Shown here: positions 1-64,000 of the stretch, piece by piece
Layout of the letters: each line of letters starts with the position of its first letter
Position numbering within the stretch: the first letter of the stretch is position 1
NCBI GenBank assembly: GCA_002803225.1
Contig: NXFV01000503.1
Coordinates: 1 to 64,000, forward strand
Reading direction: 5' to 3'
Length of the DNA: 64,000 nt
DNA from: Gamarada debralockiae
Taxonomy: Eukaryota; Ascomycota; Leotiomycetes; Helotiales; Hyphodiscaceae
Notes under the pieces: model-generated
Told to the model about the DNA's origin: nothing
Databases searched by the model: none
What the model saw: the letters and a program-made list of their open reading frames with translations, nothing else
Position numbers and translations under genes: made by a program

Positions 1-2229
1 TTGTTGTAGCGTCGTCTTCTATCATATTCATATTCTTTATGGACGGGGTGGGTGGGCTAATTATAGTTAAGTTTTCTGGGTTTCTTCCCTTTTTTTTTGG
101 GTCCTTTATTCTGATCCATGACGCTGCCAAAAAGGAAACAATTCTCGTCTTAATTAAGTAGTCCCCCGCAGCGCCAGAGGGTATGTACCTTTCGAAGTCG
201 ACACATCATACGCTCAATTAACAGTGGAGTCCAGATGGAAAGTTAGACCTGTACCCCCAACTTCACGTCTTAATTGATGATGATGTACTATCAAGCCGAT
301 ACTTGGATAGAGTCCAGGATCCTGTCCTTAATTGTCCAACCAATTTTCGATCAATTCCACATCCTCATTGGTGACTGGAGTATCCAGGTACTTTCTCTGA
401 ACTGTTCATACAGTTTGAGAGATTCCTCAATTGAGGGTCGAAACGTTAGTGTCGTACTTGGAATCGTCCACATCTTCAACGATATCTCCATCTTCAATTT
501 AAGTGTCAGAATTTTTCGCTTTGAAATCGGTCTCATATTTTCCAGTGATCTCTCTATTGTCCTCACCTCTGTTCTCAATCGTTCAACTTCTTCCTTTTGG
601 ACGATTCATTCATCATCCCGATTTCTATGACCTACTGCTAGGACCACGAGATTTCAATAACTCCTTCCCCGTGGGCCAGCAAAGCAATTGGCCTCTTCTG
701 ACTCGGCCTGTGAAGGGATCAAATTTAAGCGTTGAAGTGAAGTCAGTAAATGGACTTGCCGTCCTGAACGAAACAGAAGACAAGATACTCTAGCACTCAA
801 TCTGCTTCACTGCTTCCCATAATCACCGAATGGAATAAGAGCGTTTTTACTCAGTTTCGGGTTTGAGAGTCCGTGGAGATTGAGTGATTGAATGCGGTGA
901 GATTTTGAATCGTTCAGGGAGAGTGAAGGATTCAAAGTGATGTCTCTGAGTCTAAGTCTCGGAGATGCCAAGATGTGTTTGAAAACGAAGGACACAATAT
1001 AATGAAATGGTACATAGCTCTGGAAATTGGGGTTTACGAAAATGCCGATAATAATTCCTCAAACCAGCTGTGTGAATGAAGCCAAGCCACCCTGTGCAAG
1101 TGATCAATTGGGATACTGGCAAAAGACAGGAGTTATCAAATCACTGATTAGAGAGAAGACGGAAAGGGTTGAATCACCTACTCCGCATTCATTGTCAAAT
1201 TCACGGGGCTGCACATTCAAAGCATATATCAGAAGGACATCTCATCACTATCGCTCAGCACGTCAAGTCTGGGATGATATGTGATTGTATACGCCCTTTG
1301 ATAGTCATGACGTGAGTCCGGGCCATTCGACTCACTTTCTCAGTGCTTTGGGTTTGTTGAACGTCTGAGAAATCTGAAGAGCTATTTAAATTCGCTTGAG
1401 CTTTCCTCCATGTTTTCTTACATGGTTTTTTTCGTCCGCTGCTGAGTGCAAGCATCGGGACCATGACGGTGCAGAACATCCCGCAGCAACTTGTTATTTA
1501 GTATAGATTTGGAAATATCTCTGAGCTGATGTTGAAGCTGTTATGAACATTTAAATGTATTCACATGGGCGCAAAAATACTTGAGGATGCAGTGAGATCT
1601 AGACTGCGAAGCAATGGCTGAGGAAGCCTGTACTTGCCCCCGCCAACTTCCAGCTCCCCAGTTTTGACTCTCAATACAGGACTCAGCTGTTCAGATTTCT
1701 CTTTGCATCTTTCACACCTCCTCTATAATCTATTTTCGGGAGTTGTAGTCTCTGATTTCCTCATTTCACATTTCATCCTCTCTTAGCACTTCGCGAGCTC
1801 GTGGAGAGCTCAAGTCTAAGCATTCGGGTCTGTATGAGCGATTGAAATTAAAGGGTCTAGAAGCAATACAAGACCATTTGGTGCTCCCAAAGTTATCGAA
1901 TTAGTTTCCATTTGGAGGATTCATGCATGGACCAGACTCCAAATCTCAATCGCCACGACGACCTCGTCTGTTCAACCCACCACGGGACGTGGAATATCAG
2001 AACCTCACTGGCTCAATATTAATGAGCGATCAAAGACAAAACCACCAGAGCTGCTGAAGCTGGATACGGACGAAAACTGAATAATTGAAACTGCTGAGCT
2101 GAAACGAGGAATTTGAAAGCCTCGAATTTTTAATCGTTCAATTGTCATGAACGATTCAAATTCGGATCCGGACATCACAACCACAATTGCTGAATTTTAA
2201 TGAACGATTCATATTTCGCATCTAGGGTA
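1..2229. other. gene-poor left flank
   Basis: I find no complete gene here. Several dyad elements lie in it (for example 908-932, 2132-2156 and 2185-2209). On the minus strand around 300-700 there is a short stretch that would read as charged coiled-coil sequence (E-E-V-E-R-L-R-T-E-V near 580) but it is broken by stops and frame changes, so it may be a decayed gene. The other open frames are short, overlap each other and show no family motif. Confidence 0.4.
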
Positions 2230-5079
2230 TCACTTTCTAAGCCTATACTTCCCGCCAACGACTTCCAGCTCACACGATTGCACCTTCCATCCTAGGAACT
2301 CTTGCAGCTCTTCGTTGCTGTAAGGGAACCCATCTGCAATCAACATCTTGAGCATCATGGCAATCTGCTGCAGGGGCATCTGACTCGACGAGTTTGTGAG
2401 CATTGCTTGGATAAACTGCCAATACATTTGCATCTTCTCCGGCGTGATTCCCTCGTTCGTGGTGAGCGATTCATCAACACTCTTGGACGGCCCGGCAGCG
2501 GCTTGGGCATTTGAACGGGCGCGGTCTTCTTGGTTGAGAGTCTCGAGGACGACGAAGACGTCTTTTGTGGAGGTCTCTTGTAGGACGAGCTTGTTGACCC
2601 AGAACTTCAGAGCGCTTCGTACCAATGCTTCATCCATTTCGAGCGATTGAACAAGTTGTTCAACATTCCGCCTTACATCGCCTGGTTCATCGCTTTCGAA
2701 AGCCCATATCACCGTAGCCTGCCAGGTGTGAACTTCCTCGACAATGGTGCGGTCGCTCAGCTCTAGCTCCACTGTAGCCTGACCGAGGGCATGAAGCCAG
2801 GTCAATTTGCGAGAAGTTTTGAGCGATTCAAAACCTTGTTCGTAGCGTTTCTGGAGGTCTGTAATATCGTCGGGTATCCGATAGCTTTCGTCGTGTAGCT
2901 GAGGCCAAAATAACCTGGATAGTATTTTTGCATGTAACGAGGGGTATTCTGGGACTGATTTGGATTCTCGATCGCCCAGATCGAGTTGTTGATTGTGTCT
3001 TATGGTATGGTTAACCCGTCCGGAATCTTGTATATCCTTGAGCATGACTTCGCAACTCTGAAGGGGCGCCTCGCCGAATCGGGCTTTGAGTAGGTCAAGG
3101 ACCTTGATCTGTCAAACAGTCAGCATCGGCTCCTTCGAATCGTTCACTGATTCTGAGCAATTCGCTGAGACAAGGTCCGCCCCAACGACGTCCCCCCATT
3201 GTTCCGTCCACCCTCCAAATCGTTCACAAGATCTAAACGATTTATAGATGAAAGATCCACCCAGGGGAAATGGCAAACTAACCTCTTTTTCGAATCCTCC
3301 ATCCTGTTTAAGCAAATTCTCTCCAATAATATTCTGGAACTCCTTGATAAAGACATCCTGTGAGCCCAAGCCCCGTATCAATGTCCCAATAATATCAACC
3401 CTTTTAGACCTCTTGTAGCCAGGGCCAGCATCTACGGGATCTGGCACCCACTCCAAATCATGCCAATCTAGCTCCTCATCATCCGCTCTGCCTATCCCAG
3501 AGCCCTCGTTCAGCAACAACGCTAGTTCAACAAGCCTATCCCCGCCTGGCTTGACCGGATTACCCTGCGCATCTACAATCTCTGAAAGAAGGCCAGCGAT
3601 TATAATTCGCACAGTGTCTTCGCGTGAGCATAGATACAGTTGTAGTGGGAACGCAACTCGAGTCAGGAGGACTTCTGATTGATCGAGAACGTGGAAAGAT
3701 CGGATCATCGATATGTAGGTTTGTAGTATCTGAAGCGTAGATGCTCCAGGATGGAGTAGTCGATCGTTCAATCTTGAGGTAAAAATGTCGGTAAGACGTA
3801 GTCGTCGTTGAGGGGTGGTTATTCCTGTCAGAAGGTCGTTCAATCCTCCAGTTGAATTGGGCCATTGGGCTACGATATCGAATAATTCGTTCGTGCGTAG
3901 CATAGCTATCCAGCGAGTCAGTAATCGTTCAAACGAAATGAAAGATTGACATCCAATCTTTCAATCCCAGTGAACGACGCAGACTCAATCGCTCAAAATT
4001 AATGAACGATTAATATCATGCTCAGGATTCCCGAAATAGAATCGCTCAATCCAGTGAACGACTGAAAAGCGGACTAACCTAGATGCCCAATGCTCATCTC
4101 CTTCCATTTCTCCACTTGGCTCCAGGAGACGTTGACGCCGTTGGCATTGTTGAGAATCTCAAAGACCTGGACAGCAAGTTTGGCGTATCGATTCTCGATC
4201 CACTCGCAGAGATCCGTAGTACATCTTGACGGTGAGGCATGTTGAACTGCCCGTGGGAGAATCGTTGAAACTCCTTCAGGGATTGACTCGTCCCAAAGCC
4301 CACCGCAGCGCTGGTAGACATGCTCCCTCATGGCATCGTTCATTATCTCAGCGAAAATGATCTGGAACCTAGGTAATGTCAACCGTTGGATTTTATGAAC
4401 GATTCAAAAGGATGTACTTCTCGCCTCCCAATCCGACGTCGGACAACGACCGCACTAGCCCTAGAAAATCGTTCTCTGAAATTGAATGATTGGGACCAAG
4501 TATGGCTGATACATGCTTTCTGGTGACCTCCTTCACAGCTGTCCTATCCGGAATTGAATTGCTCACTACAGTATGGAGGTTGAGACGAAAATTCCTATGT
4601 ATGATCCGCGCATCATCCGGCCTCTGCCTGAGTAGGTGGTTCAGACGCTCAAAATAGCAGCGGTGAGCTCCTTCGAGGATATTGACGCATTGCCCGACCC
4701 AAGTATCTGGATCTGAAATTTGAATCGTTCGCAAATTCTGAACGATTGGAAAGACCTTATGCAGGTAGTGTCGCCGGACATGATTCGTATACCAAAGGAT
4801 GATGTCCTGTGTCTGGCTGGCTTGGAGGAGGCGAATTTTATGGTGTAGGAGGTCTTTGAGAGCTTCGTCAAATGCCCGGTCAGGTGATAAGGCTTTGAAT
4901 AATTTGAAGGGGTCTGAATCGTTGAGAACGGGTGGGAGATTGAGCTTTTGGGTAACGGTTTGCCATGCTCGATCCCAGTGTACCTGATCGTTCACCTGAT
5001 CTGAATGATTCGTGGGAGGGGATAGTTGGGAGACAAAGACGGATTCAAATACGCGTTTTTTCGCGCTAGATGCTGTCAT
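2230..5079 (-). CDS. apc2: anaphase-promoting complex subunit 2 (APC2, cullin-like)
   Basis: APC2 is the cullin-family scaffold that, with the RING subunit Apc11, forms the catalytic core of the APC/C ubiquitin ligase, which targets cyclins and securin in the nucleus. Four exons join in frame (5079-4418, 4368-4079, 3905-3283, 3108-2230) to give 817 residues. The middle has the APC2-typical run around R-L-L-H-P-G-A-S-T followed by R-E-D-T-V-R-I-I-I-A-G-L-L. Further on comes S-R-L-F-W-P-Q-L, and the C-terminus ends in a winged-helix segment closing G-G-K-Y-R-L-R-K, as expected for the Apc11-binding cullin tail. The start has an A at -3 and a good N-terminal match. Introns 2 and 3 (173 and 174 nt) are about three times longer than usual in this window and are filled with dyad elements. 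Exon 1 also carries copies, read as N-H-S-D-Q-V-N-D (residue 24) and N-H-S-I-S-E-N-D (residue 197). Confidence 0.9.
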
Positions 5080-5679
5080 ATTTGTGGTCGTTTTTGAATC
5101 ATTGAATCTTTGTGAACGATTGTGTTCTGGGATGCTTTGCTGTCTCGTCGAAGAAGGGTGTCGCGATGGCCATTTCGTTTACCCGCGTCGTCACGTGACC
5201 TTCGGCTAAACTCGCCGGACGCCTCCCGCCTCTTGAATCACTGGTCTTGATTGAGCCATTTGAAAATAGGGATTTTGAATCTCTCGTACCATGGGAATGA
5301 CTGGATATTGAATTGCTCTCTGTGTTTGAGCAATTGAAAAATATCCCGAGTCGCTTTCAGGATATCAGCTCTTCCTTCGCGTAAGCGAATGTCCCCCTGA
5401 ATTTAACCCTAATATTCTTCAGTATTAGAGTGAATGAAATCAGAAATCCAAGTGGCTCACTCTATTTGAACGATCAAGCCTTCAACTTTCTGTTCAATGC
5501 GAATCAAACCTGAAATCCTGAAACCCCTTCTGCTTAGACTCAAAGGCTAAGTAAATTTAATCAAGAGGAGACATGGCGAAACACTCGTGCTCTCGACCTG
5601 TTGGATCCAATCAAAATTACAATCTATGAAACCTAGTTCCGAAATATGTGGTATACAAGTGTACAAAAACGAAAACAAA
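5080..5679. other. intergenic space between apc2 and yvc1
   Basis: This 600-nt gap holds the presumed apc2 promoter and the tail region of yvc1. It contains four readable dyad elements (5097-5121, 5236-5260, 5311-5335, 5451-5475) and an E-box palindrome at 5191-5198. I see no coding potential beyond short chance frames. Confidence 0.6.
5191..5198. promoter_or_regulatory. E-box-type palindrome TCACGTGA
   Basis: The 8-bp palindrome lies about 110 bp upstream of the apc2 start codon. In yeasts this sequence is bound by Cbf1/Pho4-type bHLH factors; use here as a promoter site is inference from position and sequence only. Confidence 0.4.
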
Positions 5680-8474
5680 CTACTCATCCAGATCTGCGGT
5701 CCCACTCCTATCTAAATCATGCAACGTTCCCGTCAGCCCACCAGCCACACTTGATCTCTCACTCCTCTTCCTAGGTCCATCATCCAACTCCTCACACAGC
5801 CGTCCCAACATCTCCTCAATCCTCCCTGTGCTCTTCTCCAACGCCTCAAGTCTACTCTTCATATCTTCAACACTATCCTCATCCTCGCTCCCCTCATTCA
5901 AAAGATCTCTCATCCGTTGCGACATCCCCTCAAACGGCATCACTGAGTCCCTCCTGCTCTTCATACTCTTGCTCGTCATCGTTCTCTTCAACCCAGGCCT
6001 CGGAATCTCCCCTGCTTCATCCTTATCCTTATTTTCAATTCCCTTCGATGGTCCCTCAAACTCTTGTTCGAACGCCCGTATATGTGTGTTCAGATCGTCA
6101 TCCGCCTCGATCTCATCTTCGATCTCTTGCGGTGGCTCAGCGTCAAATACTGCTTGGATGTCACCATATACTGAGAAGCCTCGCGAGAAGTCCCAAAGCC
6201 CAACTCGGGCATGCGGCGCTTTGGGGAGCTGTTCCGCCTCTTTTTGGCGCCGAATCCCAGACCAGAGGATGCGACGTTCGGTGAAGCCAATAATGAGCAA
6301 CAGTGGTGCATTGAGTGTGCGGACGGCTGCTACATTTATTTTGTGGAACCAGCGAGGTGTGAGGACTTGTTTGAGAGGAAGGAGGATCAGTAGAGCGAGG
6401 ATGTTGAAAGGTGGCTGATACGAAAATATGGCGTCACTCTTCACTCCTTCTAGCGTCAACACTGCGCGACGGAATTGAATCTCAGCCGTAGCATTCGAGA
6501 CGATTGTCGAGAACGTAGTAGAGAGCATGGACACCAAGATAGTAAGGAAGAGCGTATTTCCCAGAAATGCGAAAGCCACCATGAGGATAGGTCCTAGAAG
6601 CCAGTGGAAGTCTATGGATCGTTGAATGCCCGTCCCGTCAAGACCAAACCATACCCAGAGCATCCACTTGCTGATGGTGATGGGTTCGTGTGCGCCGTTG
6701 CTGAGCCAGGTCATGGAGAGCAGGAAACCGGCAAAACACCACACAGCAAGCACGGTGAGAACGGTGAAATCGCGCATCATCTCCCGTAGCGAGATGAACA
6801 GCATGTTTTCCGACATGAGATTGAATGCTAGTCGAGGGACGAGGGCGGGTGCGCCCATGGCGAGAACATCCATTGCTTGTTGGGCGGGGGCAAGTTCTCC
6901 TTTTCGTAGGCCATGAACGCGAAGGATGAGATAGATTCCGAATATCGTGGAAAAAGTTACGTCCAGGAAGGACCAAAGGTTTTGGGTGTATACACGCCAT
7001 CCTTAACAGTCGTTAGTTCGAATTTAACAGTGGTGTGAGTCTGGTGACTTACCGTGCTCTAATATTGATGCAAATAGGTCCAATACCCATCCACAAGTAT
7101 ACACAATGAAAACCCACTCAACAACCCCCGGAGCCGATGGGTTACGATCTGCCATGACAAAGACATATAATACCAGAAGAATTATGAATTGACAAATTTC
7201 CAGAATGTTTCTCGTCCGTGGGACAATAAGTCGATATTGGTTGAACATAGGAGCCTTCCGAGGGTTATAGAGAGATATCGGCTTTTGCTTGTAATGATCA
7301 GGTAAGATGTCAATGAACGAGGTCGGAGTGTAAACCACTTTTCCTTCATAAATCGCACTCACAACCCTTTGACATGCCGACGAGCTCAGGAACGCCTTGC
7401 TCTCCGTGATAATGGCTATTTCGAGAGCAGGCAGTTTCCTCTTATACCCAGTCCGGCTCTTGGAGGTCCATGGCATGTTGCCCTGTTCTCGGATGACTTC
7501 TTCTGGGGCACCTTGGAAAGGGTCGAAGCCGCCGACTAATATTTGAGCGAGTAGCAGTAGACCTTGAGATCCAGGGTTGTCTTCGTGGAATCGACGAAGA
7601 ATTCGGTTTGCTACGAGCTCGCAAAGGAGAGCACGTGTTGTACGAACACTTTGTTGATGTGGTTGGGCTAGCTGCTCTCTCATGAACTGAGCTCGGTTTA
7701 CCAAAAGGCAATAGACTATGATTCTTGTCAGTCCTACTGCTAAGGAGAAGCGTGCTAACGTTGTATAAGAGGCTGTCGGTGCCTTGAGCAAAGCCCAGAC
7801 TTTCCTTTCGACAACTGGATAGACTCGTCATGTTCGAGGAAACAAGTTCACGGGTCTACTTGGGGGCAGCCATTCTCACAGTAATCAGTCCCATTTTCAA
7901 CCATCTTGATTCTTCAAATTCCCGAGGATGACTTCATCCCTTTTCAGACCACTAAGTGACTACCCAAAACCCATAGAAGATGGATTGAGACTTTCAGACC
8001 CAATAAAAACGCCGTTTGACTTACTAATAGAAACATCATCCAATTCATACAGCCTATCAACCAGGGGCCGCACAATAGATATATTCATCCGAGGATCTCT
8101 AAGCTGCTCAATTGAGTACGGATCATCTATCCAATTAAGTTAGCTAATTCCTCGCTCCCTTTTCTCCAAAGATAATCCTACCGATGGCCTGAATGATATC
8201 TCTCCGAATCCTATATACCAAGTAAATCAGCCAACGATCCAATGTAATGACTTATGCAGTAAGATCGAGGGATAACTAGAACGAACCGATGAATAGTGGT
8301 ATAAACAGGTAAATCCGCATAAGGATTAACCGGGCAAACATCATTAGGGCCATGAGGAGGGAAGCATCCGTCATGGTCATGATCCACTTCAGGCACTGGA
8401 TCCTCCGACGGCAGGAGTCGCTCGGTCTCTCCACCGTGTCGGGAGGACAGGTGAGAGGACCGTTGTTGTCCCAT
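5680..8474 (-). CDS. yvc1: YVC1-type vacuolar TRP cation channel
   Basis: Yvc1 is the fungal TRP channel of the vacuolar membrane that releases calcium to the cytosol. Five exons close in frame (8474-8287, 8210-8182, 8126-8025, 7715-7053, 7001-5680; 767 residues). Landmarks of the family are H-R-I-R-R-D-I-I-Q-A-I, S-I-V-R-P-L-V-D-R-L-Y, V-Y-T-P-T-S-F-I-D-I-L-P-D-H-Y and Y-R-L-I-V-P-R-T-R-N-I-L-E. Hydrophobic segments follow at about residues 290-310 and through exon 5 up to about residue 500. The cytosolic tail is acidic and has a short predicted coiled coil (M-K-S-R-L-E-A-L-E-K-S). The start codon at 8474 precedes a polar G-Q-Q-R-S-S N-terminus. An upstream in-frame ATG at 8624 would add 50 basic residues with no family match and was not used. 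The donor of intron 1 (GTTCGT) is weak but gives the conserved junction. Confidence 0.9.
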
Positions 8475-9235
8475 TATTATGAATAAGAGCCAAGCTTTGA
8501 TGCGCAACGGTTGATCAACGTGACGGCGCCATCGAAGCTTGAGTCGAGATGGGGAAGCTCTCGCGATAAGGTCGTTGAGGCGGCGACGGGAACGAAGAGA
8601 GGCCCACCAATCACATGCCTTCATCTACAGCATTTCTTTCTCTCTTTGAAGAGCGATGAAAACTTGGAACACATCCTAGCTTTGCTTCGAAATAACATAC
8701 AAACGGAACGAAACCGCAGCTACGGAATTGTGCCGTATCAAAATGTCGTCCCTTGCTAAAGACCGCTATAAGCCCGTCTACACAGTCCTTTCCATCCAAT
8801 ATTCAGGTCACCAAAGATGCAAATACATTCAGGTAGCTTTTGAGATCCCTAGGTTTGGCCAATTCCTGCCCGTTACGGAAGCAAGCGCCACCGTATACCG
8901 GGACCTCTGGGGAGTTGAAGAGGTTGGAATTGAATCACATGCACTGAGAAAGATGTTACGAGAGCTGCTATGGCTGCTTTGAAGTAGTCTTTTGAAATGA
9001 AGTATGACTGATACTGAGAGGAATGGAGCATATCCAGTTGAAGAAGTTGGGTATGAGGTGTTCAAGATTGAGGATTTTGATGGCGAGTAGCTTTGGGTCA
9101 CAAGAAAGAATCTCGATCAAAAACAGAATATGGGACCCTTGGGTTCAAGGGCAAAGCAATGCGCTCTAAGCAGTAACTCCTATACAATGATTCCAATAAT
9201 TTCCAGCCAATTTCCACAAATTTTTTCGGATGTGC
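8475..9235. other. intergenic region, no supported gene
   Basis: About 760 nt between the divergent end of yvc1 and the end of sec9. A plus-strand open frame at 8743-8982 would give 79 residues starting M-S-S-L-A-K-D-R, but it overlaps a minus-strand frame of similar length and matches no family I know. I see no RNA gene. Confidence 0.4.
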
Positions 9236-10673
9236 CTAATGAATGCGGTCCAATCTGGCTCTGTTCATGGCGATTTGGTCGTCGACACGATCGCTCTGTC
9301 ATTGATATTAGCCAATGCACCAATGTGCCTAGGATACGGAGAAAACATACCTTCTGGATGATTGTGTCGATGTGCTTGTTCTGCTCGTCTACTTCCTTGC
9401 CGGTAGCACGCGCCAAAGCGTTCAATCGTCCAGCAGCATGACCCAATGCGTCCAAGTTGCTATCAATCTCGTTCTCCATTTCATCATCTTCCGAGTCGGC
9501 CTCAAATTGGTACTTGGATCTCTCTGCGAGGCTCGCCTTGGTCTGTGGTGCTCGATAGCCAACATCTCCCGGCTGGAGATCTCTGAAAGCCGCCTCCATA
9601 CGCTGTTGACTACCAAATGCAGCTTTTCGGGTAGCATCACGTTGCTCCCGTTCAGCCTGGTGCTTTTCAATGATTTCCTGGTCACGGGCAGCATTCCTCT
9701 GCGAAGATGTGAAAGGATTGGAGACATGGACCGCGAACATGCTCCTGTTCAACGTCTTGAGCTCCTTGGCCTTCTCCTCAGCAATCCGGTTGTGGTTGGC
9801 GGCGAGATCCAGGTTCTTCTCGGTATTGTGGATGCGTTCTCCTTGAGCGCCAAGTCGGGCCAGAGTAGCACGGCCAGTTTCTTCAGCTTGTTGGGCAATC
9901 CGCAACGCGTTACGAGTGGATGAAACATCCTCTTGCTTCATGAAACGAATTTGTTGTTTGGTTGCTTGGACATCTTCCTCTTCCTCTTCTTCAGCCGTGA
10001 GCTGTCTCTCCTCTCCGTACGCGCCATATCCGCCACTACCGCCTGACGTGCCCGACTCGGCAGAATAGCCACCACCTGGTTGTCCATTACTAGGAGGCAG
10101 GGCCGTTCTTTGTGCATATCTATCCTTCGCCCCTCCGAACAATGCCTCTCGATTGTCTTCCGTTGTAGTTGTGTCATTGCTGTTTGTTCGTCCCAATCCT
10201 CCATATCCACCTGGCCCATATTTAGATCCGGTGTCAGCAGGAGGCCCATCGTATCGGTTTGCCCCATAACCACCTCCGCTTCCGTACTTCTCAGCACCGT
10301 AGCCACTGCCAGTTGATGCTGGGGCTCGACCGTAAGCTGGGGAGCCTCCGGAGGGTCCGCCAGGAGGCCCTCTGTTAGGACCAGGCCCGTTTGGAAGGCC
10401 ACCTCGACCTGCTCCTGCTCCTGGTCCGCTGGGAAGTCCGTAGTTCTGTCTGGCCGCTTGGTATGGTGATGGACCTGAAGGTCCCACGGATCCCATATTT
10501 GCATATTTGTTCGTTTCTTGTGCATATGGATCGGCAGCTTGAGGAGGTTGTGCATATGGGTTCGAGGCAGCAGGTGCTGGGGATGACTTCTTCGAGGATC
10601 GCGAGAAGAGGGCTGAACGGGCGGAGTCCTCGTCCGCATCATCGCCTTTCTTGCCAAAACCGAATTTCTTCAT
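9236..10673 (-). CDS. sec9: SEC9/SNAP-25-type t-SNARE
   Basis: Sec9 is the plasma-membrane Qbc-SNARE that pairs with syntaxin Sso1/2 and synaptobrevin Snc1/2 to fuse secretory vesicles at sites of exocytosis. Two exons (10673-9351 and 9295-9236) give 460 residues. The N-terminal half is rich in P, G, Y and A with repeated N-P-Y-A-Q-like motifs. The first SNARE helix runs from about residue 230 (R-F-M-K-Q-E-D-V-S-S-T-R-N-A-L). The second ends in the short last exon, which encodes S-D-R-V-D-D-Q-I-A-M-N-R-A-R-L-D-R-I-H and then stops. There is no transmembrane segment, as expected. Reading through the intron without splicing would add an unrelated tail, so the 60-nt last exon decides the true C-terminus. 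The gene is divergent from the GTPase gene at 11293. Confidence 0.92.
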
Positions 10674-11292
10674 TGTGATTGAGATTGGTACGGGTGTAAA
10701 GAGCGTTCTTGAGCTTGCGCGAGAGATGTTGTATTTGAATGAATTCGCTGTGACAGTTGCCTTGTCTTGGGCTGTTAGAGGTAACAGTTATCGAGTTTCA
10801 AGCTGCGCCTACCTCGTCAAGCAGGGGCAGGGCCTTTTCCAAATTTAGCCGATCGCGGGGCTCGGGGGATCTTAGCGCCTGTAGAGTCACACCAGAATTC
10901 TGGCTGGACTTTCTGCGTCATTGACTCTTCTATCCCCATCCCTAAACCCCTCAATTACTCAAAACAAATCAATCACTCGACATTCAGGATGACTCTACAG
11001 CGAACATTTTAAGTTCGCCTTATTCCCTCTCTACGACACATTTACACAACCTCAAGAACTCCATTTATCGACTCCGTCGCATCATCAAAATGGTTCTACG
11101 ATTAGCACAACTTTTCCGGATACACCACGCTCATACCAATACTCGGTCTTTATCGAATGCAAAAACAGTAATAATACACCGGCGGCGGTTAAGATATACA
11201 TATTGAGTCTCTAAATTGGAAAGAAACTGTAGGAATACAACCATCCATACCCGTACAAACGGGGACATTGAGTGACCATAGATCTATAGGCA
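10674..11292. promoter_or_regulatory. shared upstream region of sec9 and the GTPase gene
   Basis: These 619 nt separate two divergent start codons. They hold pyrimidine-rich stretches (for example around 10930-11060) and no coding frame I can support. A bidirectional promoter is the simplest reading, but no specific element is recognisable. Confidence 0.45.
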
Positions 11293-14263
11293 ATGGCATC
11301 CATATTTACATATGACCCCGACCCACCGAGGGTATCTTCGCCATGGCTAACGCCAGCGGACTCCCCCAAGCCCTCGACCCCACAACCTCCCCATCCTTCG
11401 AATACTCCGCCATCTGGGCTCCTAGCAGACTATGGTGTCACAAGGCTGGAGGCAGAACCCCAGGAGGGCCCTACAGAATACAAATTGCACTTATTGCTGA
11501 GACCGAGAAGGAATTATAGCTCCTCCAGTACTGGGATAGTTACTTCTCATCAGCACGAAGAGCAGGAGGCTTTGGATCGCACGCAACCTATCATCAACGA
11601 TTCGAGCAGCCTCCCAGCATACCCAAAGAGGCATAGACAGAACAGGCTCGAACAGTTGACCACTCAATTGTTATGGCGTCTCCAACAGTCTTCGCCCCAT
11701 CATACGTCATCTGCGAACAACCTTGTCCTACCAAAATTGCCTGAAGCTACAGCCAGCCTGGAAAGCCCTACCCGGCCAAGTAAGTTGCTCGTGGGTCTTG
11801 AGGAGAGTCGTGGGGCTCTGTATGAAATTGGTGTGTCAGACGACGGGACTTTCGTTGGATTGACGAAAGACGAGATGGATGAGAGTTTGACCAATCTTCG
11901 AGCTATGGCGGCCAGTCTCGGCTGTAACGTTGAAGTGATGCGAATGGTTGCAGTTGGGGATTGTGAATGGCTTGAATCGACGAATCCACGGCAAGAATCC
12001 GATTTACTGCCGGGAATTCCAGCAAAAAAGCAGAGCAGGAAGTCTAAGCTATCGGCAAACTTCTCCAAGAACGAAGTTCAAGGAAATAGCGAAGTTCAAG
12101 AAGATAACGATGTCCAAGAACCACTTCGTCATCAGGCTCAGTTATGGGTCGCTGAAGCTCTGGTCACTCCGGACTTACGCTCAAGAAAATCGAAGCCCCA
12201 ACTTGGATATAGTGATTCGGACATCATCAACCGCCTTGAAACTCCACCACTCGCTGTTCAGGCCGAAAATGTTTCGGAAATCTCGGCATCTCTTCAAACC
12301 ACGGAACAACTTCGAATCACACTTACAGGGCCGACAACATCGGGAAAGTCAAGTCTGTTGGGTACCTTGTTAACCGCAACGCTTGACAATGGACGTGGAA
12401 AGAGTCGGCTCAGTCTTCTCAAACATCGCCACGAGATCGCCTCAGGGGTAACAAGTTCCGTAGCCCAAGAATTAATCGGTTACAAGGCATCCAAAGTCAT
12501 CAACTACGCTTCCGGAAACGTTACCTCTTGGACTGATATACATGCATCGGTTGAAAACGGTCGATTGGTATTTGTTTCTGACTCTGCCGGTCATCCGAGG
12601 TATCGGCGCACTACGGTTCGTGGCCTTGTAGGGTGGGCGCCACACTGGACTGTACTTTGCGTGGCGGCTGACGATAGCGAGAATGCTCCGAGCAATGCCG
12701 GCGGCACTTCATCCGCCCAGGAGATTCTCGGAACTGCAGGCGCGGGAATTGGTACGTACATTCTCGGAATGAGATTTTCTCCTTGCATACCCCTGAATGA
12801 AGCGAGGATATTGGGGCATCTCAGAGCAATGCTAAAATTGAATCGTAATCATGATTCGTAATCATTAAGAAATTCGCTGACTACGAATATTTCAAGACCT
12901 TGCCAAAGCTCACTTGGAACTTTGTCTGAAGTTGGACAAGCCCTTGGTAATTGTCATAACTAAGCTCGACCTGACTTCAAAGACTAGTCTGCGACAAACT
13001 CTGTCGAAGATCTTGACCGCTGTGAAAGCAACTGGTCGAATACCTTCGATCCTCCCCCCCGACCACACTAAAACCGTTCTCGATTCAGATCTCGCTACTA
13101 TACCCAAGAGCGATGAGGATACGGTCAGAGGAGTCTTGCAGAAGATGCAGGACAGTGAGAGCCTTACGTCTGTTGTGCCTATCATCATGACAAGTTCTGC
13201 AAAAGGCACTGGCATTCGTCTGATGCACGCCCTCTTGCAGAGTCTACCCATACCACGTGCACCCACTGCTCATGACTTCACTGGGTTAGCTCTGAATCCG
13301 GAGCAGCCGGCTTGCCTCTTCCACATCGAAGACGTGTTTGGCGTACCAGCTTCATACGAATCTCTGGCTTCCAACAAGAGCAAGCAGGCTGACTCCGGGA
13401 GCGTGGTGGCAGGTCACTTGCGCTTTGGCAGAGTTTCCGTTGGTGACACCATTGTCATCGGACCTTTCCCTGCTGAACCAGAGGAAAATGACTCACCGCC
13501 AAACAAATCAGAAGCACGGTCTTCTCCAAATAGTTTTGGGGCATCACTGTCTCATCCCTCATCAATGGAGCTCGCTCGTATTGCCTCGAGGAACATTGTC
13601 GCAGCCTCGGTTACCAAGGGAGAGTGGCACAACGCGCACATAGTGAGTATCCGGAATCTTCGTCTACCTGTCCACACGCTTGAGGCCGGCCAGGTTGGAA
13701 CCATCGGTGTCGTCTTTGATCTTCCTGATGAAGAGCTGTCGAACGGTCCCTTCGAGCGAGAGCCCCCAACTCCTCCGCGAATACGCAAAGGGATGGTCAT
13801 GGCAATCCCAAGTCGGCATATGGTTCAGACTGGTCATACATTGCAAGCTGCCAGCGGCTTCACCGCCTCGTTTGAGGATGGTGACATAAATTCAGTCACA
13901 CCTGGAAGCTTGGTCGTTGTGTATATTGCTAGTATACGGGCTTCGGCCAGAGTGCTGCGACTTGTACCCCATGCAGCCAGCAGCGATCCTGTCGGGACAG
14001 AGGTTGAGGATGTAGATTACGTGTTCGGTCTTGATGCTTTGGAGAGGGAGGAGCAGGAGGCTGAGCCTCCGATTTTTGGGTCGGATGGTGTAACAGATGT
14101 TACATTGGAATTAATGACAAGCCGGGAATGGATAGAACTCGGTTCGCAAGTTTTGGTTATGCCTGGTGGAGGTCATGGGTTGTACTATGGATCCGAGAGA
14201 GGGGAGAAGGGTGTGGCTGGTCTGGAAGGGTTTGTTGGTAAAGTGATAGAAGTTGTAGACTAG
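11293..14263 (+). CDS. GTPBP1/GTPBP2-like translational GTPase
   Basis: This is a member of the EF-Tu/EF1A-related GTPBP1/2 group, cytosolic GTPases linked in animals to ribosome rescue and mRNA decay; the fungal role is not established. Two exons (11293-12751, 12897-14263) give 941 residues. The first 340 residues are variable and polar. The GTPase core follows: P-loop G-P-T-T-S-G-K-S-S at about 346, then L-D-N-G-R-G-K-S-R and H-E-I-A-S-G-V-T-S-S-V, which are specific to this group. Switch II is D-S-A-G-H-P-R-Y-R-R-T at about 430, and G4 is T-K-L-D at about 508. The P-loop has T-T where the family usually has H-V-D, so nucleotide handling may differ. A beta-barrel domain follows from about 630. 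The intron closes G-I|D-L-A-K-A-H-L-E exactly. Confidence 0.88.
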
Positions 14264-14615
14264 ATTGTGTTTGGAGCGTGAATGCATGTTTGTTTGATTG
14301 GGATTATTCTTATTCGACATACTTCGGAGCTCCGATGCTTAGTGTGAGAATCACACCATTATGCAGCCAACTGCCGATTGATGTACCACAGCCTCTATGC
14401 ATACGGCGTCTATGCACCCCGCCTCATCACACAGTATGGTATCTCCTCATTCCCTGAACGCCAGCTTATGAATCAACGAACGCCATCCCAATGTCCATGT
14501 ATAGTAACGATCCTCCTCCCATACACTGCCCCGCCTCATCCGGCACTTCCACATCTCACGTCCCCCTCAACACCCATGTCCGGCAGTGGCTTTATCATCT
14601 TCCCGTACACACAGC
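14264..14615. other. tail-to-tail gap
   Basis: This 352-nt space between the convergent ends of the GTPase gene and emc6 is C-rich on the plus strand (14500-14600). I see no gene or clear terminator signal in it. Confidence 0.4.
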
Positions 14616-15219
14616 CTAAGCCCTCACCAGTCCATAAAACAGCGTCCACGTCAACACAAACCCACTCAAGCCCTCTACCAACCCACCAGTCCAAAGTTCT
14701 GTGCTGCCCCGAAAGAACATCTTCATATCCGCCTCACCGCTGCGGTTCTGAATAATCGCCGGGCGAACGCGGAATGCATATACGAGCGCGCTCGTGAGCA
14801 GCGAGAAGAACAGATAGAAGAGGAAGCCAGGGTATGATTCCAGGCCTAGAATGCCTGCACCGATGCCAAAGAGGGAGGCGGTTAGGTTGTGCAACGTCGT
14901 GAGAGTCTAGAAGAAAGGAGGGTTAGTAGATGAATAAAGGTTGGGGGTTAGTTGCTTGGGATGTGAGAGAGGGAGGGAGAGGATGACTGTGTTGGGCTGG
15001 GCGGTGGAGGAGTGGATGGGGGCCATGGTGGTGGTGACTTGGGAATCGGAGGACCCAACGATGTAGGTAGATGCATGTGCAAGCTCCAGATGCAGAGCAA
15101 GTGTAGTGAGACTCATCACCATGCTGATAGGGAGAAGTAGGGACGGGACGAACCTTTGTGTTGTGCAGCACCGACTCTTGCACGATAGGGCTTATCTGTA
15201 GCTCGCGTTCTGTGAGCAT
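14616..15219 (-). CDS. emc6: ER membrane protein complex subunit 6 (EMC6)
   Basis: EMC6 is a small core subunit of the ER membrane complex that inserts transmembrane and tail-anchored proteins into the ER. Two exons (15219-15154 and 14906-14616) give 118 residues, close to the usual 108-115. The N-terminus has I-S-P-I-V-Q-E-S-V-L-H-N-T, followed across the intron by L-H-N-L-T-A-S-L-F-G. Three hydrophobic helices follow: around residue 40, S-Y-P-G-F-L-F-Y-L-F-F-S-L-L-T-S around 50-65, and the C-terminal G-F-V-L-T-W-T-L-F-Y-G-L-V-R-A. The intron is 247 nt, long for this window. Confidence 0.92.
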
Positions 15220-15989
15220 GGTTGCTGTGTCTCGGTTCTTGCTCAAAGAATTTTGTGCGAGCGGAAGGCGGGAGATATGTCCTCGTGTGTTTGTGATTGA
15301 GCTTTGAGGTCGACAAACCTTGCATTGACGAGTAATTGAGATGCGTGACTGAGGCCACAAGCGCCTGATCCCTGAAAATACCAAGCCGGCGCACGGGAAA
15401 CACTGCCCCGTCGTGGCTTGACCCTGGCATCGGATTTAAAGCTCTCATGCGTATCTGACGAGACATGGGTAATAGACGAGTACGCAATGCCTGTGCGGGT
15501 ATCCTTTTAGGGCTGGATGGGATCAGCATGTTGGAAACGGCTTTTCCCCTTTTAAACAGTTTTTGGAGTCATCGTTGCATCGTGGGGGCCATCACATTCA
15601 CTACGGACCGAATATGGCGACGATGGATTGCAGTGGCAAATTTGAGCGTTCCATCAACCTGTTCCTTGGGCTTTCTGGAAGCTCTAGAAGGGATGGAGGG
15701 TTCAGCAAGGCTGATCCTCCCCAGGAAATATGGACTCAGATATTGAATCACGTGCGTTGAAATTCAACGTCAAGGAAGGCGAAAGCTACGAGTAGCAATG
15801 TTATCTTAGATTTAAGAATATGGTATCTTAGTTTGAGCTGTGTAGCATAATAATAAACGCTCAGCGCTGACAACGATGAAACGAGCGTATTAAAGAAACT
15901 TCAAATGGCCAAATCAAGACACCCTCTCTATGGCAGACTCCAGAGCCTGCAAATTCCCAAACTCCTTCTCATGAATCCCGAATTTCGAT
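15220..15989. other. intergenic region, no supported gene
   Basis: This 770-nt stretch upstream of emc6 and downstream of the next gene has overlapping short frames on both strands (for example 15465-15746 plus) that contradict each other and show no family features. Nothing else is recognisable. Confidence 0.4.
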
Positions 15990-17026
15990 CTAAGAAACAT
16001 ATCGTCCGTAATCATTCAGATATTGGGCCAAGTAAACTGAAAGCGAGTATCCCGGAACTGCTTGTGCTCGTCGTAGATATCGGATTGCCTGAGTGAAAAA
16101 TCGCTCGTCTCCAGGGGTGCTAGTTACGTTTCCAAGGCTCATTTGTGATTCCGCTGCCTATGAACCTGTCAATAATAATTTCACTGGAAGCTAGTGTCAA
16201 ACCTTACTGCGGCCAGAAGATCGCCTGTAGTGGTCCCAAGAGCGTCCGCCGATCGGACGGCTCTTGCGTAAAAATCAACTGCTGGCTGAAGATAACCTCG
16301 AGCCTCGACATAGAGTGGACCCTGTCTGCGCGGGTCTGCTGGTGGAGAGGCTTCAAAGCAATCAGCAGCATATTCAAAGTCTAAGTCACCATTCCAGGAT
16401 GGTGAATTACCTGCTTGGCCGCCACTGCCGCCGCTGGAAGAGTCCCCCTCTTCACGATGAATCCGCGCAAGAGTAGCTTGAGATCTCTGGAGCCAGTTAC
16501 GTCCCAGTCCTAGAATTAACGTTAGCCCTTTTTACTCGCTACAAAAAAAGGGGCCGACAGAGGCAAAGTTTTCAAGCCGAAACTTCCGCGGATGCCTTTC
16601 CATGGCGCACGGAGCGGCCGAATTCGAGAAGGTCCATGAAAATTGTATGTTATGCTTACCCGTCAGACTCTCCACGTTTTCTGGATAGTTCCGAAGAATT
16701 CGCAACCAAGATGCCTGGCAATATTCCGCCACATCCCGAATATAGCCATTGTCCGCATCATGATAGGCGAAGTCCTGGAGGCCTTGAATGATCCAGACTT
16801 GTTCAGCAAAACGGGCAGGGTCACGGAAAAATCGTAGGTGGTCAAGGGCGGTCATCGCTGAACGAGCAGAAGGAACGTAGCTCTCCCATTCATGAGAACG
16901 TGAAGACACCACTTCATAGAGGAGTGTGACAATGCTCTTCACCTGCTCAACGAGATCCTCCGGGTTTTGATCTTGGGTCCTTGAACCGTGAGATCGGTGA
17001 CGAGACGAACCGGTGTGTCGAGACAT
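15990..17026 (-). CDS. conserved fungal protein of unknown function, possibly helical-repeat
   Basis: Four exons close in frame (17026-16660, 16509-16411, 16380-16208, 16157-15990) to give 268 residues. The sequence is almost all helical: L-V-E-Q-V-K-S-I-V-T-L-L-Y-E-V-V near 30, then F-A-E-Q-V-W-I-I-Q-G-L-Q-D-F-A. The second half has segments such as Y-L-Q-P-A-V-D-F-Y-A-R-A-V and F-F-T-Q-A-I-R-Y-L-R-R-A that resemble TPR helices. I recall similar proteins widely in Pezizomycotina but no assigned role, so I give none. The start M-S-R-H-T-G-S follows a Ser/His/Arg-rich leader usual in such proteins. An upstream in-frame ATG exists at 17200 but adds unlikely sequence. Confidence 0.75.
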
Positions 17027-19760
17027 CGTGGGCCAGGACCATGAATGAAGAGTGGAAAGGGTATCGAGGAACTGACTTCGTTTTCTTGGTATGGAAATGA
17101 ATGTCAAATGAATAGGGATTGAAGGTGGCGTGCAATGAGTCGTCAAAAGGAGAACTTCAAATGCATTAAAAGTAGTACGAGCTCTTAGGTATAGAATCAA
17201 GTGTCACGTCTTTGATATATAACGGCTTGACAACGGTGAAGCCCCAACGTCAACGGTAGATGAGGCGGAGCGGATGGATATAGCCAGGAAGAATGCAACA
17301 TCGACAGAGAAGGTGAAGTGTCAACTCTCAGACTTCCAAAAAAGGGAAAAGCAGGGAGGTATGTTCCAGCTTAGAGGGGGGGGAATACAGAAATAAGAAT
17401 GATAGGATCGACCCAGTACATAGCCTTGCAGTGAAGAAATACTTCTGGGAATGTGGATGAAGGCTGACTTGCATGTACTGGATGCATCCAGTAGCTTCTA
17501 TACCTCTCGGAGGATATACCTTTTTGACTCAGACAGAAGAAGAGAAAGGAACCTACTACTTCGGACGAGGTTTGAGACTGCGGAATACATCCCTTCGCCG
17601 AATAGGAGAGGCCGAGGAAGGCCCCAAATTTGTCAGTGCTTATGACACACAGCCATGTTGACCATTATACGGGGGGAGATCGGAATGGGTCAGGTATAGG
17701 GCAATTCGTGCTGTGTCTAGAGACGAACATGATATGGAGGTGGCTTTCATGGGACTAAAATGTGTTTCGTGTAGGGGCGGTCCGGGCGGAATATTTCGAA
17801 CGGAGTTTGCAGGGTCTCTCGCTTGAACGTTGGGTTAACGAGCCAGAAATGAACAGGGGGTGGTGCCGAGGGTGCGTTTGGTGGTACTGCAAGGCTGTGT
17901 GGAGTAGTGTGCAGCTTTTGCTGACTGTTTGGTTTCAAAGACAATGGTAACGGGAGTTGTGCCGTGTCTTCGTCCATCGAACAAGCCCATTATCGTCCGT
18001 TGGACCGTGCAAAAAACACCTCATTCCGTTTCCCAGTTCCCATTTCCCCAACAGTCGTCGGATTTGTAAGCCTTCCGAGCAAACATACGCCTTGTGCAGA
18101 CTAATCATATTATAAAGACTCTCCAATCATTAAGGCTCAGCCTTATGGTTTGTGGGACAATGCAATTTGGCCTTTGAAGCAGAAATTGTGCTAACGTAAG
18201 CATTTGAATAATGACGTCCAAGGCTGGGCTAATAAGGCCGAGGCTGAAGGAATGATTACCCTAAGATTGATTTGTAGTGACAAACTCATAGCAAGAATGG
18301 AAGAAAGAATCATAAGCAAGTGGTGCGGGAGACCAAACATTTTGTGGCATGGTCAGTTTCTTGAATGGCATTGATATTTGGCATCTGGACGGCTCCATGC
18401 TTGGAAGATTCCAGGTAGAAAAATTCGATCAGACACCGACGTGCGTTTCCGAGTTTGACCTTTCTTTAATCTGGATGACGTTGGTTTTTTTGGGGGCGTG
18501 CTGACCATACCTCGACACAAGTCCGCATTCTCAAAAAAAGGAAATTCTTCGAATCCCGACTTTTTACATGACTGATGAATAAGGATAAGCGTTTACTGTT
18601 TGCAGTAGCCTGGCATGGGAGGTGTAGTAGGGCATTGCTCCAAAGGATGCTGTTGCGACCAATACCTGAGATTTCTCTTGGACATGATGCTGTCGATTGA
18701 TGCTCCTCGATGCTCTCTATTCCGAGAGACAATAATGGATGGCGTCCTGGGAGGACCCATTCTCATGCAAGAAGCATGCATCGCGATGGGTGAAGTGCGG
18801 TGAAGTGCATGCATGCAGAGTGGGCGTAAGGCTCTGGCCCCAAGGTCGGAATTTTGAGCTCTCACAGTAGGGTCGGTGGACGGAGGCGCGAAGCCGAGTT
18901 GGATTGCGGCATAGTCGGAAGGGCGGGACGGGCGATGCGAGAAAGCATTTAATCCTACCGTAATAATACTGTACCTTACCTGAGTACTCCTAAAGTCTAG
19001 ATTCACATGGCATTCAGATCCCCCATGTTTCTTCAAATCCAGGTTTCTGTCGGATTTTGGCTTCCGAAGATCCTGGGTTGAAGATCTCGTCTAAACCCCC
19101 TAAATCCAAGTCCAGTTCTTCTGTCAGGGCCTCATTTTCTAGTGCGCTCGGGGACCCGAGAAGTCGGTGTTTAGAATATGCAGAATTCTTATTTGTATTT
19201 ACTACATCGATGTCTTGACGTGTAACGGTGTAGCCAATGATTCGATAACCATTTACTTACTGAATATGGCTCTAAGTCCTCGGTGGCTTGGAAGCAACTG
19301 CTAGATTGCCGATAGGTGACAAGCGTGCTTCCAACCTACTGTACTGTAGTAGCAAATGCCATTTCTGTTCCTTTTTGTCTTTCCTGTTGCTTCCTTGTCT
19401 CCGTTCCTTTTTGTTTTCTGTGTAACAAGTTAATGCAAATAATTGTTTCTTTATTCGCAGACAATCATATCGGAAAGCAATTACACAGTGGTGAAATGCA
19501 TTAATGGCAATCTTGAAGATCCATGCATGTCATTTCCAGTTCTTCTAGAATTTTAAACTCAGTGGCGCAAACGTTTCTGTGGCTGAACATTATCAACAAC
19601 TCGTGAAATGATATCGCGTGATTCTAGCACAACGCCTCCCTTATTGTCTGTTTTCTACCTCGAAGCTCTGCAAATACGTCCTTTAATACTTATTTCATAA
19701 TACTGGGGGCTCTCGACATCGGAATGGACTGTGGCTATTATAGATAACGTTGTACATTCC
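17027..19760. other. long intergenic region, nothing supported
   Basis: About 2.7 kb without a gene I can defend. It contains scattered short frames of 60-90 codons on both strands, G-rich patches (17375-17390) and a local ATGCAT-rich stretch (18775-18815). No splice-linked coding run, tRNA-like fold or transposon end was found. It may hold long untranslated regions of the flanking genes, which are both transcribed away from or toward it. Confidence 0.4.
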
Positions 19761-21803
19761 ATGGAGTCCGTCATTTTCGAGGATTCACCACTCGCCGAGT
19801 ATCTCGAAGGTCCGTGGCTGTAGAACTCTCCCTCTACTCCAAACGACAGGTCACTAACTCTGTATCTAGGTGAAGGTGGAGAGGACTCCCATGTCATCTC
19901 AAGTCGCGAACCCGAACCATCCGCTACTTCCTCGAGTCCTTCATTTGCTCCGAGAGGCAAGCCGACTGTTCGACTGAAGTTCCGCCAGAAACTCCCACCT
20001 CCTTTACGATTGGCAATACCCCAGAATAACACAGTCGCTGCTATACATAACGTATGCTCGGTAAGCTTCGGTAGACGGCTCCTACAGGCAACATACAACT
20101 GATCAGATTGGGGAATAGAAGGCCGTTAATTCGAGACTTGGGCGGGCCGACAATACGAGATTCCTCGAACGCTTTCGGTACATTATAGTAGCATCGCAGC
20201 TTCTAAATACACATTCATTTCTTGGCCAAGCAAACCATGGGCAGTCGCGAGATGCAACGCTCCCTGTGCCTGATGCACCACAGCTTGGAAACATCACTCT
20301 TGTCGGGGTTGCGGTGACGGCTTCATTCGCGTTTGCGCTGGCATGGCTCATCCATTGGACACGGGGTGGGGGAAATTCTGCAGCCGGAAAGGGTCGTATT
20401 GTCATATTCCTGGTACTATTGGTTGGATTCTCGATGATGTCGTATGCCTACATGCGAAAACAATGGCTTCAGTATCTTCGACAGCAGAGTCTGGCGGAGG
20501 TCTCGGAGTTTGTCGCCAAAGCGCAGGAATTCGATACAGTTGTTGCAGGAGCCCTGACGCTCGTTCAAGAGGTGGAGTTGGTATCTCGGGGTTACAGAAT
20601 GTATGCATCACTCATTTCCAGAATTTTGACCTCTCTGACTCTGCCATAGAAGCACCCCCCTCCCCCCTATCAGCCGATTGGAGGACCGCAGCCAAACCCG
20701 ACGATGCGCTCGATTGAGGAAGAACCTCCGCCTCTGCTTCGCCGATGTCATTCCACGATACAATCAAGCCCATAAGGTTCTCAAGCCATTCACAGAAGAG
20801 ATGGACCTGGAAAAGTACTACGACATTTACGATATCAGTGATGTGGATTTCGACGAAGCAATGTTGGGTTATTCAGAGACTGAATTCGAAGATCCTGAAT
20901 CTCTGAGGGTTTTGAAGATCCTTGCTGCAAGGTTTCACACCACCCGGAAGGTTTTCCTTTGTTGCCTGATGGCGTTGGATGCTCATGGTGGGAAACCGGA
21001 CTTTCTTCGTTGGGGCACAGCTATAGATGAAATCCATGGAGTTTGTGTTGTGACAGGTACGGCAGAAGAGCGATTACGGCGAATTCTTTCGGAGGAAGAG
21101 AGTACGTTTTCCCCCAGCAGCTTCACACGTTTTCTAATATTCAACAGGCTTTCCTGTACCTGCGACTCCAAAGCTCCCCTTAACTCCAGGACGTGAACGA
21201 TGGCGGGCTCAACTTCGAAAGCTCAATTCCCTTTCATCCGGAATCCGAGGTCTCCAAGCAAAACTGCACGTTCTCCGCGAAGAATCAGACAAGAACCTGA
21301 ACGAAACGGAAGATGTCTCCGAGCTAGGCACAAATCTAATGATCCAATACGAATCCATCGGAATGGATCTAAAAGCTCTAATGCAAGAATGGGAAGACGG
21401 AAAAGCAGCCTTAGCATCCAACATTGATCGCAACGAACGTCGCGTGTCCTCCATGAGCGGCATTCTCTCGCCCACAGTATCTCTGAGCGGTGTGACGGCT
21501 GTGGAAGAAGGGAACGCGATGGATGCACTGAAAGCGCTGAATGGCGAAACGAGATCGAGATCTAGCATGGACTTCAGCAGTTCGGACGCGGAGGAGGTCT
21601 TCGAGGCTGTTGCTATCCCGAGACAGAGAAGCACGTTGACTAGAGAGGAGCGCATTGCGAAGATGAAGGAAGACAGGGTGAAGCGACAGTCGATGAAAGA
21701 TAAGGCGGAGGCGAACACGCATATGCTGCGGGAATTGGAGTCGGTGATCAATATGCGCCCAAGAGGGAGAACGACGCCAGCGGGGCGAGTAACGTCGATA
21801 TGA
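19761..21803 (+). CDS. vezatin/Inp2-like myosin-binding membrane protein
   Basis: Proteins of this type (vezatin family; yeast Inp2 is the peroxisomal myosin V receptor) anchor a class V myosin to a membrane. Five exons close in frame (19761-19809, 19870-20051, 20119-20600, 20650-21101, 21148-21803; about 606 residues). The start M-E-S-V-I-F-E-D-S-P-L-A-E-Y-L-E-G matches my memory of fungal members. Exon 3 has F-R-Y-I-I-V-A-S-Q-L-L-N and two hydrophobic helices (L-G-N-I-T-L-V-G-V-A-V-T-A-S-F-A-F-A-L and I-V-I-F-L-V-L-L-V-G-F-S-M-M). The following myosin-binding region contains R-T-R-R-C-A-R-L-R-type sequence. The C-terminal third is helical and coiled-coil-prone, ending basic. The donor of intron 2 could be at 20052 or 20061; both keep the frame. 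Peroxisomal location is inferred from the Inp2 parallel only. Confidence 0.75.
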
Positions 21804-22092
21804 TAATGCCTAATGATTGGAGTCGGACGACTGAGGTATCTCTTTGGTTGAGATGGCAGGAGTCTAGTGGCCAAAGGCCCAACGTTGGCCTTGGAGATGC
21901 ATTTATCTATAAGCTGGGATTGCAATTGCATAGTAGGAACTATACTATACCCTCAGGATAGCATGACAAGGCGTTCATAATGAATAAATAATTCTTAAAT
22001 GATTCAATAACATCTGTCTATTTTGAATCGCAGTGTTTGAGTGGCCTGCCAGTGTGGGAACTGTCAAAACAGAGGCAGATGGGTAGTCTACT

Positions 22093-24312
22093 CTACTCAA
22101 CATGCTCAGTCCTCTTCTTCCCAAATCCCATCATAATCCTCACCTCCTCCCAGAAACCCAAATGTTTCTCTGCGTTATTTGCCTCGTACGCATCAATCGT
22201 CGGTCTCTCCCAAACTAAATCCGCTTCTTCCGGCTTCACGACTTTCGTTTTCCAGACTACCTTCCAGCCTACATAGAGGATCGGACAGAGGAAACACATC
22301 GTGTAGTAGGAGAAAAAAGTTCCTGTGTCCCACCCTAAGGACCCATCAACGTCAGCACACCTTAAAAATTAAATGAAAGGAATCGGAAGAGAACGAGGAG
22401 AGGGGAAGAGGGAAGGAGGACATACAGCCTGGCAAGAATGTAGTGTAGCCGTAGCAGCTAACAGTGAATATCATCGTCGCAAGTCCGAAATAAGCACAGT
22501 ATGGCTGCCACCACCCTTTGTAGGGGAGGTCGGAGCGGTTGAAACCTTGGGCTTTGAGGGCGCGGTAGAAGAAGAGGTAGATTATGCACATGGCGATGTA
22601 GTCGATGATTTGGGAGGCTTCGGTGAGGTTTGCCAGCCTTGGGTTTGTTAGTGGTGTGGGTGAGGGGGGAGTGGATGGGAATGGTTACCAGGTGATTACT
22701 TGAGCGGAGGACGATCCTACGGCGAGGAAACTTAGGAAGGGGAAAATCATTGTAACGCTACAAAAGGTTCAACGTCAGTATTGGCTGGAAGTGGGTTTTC
22801 GTGGGTTTTGGATATGTGTCACAACTCCACCCTTTCGAAGATCGAATCTTGAAGCAGAACCCTTGACTGCGCACTCGAAATAAAAATAAATTTCTCACCA
22901 AAAGCAGTATATAGGCACTCCGGCCTTTGTACATTTACGAAGGAACTTCGGGGCGTGGCCATCGAGTGAGAGCGAATACAAAGTTCGCGATGCGCAGTAC
23001 CTGCATCATACATCAGTTAGGACTTCAACAATTGGACACCACCACAATAGATCTCAATTGCTCAACAGACTTGAGTGATTGACTCTTGGGCAACTCACAC
23101 ATAAGAATTACCAGCCGAGAAGATACTCGTAACCAACAACGCATTCGTGAGATGTGGCAGAACCCCAATACCCAAGTTTTGCATGGCAATAACATAAGGA
23201 CTGCTCGCGGCCGTTCCCGTGGCAGATGAGTTTCCGGAGAGGATTGCGATGAGGTTTGAATCATTGTAGGGGATGACGATTCCGCAAGCAAAAGCGCCGC
23301 CTATGAAAAAGACTCCAAATCGCAGGTAGATCGTCTTGAAGGCTCGCTTTAAGTTCTTGCGCGGGTGCGATGCCTCGCCAGACATCATGGCAATATATTC
23401 AGGACCCACGATGGTGAAGGCAGCTTTCCATAATGCGGCTAGGAACCCCTCGAAACGGCCCAAAGACCCTGTTGTGACATATTCGGCGAAGGCACCAGGG
23501 TTTTTCCAATATCGAAATCCATAGGCATCATGCTTGGGGTTTCCGCCGACCATGGTTATGAATGTGAAGCAGAAAAGCATGAGGATGAGAAGGACTTTGC
23601 CACTGTAAATGCAGTCAGCAATGTAACGGAGACCTAGACTGGGGGAAATTCTTACCTGGATAGCCAGAACTCGCTTTCTCCATACCATTTTACAGCGAAG
23701 AGATTGATGATCCTACTCGAGTCAGCGATTCAAATTTGGCTTATCAGGGAGGCCATCATACCCATAGAGAACAATGCAACCAGCGCAAATAGCGGCCAGG
23801 GGTATGTCGTCTTTCCAGAACGTCAAGACCAAGTTCAGCGCACTTATCTCCCACGGAATAAGGACAGCCTCTGCATTTTAATCAGCTCCTTTACTTCACT
23901 CGAAACTGCCGCATAACTCACCGTATAAAAAGAAGTTCCACCCAAGCATAAATCCAAAGGCCTCATCCACCCATTTGCTTCCCATTCGGATGAACGAACC
24001 ACTGACAGGCATAAAGACCGCCATCTCGGCCATGCAGTTGTTGACAGCAGCCAAAAACACGCAGTACATGATGAAAGCAATTAAGAGTGACCCTGGCCCG
24101 GACGACACAAGACCAGAGCCAATACTGACGAACAATGCGGTTCCAATAGACCCTCCGATTGTTATCATCTGGATCTGGCGTCCAGACAGTCGACGCTTGA
24201 GATCATCGACATTTTCGGCGATGACATCCCCAGTTTCAATGGAGACGTCGTAGGCAGGGGCGGCTTTCTCGTCTGAATTGTAGTCTACTGTGGAGCTCTT
24301 GATATCCTCCAT
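22093..24312 (-). CDS. DIP5-type amino-acid permease (AAT/YAT family)
   Basis: This is a plasma-membrane proton-coupled amino-acid permease, closest by memory to fungal dicarboxylic amino-acid permeases. Eight exons close in frame (24312-23922, 23870-23762, 23712-23656, 23602-23099, 23000-22899, 22757-22689, 22637-22426, 22334-22093), giving 561 residues and about 12 hydrophobic segments. Signature sequences are L-K-R-R-L-S-G-R-Q-I-Q-M-I-T-I-G-G-S-I-G-type at 37, P-V-S-G-S-F-I-R at about 105, F-T-I-V-G-P-E-Y-I-A in exon 4 and C-T-K-A-G-V-P-I-Y in exon 5. The cytosolic tail has P-E-E-A-D-L-V-W. The small exons follow the family's usual structure. Substrate is inferred, not shown. Intron 4 (23001-23098) carries one dyad element of the cluster type at 23056-23080. 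Confidence 0.88.
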
Positions 24313-26567
24313 CTTGGAGGATTGACTGCTAAGAATAGAGAACGATTGAACGAAAAGAAGAGAAGAAAACGCGGGGTGTCTAGCGCTTAAACCATCTGCT
24401 CCTAGAGCTCACAACCATTCAATTGCACAGAAATAAAAGTCATAAGCTTATCATATCGCTGAGATATCATTATCTCAGCGGCCACGCCGATAGATCTTCT
24501 GTTAGCTTGCAGGTTCTGAAAAAGGTTGCAGGAGGATACTCTGAAGGATTTTGCAGTAGCGGCCTTGTCTCATTCGCTGGGAATTGGGGCACCCTGAAGT
24601 ACTGTGGGACATCCCGAGCGGGCTGACCCATCAAACAGTGGAGAGGGTCTGCAAAAGTTATCCTCTTTGAGAACAATTGCCCGATGATAAGAAGTGGCGA
24701 TAAGGGAAAGGTTGTTTTGAACTTACGTTACAATCAAAAGGCGGTATTGGCATGGAAAATTTGAGGCGAGGTGGGGGTTGGAGTCGACCATTCTTGTTCG
24801 TACTCGAAAACCAGTGATTTGGGCCCGAATCCATTATCTGCATAGGCGCAAGTCGACCAATTCAACACCAGGTCCAGATCTCTGGAATCAGAACTTTGGC
24901 AGCCTTCTCCCGCTGGTAAATGTGTGACTAGAGAAATGAGGCTGCAGAGACGCGCTGTTACCGCCAGACCAAGCGATTGAGACCACGAGATCACGCGCTG
25001 TGTTTCGAAAGAAGTACGAAGGGATCTCGAGAGTTATGCTCTTTCTGATGGCAGTTTGGCAATTCATGATATGCGGTACTTTTGGCGACACACGGAAGCT
25101 GTATGGTTTTGAGATAAGAGGTGAAGTGAGTCCCGTGACTTTGTGTACACTCACGTGACCGTATTTGATGAGACAAGTAGTTCATGCCAGCAACGAGTCC
25201 TCGGATTTTCTAATTTCTTGAGTTTGCAACGTCGCAAGTTCCAGATATCCATATCGCTAGAGTTGACGAGAACGAGATCCGCATGAAAGTGACAGTCAAT
25301 ATCTTGTGTTTTTCCCGGGACGAATATTTGCCTCATAGGGTTACCCTCCTACTGGTAGCTTCATGCGTCTTGTTTACATTGTTTTGCACTCAGAGTCTTG
25401 CACAAACGCGACTGACAAAACTCACACTAGCCCACAACCTACCCCTGAGTCACTCACTAGCTTCCCTCCCCAGATGGCCGGTACAAGGTACATTCCAATT
25501 TGACAAGCTACAATACCAGAGGTGAGCAAGGTAAAATCAGCTCTTCCCCATTCTTAGGTCTTCTCGTATTCTATTTTCGATGATTGTAAAAAGATCTTAG
25601 CAAATCTTTGATTGTTTAGACTCTTCCGCCTTCTGATTACCTCTTTTCGCTTTATCATTTAGCGTCGACCACAAAACACCTCGCTACATTTTGCTCTCGC
25701 AGAATTGTTGGGCAAAGATGATGCACGAGTTAAATTATCAGTATCTTCCGCGACTTAGTATGACTTCTTCACGAATTAATTCTCGATAGCCAGTTTAGCT
25801 CCTATAGTTTCAAGTACAGAAGAATCACCGCCCGCTGGAACGTCATTTTGGCCCGGCCTTCCATTCGTCGAACCAGATATTGATCTGGATGCAAAACATT
25901 GGTTCCTCACCATTATGTTCTTCCCAGCTCACTGTATGACTCTTCGGAGGCTTGGAATTCAGACTAGCCATGCCACTAGTATAGCACCTTCAATTATCCT
26001 ATACAAGCAGGCGACTTTTTTTCTTCAGGAAACACTATCAGAATTCAATTGTGCCTGCCCAACAGTCGGTCCTACGAATACTCTACTCTGCCAAGTGACG
26101 AGCTTCGCTGTCCCGACTTCCACTATCAAACAGACAACCTTGAATCCAAGTCAAAATGGTGTCCCCTCGATTCGAAAATTCTGGCAGAGAAGGAACGCTA
26201 GAGTGGGATATTCGTCTTCAGCTGAAGGTCCCAAAGATAAAGAGATGTGGATCCACAGTAAAGTTAGGCGAGTATAAGTTCGCATCAATACTAGGTCGAT
26301 TTTGAAATGATGTAGACCTAGATTCGGACACTTGTTGATCTACAAAAGAATTTCCTTACTTAAGGCTAAAGCTCGATTTGGAGTTTGAGCTAGAAATATC
26401 AATATCAATCATTCAAAAAAAGGCGCATGACTGCTTGAACCGCATCCATCCCTGTCTGGGCCTTCTCAGTTGTTGAACTATTTTGAATAATTCCGCACTA
26501 AATACCCCATTTTTGTCGCAAGACTGGTGCTGCTTCTATCCGCCTCCATCTGAACCGTTCGCGTCCG
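24313..26567. other. long intergenic region with a possible unrecognised gene
   Basis: About 2.25 kb. On the plus strand a frame at 25283-25525 begins M-K-V-T-V-N-I-L and has a hydrophobic segment ending C-T-Q-S-L-A-Q-T. An open stretch at about 25770-26277 reads L-A-P-I-V-S-S-T-E-E-S-P-P. They could be exons of one secreted or membrane protein, but I could not find splice sites that join them in a convincing frame and no family is recognised. The rest, including 24313-25280, shows nothing. Confidence 0.3.
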
Positions 26568-29500
26568 TCAACTAAGCACCACTCCTCCAATCCCAGCACT
26601 TCTCCTCTCCGTCTCCAGCAGCCACGCTCCTCCCTGCGGTCCACTGGCATCCAAGCTCACAGTAGTCTTTCTAGCATCACTAATGACCCTTATCGTCTCC
26701 CCAGCATTCTTATAATCTGTCTCGCAAGTCACCCTTTGGGTGGTTTGATTTGTGCTCAGTTCAGGGCTGGTTGTGCCAGCTCGAAGGAGCCTTGCGATTG
26801 GAGCTGGCTTGATCTCCACATTCGGAAATGGCAAGAAGCCTTCACGCAACGGAATCAGCAATACTGGGAAGGAAAGCGCTTGCTTATGCTGTTCTTGATC
26901 CCTTGGGATCTTCAAATGGCCTTTCCGCTTTCCGCCAATGAGCCATGTGTCGGTGGATCCAGAAACCTCGTAGACAAATCCTAGATCGTGACATTGACTG
27001 GAGTCATTGCTAGCTGAAGGTGGTTCGGTGTCCCAGATTCTAGTCCATTTGATGTTTAAGGATGCTGAGATGGGTTGGTTGGATGCAGCAACGGCTGTGT
27101 TGGATGGAATTGAGAAGGTATCGGAGAGTGTCAGGTCGGCAGTATGCACGACTGTTACGGAAGGCACATCGACGGGGATAATGATGGAACGACTGATGGA
27201 AATCGTATCTTCGTCGGTTGTTAATGGTAAGAGCGGGATACTAGGCGTCGCTTGCAGCCATGCTCGTAGTTTGTCCGCGAGGAGAGTCGCGATGTCCTGC
27301 TTTTCGTCCGTCCGACCGAGGCCTGCAAAGTGATCGACCCATCTCACCGTTGAAAGGATGAAAGTCGATACTTCGCTCAAAATGGCCGTCTTTTCGAGAT
27401 CATATGACGACATATGTGAGTGAAGCTCGGCGAGTACGGTAGGTATAACAAGTCGAGTGTAAGGATGAAATGGGGTGTCTTTGAGGGTTTGTTGAAGAGC
27501 ATGCGTGACCGCGTTGTCGACTTCTTCTTCCACAGATATGTAGTGCAGGACAAGGGATAGCGATGCCTTTGCAGCTTTTCTGGGAGAGCCGCTCCGTGAG
27601 GCTAATTTCGTGATTTTATACAACATAGATGCGGGTTGGCGGGGAAATACAACCACCGGCCGGGAAAATGAAACCCCACACTGAGCTTCAAATACCTCGG
27701 ATTGCTCTAATTGAGAGCTCAGTAGGCGTAGCGGACTGTTGGTGGCAGATGAGATTGTGAATTTCGAGAAGAGAGCCTTGTGCTTGAAGACATCTTGAAC
27801 ATTGACTCCGAGAGGAAGCATGATAGACATGGTTGGAGTGGTTGCAAAGAAGAAATCTCCCTTCTCCGTTGTGTACGATATCTCCAACTTTATGGAGATA
27901 TCGTTGGCTTCATGCTCAAGATTAAATGGCATGCGAAGCTTGGCAGTTGAGCCAGATTCCATGACACCAAAGCGTACAACCCCAGCTTCGGATCTCCTCG
28001 ATAGCTCAAGTGCCCCTTTGACCACAGTAGCTTCGCTGGTTTGGAGTCTCAGTCCTGCAGTCGCTGCTCGAACATGAAGCTCGCCACTGGTCACATCATT
28101 CCAACCCGACGAAAGGTCGATCTCTAATAATCGATTTCGATCTAGATGCAGGTATTTTGATGCAGAAAGCTTTACATCAAAAGATTCTGCTCGGTGGTAG
28201 ATGAGAATTTTAGGGCATTTGAAAAATCTGTCATTTTTGCTGAAGGTCGGCCCAGTGCTGTCATGAACGTATTGCATGGTGATGTTACTCCTTTGCAGAC
28301 TGATGCAGTTCACTAGATAGGTGCCCGGAACGATGATCTGTGGAGACGTAAGTGTACAATAGGAGAGGTGGAGTTTCAGATTTACTCACATTACTCTGCA
28401 CAACAAATGTAACAATTCCGGGTTTCAGTAACAAAGGACCTTCGGCTTCTAGCCACAGGTCTTTGTTTGTTTCGCTTCCGACTGGACCAATCTTGACCTT
28501 TGCCTTCTCGATGGTCAACTCTTCTTGGAGCAAATATCGAAGTCGAATTTGCAAGGCATAGCTGTCTTTTTGTGGGTGATATTTCGGCGTTCCATCAACC
28601 TCGATGTAACCGAAAAAGTTTTGTAAAGGCAGCTGAATTTCGTGCTGCAGAGTTTTTGTTATCTCCAGTAACTCTTCCAAATAAGGTTCGGTGGGTATAA
28701 TTGCATCACCGTTGAAGCTGTTGATGCGGCTAAGCTTGAAGGCAGACTTATTCTGGATTCTCTCGTTCTCGACCACTGCAGCTTTGGAAAGGAGCTTCAA
28801 TACAACACGGACATATTCCTCTTTACGTTGAAGCTGCTTGAGGCAGTTCGCATACAACACCAGCATTGAGAGCTCTATTTCCGCCCAGCCACTTTCACCA
28901 TAGAAGGGTGTCATTCGGTAGAAATAAGACGCCGCAGCTGCATAATCCTTGAGGTGGTATTTGAGAACAGCGAGGTCCGTCATGCTCGACTGCACAGATT
29001 GTATGTGATTTGCCACTGTGAAATGTCGTAGTGCCTTGTCCGTCAACGTCTCGTATAATCGATAGAAGTCCTCCTTGTTATCAAGAGCAGTCCAAAGAAG
29101 CTTATTGCCAATGCCGTGGGACGAGGATAAGAAACCTGTGACGTCCACTGAATCATCTTCCTCTGCAGAGATGGGTCCATCAAGATCAACGTCTTTCATA
29201 TCAGCGGCTCTGGCTTGTTGTAAGTGTGAAATTTCGCCCCAACCTACACTCCATCCGCGTTTCTTGCCGACCTGCTCGAGGACGTTTCGAGAAAGTAGAT
29301 ACAATTCTGCTCTATGCGCTGCGAGTTGCTCCAGACCAGCTTTCAAGAACGGAGAAGAAGCACTACCATCTGGCACGCTGGATCTTCGGCCTCCGGGGAA
29401 TATTCCGGGGCTATGAGGCTCCCGAGGAGACGAGCGCATAGCGAGAGAGCTACTTCTAGCTGGGTGCATCATTGTTTTGGGCTCCGGTATTGCAGCTTTG

Positions 29501-31371
29501 GGCTCCTGGCCATCGGAACCGATCTTACTACTTGGAGGGGCGAGTGTTGATGGAGGGATAGGTAAAGATTTTGTTGAAGTCTGCGCAAGAATTTGTTGTG
29601 CAATAGAAAACGTAAAAGACGACACCATATTGTCAACTGCTTGGATCAGGATAGGGTCCGTTGGTTGCTGACCTTGCTTAGTCTCCGCTTCCAACTTTTG
29701 CTGAGCTGGGATCTGAGAAGCGTGGATGTCATCACGCATGATGCGAGCAATAGATGCAACGAAATCCATGGATCTTTTGCATACTTCTCCAAGAATCGCG
29801 AGATTCTCTGTTTCGTCTGAAGGCTGGGAAGCTGGCAGTCTTGCAGCTACACCTTGCAAACTCGACTCTCGCTGCTCTTTCAGTTTCGCCAGAAGCTCTT
29901 CTTGAGATGACCATGCGTTCGCAAGGCGGAGTAATAGAGACAGCTGACGAGCGAAGAGATAGCATCGAAAGTCAAAGATTGAGATATCATTCGAAAGTAT
30001 GAGTTCTCGATATCGTTTCTTCAGAGCATTCAAAGGAATTTCGTCAGCTTCATTCCCAGAATCAGTACTCGATTGCAAGTCAATAGGATCGTCTGTCTCA
30101 ACTTCAGCGCCATCCTCTCTTAGGAGCGCAGCCCTCGCTTTTTCGACTTGGCGTTTGAGGTCCTCGGTATATGGCAGAAATGATCCTCCATGTTCGGCGC
30201 CACCGCCGGTTGAAGCTTGCTCTCTTATGATGGCATCAAGACCCACAGCGAGTTCATCATAGCCCACAAGAGCATCTTCAACCAGGCCTACATTCTCGAA
30301 GCCCCTCGCCAGGCCCTCCTTGAGCACAAAGAAGGTGCAAAAGTTCCACCCAGGCAATGATCTTTGGGCATCTTTTTCTCGAATGTCTTCCTCATATTGG
30401 CTGACACGCATATCAAACGATGCCAGAATCAACGACTTTAATTTTGAAATCAGATCGACCCAAGCAACTTCGTTCTCTTGGGGTGTTTCGTGGTATGAGC
30501 CTGGGATTGCCGGGACAACACGAGGGAGCATCTCATATGGCACATCATTCACACCAATTCGAATTTGCGCAATTCGGTCTACTGAAGATTTGGAAGAGCC
30601 ATTGAAGTCCGCACGTAGTTTCTCAAGAATGGTAGATGATCCGCCGGCTCGCCAACGTGCAGCAGCAGATTTCTCAGAGCTTGATCCAGAACTGCCCTCT
30701 GAGCTTTTCCCACTCGTCCGAGGCTGTGTTGCAGCAGCTGTATTCGGGACGATGATATGGACTATAAGCCACTCGAAAGCATCATGGTTTTCTTGCGAAT
30801 TGACTTTTGTCGTGCTTTGAGCTGGTGTCGTGTGCTCCTTAATCCATTCTCGAACCTGCCGCCGCGCTTGCGTCTTATATGTCTCGTTATCATCGCATCG
30901 CAGGAAGAAGACTTTCAGATATGGCGTTTGTCGTAGGCCGGGTATCTGATGCCTGCGCTCTTTGACTAGTGGTTTCGGCGGCCCTGAACGAGAATCTGGC
31001 CTCTCTATCGCCGCCTGACCCAATGCCTGTGTTCGAAACCCATCGTCACCGCTTGCTCCAGAGTCTTCGCTCTTGACGCGCGCAAGGCTGGTATTGCTTG
31101 CGGAGGCTGAGTCGGTGGAGGAAAGGGGGGCTAGCTGCTCGGCAGAGGGGACTAAGTCGATGTGGAGGGAGGAGATAGATCGAAGGGGTCCAGCGTGGGA
31201 TTCCCAATGAAGGTTTCTCAGGGGCAGCCGAGGTAAAAGGCCAGGAGATAAGAGCTGGTAGACTCCGTATGGATCAAAGTACTCGACTAAGGGGCATGGT
31301 TAGCCAGAAGGCAGCGGTGAAATGGGACAGTTTTTACCTGTAACTTTGGAGCTTGAGGATGGCTGTTCCAT
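26568..31371 (-). CDS. trs130: TRAPP II subunit Trs130/TRAPPC10
   Basis: Trs130 is a large subunit specific to TRAPP II, the Golgi complex that activates Ypt31/Rab11-type GTPases for late Golgi and endosomal recycling. Three exons (31371-31338, 31286-28390, 28337-26568) close in frame to 1566 residues. The first exon is only 34 nt. Family landmarks are V-E-Y-F-D-P-Y-G-V-Y at the exon junction, L-R-C-D-D-N-E-T-Y-K near 125, L-P-G-W-N-F-C-T-F-F-V-L-K-E-G-L-A and A-A-A-S-Y-F-Y-R-M-T-P-F-Y in the helical solenoid. Beta-rich immunoglobulin-like segments make up the C-terminal third. There is a low-complexity Ser/Pro insertion around residues 600-680. The gene is divergent from the F-box gene at 31647. 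Confidence 0.9.
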
Positions 31372-31646
31372 TGCTTGCAGAGATTCGCAATGGTCGCATT
31401 ATCGTAGAAGAGTCATTCATTCATTGTGCGCTCCTGGAAACCGTCGTGAACAGTAACTCCAAGGAACTAGATTGAAGATAATATCGTATCGAGATTGTCC
31501 ATTCTGCAATCAGACACCGCTTTGAACATCACACAAGGCTCAGCCGTGTGCTCAATGATAGGTAACAAACAAACACGCATTTTCTCACATCTCAAAACTC
31601 ACATCTTCCGAATATTCTCAGTAGGATTTTCAACATCATCCGCATC

Positions 31647-32132
31647 ATGTCTAATATTCTCAGTCTCTCTTACGAACTACATATGCAAATTTTAGGTTAT
31701 CTCGACCCGGTTCACTCTATGTGCCTTGGCCTCACCTGCAGACAACTCTACGCAATCCACTCCAGCCTTCACAAACCTCTTCCACTCAACGCATTTACCT
31801 ACGAATGTCCTATCCCCTCTACGAATCTATCGACGATCTGTTTCCTGTTCACGCACCTTGAAACATGGAAGCCTCGTATCCTCAAGTACTGCGGCGGATG
31901 CCACAAGTTCTGTCTGACAAACAACGTTACAGGACCAGCTCGAGGACGGTGCGACAGATGCTTTTCAAAAGAGGGCGGTGCTTATAATCTGGATTGGATG
32001 AATTTGAGAAAGCCCCTAAGACTGTGGCTACTGGAAGACCTAGCCGATCCAGCGGGCCTGCCACAATACGGCTTGTCAGTCGATCCAGCAAGGGCCGCGA
32101 TGGCCCCATATGGTTTCAGGTCGATACTTTGA
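31647..32132 (+). CDS. small F-box-like protein
   Basis: A single-exon frame of 161 residues starting M-S-N-I-L-S-L-S-Y-E-L-H-M-Q-I-L-G-Y-L-D. The first 40 residues fit an F-box (L-x-x-E-x-x-x-x-I-L-x-x-L followed by C-L-G-L-T-C-R-Q-L-Y), which would bind Skp1 in an SCF ubiquitin ligase. The second part has C-G-G-C-H-K-F-C and C-D-R-C pairs that could hold a zinc ion. There are no WD40 or leucine-rich repeats, so a substrate-binding domain is not evident. Short F-box proteins of this kind are very common in filamentous ascomycetes. It converges on the acyltransferase gene with about 200 nt between stops. Confidence 0.72.
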   Translation: MSNILSLSYELHMQILGYLDPVHSMCLGLTCRQLYAIHSSLHKPLPLNAFTYECPIPSTNLSTICFLFTHLETWKPRILKYCGGCHKFCLTNNVTGPARGRCDRCFSKEGGAYNLDWMNLRKPLRLWLLEDLADPAGLPQYGLSVDPARAAMAPYGFRSIL

Positions 32133-32328
32133 TTGAAGATGCGCTGACATGGCGATATATTTTCTTGTCATGTGGGATCTCTTGCAGGGCATTTCGTGTG
32201 TTTGCCAATGTTATTAGTATGTAATATCCGCCATGACTCCTGGGTATCATCTTGCTAATTCAATTCCCACCAGAGTTGAACTTCGACCATACAAACGAAT
32301 GAATCCCAACGCCTCCATCACCATACTC

Positions 32329-33454
32329 TCACGAATTACAAATCTCCTTCCACGGTATCTTCGAAAGGCCGTTCGGGATATTCATTCCTGCAGCGCTCCA
32401 ACTCGAAACACTTGTCTCGAATGCCCACGCCAACGCCGTCTTCAACCAATGCTTTTTATGGCCCCATATAGCCGCTTCCATCACAGTGGCGATCCCATTG
32501 AAGAAGAAGAACAGACCGATGCGAATAAGTGCGGATCTGGTCAAGATGGGAGCCAGAGAATACATGTGGAAGAGGGCCATCAGGCTGAAGGCTCCCAGGA
32601 CGCCGAGTGAACGTGCAATCACAACTGGAACACCGAATTTAGGGAGCCCATATCGCAAAGGTCCATAGGCTAAGGAGGTGCATGGGGATGCGAAAACATT
32701 GTGCCAGGTTTCCGACCTGCTCAATGTTAGTCCCACCCATTATCTCAACAGAGAGGGAGAATTACCAGAAACCCGTCAGACTGTCCGCCAGGTAAAGCGG
32801 ACCGAACAGAGCCGGGCTACTTTTATACCGCACGAGCAACTGAATGCTTGTCCAAATTATATATATCGCCAACTGCACTTCGAATGCCAACACCGTCGGG
32901 AAAACCTGCGGAAGCGATTGCAGGAGAGCGAATATCCCAATGTGGACAGCGAGCTGAGCCGGCTCGCTGAAGTTCTCTTGGTTCTTAGGCAGGCGTATGT
33001 GGTTTGGAGTGAAAGACTCGTATCGCAATTCCGTCATGACGATAAGTGCGAAGAGCCAGTCTGCCGGTTTCTTGCCCGCCGTATACGTTGGAAAATTGTG
33101 CCGCCTAGCCCATATATCGAGGAGCTTCATTGTGCCAATGGCTACTGCGCGTTGTCAGCATTTCTTGCACAGTTCGACAATTGGGAGGGATGGCATACTT
33201 GCGAAGTTCTGGAAACATCTCGCCGCCGAACACGAAATTGGAGCCAAAACAGGCGAGACCCAGAAGGCCCCAAGCGACAGGAACGTCAATATATTATAAA
33301 GTTTGTACAGGCCTTTCGTATGGAAGTATATAGAGAAGTAAAGAAGCTCGGCGGGAATGAGGAGGAAAGCGGTAGCTTTGACGACTTCATGTCCCATCTG
33401 CTCGACTGCGGGAGGTATGTTCGTGATATGGATTGGTGGATAGGAGATATTCAT
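32329..33454 (-). CDS. wax-synthase-like MBOAT acyltransferase
   Basis: This is a membrane-bound acyltransferase of the plant/fungal wax-synthase-like group. Fungal members often acetylate terpenoid or trichothecene-type metabolites; here the substrate is unknown. Three exons (33454-33199, 33144-32766, 32716-32329) close in frame to 340 residues. Several hydrophobic helices span the protein. The C-terminal part has the family block around S-E-T-W-H-N-V-F, then L-A-Y-G-P-L-R-Y-G, then the helix with the likely catalytic histidine (S-L-M-A-L-F-H-M-Y). All expected landmarks are intact, so it may be functional. Neighbours do not form an obvious biosynthetic cluster, but a dead transposon lies just upstream, as is common at the edge of accessory regions. 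Confidence 0.78.
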
Positions 33455-34145
33455 CTTGGCGACTGAGTCTCAGCAAGTCCTTCTAACAAGGATAGGAATT
33501 GAGTTTCTCAATCGATAACAGGGTTCCCCAGATTGTTGTGAAGCGAGTCGCGCGACACAGTCAGACTTCCTGATGTCGTACTGTTCACGCAGTATCCAGC
33601 GCGCAATATTGCCCAGTGATTCTCAAAGTCCAGAATTCAATGTCACACAGCTTTTCCCGCCTCAATGCCTTTTTCGCAGAGTCGTGGCTCTCAGTCAAAG
33701 CCCCTCACGTCAATTTTCTCTTCTCGGGAACTTCGGAAGGCTGTGATTGCAAGTTTGACGGAGGGATCTCCGCACTTTCAAAAGCTCAAGGCCTTCGATG
33801 CGACAAATATAAATTTACAACCGTGACCGTAACTTGGTGCGCCTTGAAAAGGAGTATAAGTGACGGAGAACAAAGTATCATGAATGAAGAAATAGATGTA
33901 ACGGTGCGGCATAGTAGTCATGGCTGGTCATACCGATTTTGGTATGGCCTGTTGAAGTGGAGGTAGTGGGTGGCCTCGCTGAGTTGTCAACAATCCGCGA
34001 ATCCTCATTTGCGACTTTGCGGAAAGACGAAGGGGCGTGCTCTGTAAGCTCCCAGGAACACAATTTGGAGACTTGATTCGTTCGGAATGCGATTACGGAC
34101 GCAGGTTTTCTGTGAGTTTTTATTCTTTTAATGCGGACAGAAGGC
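33455..34145. other. intergenic region between the acyltransferase and the transposon
   Basis: About 690 nt. It contains a plus-strand frame at 33616-33966 without any recognisable feature and A/T-rich patches. I see no supported gene. Confidence 0.4.
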
Positions 34146-34192
34146 CCACCAGGGGGTGTACTAATTGATGACGGATTTATCAGCAGCCAAAA
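34146..34192 (+). repeat. left terminal inverted repeat of the Tc1/mariner relic
   Basis: About 47 bp, matching the reverse complement of 35309-35355 apart from a missing C and single substitutions such as A for G in the TTTATCAGCAG segment, which is a RIP-type change. Confidence 0.85.
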
Positions 34193-34209
34193 AACCACCA
34201 AAAATTGTA

Positions 34210-35280
34210 CTGTAAAGTCTGTATTTCTTCTTAAATCTCTACAACACTACCATAAATCACTCTTAATTAGTGCTCCCCTTGATTCTACAACTCTCTTACA
34301 CCTATCTAGCGATATGCGCACGGACCTCTGCCATAGTAATTTTGCTCCATTCGTCCTATATGACTGCCTTATACTCCTCGAGAGTATGCCATAGTCTCTT
34401 GCGTACTCTAATCTTAAGAATATTCCAATAAGCCTCCATTAGATTATAATTAAGTAATTAGGGAGAGTAACGAAGGACTGGGATCCAATTAGACTCCAAA
34501 TATACTTGTGCTAGTCCCCTTTTCTTCTTCCCATGGCTAGGGTCTCTGTCTTCTTGAAGTACCCAAGGTTTAAGCTCGCCATTAGGTTATAAACGGAGAG
34601 CATTGACATAGACAGGAAGAAGGCGATCGACGTAGTACTTTTGCGTCATGGCATTACCCTTAGGTGTGGCCTCCTCGCATGGCCAATGGAAGCCTCCTAT
34701 TCTCTCACTCTAGCAACGTACTCTTCTTCAGTTTCAGTCGTAAGTCGTCAACAAGGCTTTGGGGGCTTTTGGGGCTGCTCAATATAAGTCTCCTCATCAT
34801 TGTAGAACTTTAGCTTTTTAGCTTTAGCCTACCAATTACACCAGCCCGCAACATGAAGCTTAACGCCCGTCTTCTCGCCGCGTTCTTGTATATTTTCAGG
34901 GTCTGTTCGATGTCCTTGTTCTCGTAGTATATAGCCTATGCCTTAGGAAGCAGGGTCTATATGTGCCTTGTCTGTAAAGAAGACATATTGCTAGTAATTG
35001 TGGACAGTGCTATAAGTACGCTGCGCTGTAGTGTATTCTCTCGCCCTTGTTTTTCCAAAGAATCTTCTTCTGAACGTATGCTATTTTGTAGCACTAACCC
35101 CTATTAGTATCCGCCACGATGTCATAAATCGATTGTATGCCTGCGCGCTCCTCGTATGCGTCAAAAAATCGTTGCTTATCAAGCGTAGTAGCTTCGCGGC
35201 ACTTTCTTTTCTTGATTGGTATTTGCGGACAACCTTTAGAGCGTGTGTGGAGCCATTGTTAAGTAGAAGATAAGTAATAA
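34210..35280 (-). pseudogene. transposase pseudogene (Tc1/mariner, DDE superfamily)
   Basis: Fragments of one transposase can be followed in several frames from the right end to the left end. They include a segment reading F-D-A-Y-E-E-R-A-G-I-Q-S near 35160, a segment near T-D-P-E-N-I-Q-E-R-G-E-K-T-G around 34880, the M-T-Q-K-Y-Y-V-D-R-L-L-P-V-Y block near 34640, and the C-terminal N-I-L-K block near 34420. Stops and frame changes interrupt it throughout, so no active enzyme can be made. Confidence 0.82.
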
Positions 35281-35308
35281 GGATCATTTATTTACGCTTT
35301 TTGGGGAT

Positions 35309-35355
35309 TTTGGCTGCTGACAAATCCGTCATCAATTAGGTACACCACCTGGTGG
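35309..35355 (-). repeat. right terminal inverted repeat of the Tc1/mariner relic
   Basis: Partner of the left repeat at 34146-34192. Beyond 35355 the similarity to the left flank quickly becomes ambiguous, so the exact element boundary and TA target duplication are not fixed. Confidence 0.85.
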
Positions 35356-35782
35356 CCGCTTATCTGACTTGGTGAGTCTTCCTCGTAGGGGGTTTAGAGG
35401 CGAGTTGAGATGATAATCGTAGGCTTCATGTTCTGCAAAGAGCAGGTTAGATACTAGGGTCTTTTAGAGCATCGAATCGACTGAAAAGGATTCATCGTGC
35501 CTTTCTTTCGACAAAGCGATTCATGTCTTGGAGGATATCAGACAAGCAAGCGATCATGATGCCGAGCTTCGCATACTCATATCTTTGTCTGGAATGGTTA
35601 TACACGTCTCTTATTTCCTTTTCATGTCCAAGCCGTGCTAAGCTATTGATCTCTTTATGCTTCCTAAAACACCACTGATGCGACCCCAGACCAACACCAC
35701 CAACCATCTCAAGTACACGGCACCCATCTAATTAAACGTCGTTACCAGAACAGAAAGAGTACTATACAGGGTACGCTCAGCA
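35356..35782. other. intergenic gap between transposon and swr1
   Basis: A 427-nt stretch that includes the presumed 3' untranslated region of swr1. No gene is recognised. Confidence 0.4.
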
Positions 35783-38700
35783 TTATCTGATCCTATGAGA
35801 CCGATTTCGGTGATCCTTTCCTCTCTTGCTCCTATTCCTATCCTTTGGGAGCTCCACCGGAGTATCCTTGAGCTGTTCAGCCATGAACTTCAACATATAC
35901 TCATCAGTTGACTCGATCTGTTCGCCCCAAAAATTGACTTCATCTTCTCCATCAATATCCATAGCATCTTCCAAGGCAGGAGTTCCCTCGGCGACTGGCG
36001 TTGGTAGGCCATCCCGAGGAGTTCCTGGGCCAGCTGGTGTAGCAGACGCGGTGACAGCATTCTCATCGAAGTCTGCTGCGTCTGTCTGAACTATCTCGCG
36101 TGCCGCTACCTTCGCCGCTGCCACATCTTCAACGTCTTCTGCTTGTGCGAGCACGCGCGATACATCTTTCGTACTATCAGGACCACCGAGGACCCGATCC
36201 ATTGCAGCGTTTGCTGCGGCATCACCATCGAGAAGGTCGGAATCTTCGCCAAGGACGTCACGAACGGACATCTTATTGAAGTAATCTGTGGTGAATTCTC
36301 CTTCCTGGATGACCACATCGTCCAGCATCCGCTTTTGGTTTGCCTTGCGAAGAATGTTGGCCTCGATTGTGTGCTCAGAGACCAAGCGGTATATATGTAC
36401 GTCGCGGGTCTGCCCAATACGATGGCATCGATCTTGACATTGTTTGTCCATCGCCGGATTCCAGTCAAGGTCGTAAAAGATCACAGTGTCGGCTCCAGTA
36501 AGATTGATACCCAAGCCACCAGATCGACTCGAGAGGATGAAAGCCAAGATGCGCGTGTCGTTATTGAATCGGTCGGTGAGGATCTGGCGTTGCTCGATTT
36601 TTGTTGAACCGTCGAGACGAAGGTACTTGTGGCCATGGATATTCAGGAATTGTTCAAGGATATCCAGGACCTTTGTCATCTGGGTGAATATGAGGGCACG
36701 GTGACCACCAGCTTGTAGCTTACGAAGTAGCTTCGCCAGAGTCTGCAATTTACCGCAATCGTACTGTAGCAAGCGCTTGTCTGGAAATTGAATGGATAAC
36801 CTCATCCTCGCCTCGTGGAATGGGTCGGTTTTGGAATCGCCAACAGCACTACGGAAAATGTTCACTCCTTTCGGCGTCATAACGAGGGAAGTCATGTCTC
36901 TTGCGATTACCGGCGGTGTTACACAAGCAAATTTCTGTATAGTGGCATTGAGCTCGCGGGATCGTGAAGCGATAGTCGGGACCATTGCAGTGAGAGCTGG
37001 TGAGTTGTTGTGGAGCCAAGTCAGCATGCGGTCTCTGCGCTTAGGCTGCGGTCGTAAAGGACGATCGTTGACGCCGATAGTCAGTAATTCCACTAATTGG
37101 GTCCCATAGATGGGTTTCTGTTGCCTTCGGAGAGCGTTGAGGTAGACACAATGCTGAAGCTCTTCAAACCGGCCCCACCTGGATGCACTTTCCAAGTACA
37201 CCAGATTTGACTTCGCAGTTGACGGGTCAAGATTGGTCAGGGCATTTTGAGCTCTGGCCCGTTGGGCTTCGCGTAGATCCATGAGCCGTCGCTGAGCGTT
37301 GAGCATCGCACTTCGTGCGGTGACCGCATCGGAGAGAGTCTCGTGGTCTGCTGGAACTAGATTCAAGAAGCTTAGGCTTGCCTTCGTCATAGGATCTTCA
37401 CTGAGTAGTCGTCGTCGAACAAGTAGTTCCTTAATCTCAAAGTCTGTAATCGCTGACTTCTCCATGGGAAAGGATGTCATGATAGGTCGGTCTAGGAAGA
37501 GATCTGGATGGTTGCAGACTTTTCTAAGCTGCATCAGGCAGTTGATGATTGATAGGTAGTTACCGGAAGCCAGAGTTCCTCTAGTGTCCTCTCGACTCAA
37601 GAAGCTGTCGTACAACTCGCGCTGTCGCTTTGATAGACGACAGAACTCGACGTGCTCATACTTTGCGGGCATCTGCTTCTCTACATCCGCCTTGAGTCTT
37701 CTCAACAGGTAGGGCCGGAGCACTTGATGCAGTTTGGTGATGATGGCCCTGGACTCGTCATCCATTTGGTCGCGACCATGCTCCAAGATCTGTTCCGATG
37801 GCTTCTTGAACCAATCCTGAAAATCTTTCAAGTTCGTAAACCCACCAGGTTTCCCAGCCCCAGCCGCCATATCCGGAGGTGCCAAGAAGTAAAGCAATGA
37901 CCAAAGCTCGGTTAAGTTATTTTGGAGAGGAGTGCCAGTTAGGAGTAACCGTGCCTGAGTGTTGAAGGTCAACATCGTTTGCCATCTCTGCGATTGGAAG
38001 TTCTTGATGTTGTGGGCTTCATCGAGAATCATGTAGTGCCATCTGCGGCGCTTGAACACTTGTTGGTCCTGAACGACAAGTTGATAAGATGTAATGCAGA
38101 CATTCCAGGCATCCTCAGATTTCCAGCCTAGTCGTTTTCGCTTTCGTTCTTCTTGCGTTCCATAATATGTCAAAATCTTAAACCCTGGGCACCATTTCTT
38201 GAATTCCATCTCCCAGTTCAACATGACACTAGTGGGCACAATCACAAGATGAGGACCCCATACTTCATGCTCACAGGCAAGATGGGCCAGCAGAGCAATG
38301 GTCTGGATTGTCTTGCCTAGACCCATCTCATCTGCCAATATACCATTTGTATTTGCCGCATATTGGCCCGCAAGCCAGTCCAAGCCATCGTGTTGGTATT
38401 CTCTCAGAGTTCCCCGCAACAGAAATGGTATTGGGGTCCTCGCCTTAGAGCTCGGCTGTGGTGTAACACTTTGGGTGACTTGGCGACTGTTTTGATGTGG
38501 CTCAACAGATGATACCGAATCGATTTCGGAAGTTCGCGTCTCAGTGGTCCTTGGGGTAGGTTGGCTGCTGCGATCAGGACTGGCAGCCGTAACTTCTGGG
38601 ATTTGGAGTGCAGATCCGGACGCGGCGCCTGTGGGTTCGTCAGGAACTTCAGGGGCATCGACACCGCTCTCAGGACCTGGCTCTTGTATTTGCGCCGCGT

Positions 38701-40667
38701 CGGGTATAAGCGAAACTTCATCTTCTTCTTCCATATCCGCTTCTTCCTGGGTATTGGCGGGTGGATCAGATTCATCGATCTCCATTGACTTCAAGTCTGA
38801 TGCGGGGAGGAATCCAAGGAGAGTTGATTCTCCTGGGCCATCATCATCATCCTCATCTTCATCTTCATCATCACTGTCGCGATCCTCATCGCTTGAGCCC
38901 ATATCATCATCCATATCCACCGATTCATCACTATCATCAAAAGTATCCTCGAGCTCCATAGGTGCAGCATCTTGCTCCGTTCCCGAACTCTGATCTTCGT
39001 CCGCTCCTACTATGTCTTCATCGGCTGAGGCAGTCGGAATACTTGGTAGGGACGCGTATTTCTCACGAAGCTGCTCTATCGTGAGATGCTCATCTTCTGC
39101 AGCGTCTAACTTCGGTTGGTCTTCGGCTTCAGAATCGGATGAGGACATATTGCTCTCTCGGTCTTCAGACTCGGAGTTAGATCCTCCATCTTCATCTGAG
39201 CGATCGCTGTCGGAGGGCTCTTCCGAATCCCTTTGCGCTCTCCGTGCCTCCAATTTTTGCGTTGACAAGTCAACCGCTTCGTTCAACGCCTTGCGTACGC
39301 GAGCTTGCTCCTGCGCCTCCCATTCCAGTAGCCGTCGGCGATTCACTTCGGCCCTCACATTATCCCATGTTGCCTGCAGTGTTTTTACCACACTCTTGTA
39401 ACGACCTTCCGCAGCTTTCGCTGCCTCAGCTTCCAGTTGCTCTGTTGTCTTTGGCTGCTTCCTATACCATTCATCCCTGCACGCTTCGGCAAGCCGCTTT
39501 GCAGTGACTCGATGCTTCTTTTGTTCGATGGACATAAGCCTCCTAAACTCGATAGCAGCCCTATTCAAGTGATCAAGATGTGCGTATTGTTCTGGGGGCT
39601 GAAGTTGTTCCTCGGGTTGGTAGACGGAGCAGACTCCAAAACTCAAGAGACCGCCTGGTTCGGCGGCTTCTTCCAAGCGTAGTATCGTTTGCGCATCCTT
39701 TATGACCCCTTCTGGTGTATATTCTGGAATATCATCTGGAGCTAGGAGTCCACCTTCATCAATGGGAGTATTGCTTGCAGAGTCCAGATATTCTTTCAGG
39801 GTCGAATATTGCTTGGGTCGTGGCAGTACTAATCCCGGATGTGTGAATGGGAGTGAGGCAGGCTTGACTCGGAATTTGATTCTCGCAAGCTTAGTCCTAG
39901 GGCTTTCTCCATGAGCGCTATCGGTCTTTGCTGCGTGTGCTCGACCAATGTCTTCCTCCTGGGCAATTTCGTTCGCTCTCCCCGAGCGTCGAGCCTTGGA
40001 CGGCTGAGCTTGTACGGGCGCAGATTGTGGGCTTTGGGGGATCGCGGACTTCTTGTGAGAGCGTGCCGGAGTCGAAACTTGTTCTGCAGGCATAGATTTA
40101 CGGAGGGACCGTTTGGGGGAGGCTTGAAGTTTGGATGGCGATTTGGCAGCATCATGAGAAGAAGCTGACCCCGCAGGACCAACTTTCCTAGTTCCATTCA
40201 CTGACTTCGAAGATGCATCTCGTGCCTGGAACGTAGTCCCATTCGTAGTCCCATGTTTGCTTTTAGCTGAGTATGTCTTCTGCACAGCGCCTCGTGTCTG
40301 TCGCTTGTCCGATGGTGGTTGGAGTTCGAGGGGAATATGATTTGTCCTGCCCGATTTTCTGACTCCATCCTGTGTAAATGAAGAGGGGCCTTCAGCTTCA
40401 ATCCTTTTCCAAGGTGGTGATTCGGGTTTCTTCCGCGAATTCGGTGCGGTTTCGCTGACTCGACGCCTCTTGCTAGGAGGCTCGTCATCTCCTCCATTGT
40501 GTTCGACTCTGTGGCAATTTGGTTTTGGAGTTTGCGGTACTGCATCGTTATCGAGAGGGATATCTAGTTGAGACAGTATCAGTTATCATGATATTATCCT
40601 CGCGCTTGTGGACTTTCATACCAAAAATTGCTTGACTCTCTTGAGCATTCGACGCGGTCTGTGTCAT
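35783..40667 (-). CDS. swr1: SWR1 chromatin-remodelling ATPase
   Basis: Swr1 is the SNF2-family motor that exchanges H2A for H2A.Z (Htz1) in nucleosomes. Two exons (40667-40622 and 40563-35783) close in frame to 1608 residues. The N-terminus is basic and low-complexity. An HSA helix with L-D-H-L-N-R-A-A-I-E-F-R-R-L-M lies near 340. Long acidic stretches (E/D/S) around 480-620 fit histone binding. The ATPase has motif I with D-E-M-G-L-G-K-T near 759 and D-E-A-H near 862. There is a long insertion between the two RecA lobes, as in the INO80/SWR1 class. The C-terminal lobe carries D-R-C-H-R-I-G-Q-T-R-D-V near 1390. The short first exon (46 nt) supplies the only good start codon; without it the frame has no ATG near its 5' end. 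Confidence 0.93.
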
Positions 40668-41055
40668 GACTTCTTAGAGAGCCAGCCCAGGCACTACCGT
40701 GAACTTGGTGAAAATTGCATCTGAGGGGTTCGTTCCAACTTCGGGAGATGCGCAATCTCTCAAGGATTTCTGGCATGAAATTTGCGCGTGCCCAGGTGTC
40801 AGTTGCGGCCGTTGATGTAAAATTGGTGCGATTTCCGTTGCTGTCAACAAATTTGAAAAGATCGCTCGTTCCCGAGAAGTACGGTCGTTTAAAGTGGCAA
40901 GAGCGACGCTAGGCTCAGCCGAGAGCTCGACCTCAACTGCGGGTGGGAAAGTGCAACGACCTTGGAGAATCAATTCATTTGTGGAAACTACAGCTAAGGT
41001 ACGCCGACAATGGGTTGCGAAGAGATATTTTCAAGGTTGCTTATTCAGTTTCTAG
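40668..41055. promoter_or_regulatory. shared upstream region of swr1 and the complex I subunit gene
   Basis: The two start codons are 388 nt apart and divergent, so both promoters must lie here. I recognise no specific transcription-factor site. Confidence 0.45.
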
Positions 41056-41746
41056 ATGCTATCCAGGCGCATTGCCACCGCGCGCCCCCTGCGAGCGACA
41101 TTTCCAGTTCCTCGACGACAAGTTCCGGCAGTAGCATTCTCACAACAACGATGTCTACGGGCTCAAGCAGAGGCGGAAGTGGAGGGTGAGGCAGTCTACC
41201 CTGCATTGGTCAGTTGCATCTTTTGCGTGGAACCGCAAATGTTGGCTGGGAGTGATGACTGACGCGATAGAATACAGACAGAGGCCGAGGATCCTGGAAT
41301 GGTCAGTGGGAAGAAGCTACTTTCTTGATGGGCAATTGACTGATATGTTGTGCAGAACGGAGGTTACATCAACCCCCCACGAGTCAAGCGCCAATTTCGA
41401 GATCCATATGGCGATTGGTGGGACAAGCAGGAGCGTCGAAACTATGGGGAGCCAGTCCATGAGGACAACGATATTCTAGGGATGTTCTCGCCGGAGGAAT
41501 ACACGCACACCAAACCTGGCAAAGGATTGTTACAGATCGGATGTTTCGTTGCCGCAGTGTTGGCTTTATGCGGAGTCGTATCGATGACATACCCAGACAA
41601 ACAATCGGCACCAAGGGAATTCGAAGGAGGACTTGAGCGGGAACTAGGCGGTCCTGGTGCATTGCGGGTAAGTTCTATATCGGAAGAGACGAATTGAGGG
41701 CGTCTTACTGACACGTTTGCAGGCTAGAGCTCCTGGAGACGAGTAG
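41056..41746 (+). CDS. mitochondrial complex I accessory subunit, NDUFB8-like
   Basis: This matches the fungal 20-kDa-class subunit of NADH:ubiquinone oxidoreductase (NDUFB8/ASHI type), a single-pass protein of the membrane arm. Four exons (41056-41185, 41282-41301, 41356-41667, 41723-41746) close in frame to 161 residues. The N-terminus is basic and Arg/Ala-rich with no acids for 30 residues, as for a mitochondrial presequence. The conserved core reads N-G-G-Y-I-N-P-P-R-V-K-R-Q-F-R-D-P-Y, then W-W-D-K-Q-E-R-R-N-Y-G-E-P-V-H-E-D. One helix follows (G-L-L-Q-I-G-C-F-V-A-A-V-L-A-L), then P-R-E-F-E-G-G-L-E-R-E-L-G-G-P. Exon 2 is only 20 nt; using the acceptor at 41281 is what keeps E-D-P-G-M joined to N-G-G-Y. 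Confidence 0.9.
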
Positions 41747-42208
41747 AATAGGGATTGACAGACTTGTATTTAAGGAATTCAGAATAAACATTTCAAAGCC
41801 GTTCAGGTGTTAACTCAGGTGCTATCACAGTCAAATTGCGGTTCGTTGTTGGAAGGCACAAGCGTTGGCAACTCTTTTCGTTGTCTCGACAAGGAAGCTT
41901 TGACCGAGCTTCCATTTACGAATCCCGTTGACACCCGCATTCAGGTCGCATGATTCGAACATACTTTGCAGTCACGCTTTCTAGGCCCATCATATACCTC
42001 CCCCTGTTAATTAAATCTTCTTCTGGATTTGCATCATTCAAGTCATGCAAATGATTAGAATTTATATCTGGATGATTCTACTTTCTGAATAACCAAGTTC
42101 AACGATATCAAGGGTACCCAGCATCCTTGATTTTGAATCCCTCAAGTTCTATGAACAATTCAAATTCATGATTTTGGAAACGTTCCTTCTCTATAAGCAA
42201 TGTGATTC
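41747..42208. other. intergenic region with two dyad elements
   Basis: About 460 nt between the complex I subunit gene and the next gene. Dyad elements lie at 42032-42056 and 42137-42161. No coding frame is supported. Confidence 0.5.
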
Positions 42209-43648
42209 ATGGAGTCCGGCAAAAGCTCGTGGTTTCTTCCCTTTCCCAAGGCAGTACCTTCCAACATTGTTTGCTGGGCAGTGATATCCTTCTAGCCTTC
42301 TTTCAATCGTTCAATCTTTTTCAATAAATCAGCAATTTCTTTCGAAATCACCAACTGGATCGTTCCCTCGATTACCTCCTACACATCTCGCACAGGCATA
42401 CCCTTCCCAGTTGAATTGCTCACTTGAAGATGCGGTACTAGAACTGGGTATGTAATCTTCGAAGCAATCCACGTTTTTTCCTATTCTGTCCGAATCGTTG
42501 AGTTCTATTAAGAGATTCTCCTTAGAGGATGTCCTTGGAGATCAACTCTCATAAGACCGCTTAATCGTCCTCCTGTATTGAGCGATTGCTAATTCCGATA
42601 TTTTGCACAGGATGTCCTCGTCGTCCCTTACGAAAGCAAGGTCCCTTTGCAAGAATTCAAGACCACATGCCAGGTCATCCAGGATCCAGGTAAGCACCCC
42701 ATTTACCAAACCCTCACACCAGATGAACGATTGTTGATCTTCGCATTTCCCATTGTTTAGATCTGTTGAGACTCACTGAACGATTCAGAAGCCCGTATCC
42801 AACAACCCCACTCGGTAAGTCCCTAGTTGCTCAATATATGTGAACAATTCGCGATATTTCAATCGCTGATCCGATCTGAACGATTCTAGACGTTCTCGAA
42901 GCATCCGGTATTGCATGGCCCAACCCTACGATGTGGCGTCAGGCGCTGTCACCCCTTTTTCGCCCAGCAAGTCGAGGTTCCTTCCTCGAGACATACGATT
43001 ACTCCCTCCCCCCCCAAAAAAGTCCCGGTCTTTACTAGGCAGCCCACCTTCGATCCGTTCACTGAGCCGAAGGATGCCCAGGAGTAATCGTTGAGTTCGG
43101 ATGAGCGATTGCGGGGCGTACACTTGAATGGTTGACGTCTTTTGAACGATTGGTAGGACCTCATTAGATAGCTTTAATACAACTCCTTGACTCACTATCC
43201 ATCACCTATGGCCATATCGCGCTAGCCATGTTTCGTTGGTTCAAATATATTGAACGATCCTTTTACGCGTATGGAGGGTGATGCTGCCCGTGGAGCTGGA
43301 CCCCGTCGACCGGCGAGAGAAGAGCTTCATATGGGTTTCAAAATTCGAATGAACGATTGTCATTATAGGACGGGCATTGGTTGGTTTGGAATCGTTCAGA
43401 GCATTTGAACGATTATAAAGTATGCCACTGAGCGGCATCCAGAATATTCAGTAAGTCGAATCTTTCAAGCTATTTGAGCAAGTCAGATTTGGTGTCTATT
43501 AACATTTAAAAATGGACCATTTAAAATCTTCCGAACTTTTAGACCTCTGGCAGTACTTTCCAGATGGATCGTTCAGGATCTTTGAACAATGGACAATAGA
43601 TAGTCCCTTGAATCTGCGGTATGAATCGTTCAAGATCCTTGAACAATT
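42032..43648. repeat. cluster B of 25-bp dyad elements AATCGTTCA-N7-TGAACGATT
   Basis: At least 15 copies with the same 9-7-9 layout as cluster A start at 42032, 42137, 42493, 42563, 42708, 42761, 42825, 42861, 43086, 43127, 43235, 43390, 43459, 43567 and 43624. The copy at 43390-43414 has two perfect arms. Several sit in introns of the gene at 42209-43038; that at 42761 forms the first half of an exon. The two clusters are 37 kb apart and the genes between them are almost free of the motif. Confidence 0.85.
42209..43038 (+). CDS. uncharacterised five-exon gene riddled with dyad elements
   Basis: I do not recognise the product. Five exons (42209-42280, 42333-42434, 42611-42689, 42761-42814, 42890-43038) close in frame to 151 residues. 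The start reads M-E-S-G-K-S-S-W-F-L-P-F-P-K. Exons 3 to 5 join into one smooth frame (V-L-V-V-P-Y-E-S-K-V-P-L-Q-E-F-K, then D-L-L-R-L-T-E-R-F, then L-D-V-L-E-A-S-G-I-A-W-P-N-P-T-M-W-R-Q-A), which is why I trust them. The donor of exon 2 is uncertain: GTACTA at 42435 keeps the frame, whereas the better-looking GTATGT at 42448 does not. Exon 5 runs into eight C and six A residues just before the stop, so the C-terminus is sensitive to one-base errors. Dyad elements lie in three of the four introns (2, 3 and 4; intron 1 has only a half-matching copy near 42305) and in exon 4. It could also be a decaying gene. Confidence 0.5.
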
Positions 43649-43944
43649 GAAGCGTGCTTAGGAGGGTCACTCTTTTGTACGGTAAGAACACTACCCTTCA
43701 TTAGCTATAATATAATGGTACATCCTCATGGATTCCCTCGTGATACCGCCTATCTACCTTTTTGGACTGAATCATGGGTGTAGCATCGAACGAGTATTGA
43801 CTTAAAAATAATAGACGCCTACGCTGTATGCCCCAAAACCGTTCCAATTTCACCTTGCCGTTCCCAAAATGATCAAAATATGACGCCTCTGTAATGCCAT
43901 CACCACCACCCAAGTTACCAAGTTATCTCTCCCCTCGCCATTGT
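43039..43944. other. intergenic region with dyad elements
   Basis: About 900 nt between the unrecognised gene and the SCOC-like gene. It contains the elements at 43086, 43127, 43235, 43390, 43459, 43567 and 43624. Short frames on the minus strand (for example 43241-43438) show no family features. Confidence 0.5.
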
Positions 43945-44475
43945 TCACTTTTTCCTACTACTGGATCCTGTGGACGTGATCTTGGACGTCGACATCAGGT
44001 CGCCTATGTACTTCTGTAGAAACTTGTTATTGTTGTCCAGTTTGTCATGCTCTTCCTTCACGGCTTCGATACGGTTGAAGATCTCGAGGAGGGATTTTTG
44101 GAGGACTTTTGCGTGTCTGTCATACAGTCAGTAATTTGTGGCAATGATTGTGTTGGTGGATGGGACGTACTCGTTCAATTGTGCTCTCGCGTCCTGGCTC
44201 ATTTTCTCTAAATCCTGACTACTCCTCCTTGGACTCATAGCTCTCGCATCATCTTCGTCAAAGACCTCGTCTCCTTCTTGTAACTCGACTTGAGGGTGCT
44301 CGCGTGGGACTATGATTGTGCCGCTTGATTTCCTCGACGAGAGTTTGGGTCTTTGCAGACCTTTACTGTTGGTGTTTGAGGAGTCGCCGTTGACGGAGGA
44401 TGGCGAGGAGGAGGCTGTACTTGTGGAATTGGAGCGGTTGTCGGCGTGTACTGAGGAGACTGTGGATTGAGGCAT
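43945..44475 (-). CDS. SCOC-like short coiled-coil protein
   Basis: Two exons (44475-44171 and 44116-43945) close in frame to 158 residues. The N-terminal two thirds are Ser/Asn/Thr-rich and likely disordered. The second exon encodes a heptad-patterned coiled coil with H-D-K-L-D-N-N-N-K-F-L-Q-K-Y-I-G-D-L-M followed by S-T-S-K-I-T-S-T. That block is the signature of the SCOC family, Golgi/autophagy-linked proteins that dimerise through the coiled coil in animals; the fungal role is not known to me. The intron (54 nt) sits immediately before the coiled coil. Confidence 0.75.
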
Positions 44476-46279
44476 GCTGCGAGTGCATGTATGTTTGACA
44501 ATACTGTGACTGAGGTCGGAGGGTTGAGGCTCAGATGAGCTAGGTACAGGAAGTCTGGTTCATCGAAGGTGTGTCAAATCGAGCAAGCCAGCGGCGGGTG
44601 GAGGCAGTGGTTTGGGTGTGGACCCCTGATAAGTCAGTGGAAGAGCTAAATTGCAACTGCGCAAGGATGGGGGACGATGATCTCTTAATGCTCACACGCT
44701 GCAAAATATTCCCGACAGCTTTTTTTCAAGGGCTCAAACACAAGGGAGCAAAGTAAGAAGTTGATGTTATGAAGTGCCCTTTAATTATTTATATTGGACA
44801 GTTGTTATTTCTTCTTTGGGGCGTGCGACGAGGTTTCTATCAATCCGTCGCTTTCATGAGGTTGGTGATGATCAAACGCCCAAGCGAGTGAAAGTCACGA
44901 CTCTAAATTTAAGGTGTGGAAACTGAGGTGTTGCTCCTTCGACGTCATTTCTATTCTACTATCAGATAAAGGAAGCTGAAATATGAGTCAAATTCCTCAA
45001 TTCTTCTGAAGTTCGATCCTTCTATTTCTTGTCGTGAGCCTTCTCTATTTTTTTATTATTTACTCTCATCCATCTTTCTCCTCACCCCAATTTGCGCTGA
45101 GTGACCCAGGTCAATGATCTCATAACGCCCCGATCTGCAAGCGCCTTTCCCGTTGTCGCCCGGAAACTATTCTGCCCTAGGCAGTCCGTTACAATGATCA
45201 GCATGCAGGATTGCTCCATTGCCTCACAGTCGGGAGTCCTTAACCAATCTTTGAAACTGCAGCGTTTAAACAGGCTGTGATTTGCACGTTAAATATTCGG
45301 ATCATCCTTGGAAAGTACAAACACGTTCCAGTAAAGTTCAACTCCCCCACCGTTTGTCTGAGAGACGGATCATCTGCTTATCACACACTGCGGCACCTCG
45401 GAACTGGTGACAAGACTTGAAGATGCGTTTCATCTGTCTTGAAATTGAATAGTTTGTTAGTAGGATAAGGTTTAGTGCAAATTGCCATGGGAACTTCAAC
45501 CGTCGAAATGGGATTTCTGAGCTCTTCCTGAATCATGAACGCATCGTCATGTGTCGAACAATGACGGGGCGGGTTGCCTCTCTGGTGCCTCTTCCTCCCC
45601 AGACAGCTGAGAGGCAGGATTCATGCCTGACTGTTGGAGACGTCTATCATCTTACGCAATTGAAACCCTGTCAAAGAAGAAGAACTGACCACGTCCATAA
45701 ACGCGCTGATACTTGCCATACCGGGCCTTCCACACACGCGGGATGTAAGCAAATCAGGGCAGAGCTCCAAAGATTGTCACGATCTTCAAAAAATAAAAGA
45801 AACGTTTGCTTGGCAGTCATCCCCGACGATTGAGAGTGGTCAGTATTACCCATGTCTCGGAAGACTCGTGCCTTGACAGTAGAAAAATGGGTATATATGC
45901 ACCCGATGAAGCTCTCGTGAGTGGTGCATTTGGTGTGTTTTCCTCGAGTGGGATGCTGAGGGGATGATGGGATCAAAAGAAACAAAGATATCATATCTTG
46001 AAAGCTCCCGCTCTTGATTGATAGTAAAGTCAAATCCGAACCACACGACTCCAGGCTGAGCGTCCCGAGATTCATAGGAGAAGAAAATCAGCCTTGACTG
46101 CACTTGTACACCCCCAAAGATCAGCGTCTCTGAAGCGGTGAGGAACAGACTACGATGAGGTTGGTCCTGTACAGTATCATGAGGACCTGCAAACGTTTCA
46201 TGCCGGAATCCTTTGCATGCATCCGGGGAACTAACCCAACTGCCCTAGACATTATTATTCCGATAATATGGGCTCTTGC
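44476..46279. other. intergenic region, nothing supported
   Basis: About 1.8 kb with only short conflicting frames (for example 45549-45833 plus). No family motif, RNA gene or repeat is recognised. Confidence 0.4.
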
Positions 46280-47168
46280 GAAGATCTAGGCAAGTAACGA
46301 GGACGTCCATGCTCGAGGAATTTCATGCTTACCCGACTCTGGGATACACCACGTAGAGCACGTGAGAGATACGTCAGCGTGGACTGCCAGCAAAAACATT
46401 TTATATGAACTCCATAGGTTCATCATTAGGTGTGAAGTGGGCTGGGTAACGTGGCATATTAAGAAAGAGGTCTTGTGATGTATGGGAAATCCGAGAGATC
46501 CATCTTGAATCTCGATATATTTGGATAGAGCATTCTTTGGGATCTGAGGAACATCGGTGTCGTTGTTCCCGGAGAGAATCTTCGACGGACTCGAAGCCAT
46601 TCTTTAGTTGAATACGCGTTCATCCCTCGTACATACTGATCCATTTTTCTGAACTGCTGATGAGAATACTTTACAGGCAATTGTTGAAAACGTGAATAAC
46701 GAAACTGGCTATTGAGCAAACAGAGCTCCTCTGTATGGGACTCTCAGCTCACCTAGCACTCCTAGAACTAAATCTGTATACGAAAGAATCTCCAGCATGT
46801 ATGACGACGCTTCTTGGGCATCCAACCGCTGGTGCTCAATAGACACAAACAGGAACATCTCGTATAACTTACAGAGTAGTCTAGACAGATGGTGGAGTCA
46901 ACGAACCCTTGATAGGGCTGGAGCCTGCGGAGAATATTCTTCAAGAACTGCTTAAAGAAGAGCCTCATACGAATGCTCTACCTTCCAATAGAAGAGCGCG
47001 TGCATCTCGGGAGGATAGACAGCTTTCATTGGACGCTGGTCCTGAGATATCCTTGGGTCCCGAAGACTCTTTTTGAAGTTCACTAATGGACACAACTTCC
47101 TTTAATAGCTCTCCAAATTTATATTGAAAGCGTTCGAAAATGGCATTCTTCTCGAATATAACGTCCAT
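46280..47168 (-). pseudogene. probable decayed gene of unknown family
   Basis: The minus strand starts well at 47168 with M-D-V-I-F-E-K-N-A-I-F-E-R-F and remains protein-like to A-L-L-L-E-G-R-A-F-V. It continues in another frame with F-K-Q-F-L-K-N-I-L-R-R-L-Q-P-Y-Q and D-S-T-I-C-L-D. Near 46875 it shifts again to Y-E-M-F-L-F-V-S-I-E-H-Q-R-L-D-A-Q-E and T-D-L-V-L-G-V-L. A last open piece lies at 46600-46286 (M-A-S-S-P-S-K-I-L). No plausible introns repair the two shifts: the gaps are too small. I read this as a frameshifted gene, but an unusual exon structure cannot be excluded and the family is unknown to me. Confidence 0.4.
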
Positions 47169-47578
47169 AACATTGTAAGGGCCTTGATGGTATTTAAAGA
47201 CATTGGAAGATGGTCACGTTGTATTGACTGTTGACCTGGGCCAGGCACGTGCCTAGAACACGTCAGGTCCTTTGTTCCGAAGTAGGCAGCGCCATGCCCG
47301 CGTCAAGAGGATGATTTATTACCAACAACACGCCTCTCTTCATACACTCTGTCCTCCACGCGCATTTCAGGCGACCTTCAACAACAGATCGATTTTGTCC
47401 TCTCCAAATCTCCAGCATAGGGGGTGCAAGCTGTCAGGTTTCTAAGTAAGCATGCGCTCCCGTATCTAACATACCATCCTCGCTAATGTTTACCCAGCTC
47501 ATAAACAACCCCTCTGCCATCAACACCACTGCGCGAAGGAATACGCAAAAGTTTTGCGATATCACGATACTCGTCAAC
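47169..47578. other. upstream region of pkr1
   Basis: About 410 nt without a supported gene. A frame upstream of the chosen pkr1 start (from 47486) is open in the same phase but adds 31 residues absent from the family, so it is treated as leader. Confidence 0.4.
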
Positions 47579-48025
47579 ATGTCAGCCTTCATCACCGACC
47601 TCTTCCAGTCTATCTTCACCCCTGGTCCCACCTCCACCCTCCTTGTCGCAACAAACGTCTCCTTCGCATGCCTACAAGTCGTGCTCCTCCTCCTTCTCAT
47701 CGCAACCTACAGCATCCACTTCCTCATACTATCTTTCCTGAGCGCAGGTCTCTGGTGGGCGATCAACTGGTTTGTGTCGGAGCTCAAAGCCGCTCAAACA
47801 TTGGAGGAAGAGAAGCAGCGGCGAATGGAGGAAATGGCCGAGGATAGTGAGACGGAAGCAGAGACCGTCATAGATACGGAAGGTGCGGGGAGCAAGGAGG
47901 TGGAGGTGGTGGAGCAGACGGGGGAGTTGAAGGATCGTGGTGGTGGAGAGGGGAGTAGGTCGGAGGCAGAGGCGAGTACGGAGGATGAGTGGGAGAGGGT
48001 GAGCGAGAATGAGAAGGATAAGTGA
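47579..48025 (+). CDS. pkr1: V-ATPase assembly factor Pkr1
   Basis: Pkr1 is a small ER membrane protein that helps assemble the V0 sector of the vacuolar H+-ATPase. One exon gives 148 residues. The start M-S-A-F-I-T-D-L-F-Q-S-I-F-T-P-G matches the family's N-terminus. Two hydrophobic helices follow (T-L-L-V-A-T-N-V-S-F-A-C-L-Q-V-V-L-L-L and Y-S-I-H-F-L-I-L-S-F-L-S-A-G-L-W-W), then A-I-N-W-F-V-S-E-L. The second half is a charged, Glu-rich tail ending S-E-N-E-K-D-K, longer than in yeast. The start at 47579 was chosen over the in-frame upstream ATG at 47486 because similarity begins here. Confidence 0.88.
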   Translation: MSAFITDLFQSIFTPGPTSTLLVATNVSFACLQVVLLLLLIATYSIHFLILSFLSAGLWWAINWFVSELKAAQTLEEEKQRRMEEMAEDSETEAETVIDTEGAGSKEVEVVEQTGELKDRGGGEGSRSEAEASTEDEWERVSENEKDK

Positions 48026-48438
48026 GGGAGAGGTCAAGGACATGCGGCGGCGTTTGTTTTATACCCCATATCTGTGGCGAGTCCTGGAAGTTACGAGTTA
48101 TGATACTTCACTTAGACGGAGGGGCTTGATGGCCGGGTCTATGGAGGGAATCTTGCCCTATTGAGAGATACAGGTTCCAATACATCTCGGAGATGAACCT
48201 CCCACTTTACTATGCCTCTCTCATCCAAATGACTTTCTACCTCTCGTGTTGAGGTCTTAATTCTCGCGTACCAGAAGCTCAATACCAAAAAAATCACGTG
48301 ATTGTCCGGACCTCCCAAAAATTCGCGACCAGAGCTTCAAATGTTTGCGTGCCGCCAAATCACATCCAACACAAAACCACATCACTCCAAACACCATAGG
48401 CGGCAATCTCACGGTCTGAACGCCATCATACCGCCGCA
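48026..48438. promoter_or_regulatory. smd1 upstream region
   Basis: This 413-nt gap between pkr1 and smd1, both on the plus strand, contains the palindrome at 48293-48302 and otherwise nothing I recognise. Confidence 0.4.
48293..48302. promoter_or_regulatory. palindrome ATCACGTGAT upstream of smd1
   Basis: A 10-bp perfect palindrome with a CACGTG E-box core, 137 bp upstream of the smd1 start codon. The same TCACGTGA core lies upstream of apc2 (5191-5198). A bHLH-type site is inferred from sequence alone. Confidence 0.4.
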
Positions 48439-48981
48439 ATGAAGCTCGTCAGGTAAGCCTATTCCCCCAGACCTGCCTCATTCTGGCACAAGCTGAGCTC
48501 TCTCCTTCAAGGCTCCTACACGAAACTCCTGACTGACTCTTTTGCCCTGGGTAGGTTCTTAATGAAATGCGCGAACGAGACCGTGACAATTGAACTCAAA
48601 AATGGTATATACTTCCTTACTTGACCCATTCTGTAAAAGGCTGCTAATAGTTGGACAGGCACAATCATCCACGGCACCATCACATCAGTTTCTCCCCAAA
48701 TGAACACAGCTCTCCGAACCGTCAAGATGACTCAACGCGGTCGCGACCCCATTTCCCTTGATACGATCAACCTCCGCGGCTCGACGATCAGATACTACAT
48801 CCTCCCTGACTCGCTCCCGCTGGATACGCTCTTGATTGATGATGCGCCCAAGCCGAAGAATAAGGCGAGGAAGGAAGTCGCGGATAGAGGTGGTGCGCGG
48901 GGTGGTAGGGGGCGTGGAGGACCGAGGGGACGGGGTGGAAGAGGTGGTGGACGGGGTCGTGGTGGTGGAAGAGGATTCTAA
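48439..48981 (+). CDS. smd1: small nuclear ribonucleoprotein SmD1
   Basis: SmD1 is one of the seven Sm-ring proteins on U1, U2, U4 and U5 snRNAs and is needed for splicing. Three exons (48439-48452, 48555-48604, 48659-48981) close in frame to 128 residues. The Sm1 motif runs from [16 protein letters not shown] to [12 protein letters not shown]. Sm2 contains [15 protein letters not shown]. The C-terminus is an R-G-G-rich tail, the usual target of arginine methylation. The first coding exon is only 14 nt (M-K-L-V plus two bases), an ancient feature of this gene in many fungi by my recollection. Confidence 0.95.
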
Positions 48982-49216
48982 GGGATTGTGGAACGGGCGG
49001 TATTTTGAGAACTTGAAGGGAAGGGGCGAGTTGGGTGCGATCTGCTACTTCTCATGGCTCTGAAGAGCATGTTGCTGGATATGTGGCTTGGAGAAGAGAA
49101 AAGCTATGCACGGCTTGGGATCATTGGCGTTTGTGGATCAAAATGAGGCAATCACACATTTCACGCGCACCATCTTCTTATTGGTCTTCAAGGGTATCTT
49201 ATTTACGTTTCTCATA

Positions 49217-50005
49217 TTATGCTTCAGCTGGTGATGGCTCACGCCATACCCTGATGATCTGCAGCTTCTCCCATCCTCCTTTCTTCCCACTGCTTCCTAC
49301 TGTCTCCGCCCTCCAATCCGCTCGCTTATCCCTCATTCTTTGCTTTATAGCCTCCGGCTTGTTCTGAGCACAGAGCAAGACATACGCACATCCTCGATCT
49401 CTACTCAAGATTTCTGGCAGGGCATCAAGCAACCGATCAGTGATCTCCATCCCCTCCGCACCTCCAGCATATGACAGCTCTAGCAACTTCGAATCATCCT
49501 CGAAAGTCGGTTCTCCAACACTGTCCTTTGCTTCTGGTAACGCAGGTAGACCTGGAGTTGGCACATAAGGCGGATTGAAGATCAGCACGTCCACCATTCC
49601 AGCCCTCAGAGGACTCGTGAGATCCCCAGCCAAATTCCCTAAATAAATCCCATGTGACTTCCCCTGCTCGACCTGCTCCTTCTCCGCAACCTTGACAGTT
49701 TGGGCAGTAGCCTCGCATGCGTGCCGATTCACATCCACTCCAGCCGTGAGGATATCTGCTCTCCCGAAGATGATTTCCGCATGGGCATGTACGAAGGAGA
49801 GAACGACTCCAGATCCTGTGCCTATTTCGACCACGAATGGAGCTGGTGGACTCCTCCCATCTGTATTCGATGAGACATTGAAGCGTTGTTGAAGGAAAGC
49901 CTTCTCAGGCTCAGAAGATAGTGTGTCGAGCAGTAAAAAGGAATCTTCCGCCGGCTCGTAAATCCTCTCGAATGCTACATGAGATGTCGATGGCGTAGGA
50001 AGCAT
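49217..50005 (-). CDS. mtq2: eRF1 glutamine methyltransferase Mtq2
   Basis: Mtq2 (HemK2) with Trm112 methylates the GGQ glutamine of release factor eRF1 in the cytosol. One exon gives 262 residues. The SAM-binding loop reads E-I-G-T-G-S-G-V-V-L at 60-69 and the catalytic N-P-P-Y is at 144-147. The N-terminus has the family's Y-E-P-A-E-D-S-F-L-L-L-D near 16. The length fits. The start is near 200 bp from the divergent sdh7/acn9 gene, so the two probably share a promoter. Confidence 0.93.
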   Translation of the reverse strand: MLPTPSTSHVAFERIYEPAEDSFLLLDTLSSEPEKAFLQQRFNVSSNTDGRSPPAPFVVEIGTGSGVVLSFVHAHAEIIFGRADILTAGVDVNRHACEATAQTVKVAEKEQVEQGKSHGIYLGNLAGDLTSPLRAGMVDVLIFNPPYVPTPGLPALPEAKDSVGEPTFEDDSKLLELSYAGGAEGMEITDRLLDALPEILSRDRGCAYVLLCAQNKPEAIKQRMRDKRADWRAETVGSSGKKGGWEKLQIIRVWREPSPAEA

Positions 50006-50200
50006 TTCCTTTTCTCCCCAAGTTCTTCGAGGCGAATTTTTGGTAGTTTTTGATGTGTGGTGTGCAAGGCTGACGATTTTCGTGTTCCTGGAAAGTTTTG
50101 CCGACTCCGATTCACGACGCCTTTCCGAGGCTCGACTTCAAAGATCCTCGACTTCTTCGTTCCTGACCTTGTGTTGACAACAACAACAACATTGAGCAAG

Positions 50201-50739
50201 ATGAGGATACATCCACGATTACTCTACGCAACGCCCACAACGGCCGGCACCACAAAGGGTTTCAAACCAGCTCCATTGGCTCTACTGCCACCAATACCGT
50301 TATACAGGAGATTGTTTCGAGCGCATAGGAAGTGTCTGCCGAGGGAGATGCGATTACTTGGTGATGAATATATAAAGGCTGAGTTTAGGGCTCATAGGAA
50401 TGTGGAGAATCCAGTGCATATTGTACGTACGATGTTTAATGGGGGAATAGAAGGCCAGATCGTGGATGTTGGCTAATGTGTTGATGGGCAGATTGGATTC
50501 TTGACGGAGTGGCAGATGTATGCGCAGAAGTTGGAGGGGGACTCTTGGATTGGTGAGCGTATGGATGTTGGGAAGATTGAGAAGATGAGTGGTGAGTGCT
50601 GTTATCTTTGGGGAGAGAGGGGGGAGGGAGATGGTGCTGATTGTGATTTGCAGATCAACAGCTGGGACAGATGTATGAGCTTATGCAGGCGATACGGAAG
50701 AGGGAATTAGAAGAGAACGATCCCGAGCAACAGAAATGA
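50201..50739 (+). CDS. acn9: succinate dehydrogenase assembly factor 3 (SDHAF3/ACN9)
   Basis: This LYR-family mitochondrial matrix protein protects and matures the iron-sulfur subunit of complex II. Three exons (50201-50422, 50492-50591, 50654-50739) close in frame to 135 residues. The LYR-type motif is seen as [11 protein letters not shown] near 29, then [18 protein letters not shown]. The later exons add [10 protein letters not shown] and Q-L-G-Q-M-Y-E-L-M. An upstream in-frame ATG at 50057 would add 48 residues not seen in the family, so 50201 is used. Confidence 0.9.
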
Positions 50740-51188
50740 GGGCAGCACATATAATTCAGCCGCAGGGAACATACGAAAGAGCACACGGGACTACCCAATG
50801 ATGGGGTATTGTAGTTGCGAAATGGCTTCGGAGGTCAGACCACTGCTCTGAATGCAAAAGCCGGAGGAGAAAGAACATCATGGCGCATTAGACGGATTAT
50901 GGATGATTCACGACATTTACTGAATTCCATTATTTAGGTTTGGACAAGGCTCTTAGGGATGACTAGGTGAGGTGTATAACAGCAATGTCATGTGTGATTC
51001 ATGTTCGTCCCCAGATACAACTCCTGCAAAATTGAATTACTTTATAGAAGGTCATTCAAGAAGACAAACATCTTTTGTGCAACAGACATTCAAGCTCATC
51101 CTCAGCAACATCTACCTTCACAATCGACATAGCTCAAGTCAACCAACACCCTCACGCACTCTTATCACTCTTCCTTCGCAACCAAAAG
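50740..51188. other. intergenic region
   Basis: About 450 nt of non-coding sequence between acn9 and the next gene. Nothing is recognised. Confidence 0.4.
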
Positions 51189-51477
51189 ATGTGCACCACC
51201 AAGCACTTCAAATCTCCCGACTGGGATCACAAGTGGCTCGAAGTCGACACTCCCTGCGGCTACGGCAAAGGATTCAGCACCTGTTCCTCTTTCCACGGTG
51301 GCACGCGCCAGAGCAGCGGCCTGTCCCAAATTCTACTCGGCGACCACAGAAGACTGTCCATGGCATGGACTGAAGGGCAACTACGACTTCAACTGCATCC
51401 GAATGGTGGAGAGAACCAGATACGGAATATGCCTCCCAGACGAAAGAGCGCCAGTGCCGGTGGTCGCTATTATGTAG
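51189..51477 (+). pseudogene. small conserved Cys-containing protein with an apparent frameshift
   Basis: The first frame reads M-C-T-T-K-H-F-K-S-P-D-W-D-H-K-W-L-E, then P-C-G-Y-G-K-G-F-S-T-C-S-S-F. Near 51297-51306 the protein-like sequence moves to a second frame (A-A-A-C-P-K-F-Y-S-A-T-T-E-D-C-P-W-H-G-L) and runs to a stop at 51477. The total of 289 nt is not divisible by three and no intron fits the junction. The S-P-D-W segment looks like a C-x-x-C pair that lost both cysteines. I recall similar small zinc-ribbon-like fungal proteins but no function. A sequencing error could explain the shift but not the cysteine changes. Confidence 0.55.
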
Positions 51478-51579
51478 CCAGGGGAAGAATGGGTGCGCAG
51501 AGAGATTGGTGGAAGACGGTGGATGGGGGAGAAATATGTATTGGAAGTAAGGTATAATATGTACAAAACTGGCAAAGGA

Positions 51580-52880
51580 CTATTCGGCATCGAGGGGTGC
51601 CACGGGTGGTTGATCGTTGACTTGGATTCCTCCTCTCTTCTTCTCTGCCGAATCGTGGAAAGGCAATTTCCATCCTCCCTCCGTCTCCGGCGTCGCAAGC
51701 CACAATCTCATCAAATGTCTTCTTGGGGTTGGTGGCGCATGGTCTTTGTACGCGGTTCTTGCATGTAACACGTGTTCATTGCTCAGGAACTGAATATCAC
51801 CAACTTCGAGGATCATGTGCAGTCTCAAGCGATGGCATGTCTCTTCCAAGACTTTGGCAGCTTCGATTTGTTCAGGAGACAGGTGGGGAATGACACCAGC
51901 GTTCATGAACCGGTCGAGCGATTTTATGTAGTAGGGATCCCATTTCGAGTACACCCGTCCGTTAGGCCCTTTCTCGAGGTAGAAGACGGAGGTGCGGATA
52001 TATAGTTCTTCGCCGACGCTGGTCTCTCCTTTGCGGTCAAAGTACCAGATTGGTTTGGTCAAGGTCTCGGCGACATCTGGACGTTCTCTTTGGAGGGTAT
52101 TCCAGACGTGGTGGGAGGAGACGATATCTGACTCGCCGCCTTCGAGGGCTCGGGCAATGCAGAGAAGTCCTACGATGTCTGAATCGTCGGCGTGGAAGAA
52201 TTGGCTGGAAGTTTTATCAGTGTTGAAATAGACAAACATATGAATGCACGACTTACCGAGCATTTGTTCTGTAAATCCGTACTTTGTCAATTTGCTTTGG
52301 GTCATCGCCGAGATCTTTGACATGTCCAAGGACGTGGCCACGACCGTTTTGACTGACGAAGTATCCGAGATATGTTCCTAATCCCATATATGCAACGGCG
52401 GACTTATGGTTGCCCCATTTCTCTACTGGGAATCCTTTGAAGAGAATGAAGCCCTTTCCGTTGAGGATCTCTGTCTTAATCGAGTTCAGTAACACTGAGA
52501 ACTTTGGTAGAGGGAAGTTGTCCTGGAAGTCATCAGTGGGGTTTGCATGCCACTGGATGAGGGCTTACCTTTGAGATGCCAGTCAGAGGAGTCTTGGCAG
52601 TAAGGAACTTGTCTGACACAGTACTGAGCTCTGCAATCTCTTCCTCGCTGAATACATGCACCCATCTCTCTGGGTTGTTTGTATAATCCTCTGCCTTCCA
52701 AACAGTCTCTCCAGAGATCTCCTTAGGGAAATCGGAGTAGGGTCTCAAGAGCCCGTAAAGTGGGGGATGTTGGCCAGACGTTTTGATTCCATCAGGGAAA
52801 ATCTTCCTGTCCACTACCTTTTGAGTGTTGGACAAAAGGTGGGGTGCGGTCGGCTGGTTGTCAAGAATTGAGGGTGCCAT
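51580..52880 (-). CDS. TauD/TfdA-type Fe(II)/2-oxoglutarate dioxygenase
   Basis: Enzymes of this group hydroxylate small substrates using Fe(II), O2 and 2-oxoglutarate; fungal members include taurine-type and other catabolic dioxygenases, and the substrate here is unknown. Three exons (52880-52569, 52522-52257, 52204-51580) close in frame to 400 residues. The iron triad is visible as H197-A-D199 in F-F-H-A-D-D-S-D and H340 in V-L-H-A-R-T-A-Y. An arginine for 2-oxoglutarate lies in R-R-H-L-M-R-L-W-L near 360. L-G-Y-F-V-S-Q-N-G-R-G-H-V-L-G near 160 also fits the family. The gene is intact and divergent from the helicase gene. Confidence 0.86.
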
Positions 52881-53311
52881 ATTGATATGCGGCTCGTACA
52901 GAATGGAGAGGTCGGAGGGGTAAATGACTGAATGAGAAACACGAAAAGAAAAGAAGGCGTTTACCTTTTATATCAATTGGATAGTCTTCTAGAATTTCCA
53001 CGCAGCCATGATGGTATCATCGAGGGGCATCCAGCTGATCCTTGGAATTGCGTGCTTTTGGTGAGACTTGCGTGGACTGAACGTGGTTAAAGCCGGGGGA
53101 GCTGGCTTATCTCTTATCAGACGTCCCGAAGGCGGTGTGGCGCGGTTTTTAATTTCATGAGCTGAGAAAAAGTGTTATCGAGTTCACTCTCGAAACAATA
53201 TCGAGAATACGTATTTAAGAGTCTCGAACTACAGTCTTTTTCCCTCCCTCACCCTAATCATCCGATAACACTCACTCATCCATTCTCATCACAATACATA
53301 CAATCGCGACA
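52881..53311. promoter_or_regulatory. shared upstream region of the dioxygenase and helicase genes
   Basis: This 431-nt gap separates two divergent start codons. It holds C/T-rich sequence just before the helicase start (53240-53290) and no coding frame. Confidence 0.4.
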
Positions 53312-56095
53312 ATGCCTGAAAAGGTTCACACGAAGTTTGACGACCACGAGGCTAACCCAATCGCACCGTCCGCCGCAAATTCCAACAGTGATTTACAAAA
53401 GGGCTCAAAGCAAGAGAGCAAGAAGACCGACCAGACGAATGGAGTAAAACGCTTTAGGGATGGCAGTCCGAAGGCCACAGCGGATGCGAAGGCAACTCAG
53501 CAAGCTCAAGACACGAATACAGCCAACACGAAGAAACAGAGAACCAACTCTCAGTCATACCCCAACGCCAATGCTACGCATGCAAAGCCAGCGGTCAATG
53601 GCACAGCATCAACAGACAATAACATCAATCGCTCTTGGCAACAGAAGGCAGGCTTCGGAAAGGGTTTTTCTCAAGGAGGGCAACATTCAAAGTCGACAGG
53701 CAAACCCATCCTACCAAATCGGGCTTATACTCAGCACGCTCTGTTGAAGACTTCGAAGGAGCTGGAGAAAGCCCGCAAGGATCTACCCATTTGGTCCAAG
53801 AAGGCAGATATTCGGTGGGCCCTAAGACACAACGATGTTCTCATCATCAACGGAGAGACGGGTTCCGGAAAGAGTACTCAAACTCCCCAATTCCTCTACA
53901 CCGAGCCTTGGTGCAAAAAGCAAACTGTCAAGATCACAAATGAAGAGGGCATGGTGGAAGACATCTCAGTCGGAGGAATGATTGCGATCACGGAACCTCG
54001 ACGAGTTGCTGCCATCACTTTGGCTCAACGTGTTGCGAAGGAGATGGGATCCTACCTCGGAAAGGAGAAACACCACCCAGGTTTAGTCGGATACTCTGTA
54101 CGATTTGATACCCTTATACCACCTGGAACGAAGATCAAGTTTGTAACTGAGGGAATGCTACTTCAAGAGATGCTCAGAGATCCCAACCTGCGTCAATATA
54201 GCGCGGTTATCGTCGATGAAATTCACGAAAGAAGCGTCGACGTCGATCTCCTCGCTGGCTTTCTTAGACAACTCATCCATGGCGACAAGAAAGGCAGAGG
54301 TGGTATCCCACTCAAGGTGGTAATCATGAGTGCTACGCTGGATCTGGGTGGCCTGAAAACTTTCTTCGCAAAGCCCGAGACCCAACCCAGGTATCAACCA
54401 GGTAAAAATCACGGACAGGATTTCTTTGGAATATATGACGACCCGAAGGAGGAAAATGCTGATTATTTAAAAGGGGGTGTGGGTCCTAATGTTGCTGGAA
54501 ATCAGTCGCCCCGATCGTCAACTGACACGAATGATACTTTTTCTTCTTGGGAAGGTTTCAGTTCCTCAGATGAATCGAACGACAAGAGCGAGGCAAAACC
54601 AGCCACGAATGGTGTTGGCGCGAACGGTGACAGTGCAAAGGCCCCTTCGAAGGACGAATCCAAATCAGGACTGTTCGACGATGATATCGCCGAGAGCGGA
54701 GTTGCCGTAGAGTACGTTGAGGGGCGACAATATCCCGTGCAAGTTTGGTACGAAAAGAATCCGTCACCGGACTACCTTCATAACATTTTGCAAACTATCC
54801 TCAAGCTACACATTACCGAGCCTCTACCTGGGGATATCCTTGCCTTTCTTACAGGACAAGAAGAAATAGAGACACTTCAAACCCAGCTCGAGGATTACGC
54901 CGGAAAATTGGCGAAAGGTGTCCCACGACTGAAGATCATACCACTTTACGGTTCACTCTCGGGACCTGCCCAGCAAGAAGCTTTTGAGAAAGTCAAGGAG
55001 CCTCGTACTCGCAAGGTTGTACTTGCTACAAACATCGCAGAAACATCCGTAACGGTCTCCGGTGTACGCTTCGTCGTTGACTGTGGCAAGTCCAAGGTCA
55101 AGCAATATCGGCCACGGTTGGGTATGGAATCGCTCTTATCCAAGCCCATCTCCAAGACCTCCGCTATTCAGCGTCAAGGTCGAGCTGGTCGAGAGGGCCC
55201 AGGCAAATGCTACCGAATCTATACGGACACGGACTTCAAGAACCTTGAGGCCGACGAGCTGCCAGAAATCCTTCGCAGTGATGTTATCGAAGCGGTCTTG
55301 AAGATGAAGGCCCGCGGCGTCGGTGATGTTCTTTCCTTCCCTCTTATGGACTCACCAGATATTGTTGCTATGGAGAAGGCACTTGTGCAGCTTCACTCCA
55401 TGGGCGCAATCGACGACCAGGGCAAGCTGACCGAGACCGGAAAAAACATGGCGTCCTACCCACTCCCAGCAGCGTACGGTCGAGTAATCATCGCTGCGGC
55501 AGAATCAGACTGTCTCCTCGAAGCCATCGACGTTATTGCATGCCTCACAACCGACTCTGAAATATTCATCCAAGCGAAATCGGAAGAGGAGCAGGAAAGT
55601 ATCGAGGAGCACCGGAAGGACCTACAGCATCGACAAGGCGACATCTTGACATACCTCAACACCATGCAGAAGTACGCTGCCGAGAGTACAGACCGCAATG
55701 AATGGTGTCGAAAGCGTCTCATCTCTCCCCGTGCGATGAGGATGGCACTCTCAATCCGGAAGCAGCTTCGACAGGTCTGCTACAAACAGAAACTCCTCTC
55801 CGAACTCCCGCCTCCGGATCCACAGCCTGCAGACATCATCTCCGAGGAGCGAGCTGAGGTTCTCACCAAGTCGTTCCTGAAGGCTTTTGCTACGAAGACG
55901 GCTGTCTTGGGTCCAGATGGAGCGTACTACACAACGGTTGGGAGGAATGTCATTGCGATTCATCCTTCCAGTGTGCTGTTTGGCAAGAAGGTGGAGGCCA
56001 TCATGTTTCTTGATCATGTGTTTACGGCCAAGAGTTATGCGAAGAAGGTTAGTGCCATTCATGCTAACTGGATTGTGGGTGCTTTGGACATGTGA
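53312..56095 (+). CDS. dhr2: DHR2-like DEAH-box RNA helicase
   Basis: Dhr2 is a nucleolar DEAH/RHA helicase needed for 18S rRNA processing; animal DHX33 is related. One exon gives 927 residues. A polar 130-residue N-terminus precedes the core. Motif I is G-E-T-G-S-G-K-S-T at 181, Ia T-E-P-R-R-V-A-A, II D-E-I-H at 302 (isoleucine instead of alanine), III S-A-T at 340, and VI Q-R-Q-G-R-A-G-R at 620. HA2 and OB-fold follow, ending W-I-V-G-A-L-D-M. Between motif III and the second RecA lobe lies a polar, Asp/Ser/Asn-rich insertion of roughly 90 residues (about 375-465). Assignment to DHR2 rather than another DEAH protein is from overall layout and length. Confidence 0.85.
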   Translation: MPEKVHTKFDDHEANPIAPSAANSNSDLQKGSKQESKKTDQTNGVKRFRDGSPKATADAKATQQAQDTNTANTKKQRTNSQSYPNANATHAKPAVNGTASTDNNINRSWQQKAGFGKGFSQGGQHSKSTGKPILPNRAYTQHALLKTSKELEKARKDLPIWSKKADIRWALRHNDVLIINGETGSGKSTQTPQFLYTEPWCKKQTVKITNEEGMVEDISVGGMIAITEPRRVAAITLAQRVAKEMGSYLGKEKHHPGLVGYSVRFDTLIPPGTKIKFVTEGMLLQEMLRDPNLRQYSAVIVDEIHERSVDVDLLAGFLRQLIHGDKKGRGGIPLKVVIMSATLDLGGLKTFFAKPETQPRYQPGKNHGQDFFGIYDDPKEENADYLKGGVGPNVAGNQSPRSSTDTNDTFSSWEGFSSSDESNDKSEAKPATNGVGANGDSAKAPSKDESKSGLFDDDIAESGVAVEYVEGRQYPVQVWYEKNPSPDYLHNILQTILKLHITEPLPGDILAFLTGQEEIETLQTQLEDYAGKLAKGVPRLKIIPLYGSLSGPAQQEAFEKVKEPRTRKVVLATNIAETSVTVSGVRFVVDCGKSKVKQYRPRLGMESLLSKPISKTSAIQRQGRAGREGPGKCYRIYTDTDFKNLEADELPEILRSDVIEAVLKMKARGVGDVLSFPLMDSPDIVAMEKALVQLHSMGAIDDQGKLTETGKNMASYPLPAAYGRVIIAAAESDCLLEAIDVIACLTTDSEIFIQAKSEEEQESIEEHRKDLQHRQGDILTYLNTMQKYAAESTDRNEWCRKRLISPRAMRMALSIRKQLRQVCYKQKLLSELPPPDPQPADIISEERAEVLTKSFLKAFATKTAVLGPDGAYYTTVGRNVIAIHPSSVLFGKKVEAIMFLDHVFTAKSYAKKVSAIHANWIVGALDM

Positions 56096-56397
56096 GCTGG
56101 TTGTCTGGTTCGAGGGGATGTGATGCATCTGCATGAAGGAGTTGGCTGCGTTATACCCAGATTTGCGACGATGATATGCCAGGAGAAGGTCAAAGAAGCG
56201 CTTCATAATTGGAGTTCAATGAACGTTATAGAAGACACTTTAAAGCATGAATTGGTGTCAGACCAAGTGTACAACTCTTTTCGGTGCATCAGCGTCCATT
56301 GCTGACCTTTTGGCCAAACCAAGAGCAGGTGATTGAGATTTGATCCTTCACCCTGAAACCGACAAGTTTCGAGTCCCTGATTAATCTCAAAAACTAT

Positions 56398-57062
56398 TCA
56401 AGCAAGCATACATTCAGTCAACCCTTCACTCCCCCTCTCATGCTCCCAAATCTTCACCACTTTCAGCCCAACTTCACCCAACAACTTCCTCCAATCAGCC
56501 TCCGTCCTCTCACAGCTCGAAAAGCTCGCCATCATAACCATATGAAGAGCCGTAATTTTCCAATCCGCATCTCTATCCGGGATAACATTGTTATTGATCA
56601 GAATCATGCTAGAGCCTCTTTTCATAGCTGAGCTGAGGTTTGCTGAGATTTCAAGACCTTTGACATCGGGCCTGTCATGCGGCAACGAGTGCAGGTAGTA
56701 TGCTTGCTCACCTGGAGGTCGGTGTTAGTGATGAGTGAGGATAGGCGAATGAAGGGGATGGGTACCTTGGATTGATTGCGGCGCGAAGAAGTCATGCGCC
56801 ATTGCCTCTATTTTGGGAGGGAGATTGGCGACGTCGTCGATGATGGAAGGCAAATGATGAGTACATGTATAGAATTCCCTTCCGCCCATTCCCATCCGGA
56901 GATTGCCTCCATGGCAGTCCCTAACCGGAGGAACAGCTCGCGAGTAGTAGAAAGTAAGTCCTTGCGAATAGAGACATCCCCTTTTATCAGTTTACTTCTA
57001 TGATAGGCGATGTCGTTTAGAAGACCGGTGATATTAGGTGCATTGGTGGTTGTTGATGACAT
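56398..57062 (-). pseudogene. O-methyltransferase relic with an internal deletion
   Basis: The first part (57062 to about 56880) encodes the N-terminal dimerisation end of a fungal class I O-methyltransferase: L-L-N-D-I-A-Y-H-R-S-K-L and G-W-E-W-A-E-G. It then jumps, with a frame change, to the late catalytic part: L-P-S-I-I-D-D-V, A-H-D-F-F-A-P-Q-S-I-Q, L-P-H-D-R-P-D-V-K and E-R-T-E-A-D-W-R-K-L-L. Some 200 residues that hold the SAM-binding loop are missing. The catalytic H-D-x-P-D block is altered to H-D-R-P-D. An intron at 56711-56766 still splices correctly. It cannot be a working methyltransferase. It resembles the sterigmatocystin-type enzymes of secondary metabolism. Confidence 0.78.
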
Positions 57063-57989
57063 CTTGAGGGGATATATGGGAATAAATGATGATTCTCAAA
57101 GGACAGGCGCTTTAGCAAGCTGTTTTGCAAGATAAATAAAGTTCTTGAATGCAAGAACTGTATGAATCTATGTTATATACTTGTCCCAGAGGTCCTACCA
57201 TCTTGATTGGCCCTACTCGTTCGGAGTATCCAATGAGAGCCGCGGATAGACTGTCTAGTTTAGGTCAAACTGTCACTCCTACTAAAGTGGTAGCTCAAAA
57301 ATAAATGACGAATATACATCAATTTGGTATGGCTGTAGGTATTTATCCGATAAAAGGAGGTGAGATGTCGGCTTTGCCATCCCGACTCTCAGCCTCGTCT
57401 TTCTGCGCTTGCAGATCACCTCCCCATTACACTTTCTGACCGATTACAACAACAAGTATGTATTTTAAGGAGAGCAACTTTCGTGTAACTCAGTATCACA
57501 ATTGTGCAGATTGATCTATTGGATTTGGCCGAAAGGAAGGCCCGCATCTTCTTTGAAAGCTATTCCTATACCAGCTTCAACATTGGCTCCTGGATCTCTG
57601 TCATATCTCGTTTAAGCTGATTCTTGACACAACTACCCATTTCCATGACCCGATGAAAGCTCGTGCAAGTCACATAAGTCGTGTAATTCTGATCATCTGC
57701 GGCATAACAGTCTAGCCGGCCTACTTAAGGCCGAATTTGTCACCTGGAGATTCTGGAGGTGGAATGCATGTCCGAGCAGGAGTGTCATAATCAGAAACTC
57801 TTCCGTGCAATATCGCATCGCCAACCTGCTTGTCGTCAGAAGATGACCCTAACAGAACAGAGAAACTAACGTCAAGTTTGTAGGTAGAATAAAATATGCC
57901 TCGATCAAATTCGACTCATATATCTCGTGGGCCCACGTGCGAGCATCAACTTGTAAAGCCCTCTTTCGAGTGACCCAAGCATTTTTCCC
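57063..57989. other. intergenic region beside the relics
   Basis: About 930 nt. No coding sequence is supported. It may contain further eroded sequence of the same locus, but I see no motif to prove it. Confidence 0.4.
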
Positions 57990-58830
57990 CATGCGCATAA
58001 ACAACTAACGCATATCAGCAACTACACACTTGAGGATGGTCGGCGACCCTTTACTCAAACGAGGATAACAACTTTATAGCAGAGAGTGTCTCGCATTTGA
58101 ATCTCTCCCCTTGTCTGAAAAAAGACGTCTGAAGGCTTTTCAAAGCGTTGCCATATCTTTGCTTGTGCTGTACGCTAGTTTTCGTTTTGTGGATTGACAT
58201 ACGCTAAGCTGCTAGAGATAAAGCATGCAGCAGCATGTTCTAAAGCAGTGCTAGAACCCAGTCTTGAAGGGACGAGATTCACATATGGCCACCATCCGCT
58301 CGGATTTTGACCAAGGGGTAGGGGACCTAGAAGAGACACGAACAGCGCGACGAGTTTTGCTTCCGCACAAGAGAGGCGGTGAAAGAGGCTTGGAGAATCT
58401 AATGGCGGACTCTTCCATAGACCTTGAGAAGGGTTCTCTCGATCCTTGACAGTGGTGAACAGGGCAGCAGGATCCTCTTCGAGCTGCGCATGATCTAGAG
58501 TTTGGAAAGTGCCATTGCTTGATTTAGCCTTCTTGGATGACCTTATGCTGAGGAAGGTCTTGATTGGGGCTGAAAGAGACGCCTTTGATTTGGGGACAAG
58601 AGGATGATGGTGTTGGGAATCCGACTTCTCGATGAATTGTACTTTGCGACTTTCCCATATTGATAGGTACAATACAATCCCAGCTAGTCTTCATGCAACG
58701 ATCGCAGGAAGGACGGGTCTCGTCGCACTATTTCTTCCATATTGGATGAATTTGGGATACGGGGCAAAGCGCACTTGCCTTGACTTTGTGCCGTCGATAG
58801 ACGTCGCATTTACCAGTTCGAGTAATTGGA
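57990..58830 (-). pseudogene. Zn2Cys6 transcription-factor relic
   Basis: At 58808 the minus strand reads C-D-V-Y-R-R-H-K-V-K, then a 51-nt intron with GC-AG ends (58728-58778), then C-D-E-T-R-P-S-C-D-R-C-M-K-T-S-W-D-C. This is a Zn2Cys6 DNA-binding domain in which the second cysteine is tyrosine (codon TAT at 58797-58799, one G-to-A change from TGT). Upstream the frame hits TGA with no ATG. Downstream another frame carries a regulator-like segment (F-H-R-L-S-C-A-E-A-K-L-V-A-L-F, L-L-G-P-L-P-L-G-Q-N-P), stops at 58175, and a further frame has E-T-L-S-A-I-K-L-L-S-S-F-E before another stop. The gene is dead. Confidence 0.72.
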
Positions 58831-59674
58831 ACGCCGAGATTTCAATTTCAGATTGTAGGCGAGAAAGATGTGCGTGGCTTCTATAGAACAGAAGTCTCGG
58901 CCGATGGGGCAATACAAAGGGCATATTAAAACACAAAATGGAAAGATCTCCTTTGCGAATTGTATCCATCACAATTCAGCTGAATCGAGAGATCATGCCT
59001 CGTACCTGACCCAGTTAGGCCAATTCAGAGGCTGAAATGGGTCAAAAGCAAGGCGGCAAGTCTTTTGATAGTCGATCACTTGAAAAGATAGGGAGTCATG
59101 ATTGGGACTTCATCAGCGGTTGAGGAGAATTTAGGATTGAATTGGACGGTTGAAAGGTCTTGACAAATTACTGACAGCGAACCCTAGATTGCCCGGCCGC
59201 ATTTTCTCGCCCAAAAAAGCAACTTTGACGTCGGCTCTTTCACTACCAACTGTAGGTTGTTCCGCGGAATAACCTCACTATTTGTACTTTCAACCCAGCG
59301 CTCGAAAAGGTCGTTGTATTTGCGGAACACTTCTGGGAAGTATGCATCACCATGCCGTTTCAGAGTCTCCCCGATCGGCCATCGCCGTCGCAGTCTTTGC
59401 GTCCATCACGTCAACATCGGAACCGCGACAGGTGATGGCGAGACACGAGATTGCGATTGACATCCAACTCGAAGACGTCCTGTAACTTCCACTTACTTCC
59501 ATGGACTGACTGAAGCATCTTCTATCGGAATTTCGGAATCAAACAATACTCCTCTGAAACTCTCCGAGGCGGTCGAATAACCACCCCGTTCCCTATCTAC
59601 ATCAAAGAGTTCGCAGAAGAAAGTCTACAAAGCTTCAATCTCTTCCTACCAAGCAAGAATACAGCACAATCGCA
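58831..59674. other. intergenic region
   Basis: About 840 nt upstream of the oxidoreductase. Only short conflicting frames are seen. Confidence 0.4.
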
Positions 59675-60812
59675 ATGGCAGCCAGCATCCCTCGTACAAT
59701 GCGTGCATTAGCACTCTCCAAATACTGCAAGCCGAACGAGTACGAAGTAGCGACTCTGCCAACACCCGAGATCTCGAAACCAGATGAGCTGCTCATCAGA
59801 GTCCATGCTGCTTCAGTAAATCCACTTGATGTCAAGATAGCTTCAGGGCTAGGAAAGTTCATCCAGAAGGCAACGTAAGCTCCGCCCTACTCCCCTCCCC
59901 CATCCAATTCACTTAGCTAACAGTCGACCCAACAGATTCCCCTACAAAATGGGCTGGGATCTTGCCGGCGTCGTCGCAGCGGTGGGATCCTCCGTATCGA
60001 ACTTCAAACCCGGCGACGAAGTGTACTCGCGCATCCCACAGCACCTTCGCGGCTCCATCGCCGAATACGCCCTCTCCACAGCCTCCACAACGGCAATGAA
60101 ACCTAAGAGTTTAAGCTTTGGGGAAGCAGCAAGTATTCCGCTCGCTGCGCAGACGGCACTACAAGCTCTTTATAGAGGTGACGAAGAAATAAAGGGTGGA
60201 TTGAAGGGAAAGACAGTTTTCATACCTGGAGGATTGAGCGGGACGGGAAGTTTTGGGGTGCAATTGGCGAAGAAAGTGTTTGGTGCGGGGAAAGTCATCA
60301 CGACTTTATCGACGGGGAAGATTGCTATGGTAAAAAATCTGTTAGGTGATGGGGTTCCTGACCAGATTATCGATTATACGAAAGAAGATGTGGTCAAGGT
60401 TGTGGGAAAGGACAGTGTGGACTTCATGTTTGATCCCGTGGGCGGTACACTGGCTGCTCTTCCACTGATGAAGAAAGGTAGCTGGATCATTTCAATCAGT
60501 ACAGTGCCAAGCGGGAAGCTGATGCAAAAGATGGAGCCAGACTTGACTCTGTTTTTGAAAGTAATTTTGAATGTTGTGAATTGGTTCTTCGAGACGTGGA
60601 CTGGGTGGAAGGGAGTTAATTACAGCTATTTGCATTTGCATGGGAATACGGCGGATCTGGATAAGTTGGCGAAGTGGGTAGATGCGGGGAAGATTCGGCC
60701 AGTTGTTGGGATGGAGGTTAAGCTTGAGGATATCGAGGGCGTGAGGAAGGGGTGTCAGCAGATCTATGATGGAAAGGGTGGGGTTGGAAAGTTAGTCATT
60801 GACATTGATTGA
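59675..60812 (+). CDS. zinc-free MDR oxidoreductase (quinone-reductase-like)
   Basis: A member of the medium-chain dehydrogenase/reductase superfamily, NAD(P)H-dependent; likely reduces a quinone or enone, substrate unknown. Two exons (59675-59874, 59936-60812) close in frame to 358 residues. The N-terminal GroES-like fold has L-L-I-R-V-H-A-A-S-V-N-P-L-D-V-K near 45 and G-W-D-L-A-G-V-V near 70. The Rossmann loop reads I-P-G-G-L-S-G-T-G-S-F-G near 165. The four structural-zinc cysteines of alcohol dehydrogenases are absent. The gene is intact although both neighbours on its left are relics. Confidence 0.85.
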
Positions 60813-63800
60813 TTGCACCTCCTTTGCATACTGTGTACATACGCCTTCCTCTTAGACTCGAGTCAAGTACGAGTTGTATAGTTACGATAATAGATGTCTC
60901 TTTTCCTTCAGATAGGGAAAATGTTCCTGTGAATCTTCGGACCGGCTTTCTGCTCAGCTCGGCTTCTTGCAGCAATACTCATCAGCCAAGACGGGGAGCT
61001 GCATGTTCGATATCGTCTGACTTTTCTTTCTTGCCAACAGCTCCAAGTGTCTGGAGTTCGCCATGATCAGCTGTGGCTCCACGTGTCCGAACATCCAATC
61101 ACCTGGAGACATGTCTGCTAGCCGAACTGTACATTCGATTTGTTCATGTGACAATGATACCAACGACCTCGCTGGCTAAGCAAGATTCTCAGGTTCCAAC
61201 AGAATTCATGTACCTGCATGGAAACGATTCCATGTCACAGAAACTTTGAAGTCTTACAAACGCATCTTTTGGTGACCACCCTTAGACTCCCCCAATACTA
61301 CCCCAATGAGGAAACGGCGAAAGGTAAGGGGTAAGGAGATCAAGGATTTTTGTGAGATCGTGGAGGAAATTGTCGTTTTCCTCTCATGCATGTGGGCTGG
61401 ATCATGAACTCATCATGTACATCCTCCAACGATGCCAGCGACTGAGTGTTGGACTGCTGGTCGGTCCAGGATGTACGGCTCATGACTTGATTTGAATTAA
61501 AGATGTCGTGTTGATGATGATCTTGACGGCTCGTAAATTTAGATCGAGACGAAAGGAGAAGTCTGGAGAAAGAGTGGAGAAGAAGGCAGGGGCGAAGATC
61601 CTAATATGGTAATATCACGTGTTGAGCAGCGCGTGACCCCACAAGCTTTTCGATGGGGCTTTCTTGGTCTGCCACAGCGTCCAGAGCTCGATGCAAATGG
61701 ATGATACGTAGCATTCATCGTGGCATTCACAGCTTGATCCACGCTCGTTTTCGCATTCCAGTTCATCGTAGCACAGCATCCACCTGCTGTACAAACATCA
61801 CGCACAGCGCCTGATCGCACACCAAGTCCCCTGTTTTGATTGCAGGACCGATGAAATCAGCGTGGCTTTGAATGATTTGCATAATTTCACTTGTGCATGG
61901 CACTAAACCGTGCTGGACGAATGAGATGGCTGTTCCTGGATTTAGGTCAGGGGTAAGCACTTTATTTTTGGATCTGGTCAGCCAAAACGGCCGAGCCCGC
62001 GCTCAGGGTGCAGACTCCTGCAGGATGTGAGATGCATCTGAGGACCAACGAGAGGACCAGTTGATATTTTTGAGCGTTGAAGAGCTGGCTGGAATTTCGG
62101 AGTTTTGGAGAGAAGGCGCGAATAGTTACTTGCAAATGTAGCTTTGTTGTATAGATCTCAACGTTTGGAGCTTGGGAGCCAGGAATCGGCCGTGGTCTGT
62201 AGGTCGAGATGGTTGCTTTCGATTCTCGTATTTCGAAACACCATGTCCTGTGACCATCTGACAGCGGAAGCTCTCTTTTCCAACACGAGGGTTGAAAGGT
62301 AAGAATAGTGACGCTGAGAACCCCGAAGCGCAGCTGGAAGATGGATAATTTGTAGCTATCGTTCGATGGAGTGCGGAGAGTGAACATTCCAAGTTGCTGG
62401 CCTCGTTGACGGATGATATACAACGCAAAATAATCCAAAGGGCTCCGAGGCAAATTGGCCCAACTTTTGTGAAGTACAAAGATGAAGGTACTTACAGCTT
62501 TCATTCTCTTTGTCATGGTAAGCAGCATCGTGAACCGCAGAAGCGCTGAGTCTTTGAATCAAATCTCCCCAGACCGTCGACAAGGCCTGAAAGAGGAGAG
62601 ACATGCCGACGATGCACAGAACGCTGACGACGATAACTGTCCACGACTCCACGGTCACGATAGCTGCACGAGCCCTGAACTGCACGGTGCTCAGCCTTCA
62701 CGATATTATTTGAGAAAAGTCTGGAGATTTATCGCGAATATCAGCGTCCGCAGTGGAGTCAGTGGACATTGATCTCCGATTACCCTACGAGTTGCGAATT
62801 TTGATGGGTTGAATTCGTCGTCCTCTCCAGCCTGTCATCTCTTGAGTGGATCTGGTTACGTGCTCTTCATCTGCGAGAGATTGGCGCTCAGCCGAAATTA
62901 GGAAGTGAGAGGTCTTGGGATGCTGTTTCTAGTTGGCGGCACGGGCTAGGAACAAATTTCATGCTGTGACGGAGAATCTACGAAAAAGACCAGACGAACA
63001 GGCAAAAACACTTCTCGAATCAGAGGACATGGTTGATACTGTTGTACTGTTTGACTGTGATACCATCACAAAGCCGTTAATCTTTAGGCAAAAGAACACC
63101 CCATTTTGGACGCTTTTGTAGCTGTAATTATCTTTTTGGCTAGAATGTTGGTAAAAGAAAGATTCCATTCAGGCTTCGCCAGCATCTCATCTCAACTGTG
63201 AGCAAAGTCGCCTCCCGCCCTTGGCCTCTCCCCTGGTCGTTTGCTTGATATCCAAAATAATCCCATAACCGGACACGCTAAGCTAACCCTAGCCTCTCCC
63301 GCGCTTGCTCCCAATTAGCCCATCCCTTTTCTCTTCTTGTTGTCACCACCACTGATCTGATCACGAATCTCCATCTTCACGGTCTTTCCTTTCAAGCATT
63401 CCCTCCCAACTAGAGAGTCTTGACTCTCTACCACATTCATTTGGAACAGCGACTTTATTGACCTCCTGCGACGATCAACCACAAAAAACCTCCACCACCT
63501 AAATCAATTACCTGCCGACAACGATCAACACCTTCATTGAACAAAGTGAGAAGCTACGGGGAAACGTCGACTGCCAATGTACGCTCCCCAACTACATCCA
63601 TCATTATATACAATTGAGTGAATACGCATGGCGGAGGAATAATGTCTGTCGCTGTACATGAGAAGGAATGCTAACCACCACGATTTCAGTTCCCGACGGC
63701 GACGAACTTTCCCGCTCCACAATCACATTCGTTGAACATACACCCTGAGAATCTGTCGTTGAGGAGTCTTTGAGAGGCTCTCGCCGATCTTTAATCTATT

Positions 63801-63827
63801 CATACTTCACGAATCCGCTTCTTCACA
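60813..63827. other. long intergenic region with weak gene candidates
   Basis: About 3 kb. Candidate minus-strand pieces are a hydrophobic stretch at about 62685-62500 (S-W-T-V-I-V-V-S-V-L-C-I-V-G-M) with a good donor near 62496, and a cysteine-rich frame at 61820-61539 containing C-T-A-G-G-C-C-A. Neither has a secure start codon or a consistent exon chain, and no family is recognised. The last 600 nt before the next gene are pyrimidine-rich (63180-63500), as in promoters of highly expressed fungal genes. Confidence 0.35.
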
Positions 63828-64000
63828 ATGAAGTTGTACCAAATTGCGCTGTTCAGCGCTGTTACTGTTGCAACTGCTCAACACTACAACCACGTCCACC
63901 GTCATCCTGCCAGACACGGCTCTCCAGTCGAAGCCCGCGATCCCGCTACAGTAACTAAGATGGTCCCTGGCCCAGTTGTCACCGTCTACGAACTCAATGG
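63828..64000 (+). CDS. secreted protein, 5' part only
   Basis: The frame opens with M-K-L-Y-Q-I-A-L-F-S-A-V-T-V-A-T-A-Q, a clear signal peptide with likely cleavage after T-A-Q or T-A. It is followed by a His-rich segment (H-Y-N-H-V-H-R-H-P-A-R-H) and then V-T-K-M-V-P-G-P-V-V-T-V-Y-E-L-N. This layout reminds me of fungal cell-wall glycosidase-type proteins (SUN or glucanase-like), but only 57 codons are inside the window, so no family is claimed. The pyrimidine-rich upstream region fits strong expression. Confidence 0.65.
   Translation, partial: MKLYQIALFSAVTVATAQHYNHVHRHPARHGSPVEARDPATVTKMVPGPVVTVYELN

Follow-up and report, generated by a model that had tools for sequence, protein, structure and literature searches.

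What is the 25-bp dyad that crowds one end of this piece of fungal DNA, and what maintains so many copies of it there? The whole stretch analysed, here called the window, is 64 kb long and forms part of contig C210 in a genome of 54.3 Mb and 1,112 contigs. The original prediction placed at least 17 copies between positions 908 and 5475. When the window was searched with the 25-bp pattern AATYGYTSA-N7-TSARCRATT at up to three mismatches, 42 dyads were found against 1.19 expected (100 shuffles, maximum 4). The predicted density is borne out, with 23 dyads lying at 908-5475, 15 of these at two mismatches or fewer. A second cluster at 42,136-43,648, which the original prediction did not mention, holds 15 dyads, two of which overlap each other, and the remaining four are found at 400, 727, 23056 and 26468. 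The window also contains a 60-bp inverted repeat pair (34146-34204 and 35298-35355), 88% identical and about 1.1 kb apart.

The first cluster lies on APC2, which we take to be an essential gene. Its features are as follows, the dyads of the cluster being scored with the position weight matrix (PWM) described below.

2007..5475, no strand: cluster 1, 22 dyads at PWM score 11 or more across APC2, with its 5′ flank and 3′ end included, and further dyads leftwards to 400
CDS 5079-2230, minus strand: the APC2 gene, 817 codons in four exons, with Pfam TPR_ANAPC2, Cullin and ANAPC2; host of cluster 1
3906..4078, minus strand: APC2 intron 2, 173 nt, with dyads 3923, 3955 and 3987 at 32-bp steps and a spacer-6 copy at 4040
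3109..3282, minus strand: APC2 intron 3, 174 nt, with dyads 3138 and 3218
2132..2209, no strand: two exact dyads past the APC2 stop (2132-2156 and 2185-2209), 53 bp apart

The APC2 frame is intact across all 817 codons, its introns are at 4417-4369, 4078-3906 and 3282-3109 on the minus strand, and the protein is closest to that of Hyphodiscus hymeniophilus, with 73% identity, which makes a leotiomycete close to Hyphodiscus the probable host. Dyads had been placed in the promoter, introns and exons, and they are indeed found in the 5′ flank (5097, 5236, 5311 and 5451), in introns 2 and 3 and in all four exons, as well as directly beyond the stop codon. The Hyphodiscus entry P0001 (1405 aa), which matches window 2230-7827, fuses a neighbouring membrane-protein-like gene with APC2. 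This entry may be a mis-joined model; in the window the genes look separate and stand in the same order.

The dyads are real and are spread over the whole genome. Counting every site once, there are 234 exact dyads (109 + 125); the number rises to 1,045 at up to one mismatch and 2,807 at up to two, against 3 and 49, respectively, for a reversed-pattern control. The excess over a control, on which the original prediction had staked its case, thus holds. Its picture of a family tied to one essential gene was right in that APC2 carries dyads but too narrow, as the element occurs genome-wide. The family behind its consensus is likewise real, but AATYGYTSA is degenerate and not a fixed sequence. 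In the open-licence literature, no fungal motif was described for AATCGTTCA or TGAACGATT among the matches listed, and the same holds, again among the matches listed, for the dyad motif or such a family in fungi.

The anatomy of the dyad was studied in a sample of 259,079 bp comprising the window and 20 stretches (L016-L035) of up to 10 kb each. Every stretch was picked for an exact dyad, so densities drawn from them are not genome averages. A PWM was built from this sample and is therefore trained on the dyads that it then scores; at a cut-off of 11 it recovers 195 dyads, compared with 3 in one shuffled set. The arms are symmetric and carry ∼0.9-1.8 bits per position. Alternatives are tolerated at positions 4 and 6 (C or T) and at position 8 (C or G). 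The flanks are weakly T-preferring, and the middle of the spacer varies freely. Facing half-site pairs with no more than two mismatches in all number 122 at a spacer of 7 in the sample, and every other spacer between 0 and 30 gives 10 or fewer. In the genome at up to one mismatch, spacers of 8 (56, control 2) and 6 (48, control 4) are above control, yet they are about 20 times rarer than the 1,045 at spacer 7, and spacers 8-38 pooled give 19 exact matches (control 1). The near-fixed spacing of 7 nt is thus upheld in sample and genome alike. The spacers themselves had been called unrelated. This is nearly so among 166 dyads at full identity, where seven pairs agree at 7/7 against 5.6±2.6 in a column-shuffled null, but a slight excess appears at 6/7 (132 versus 99±11).

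Inverted arms with a constant distance between them bring to mind a hairpin of RNA or single-stranded DNA, with a stem of 9 and a loop of 7, acting in transcripts or as a mobile palindrome of the REP kind. Perfect copies could certainly fold in this way, the loop length being constant, but the arms do not co-vary. Among the 195 dyads, Watson–Crick pairing at eight of the nine position pairs falls within five counts of the expectation for independence (at position 8, for example, 118 against 118.6), and at position 6 it lies below it (89 observed, 100.5 expected). The C/G alternative at position 8 is mostly one-sided, with 36 and 22 one-sided cases against 7 in which both arms have changed. A sense-strand bias towards G–U wobble was not significant in the full set (68 versus 51, p=0.14) or in the genic subset (24 versus 18, p=0.44), and the consensus fold of an intron family that carries dyads, described below, leaves the arms unpaired. 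As the arms vary independently and no significant wobble bias accompanies them, a hairpin is not supported, and we hold this reading, including the earlier suggestion of a hairpin copied by repair, to be very improbable. Bacterial REP sequences and the palindromic elements of Rickettsia are short palindromes scattered genome-wide, also within genes. The dyads resemble them in being short, scattered and present inside genes; they differ in that the arms show no stem pairing beyond chance, the spacers are nearly unrelated and, in three clean cases in APC2, no insertion is seen.

A symmetric consensus, half-sites that vary independently and a fixed spacing between them are what is expected of homotypic sites for a dimer. 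The dyads are probably clustered double-stranded DNA sites to which a putative homodimeric protein of this fungal lineage would bind in a sequence-specific manner. One subunit would recognize each arm, AATYGYTSA, with the geometry set by the 7-bp spacer. Of the mechanisms offered at the outset, binding by a dimeric protein, albeit a putative one, is the one that the fixed spacer and the independent arms support.

The arrangement of the dyads fits such a reading. In 14 of the 20 chosen stretches, four or more dyads are clustered with gaps of 1 kb or less; the other six have no such cluster. Among 125 adjacent distances of up to 400 bp, 12 are 31-33 bp and seven are exactly 53 bp. An independent set was drawn from the genome as exact arm-to-arm gaps of 0-30 bp (50, control 1), from which eight rows were dropped as belonging to stretches already used (C37, C44 and C210). 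In this set, 14 of 42 gaps are 7-8 bp, placing the dyads 32-33 bp apart (p=2e-7). Phasing of the whole spacing distribution with the helix was suggestive in the first set, where 3 of 2000 jittered sets were equally strong, but not significant in the independent 42 gaps, where p=0.35 once gaps of 7-8 are removed and p=0.11 for gaps of 27-29. The safe statement is that abutting dyads at about three helical turns are preferred. The dyads thus form clusters with a preferred inter-site spacing, at 32-33 bp, as homotypic clusters do. The EBNA1 sites in oriP of Epstein–Barr virus (EBV) are palindromic, dimer-binding, repeated and spaced by whole helical turns. The likeness to the dyads lies in palindromy, repetition and helical spacing; the difference is that oriP belongs to an episome, whereas the dyads lie across a nuclear genome, in exons and introns. 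The clusters extend over ∼0.4-4 kb, and neighbours abutting at 32-33 bp suggest cooperative loading of several dimers.

Sites of this kind might be no more than ordinary operators for a transcription factor, the promoter sites of a large regulon. Such a regulon is compatible with the binding part of the explanation that we prefer, and the shape of the PWM, the dimer symmetry, the likeness of the clusters to homotypic regulatory clusters and the four dyads in the APC2 5′ flank all speak for it. Against it, dyads occur throughout gene bodies, in introns and exons; at L026 4.8-6.2 kb they occupy an interval flanked by convergent predicted coding segments. Inside clusters, the density is 7.5 dyads per kb in noncoding DNA and 2.9 per kb in predicted coding DNA, the coding and intron models being home-made and crude. 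The genes near clusters, read by eye with no statistical test, show no evident common theme; they include APC2 and what we take to be a histone-deacetylase-like gene and coproporphyrinogen oxidase and GatA neighbours. We regard a regulon of promoter sites as unlikely. One of the stretches, L023, also carries a tandem repeat array at 8248-9225 with a period near 102 bp, mostly within a predicted coding segment.

Dyads within exons allow the origin of single copies to be followed against homologous proteins. Five of those in APC2 are listed here.

4986..5010, no strand: exonic dyad on the conserved codons NHSDQVNDQVHW; homologue P0002 has DSDHVRDQVQW, with no indel
4917..4941, no strand: exonic dyad on LNLPPVLNDSD; Hyphodiscus has LTLPTVANDAD, of equal length (by eye)
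4723..4747, no strand: exonic dyad with one mismatch on PIVQNLRTIQ; its left half is on a stretch shared with homologues, its right half in a variable loop
4467..4491, no strand: exonic dyad within a variable-length loop
4260..4284, no strand: exonic dyad on WDESIPEGVSTILPR; Hyphodiscus has WDEPVPDRVSMILPR, with no indel (by eye), and other Helotiales are longer here

A 25-bp insertion can be rejected for the dyads at 4260, 4917 and 4986, where the homologous codons run on with no indel (by alignment, and for Hyphodiscus by eye). As they show no insertion relative to homologues, these three dyads most likely arose in place; the insertion that marks micro-elements of the REP/RPE type is not seen at them. 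Codon choice in exons is biased. APC2 has 10 exonic dyads at PWM score 11 or more, whereas 300 synonymous shuffles average 1.41 and never exceed 5. An open frame in L027 has 14 (synonymous-shuffle mean 0.52, maximum 4) and one in L034 has three (mean 0.51, maximum 2). Selection appears to hold the arms at the level of DNA, in intergenic DNA, in introns and even in synonymous codons. To our knowledge, few eukaryotic DNA-binding motifs occur at thousands of sites and also enter coding sequence at a cost to codon choice. The L027 frame (4633-6996, minus strand) is 788 codons long, and no homologue was found for it at E≤1e-10 among the scored candidates; it is a gene peculiar to this lineage or else a frame that is kept open although it is not a gene.

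By eye, the exonic dyads seemed well conserved in homologues, but a formal test mostly did not bear this out. In none of eight homologue comparisons was less score lost than under scrambled matrices (0/8). When APC2 was compared with Hyphodiscus, 89% of scrambled matrices equalled or outdid the real one, and P0042, with a single scorable position, failed. The absolute dyad score of the homologue was above 95% of scrambles in two of the eight (P0122 and P0126), with P0121 just short at 0.053. P0042 is a metagenomic APC2, 85% identical in alignment, and its five best dyad-compatible peptides fall on five of the APC2 dyads. Its translated intron 3 contains two dyad-compatible peptides, at 27.2 and 23.2, where 300 shuffles gave 26.7 for the best and 13.2 for the second best, a comparison at peptide level only.

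The second cluster of the window brings in introns that have themselves been copied.

42032..43648, no strand: cluster 2, 17 dyads at PWM score 11 or more
42448..42610, plus strand: introner-like intron, GTATGT...CACAG, with dyads at 42493 and 42563 and similar copies elsewhere in the genome

By the crude coding model, there is overlap between the cluster and two short segments predicted to be coding. When cluster 2 was used as a DNA query, the interval 42433-42613 had eight partial matches at other places, with 71-87% identity. The window unit was aligned with six of the eight; the C37 piece is seen in L024 and the C326 piece was left out. The ends of the copies were picked by hand, although for L036 the BLAST alignment itself spans GTATGT to CACAG. 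Of the six other copies aligned, four start with GTATGT and one with GTACGT, and four end in ACAG; the others are cut by the stretch fetched. Full copies carry two dyads, and exactly one base past the second comes CTRAC in four of the six copies that reach there, window included (the window has CTAAT and C343 has CTTAC). Outside the dyad arms, the members of the family (window 42448-42610, L036 and L039-L043) are ∼73% identical. A conserved core lies near TTGGAGGATGTCCTTGGAGTT and has eight matches in the genome at up to two mismatches (control 1). The sequences flanking the copies differ. The seven aligned copies are thus similar introns with canonical putative splice sites in different places, and we read the unit and its copies as a dispersed, introner-like family of putative introns. 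Such elements, and symmetrical stwintrons, have been described in fungi (PMC4457414, PMC8469720 and PMC9860276, as far as the excerpts of these papers go), and the unit at 42448-42610 resembles them in its canonical ends and in having similar copies elsewhere. Extended internal symmetry is reported for fungal introner-like elements in the excerpted part of PMC8469720; in this unit, no long internal inverted repeat was detected, as the self reverse-complement scores lie within the shuffle range in all seven copies and in the consensus. A further difference from the elements in those excerpts is that most dyads examined here lie outside the intron family.

Introner-like introns, or some other mobile unit, with two dyads each could in principle have spread the dyads, in which case clusters would mark intron-rich genes and most dyads would be decayed relics. 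The family just described is a two-dyad unit present at several places, and distant members are found at E≤1e-3 in L018, L019, L021, L024, L025 and L026. The fused module TGARCRATT-R-CTRACTC occurs 72 times in the genome (control 0), an arm stands exactly 1 nt 5′ of CTRAC at 9 of 390 flank sides, where the background rate predicts ∼0.5, and in APC2 intron 2 the last dyad arm is 1 nt 5′ of a CTGAC branch-like site. A crude splice model predicts 37 introns, of which 10 contain dyads; these have a median length of 172.5 nt, compared with 65 nt for those free of dyads. Against this, repeats lie within 40 bp of only 3 of the 195 dyads in the 259-kb sample once dyads are masked, a rate equal to that of control points (99/6003); with neighbouring dyads left unmasked, 71 of 166 flanks gave non-local matches. 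A general repeat family was rejected on the masked figures. Modelled introns contain only 14 of the 195 dyads, to which the dyads of APC2 introns 2 and 3, missed by the model, are additional; for the dyad family as a whole, then, the dyads do not in general sit inside copied introns. Three exonic dyads in APC2 show no insertion, and decay is not expected to spare the arms yet randomize the spacers. Spread by introns as the general explanation is, in our judgement, quite improbable. Dyads carried by the recognizable intron family are in the minority. Because copied introns gave rise to some intronic dyads, the dyads are not all independent of one another. The earlier comparison with palindromic micro-elements that insert into genes thus fails as a general account and leaves a minority of dyads in the intron family.

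Paralogous copies allow arms and spacers to be compared directly. In the aligned intron copies, pairwise identity is 84% in the arms (499/594), 64% in the spacers (135/210) and 73% in the rest (1239/1695), the excess in the arms ranking 12th of 163 mask shifts. APC2 intron 2 compared with C1029 gives 60/68 in the arms and 38/49 in the rest (Fisher p=0.08), and an APC2-like fragment on contig C853 gives 17/18 and 34/44 (p=0.16). The arm excess is modest in each single set, and all three sets agree in direction. The C853 fragment (L038:49-110) is 62 bp long, 84% identical to APC2 exon 1 and has a dyad inside; a search of that contig gave no further match to window 3890-5500.

Binding by a homodimer accounts for the fixed spacer with its free sequence, the independent arms, the in-place origin of exonic dyads, the codon bias and the abutting spacing. 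What such a protein would do is a separate matter. Because the clusters cover the bodies and ends of unrelated-looking genes, a role in chromatin or chromosome organization is favoured over promoter control, with low certainty. In its fullest form, the proposal is that this lineage has a genome-wide system built on one motif, that a dimeric protein coats many dispersed loci of ∼0.4-4 kb, exons and introns included, as chromosome-organizing or homologue-pairing ‘buttons’, that the motif bends codon choice in genes such as APC2, and that proliferating introns picked the motif up and take it to new locations. This is put forward tentatively, as a possibility that is more apt to be wrong than right. 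Two functional analogies, taken as such and not as tests, come from homologue pairing. In the excerpted part of PMC9071541, each chromosome of Caenorhabditis elegans has at one end a pairing centre of 12-base motifs, to which the C2H2 zinc-finger proteins ZIM/HIM-8 bind. These centres resemble the dyads in that one short motif in many copies serves, in the worm, a chromosome-scale task, and differ in that those 12-base motifs are at chromosome ends, whereas the 25-bp dyads lie on many contigs and are known from sequence alone. The other is the button-barcode model of homologue pairing (PMC11098084, in excerpt), to whose buttons the dyad clusters might correspond in function.

If a protein does bind the clusters, they would be a natural chromosome-scale binding code in filamentous fungi. 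The link between the dyads and a multiplying intron family also raises the question of whether introns may spread as carriers of protein-binding sites.
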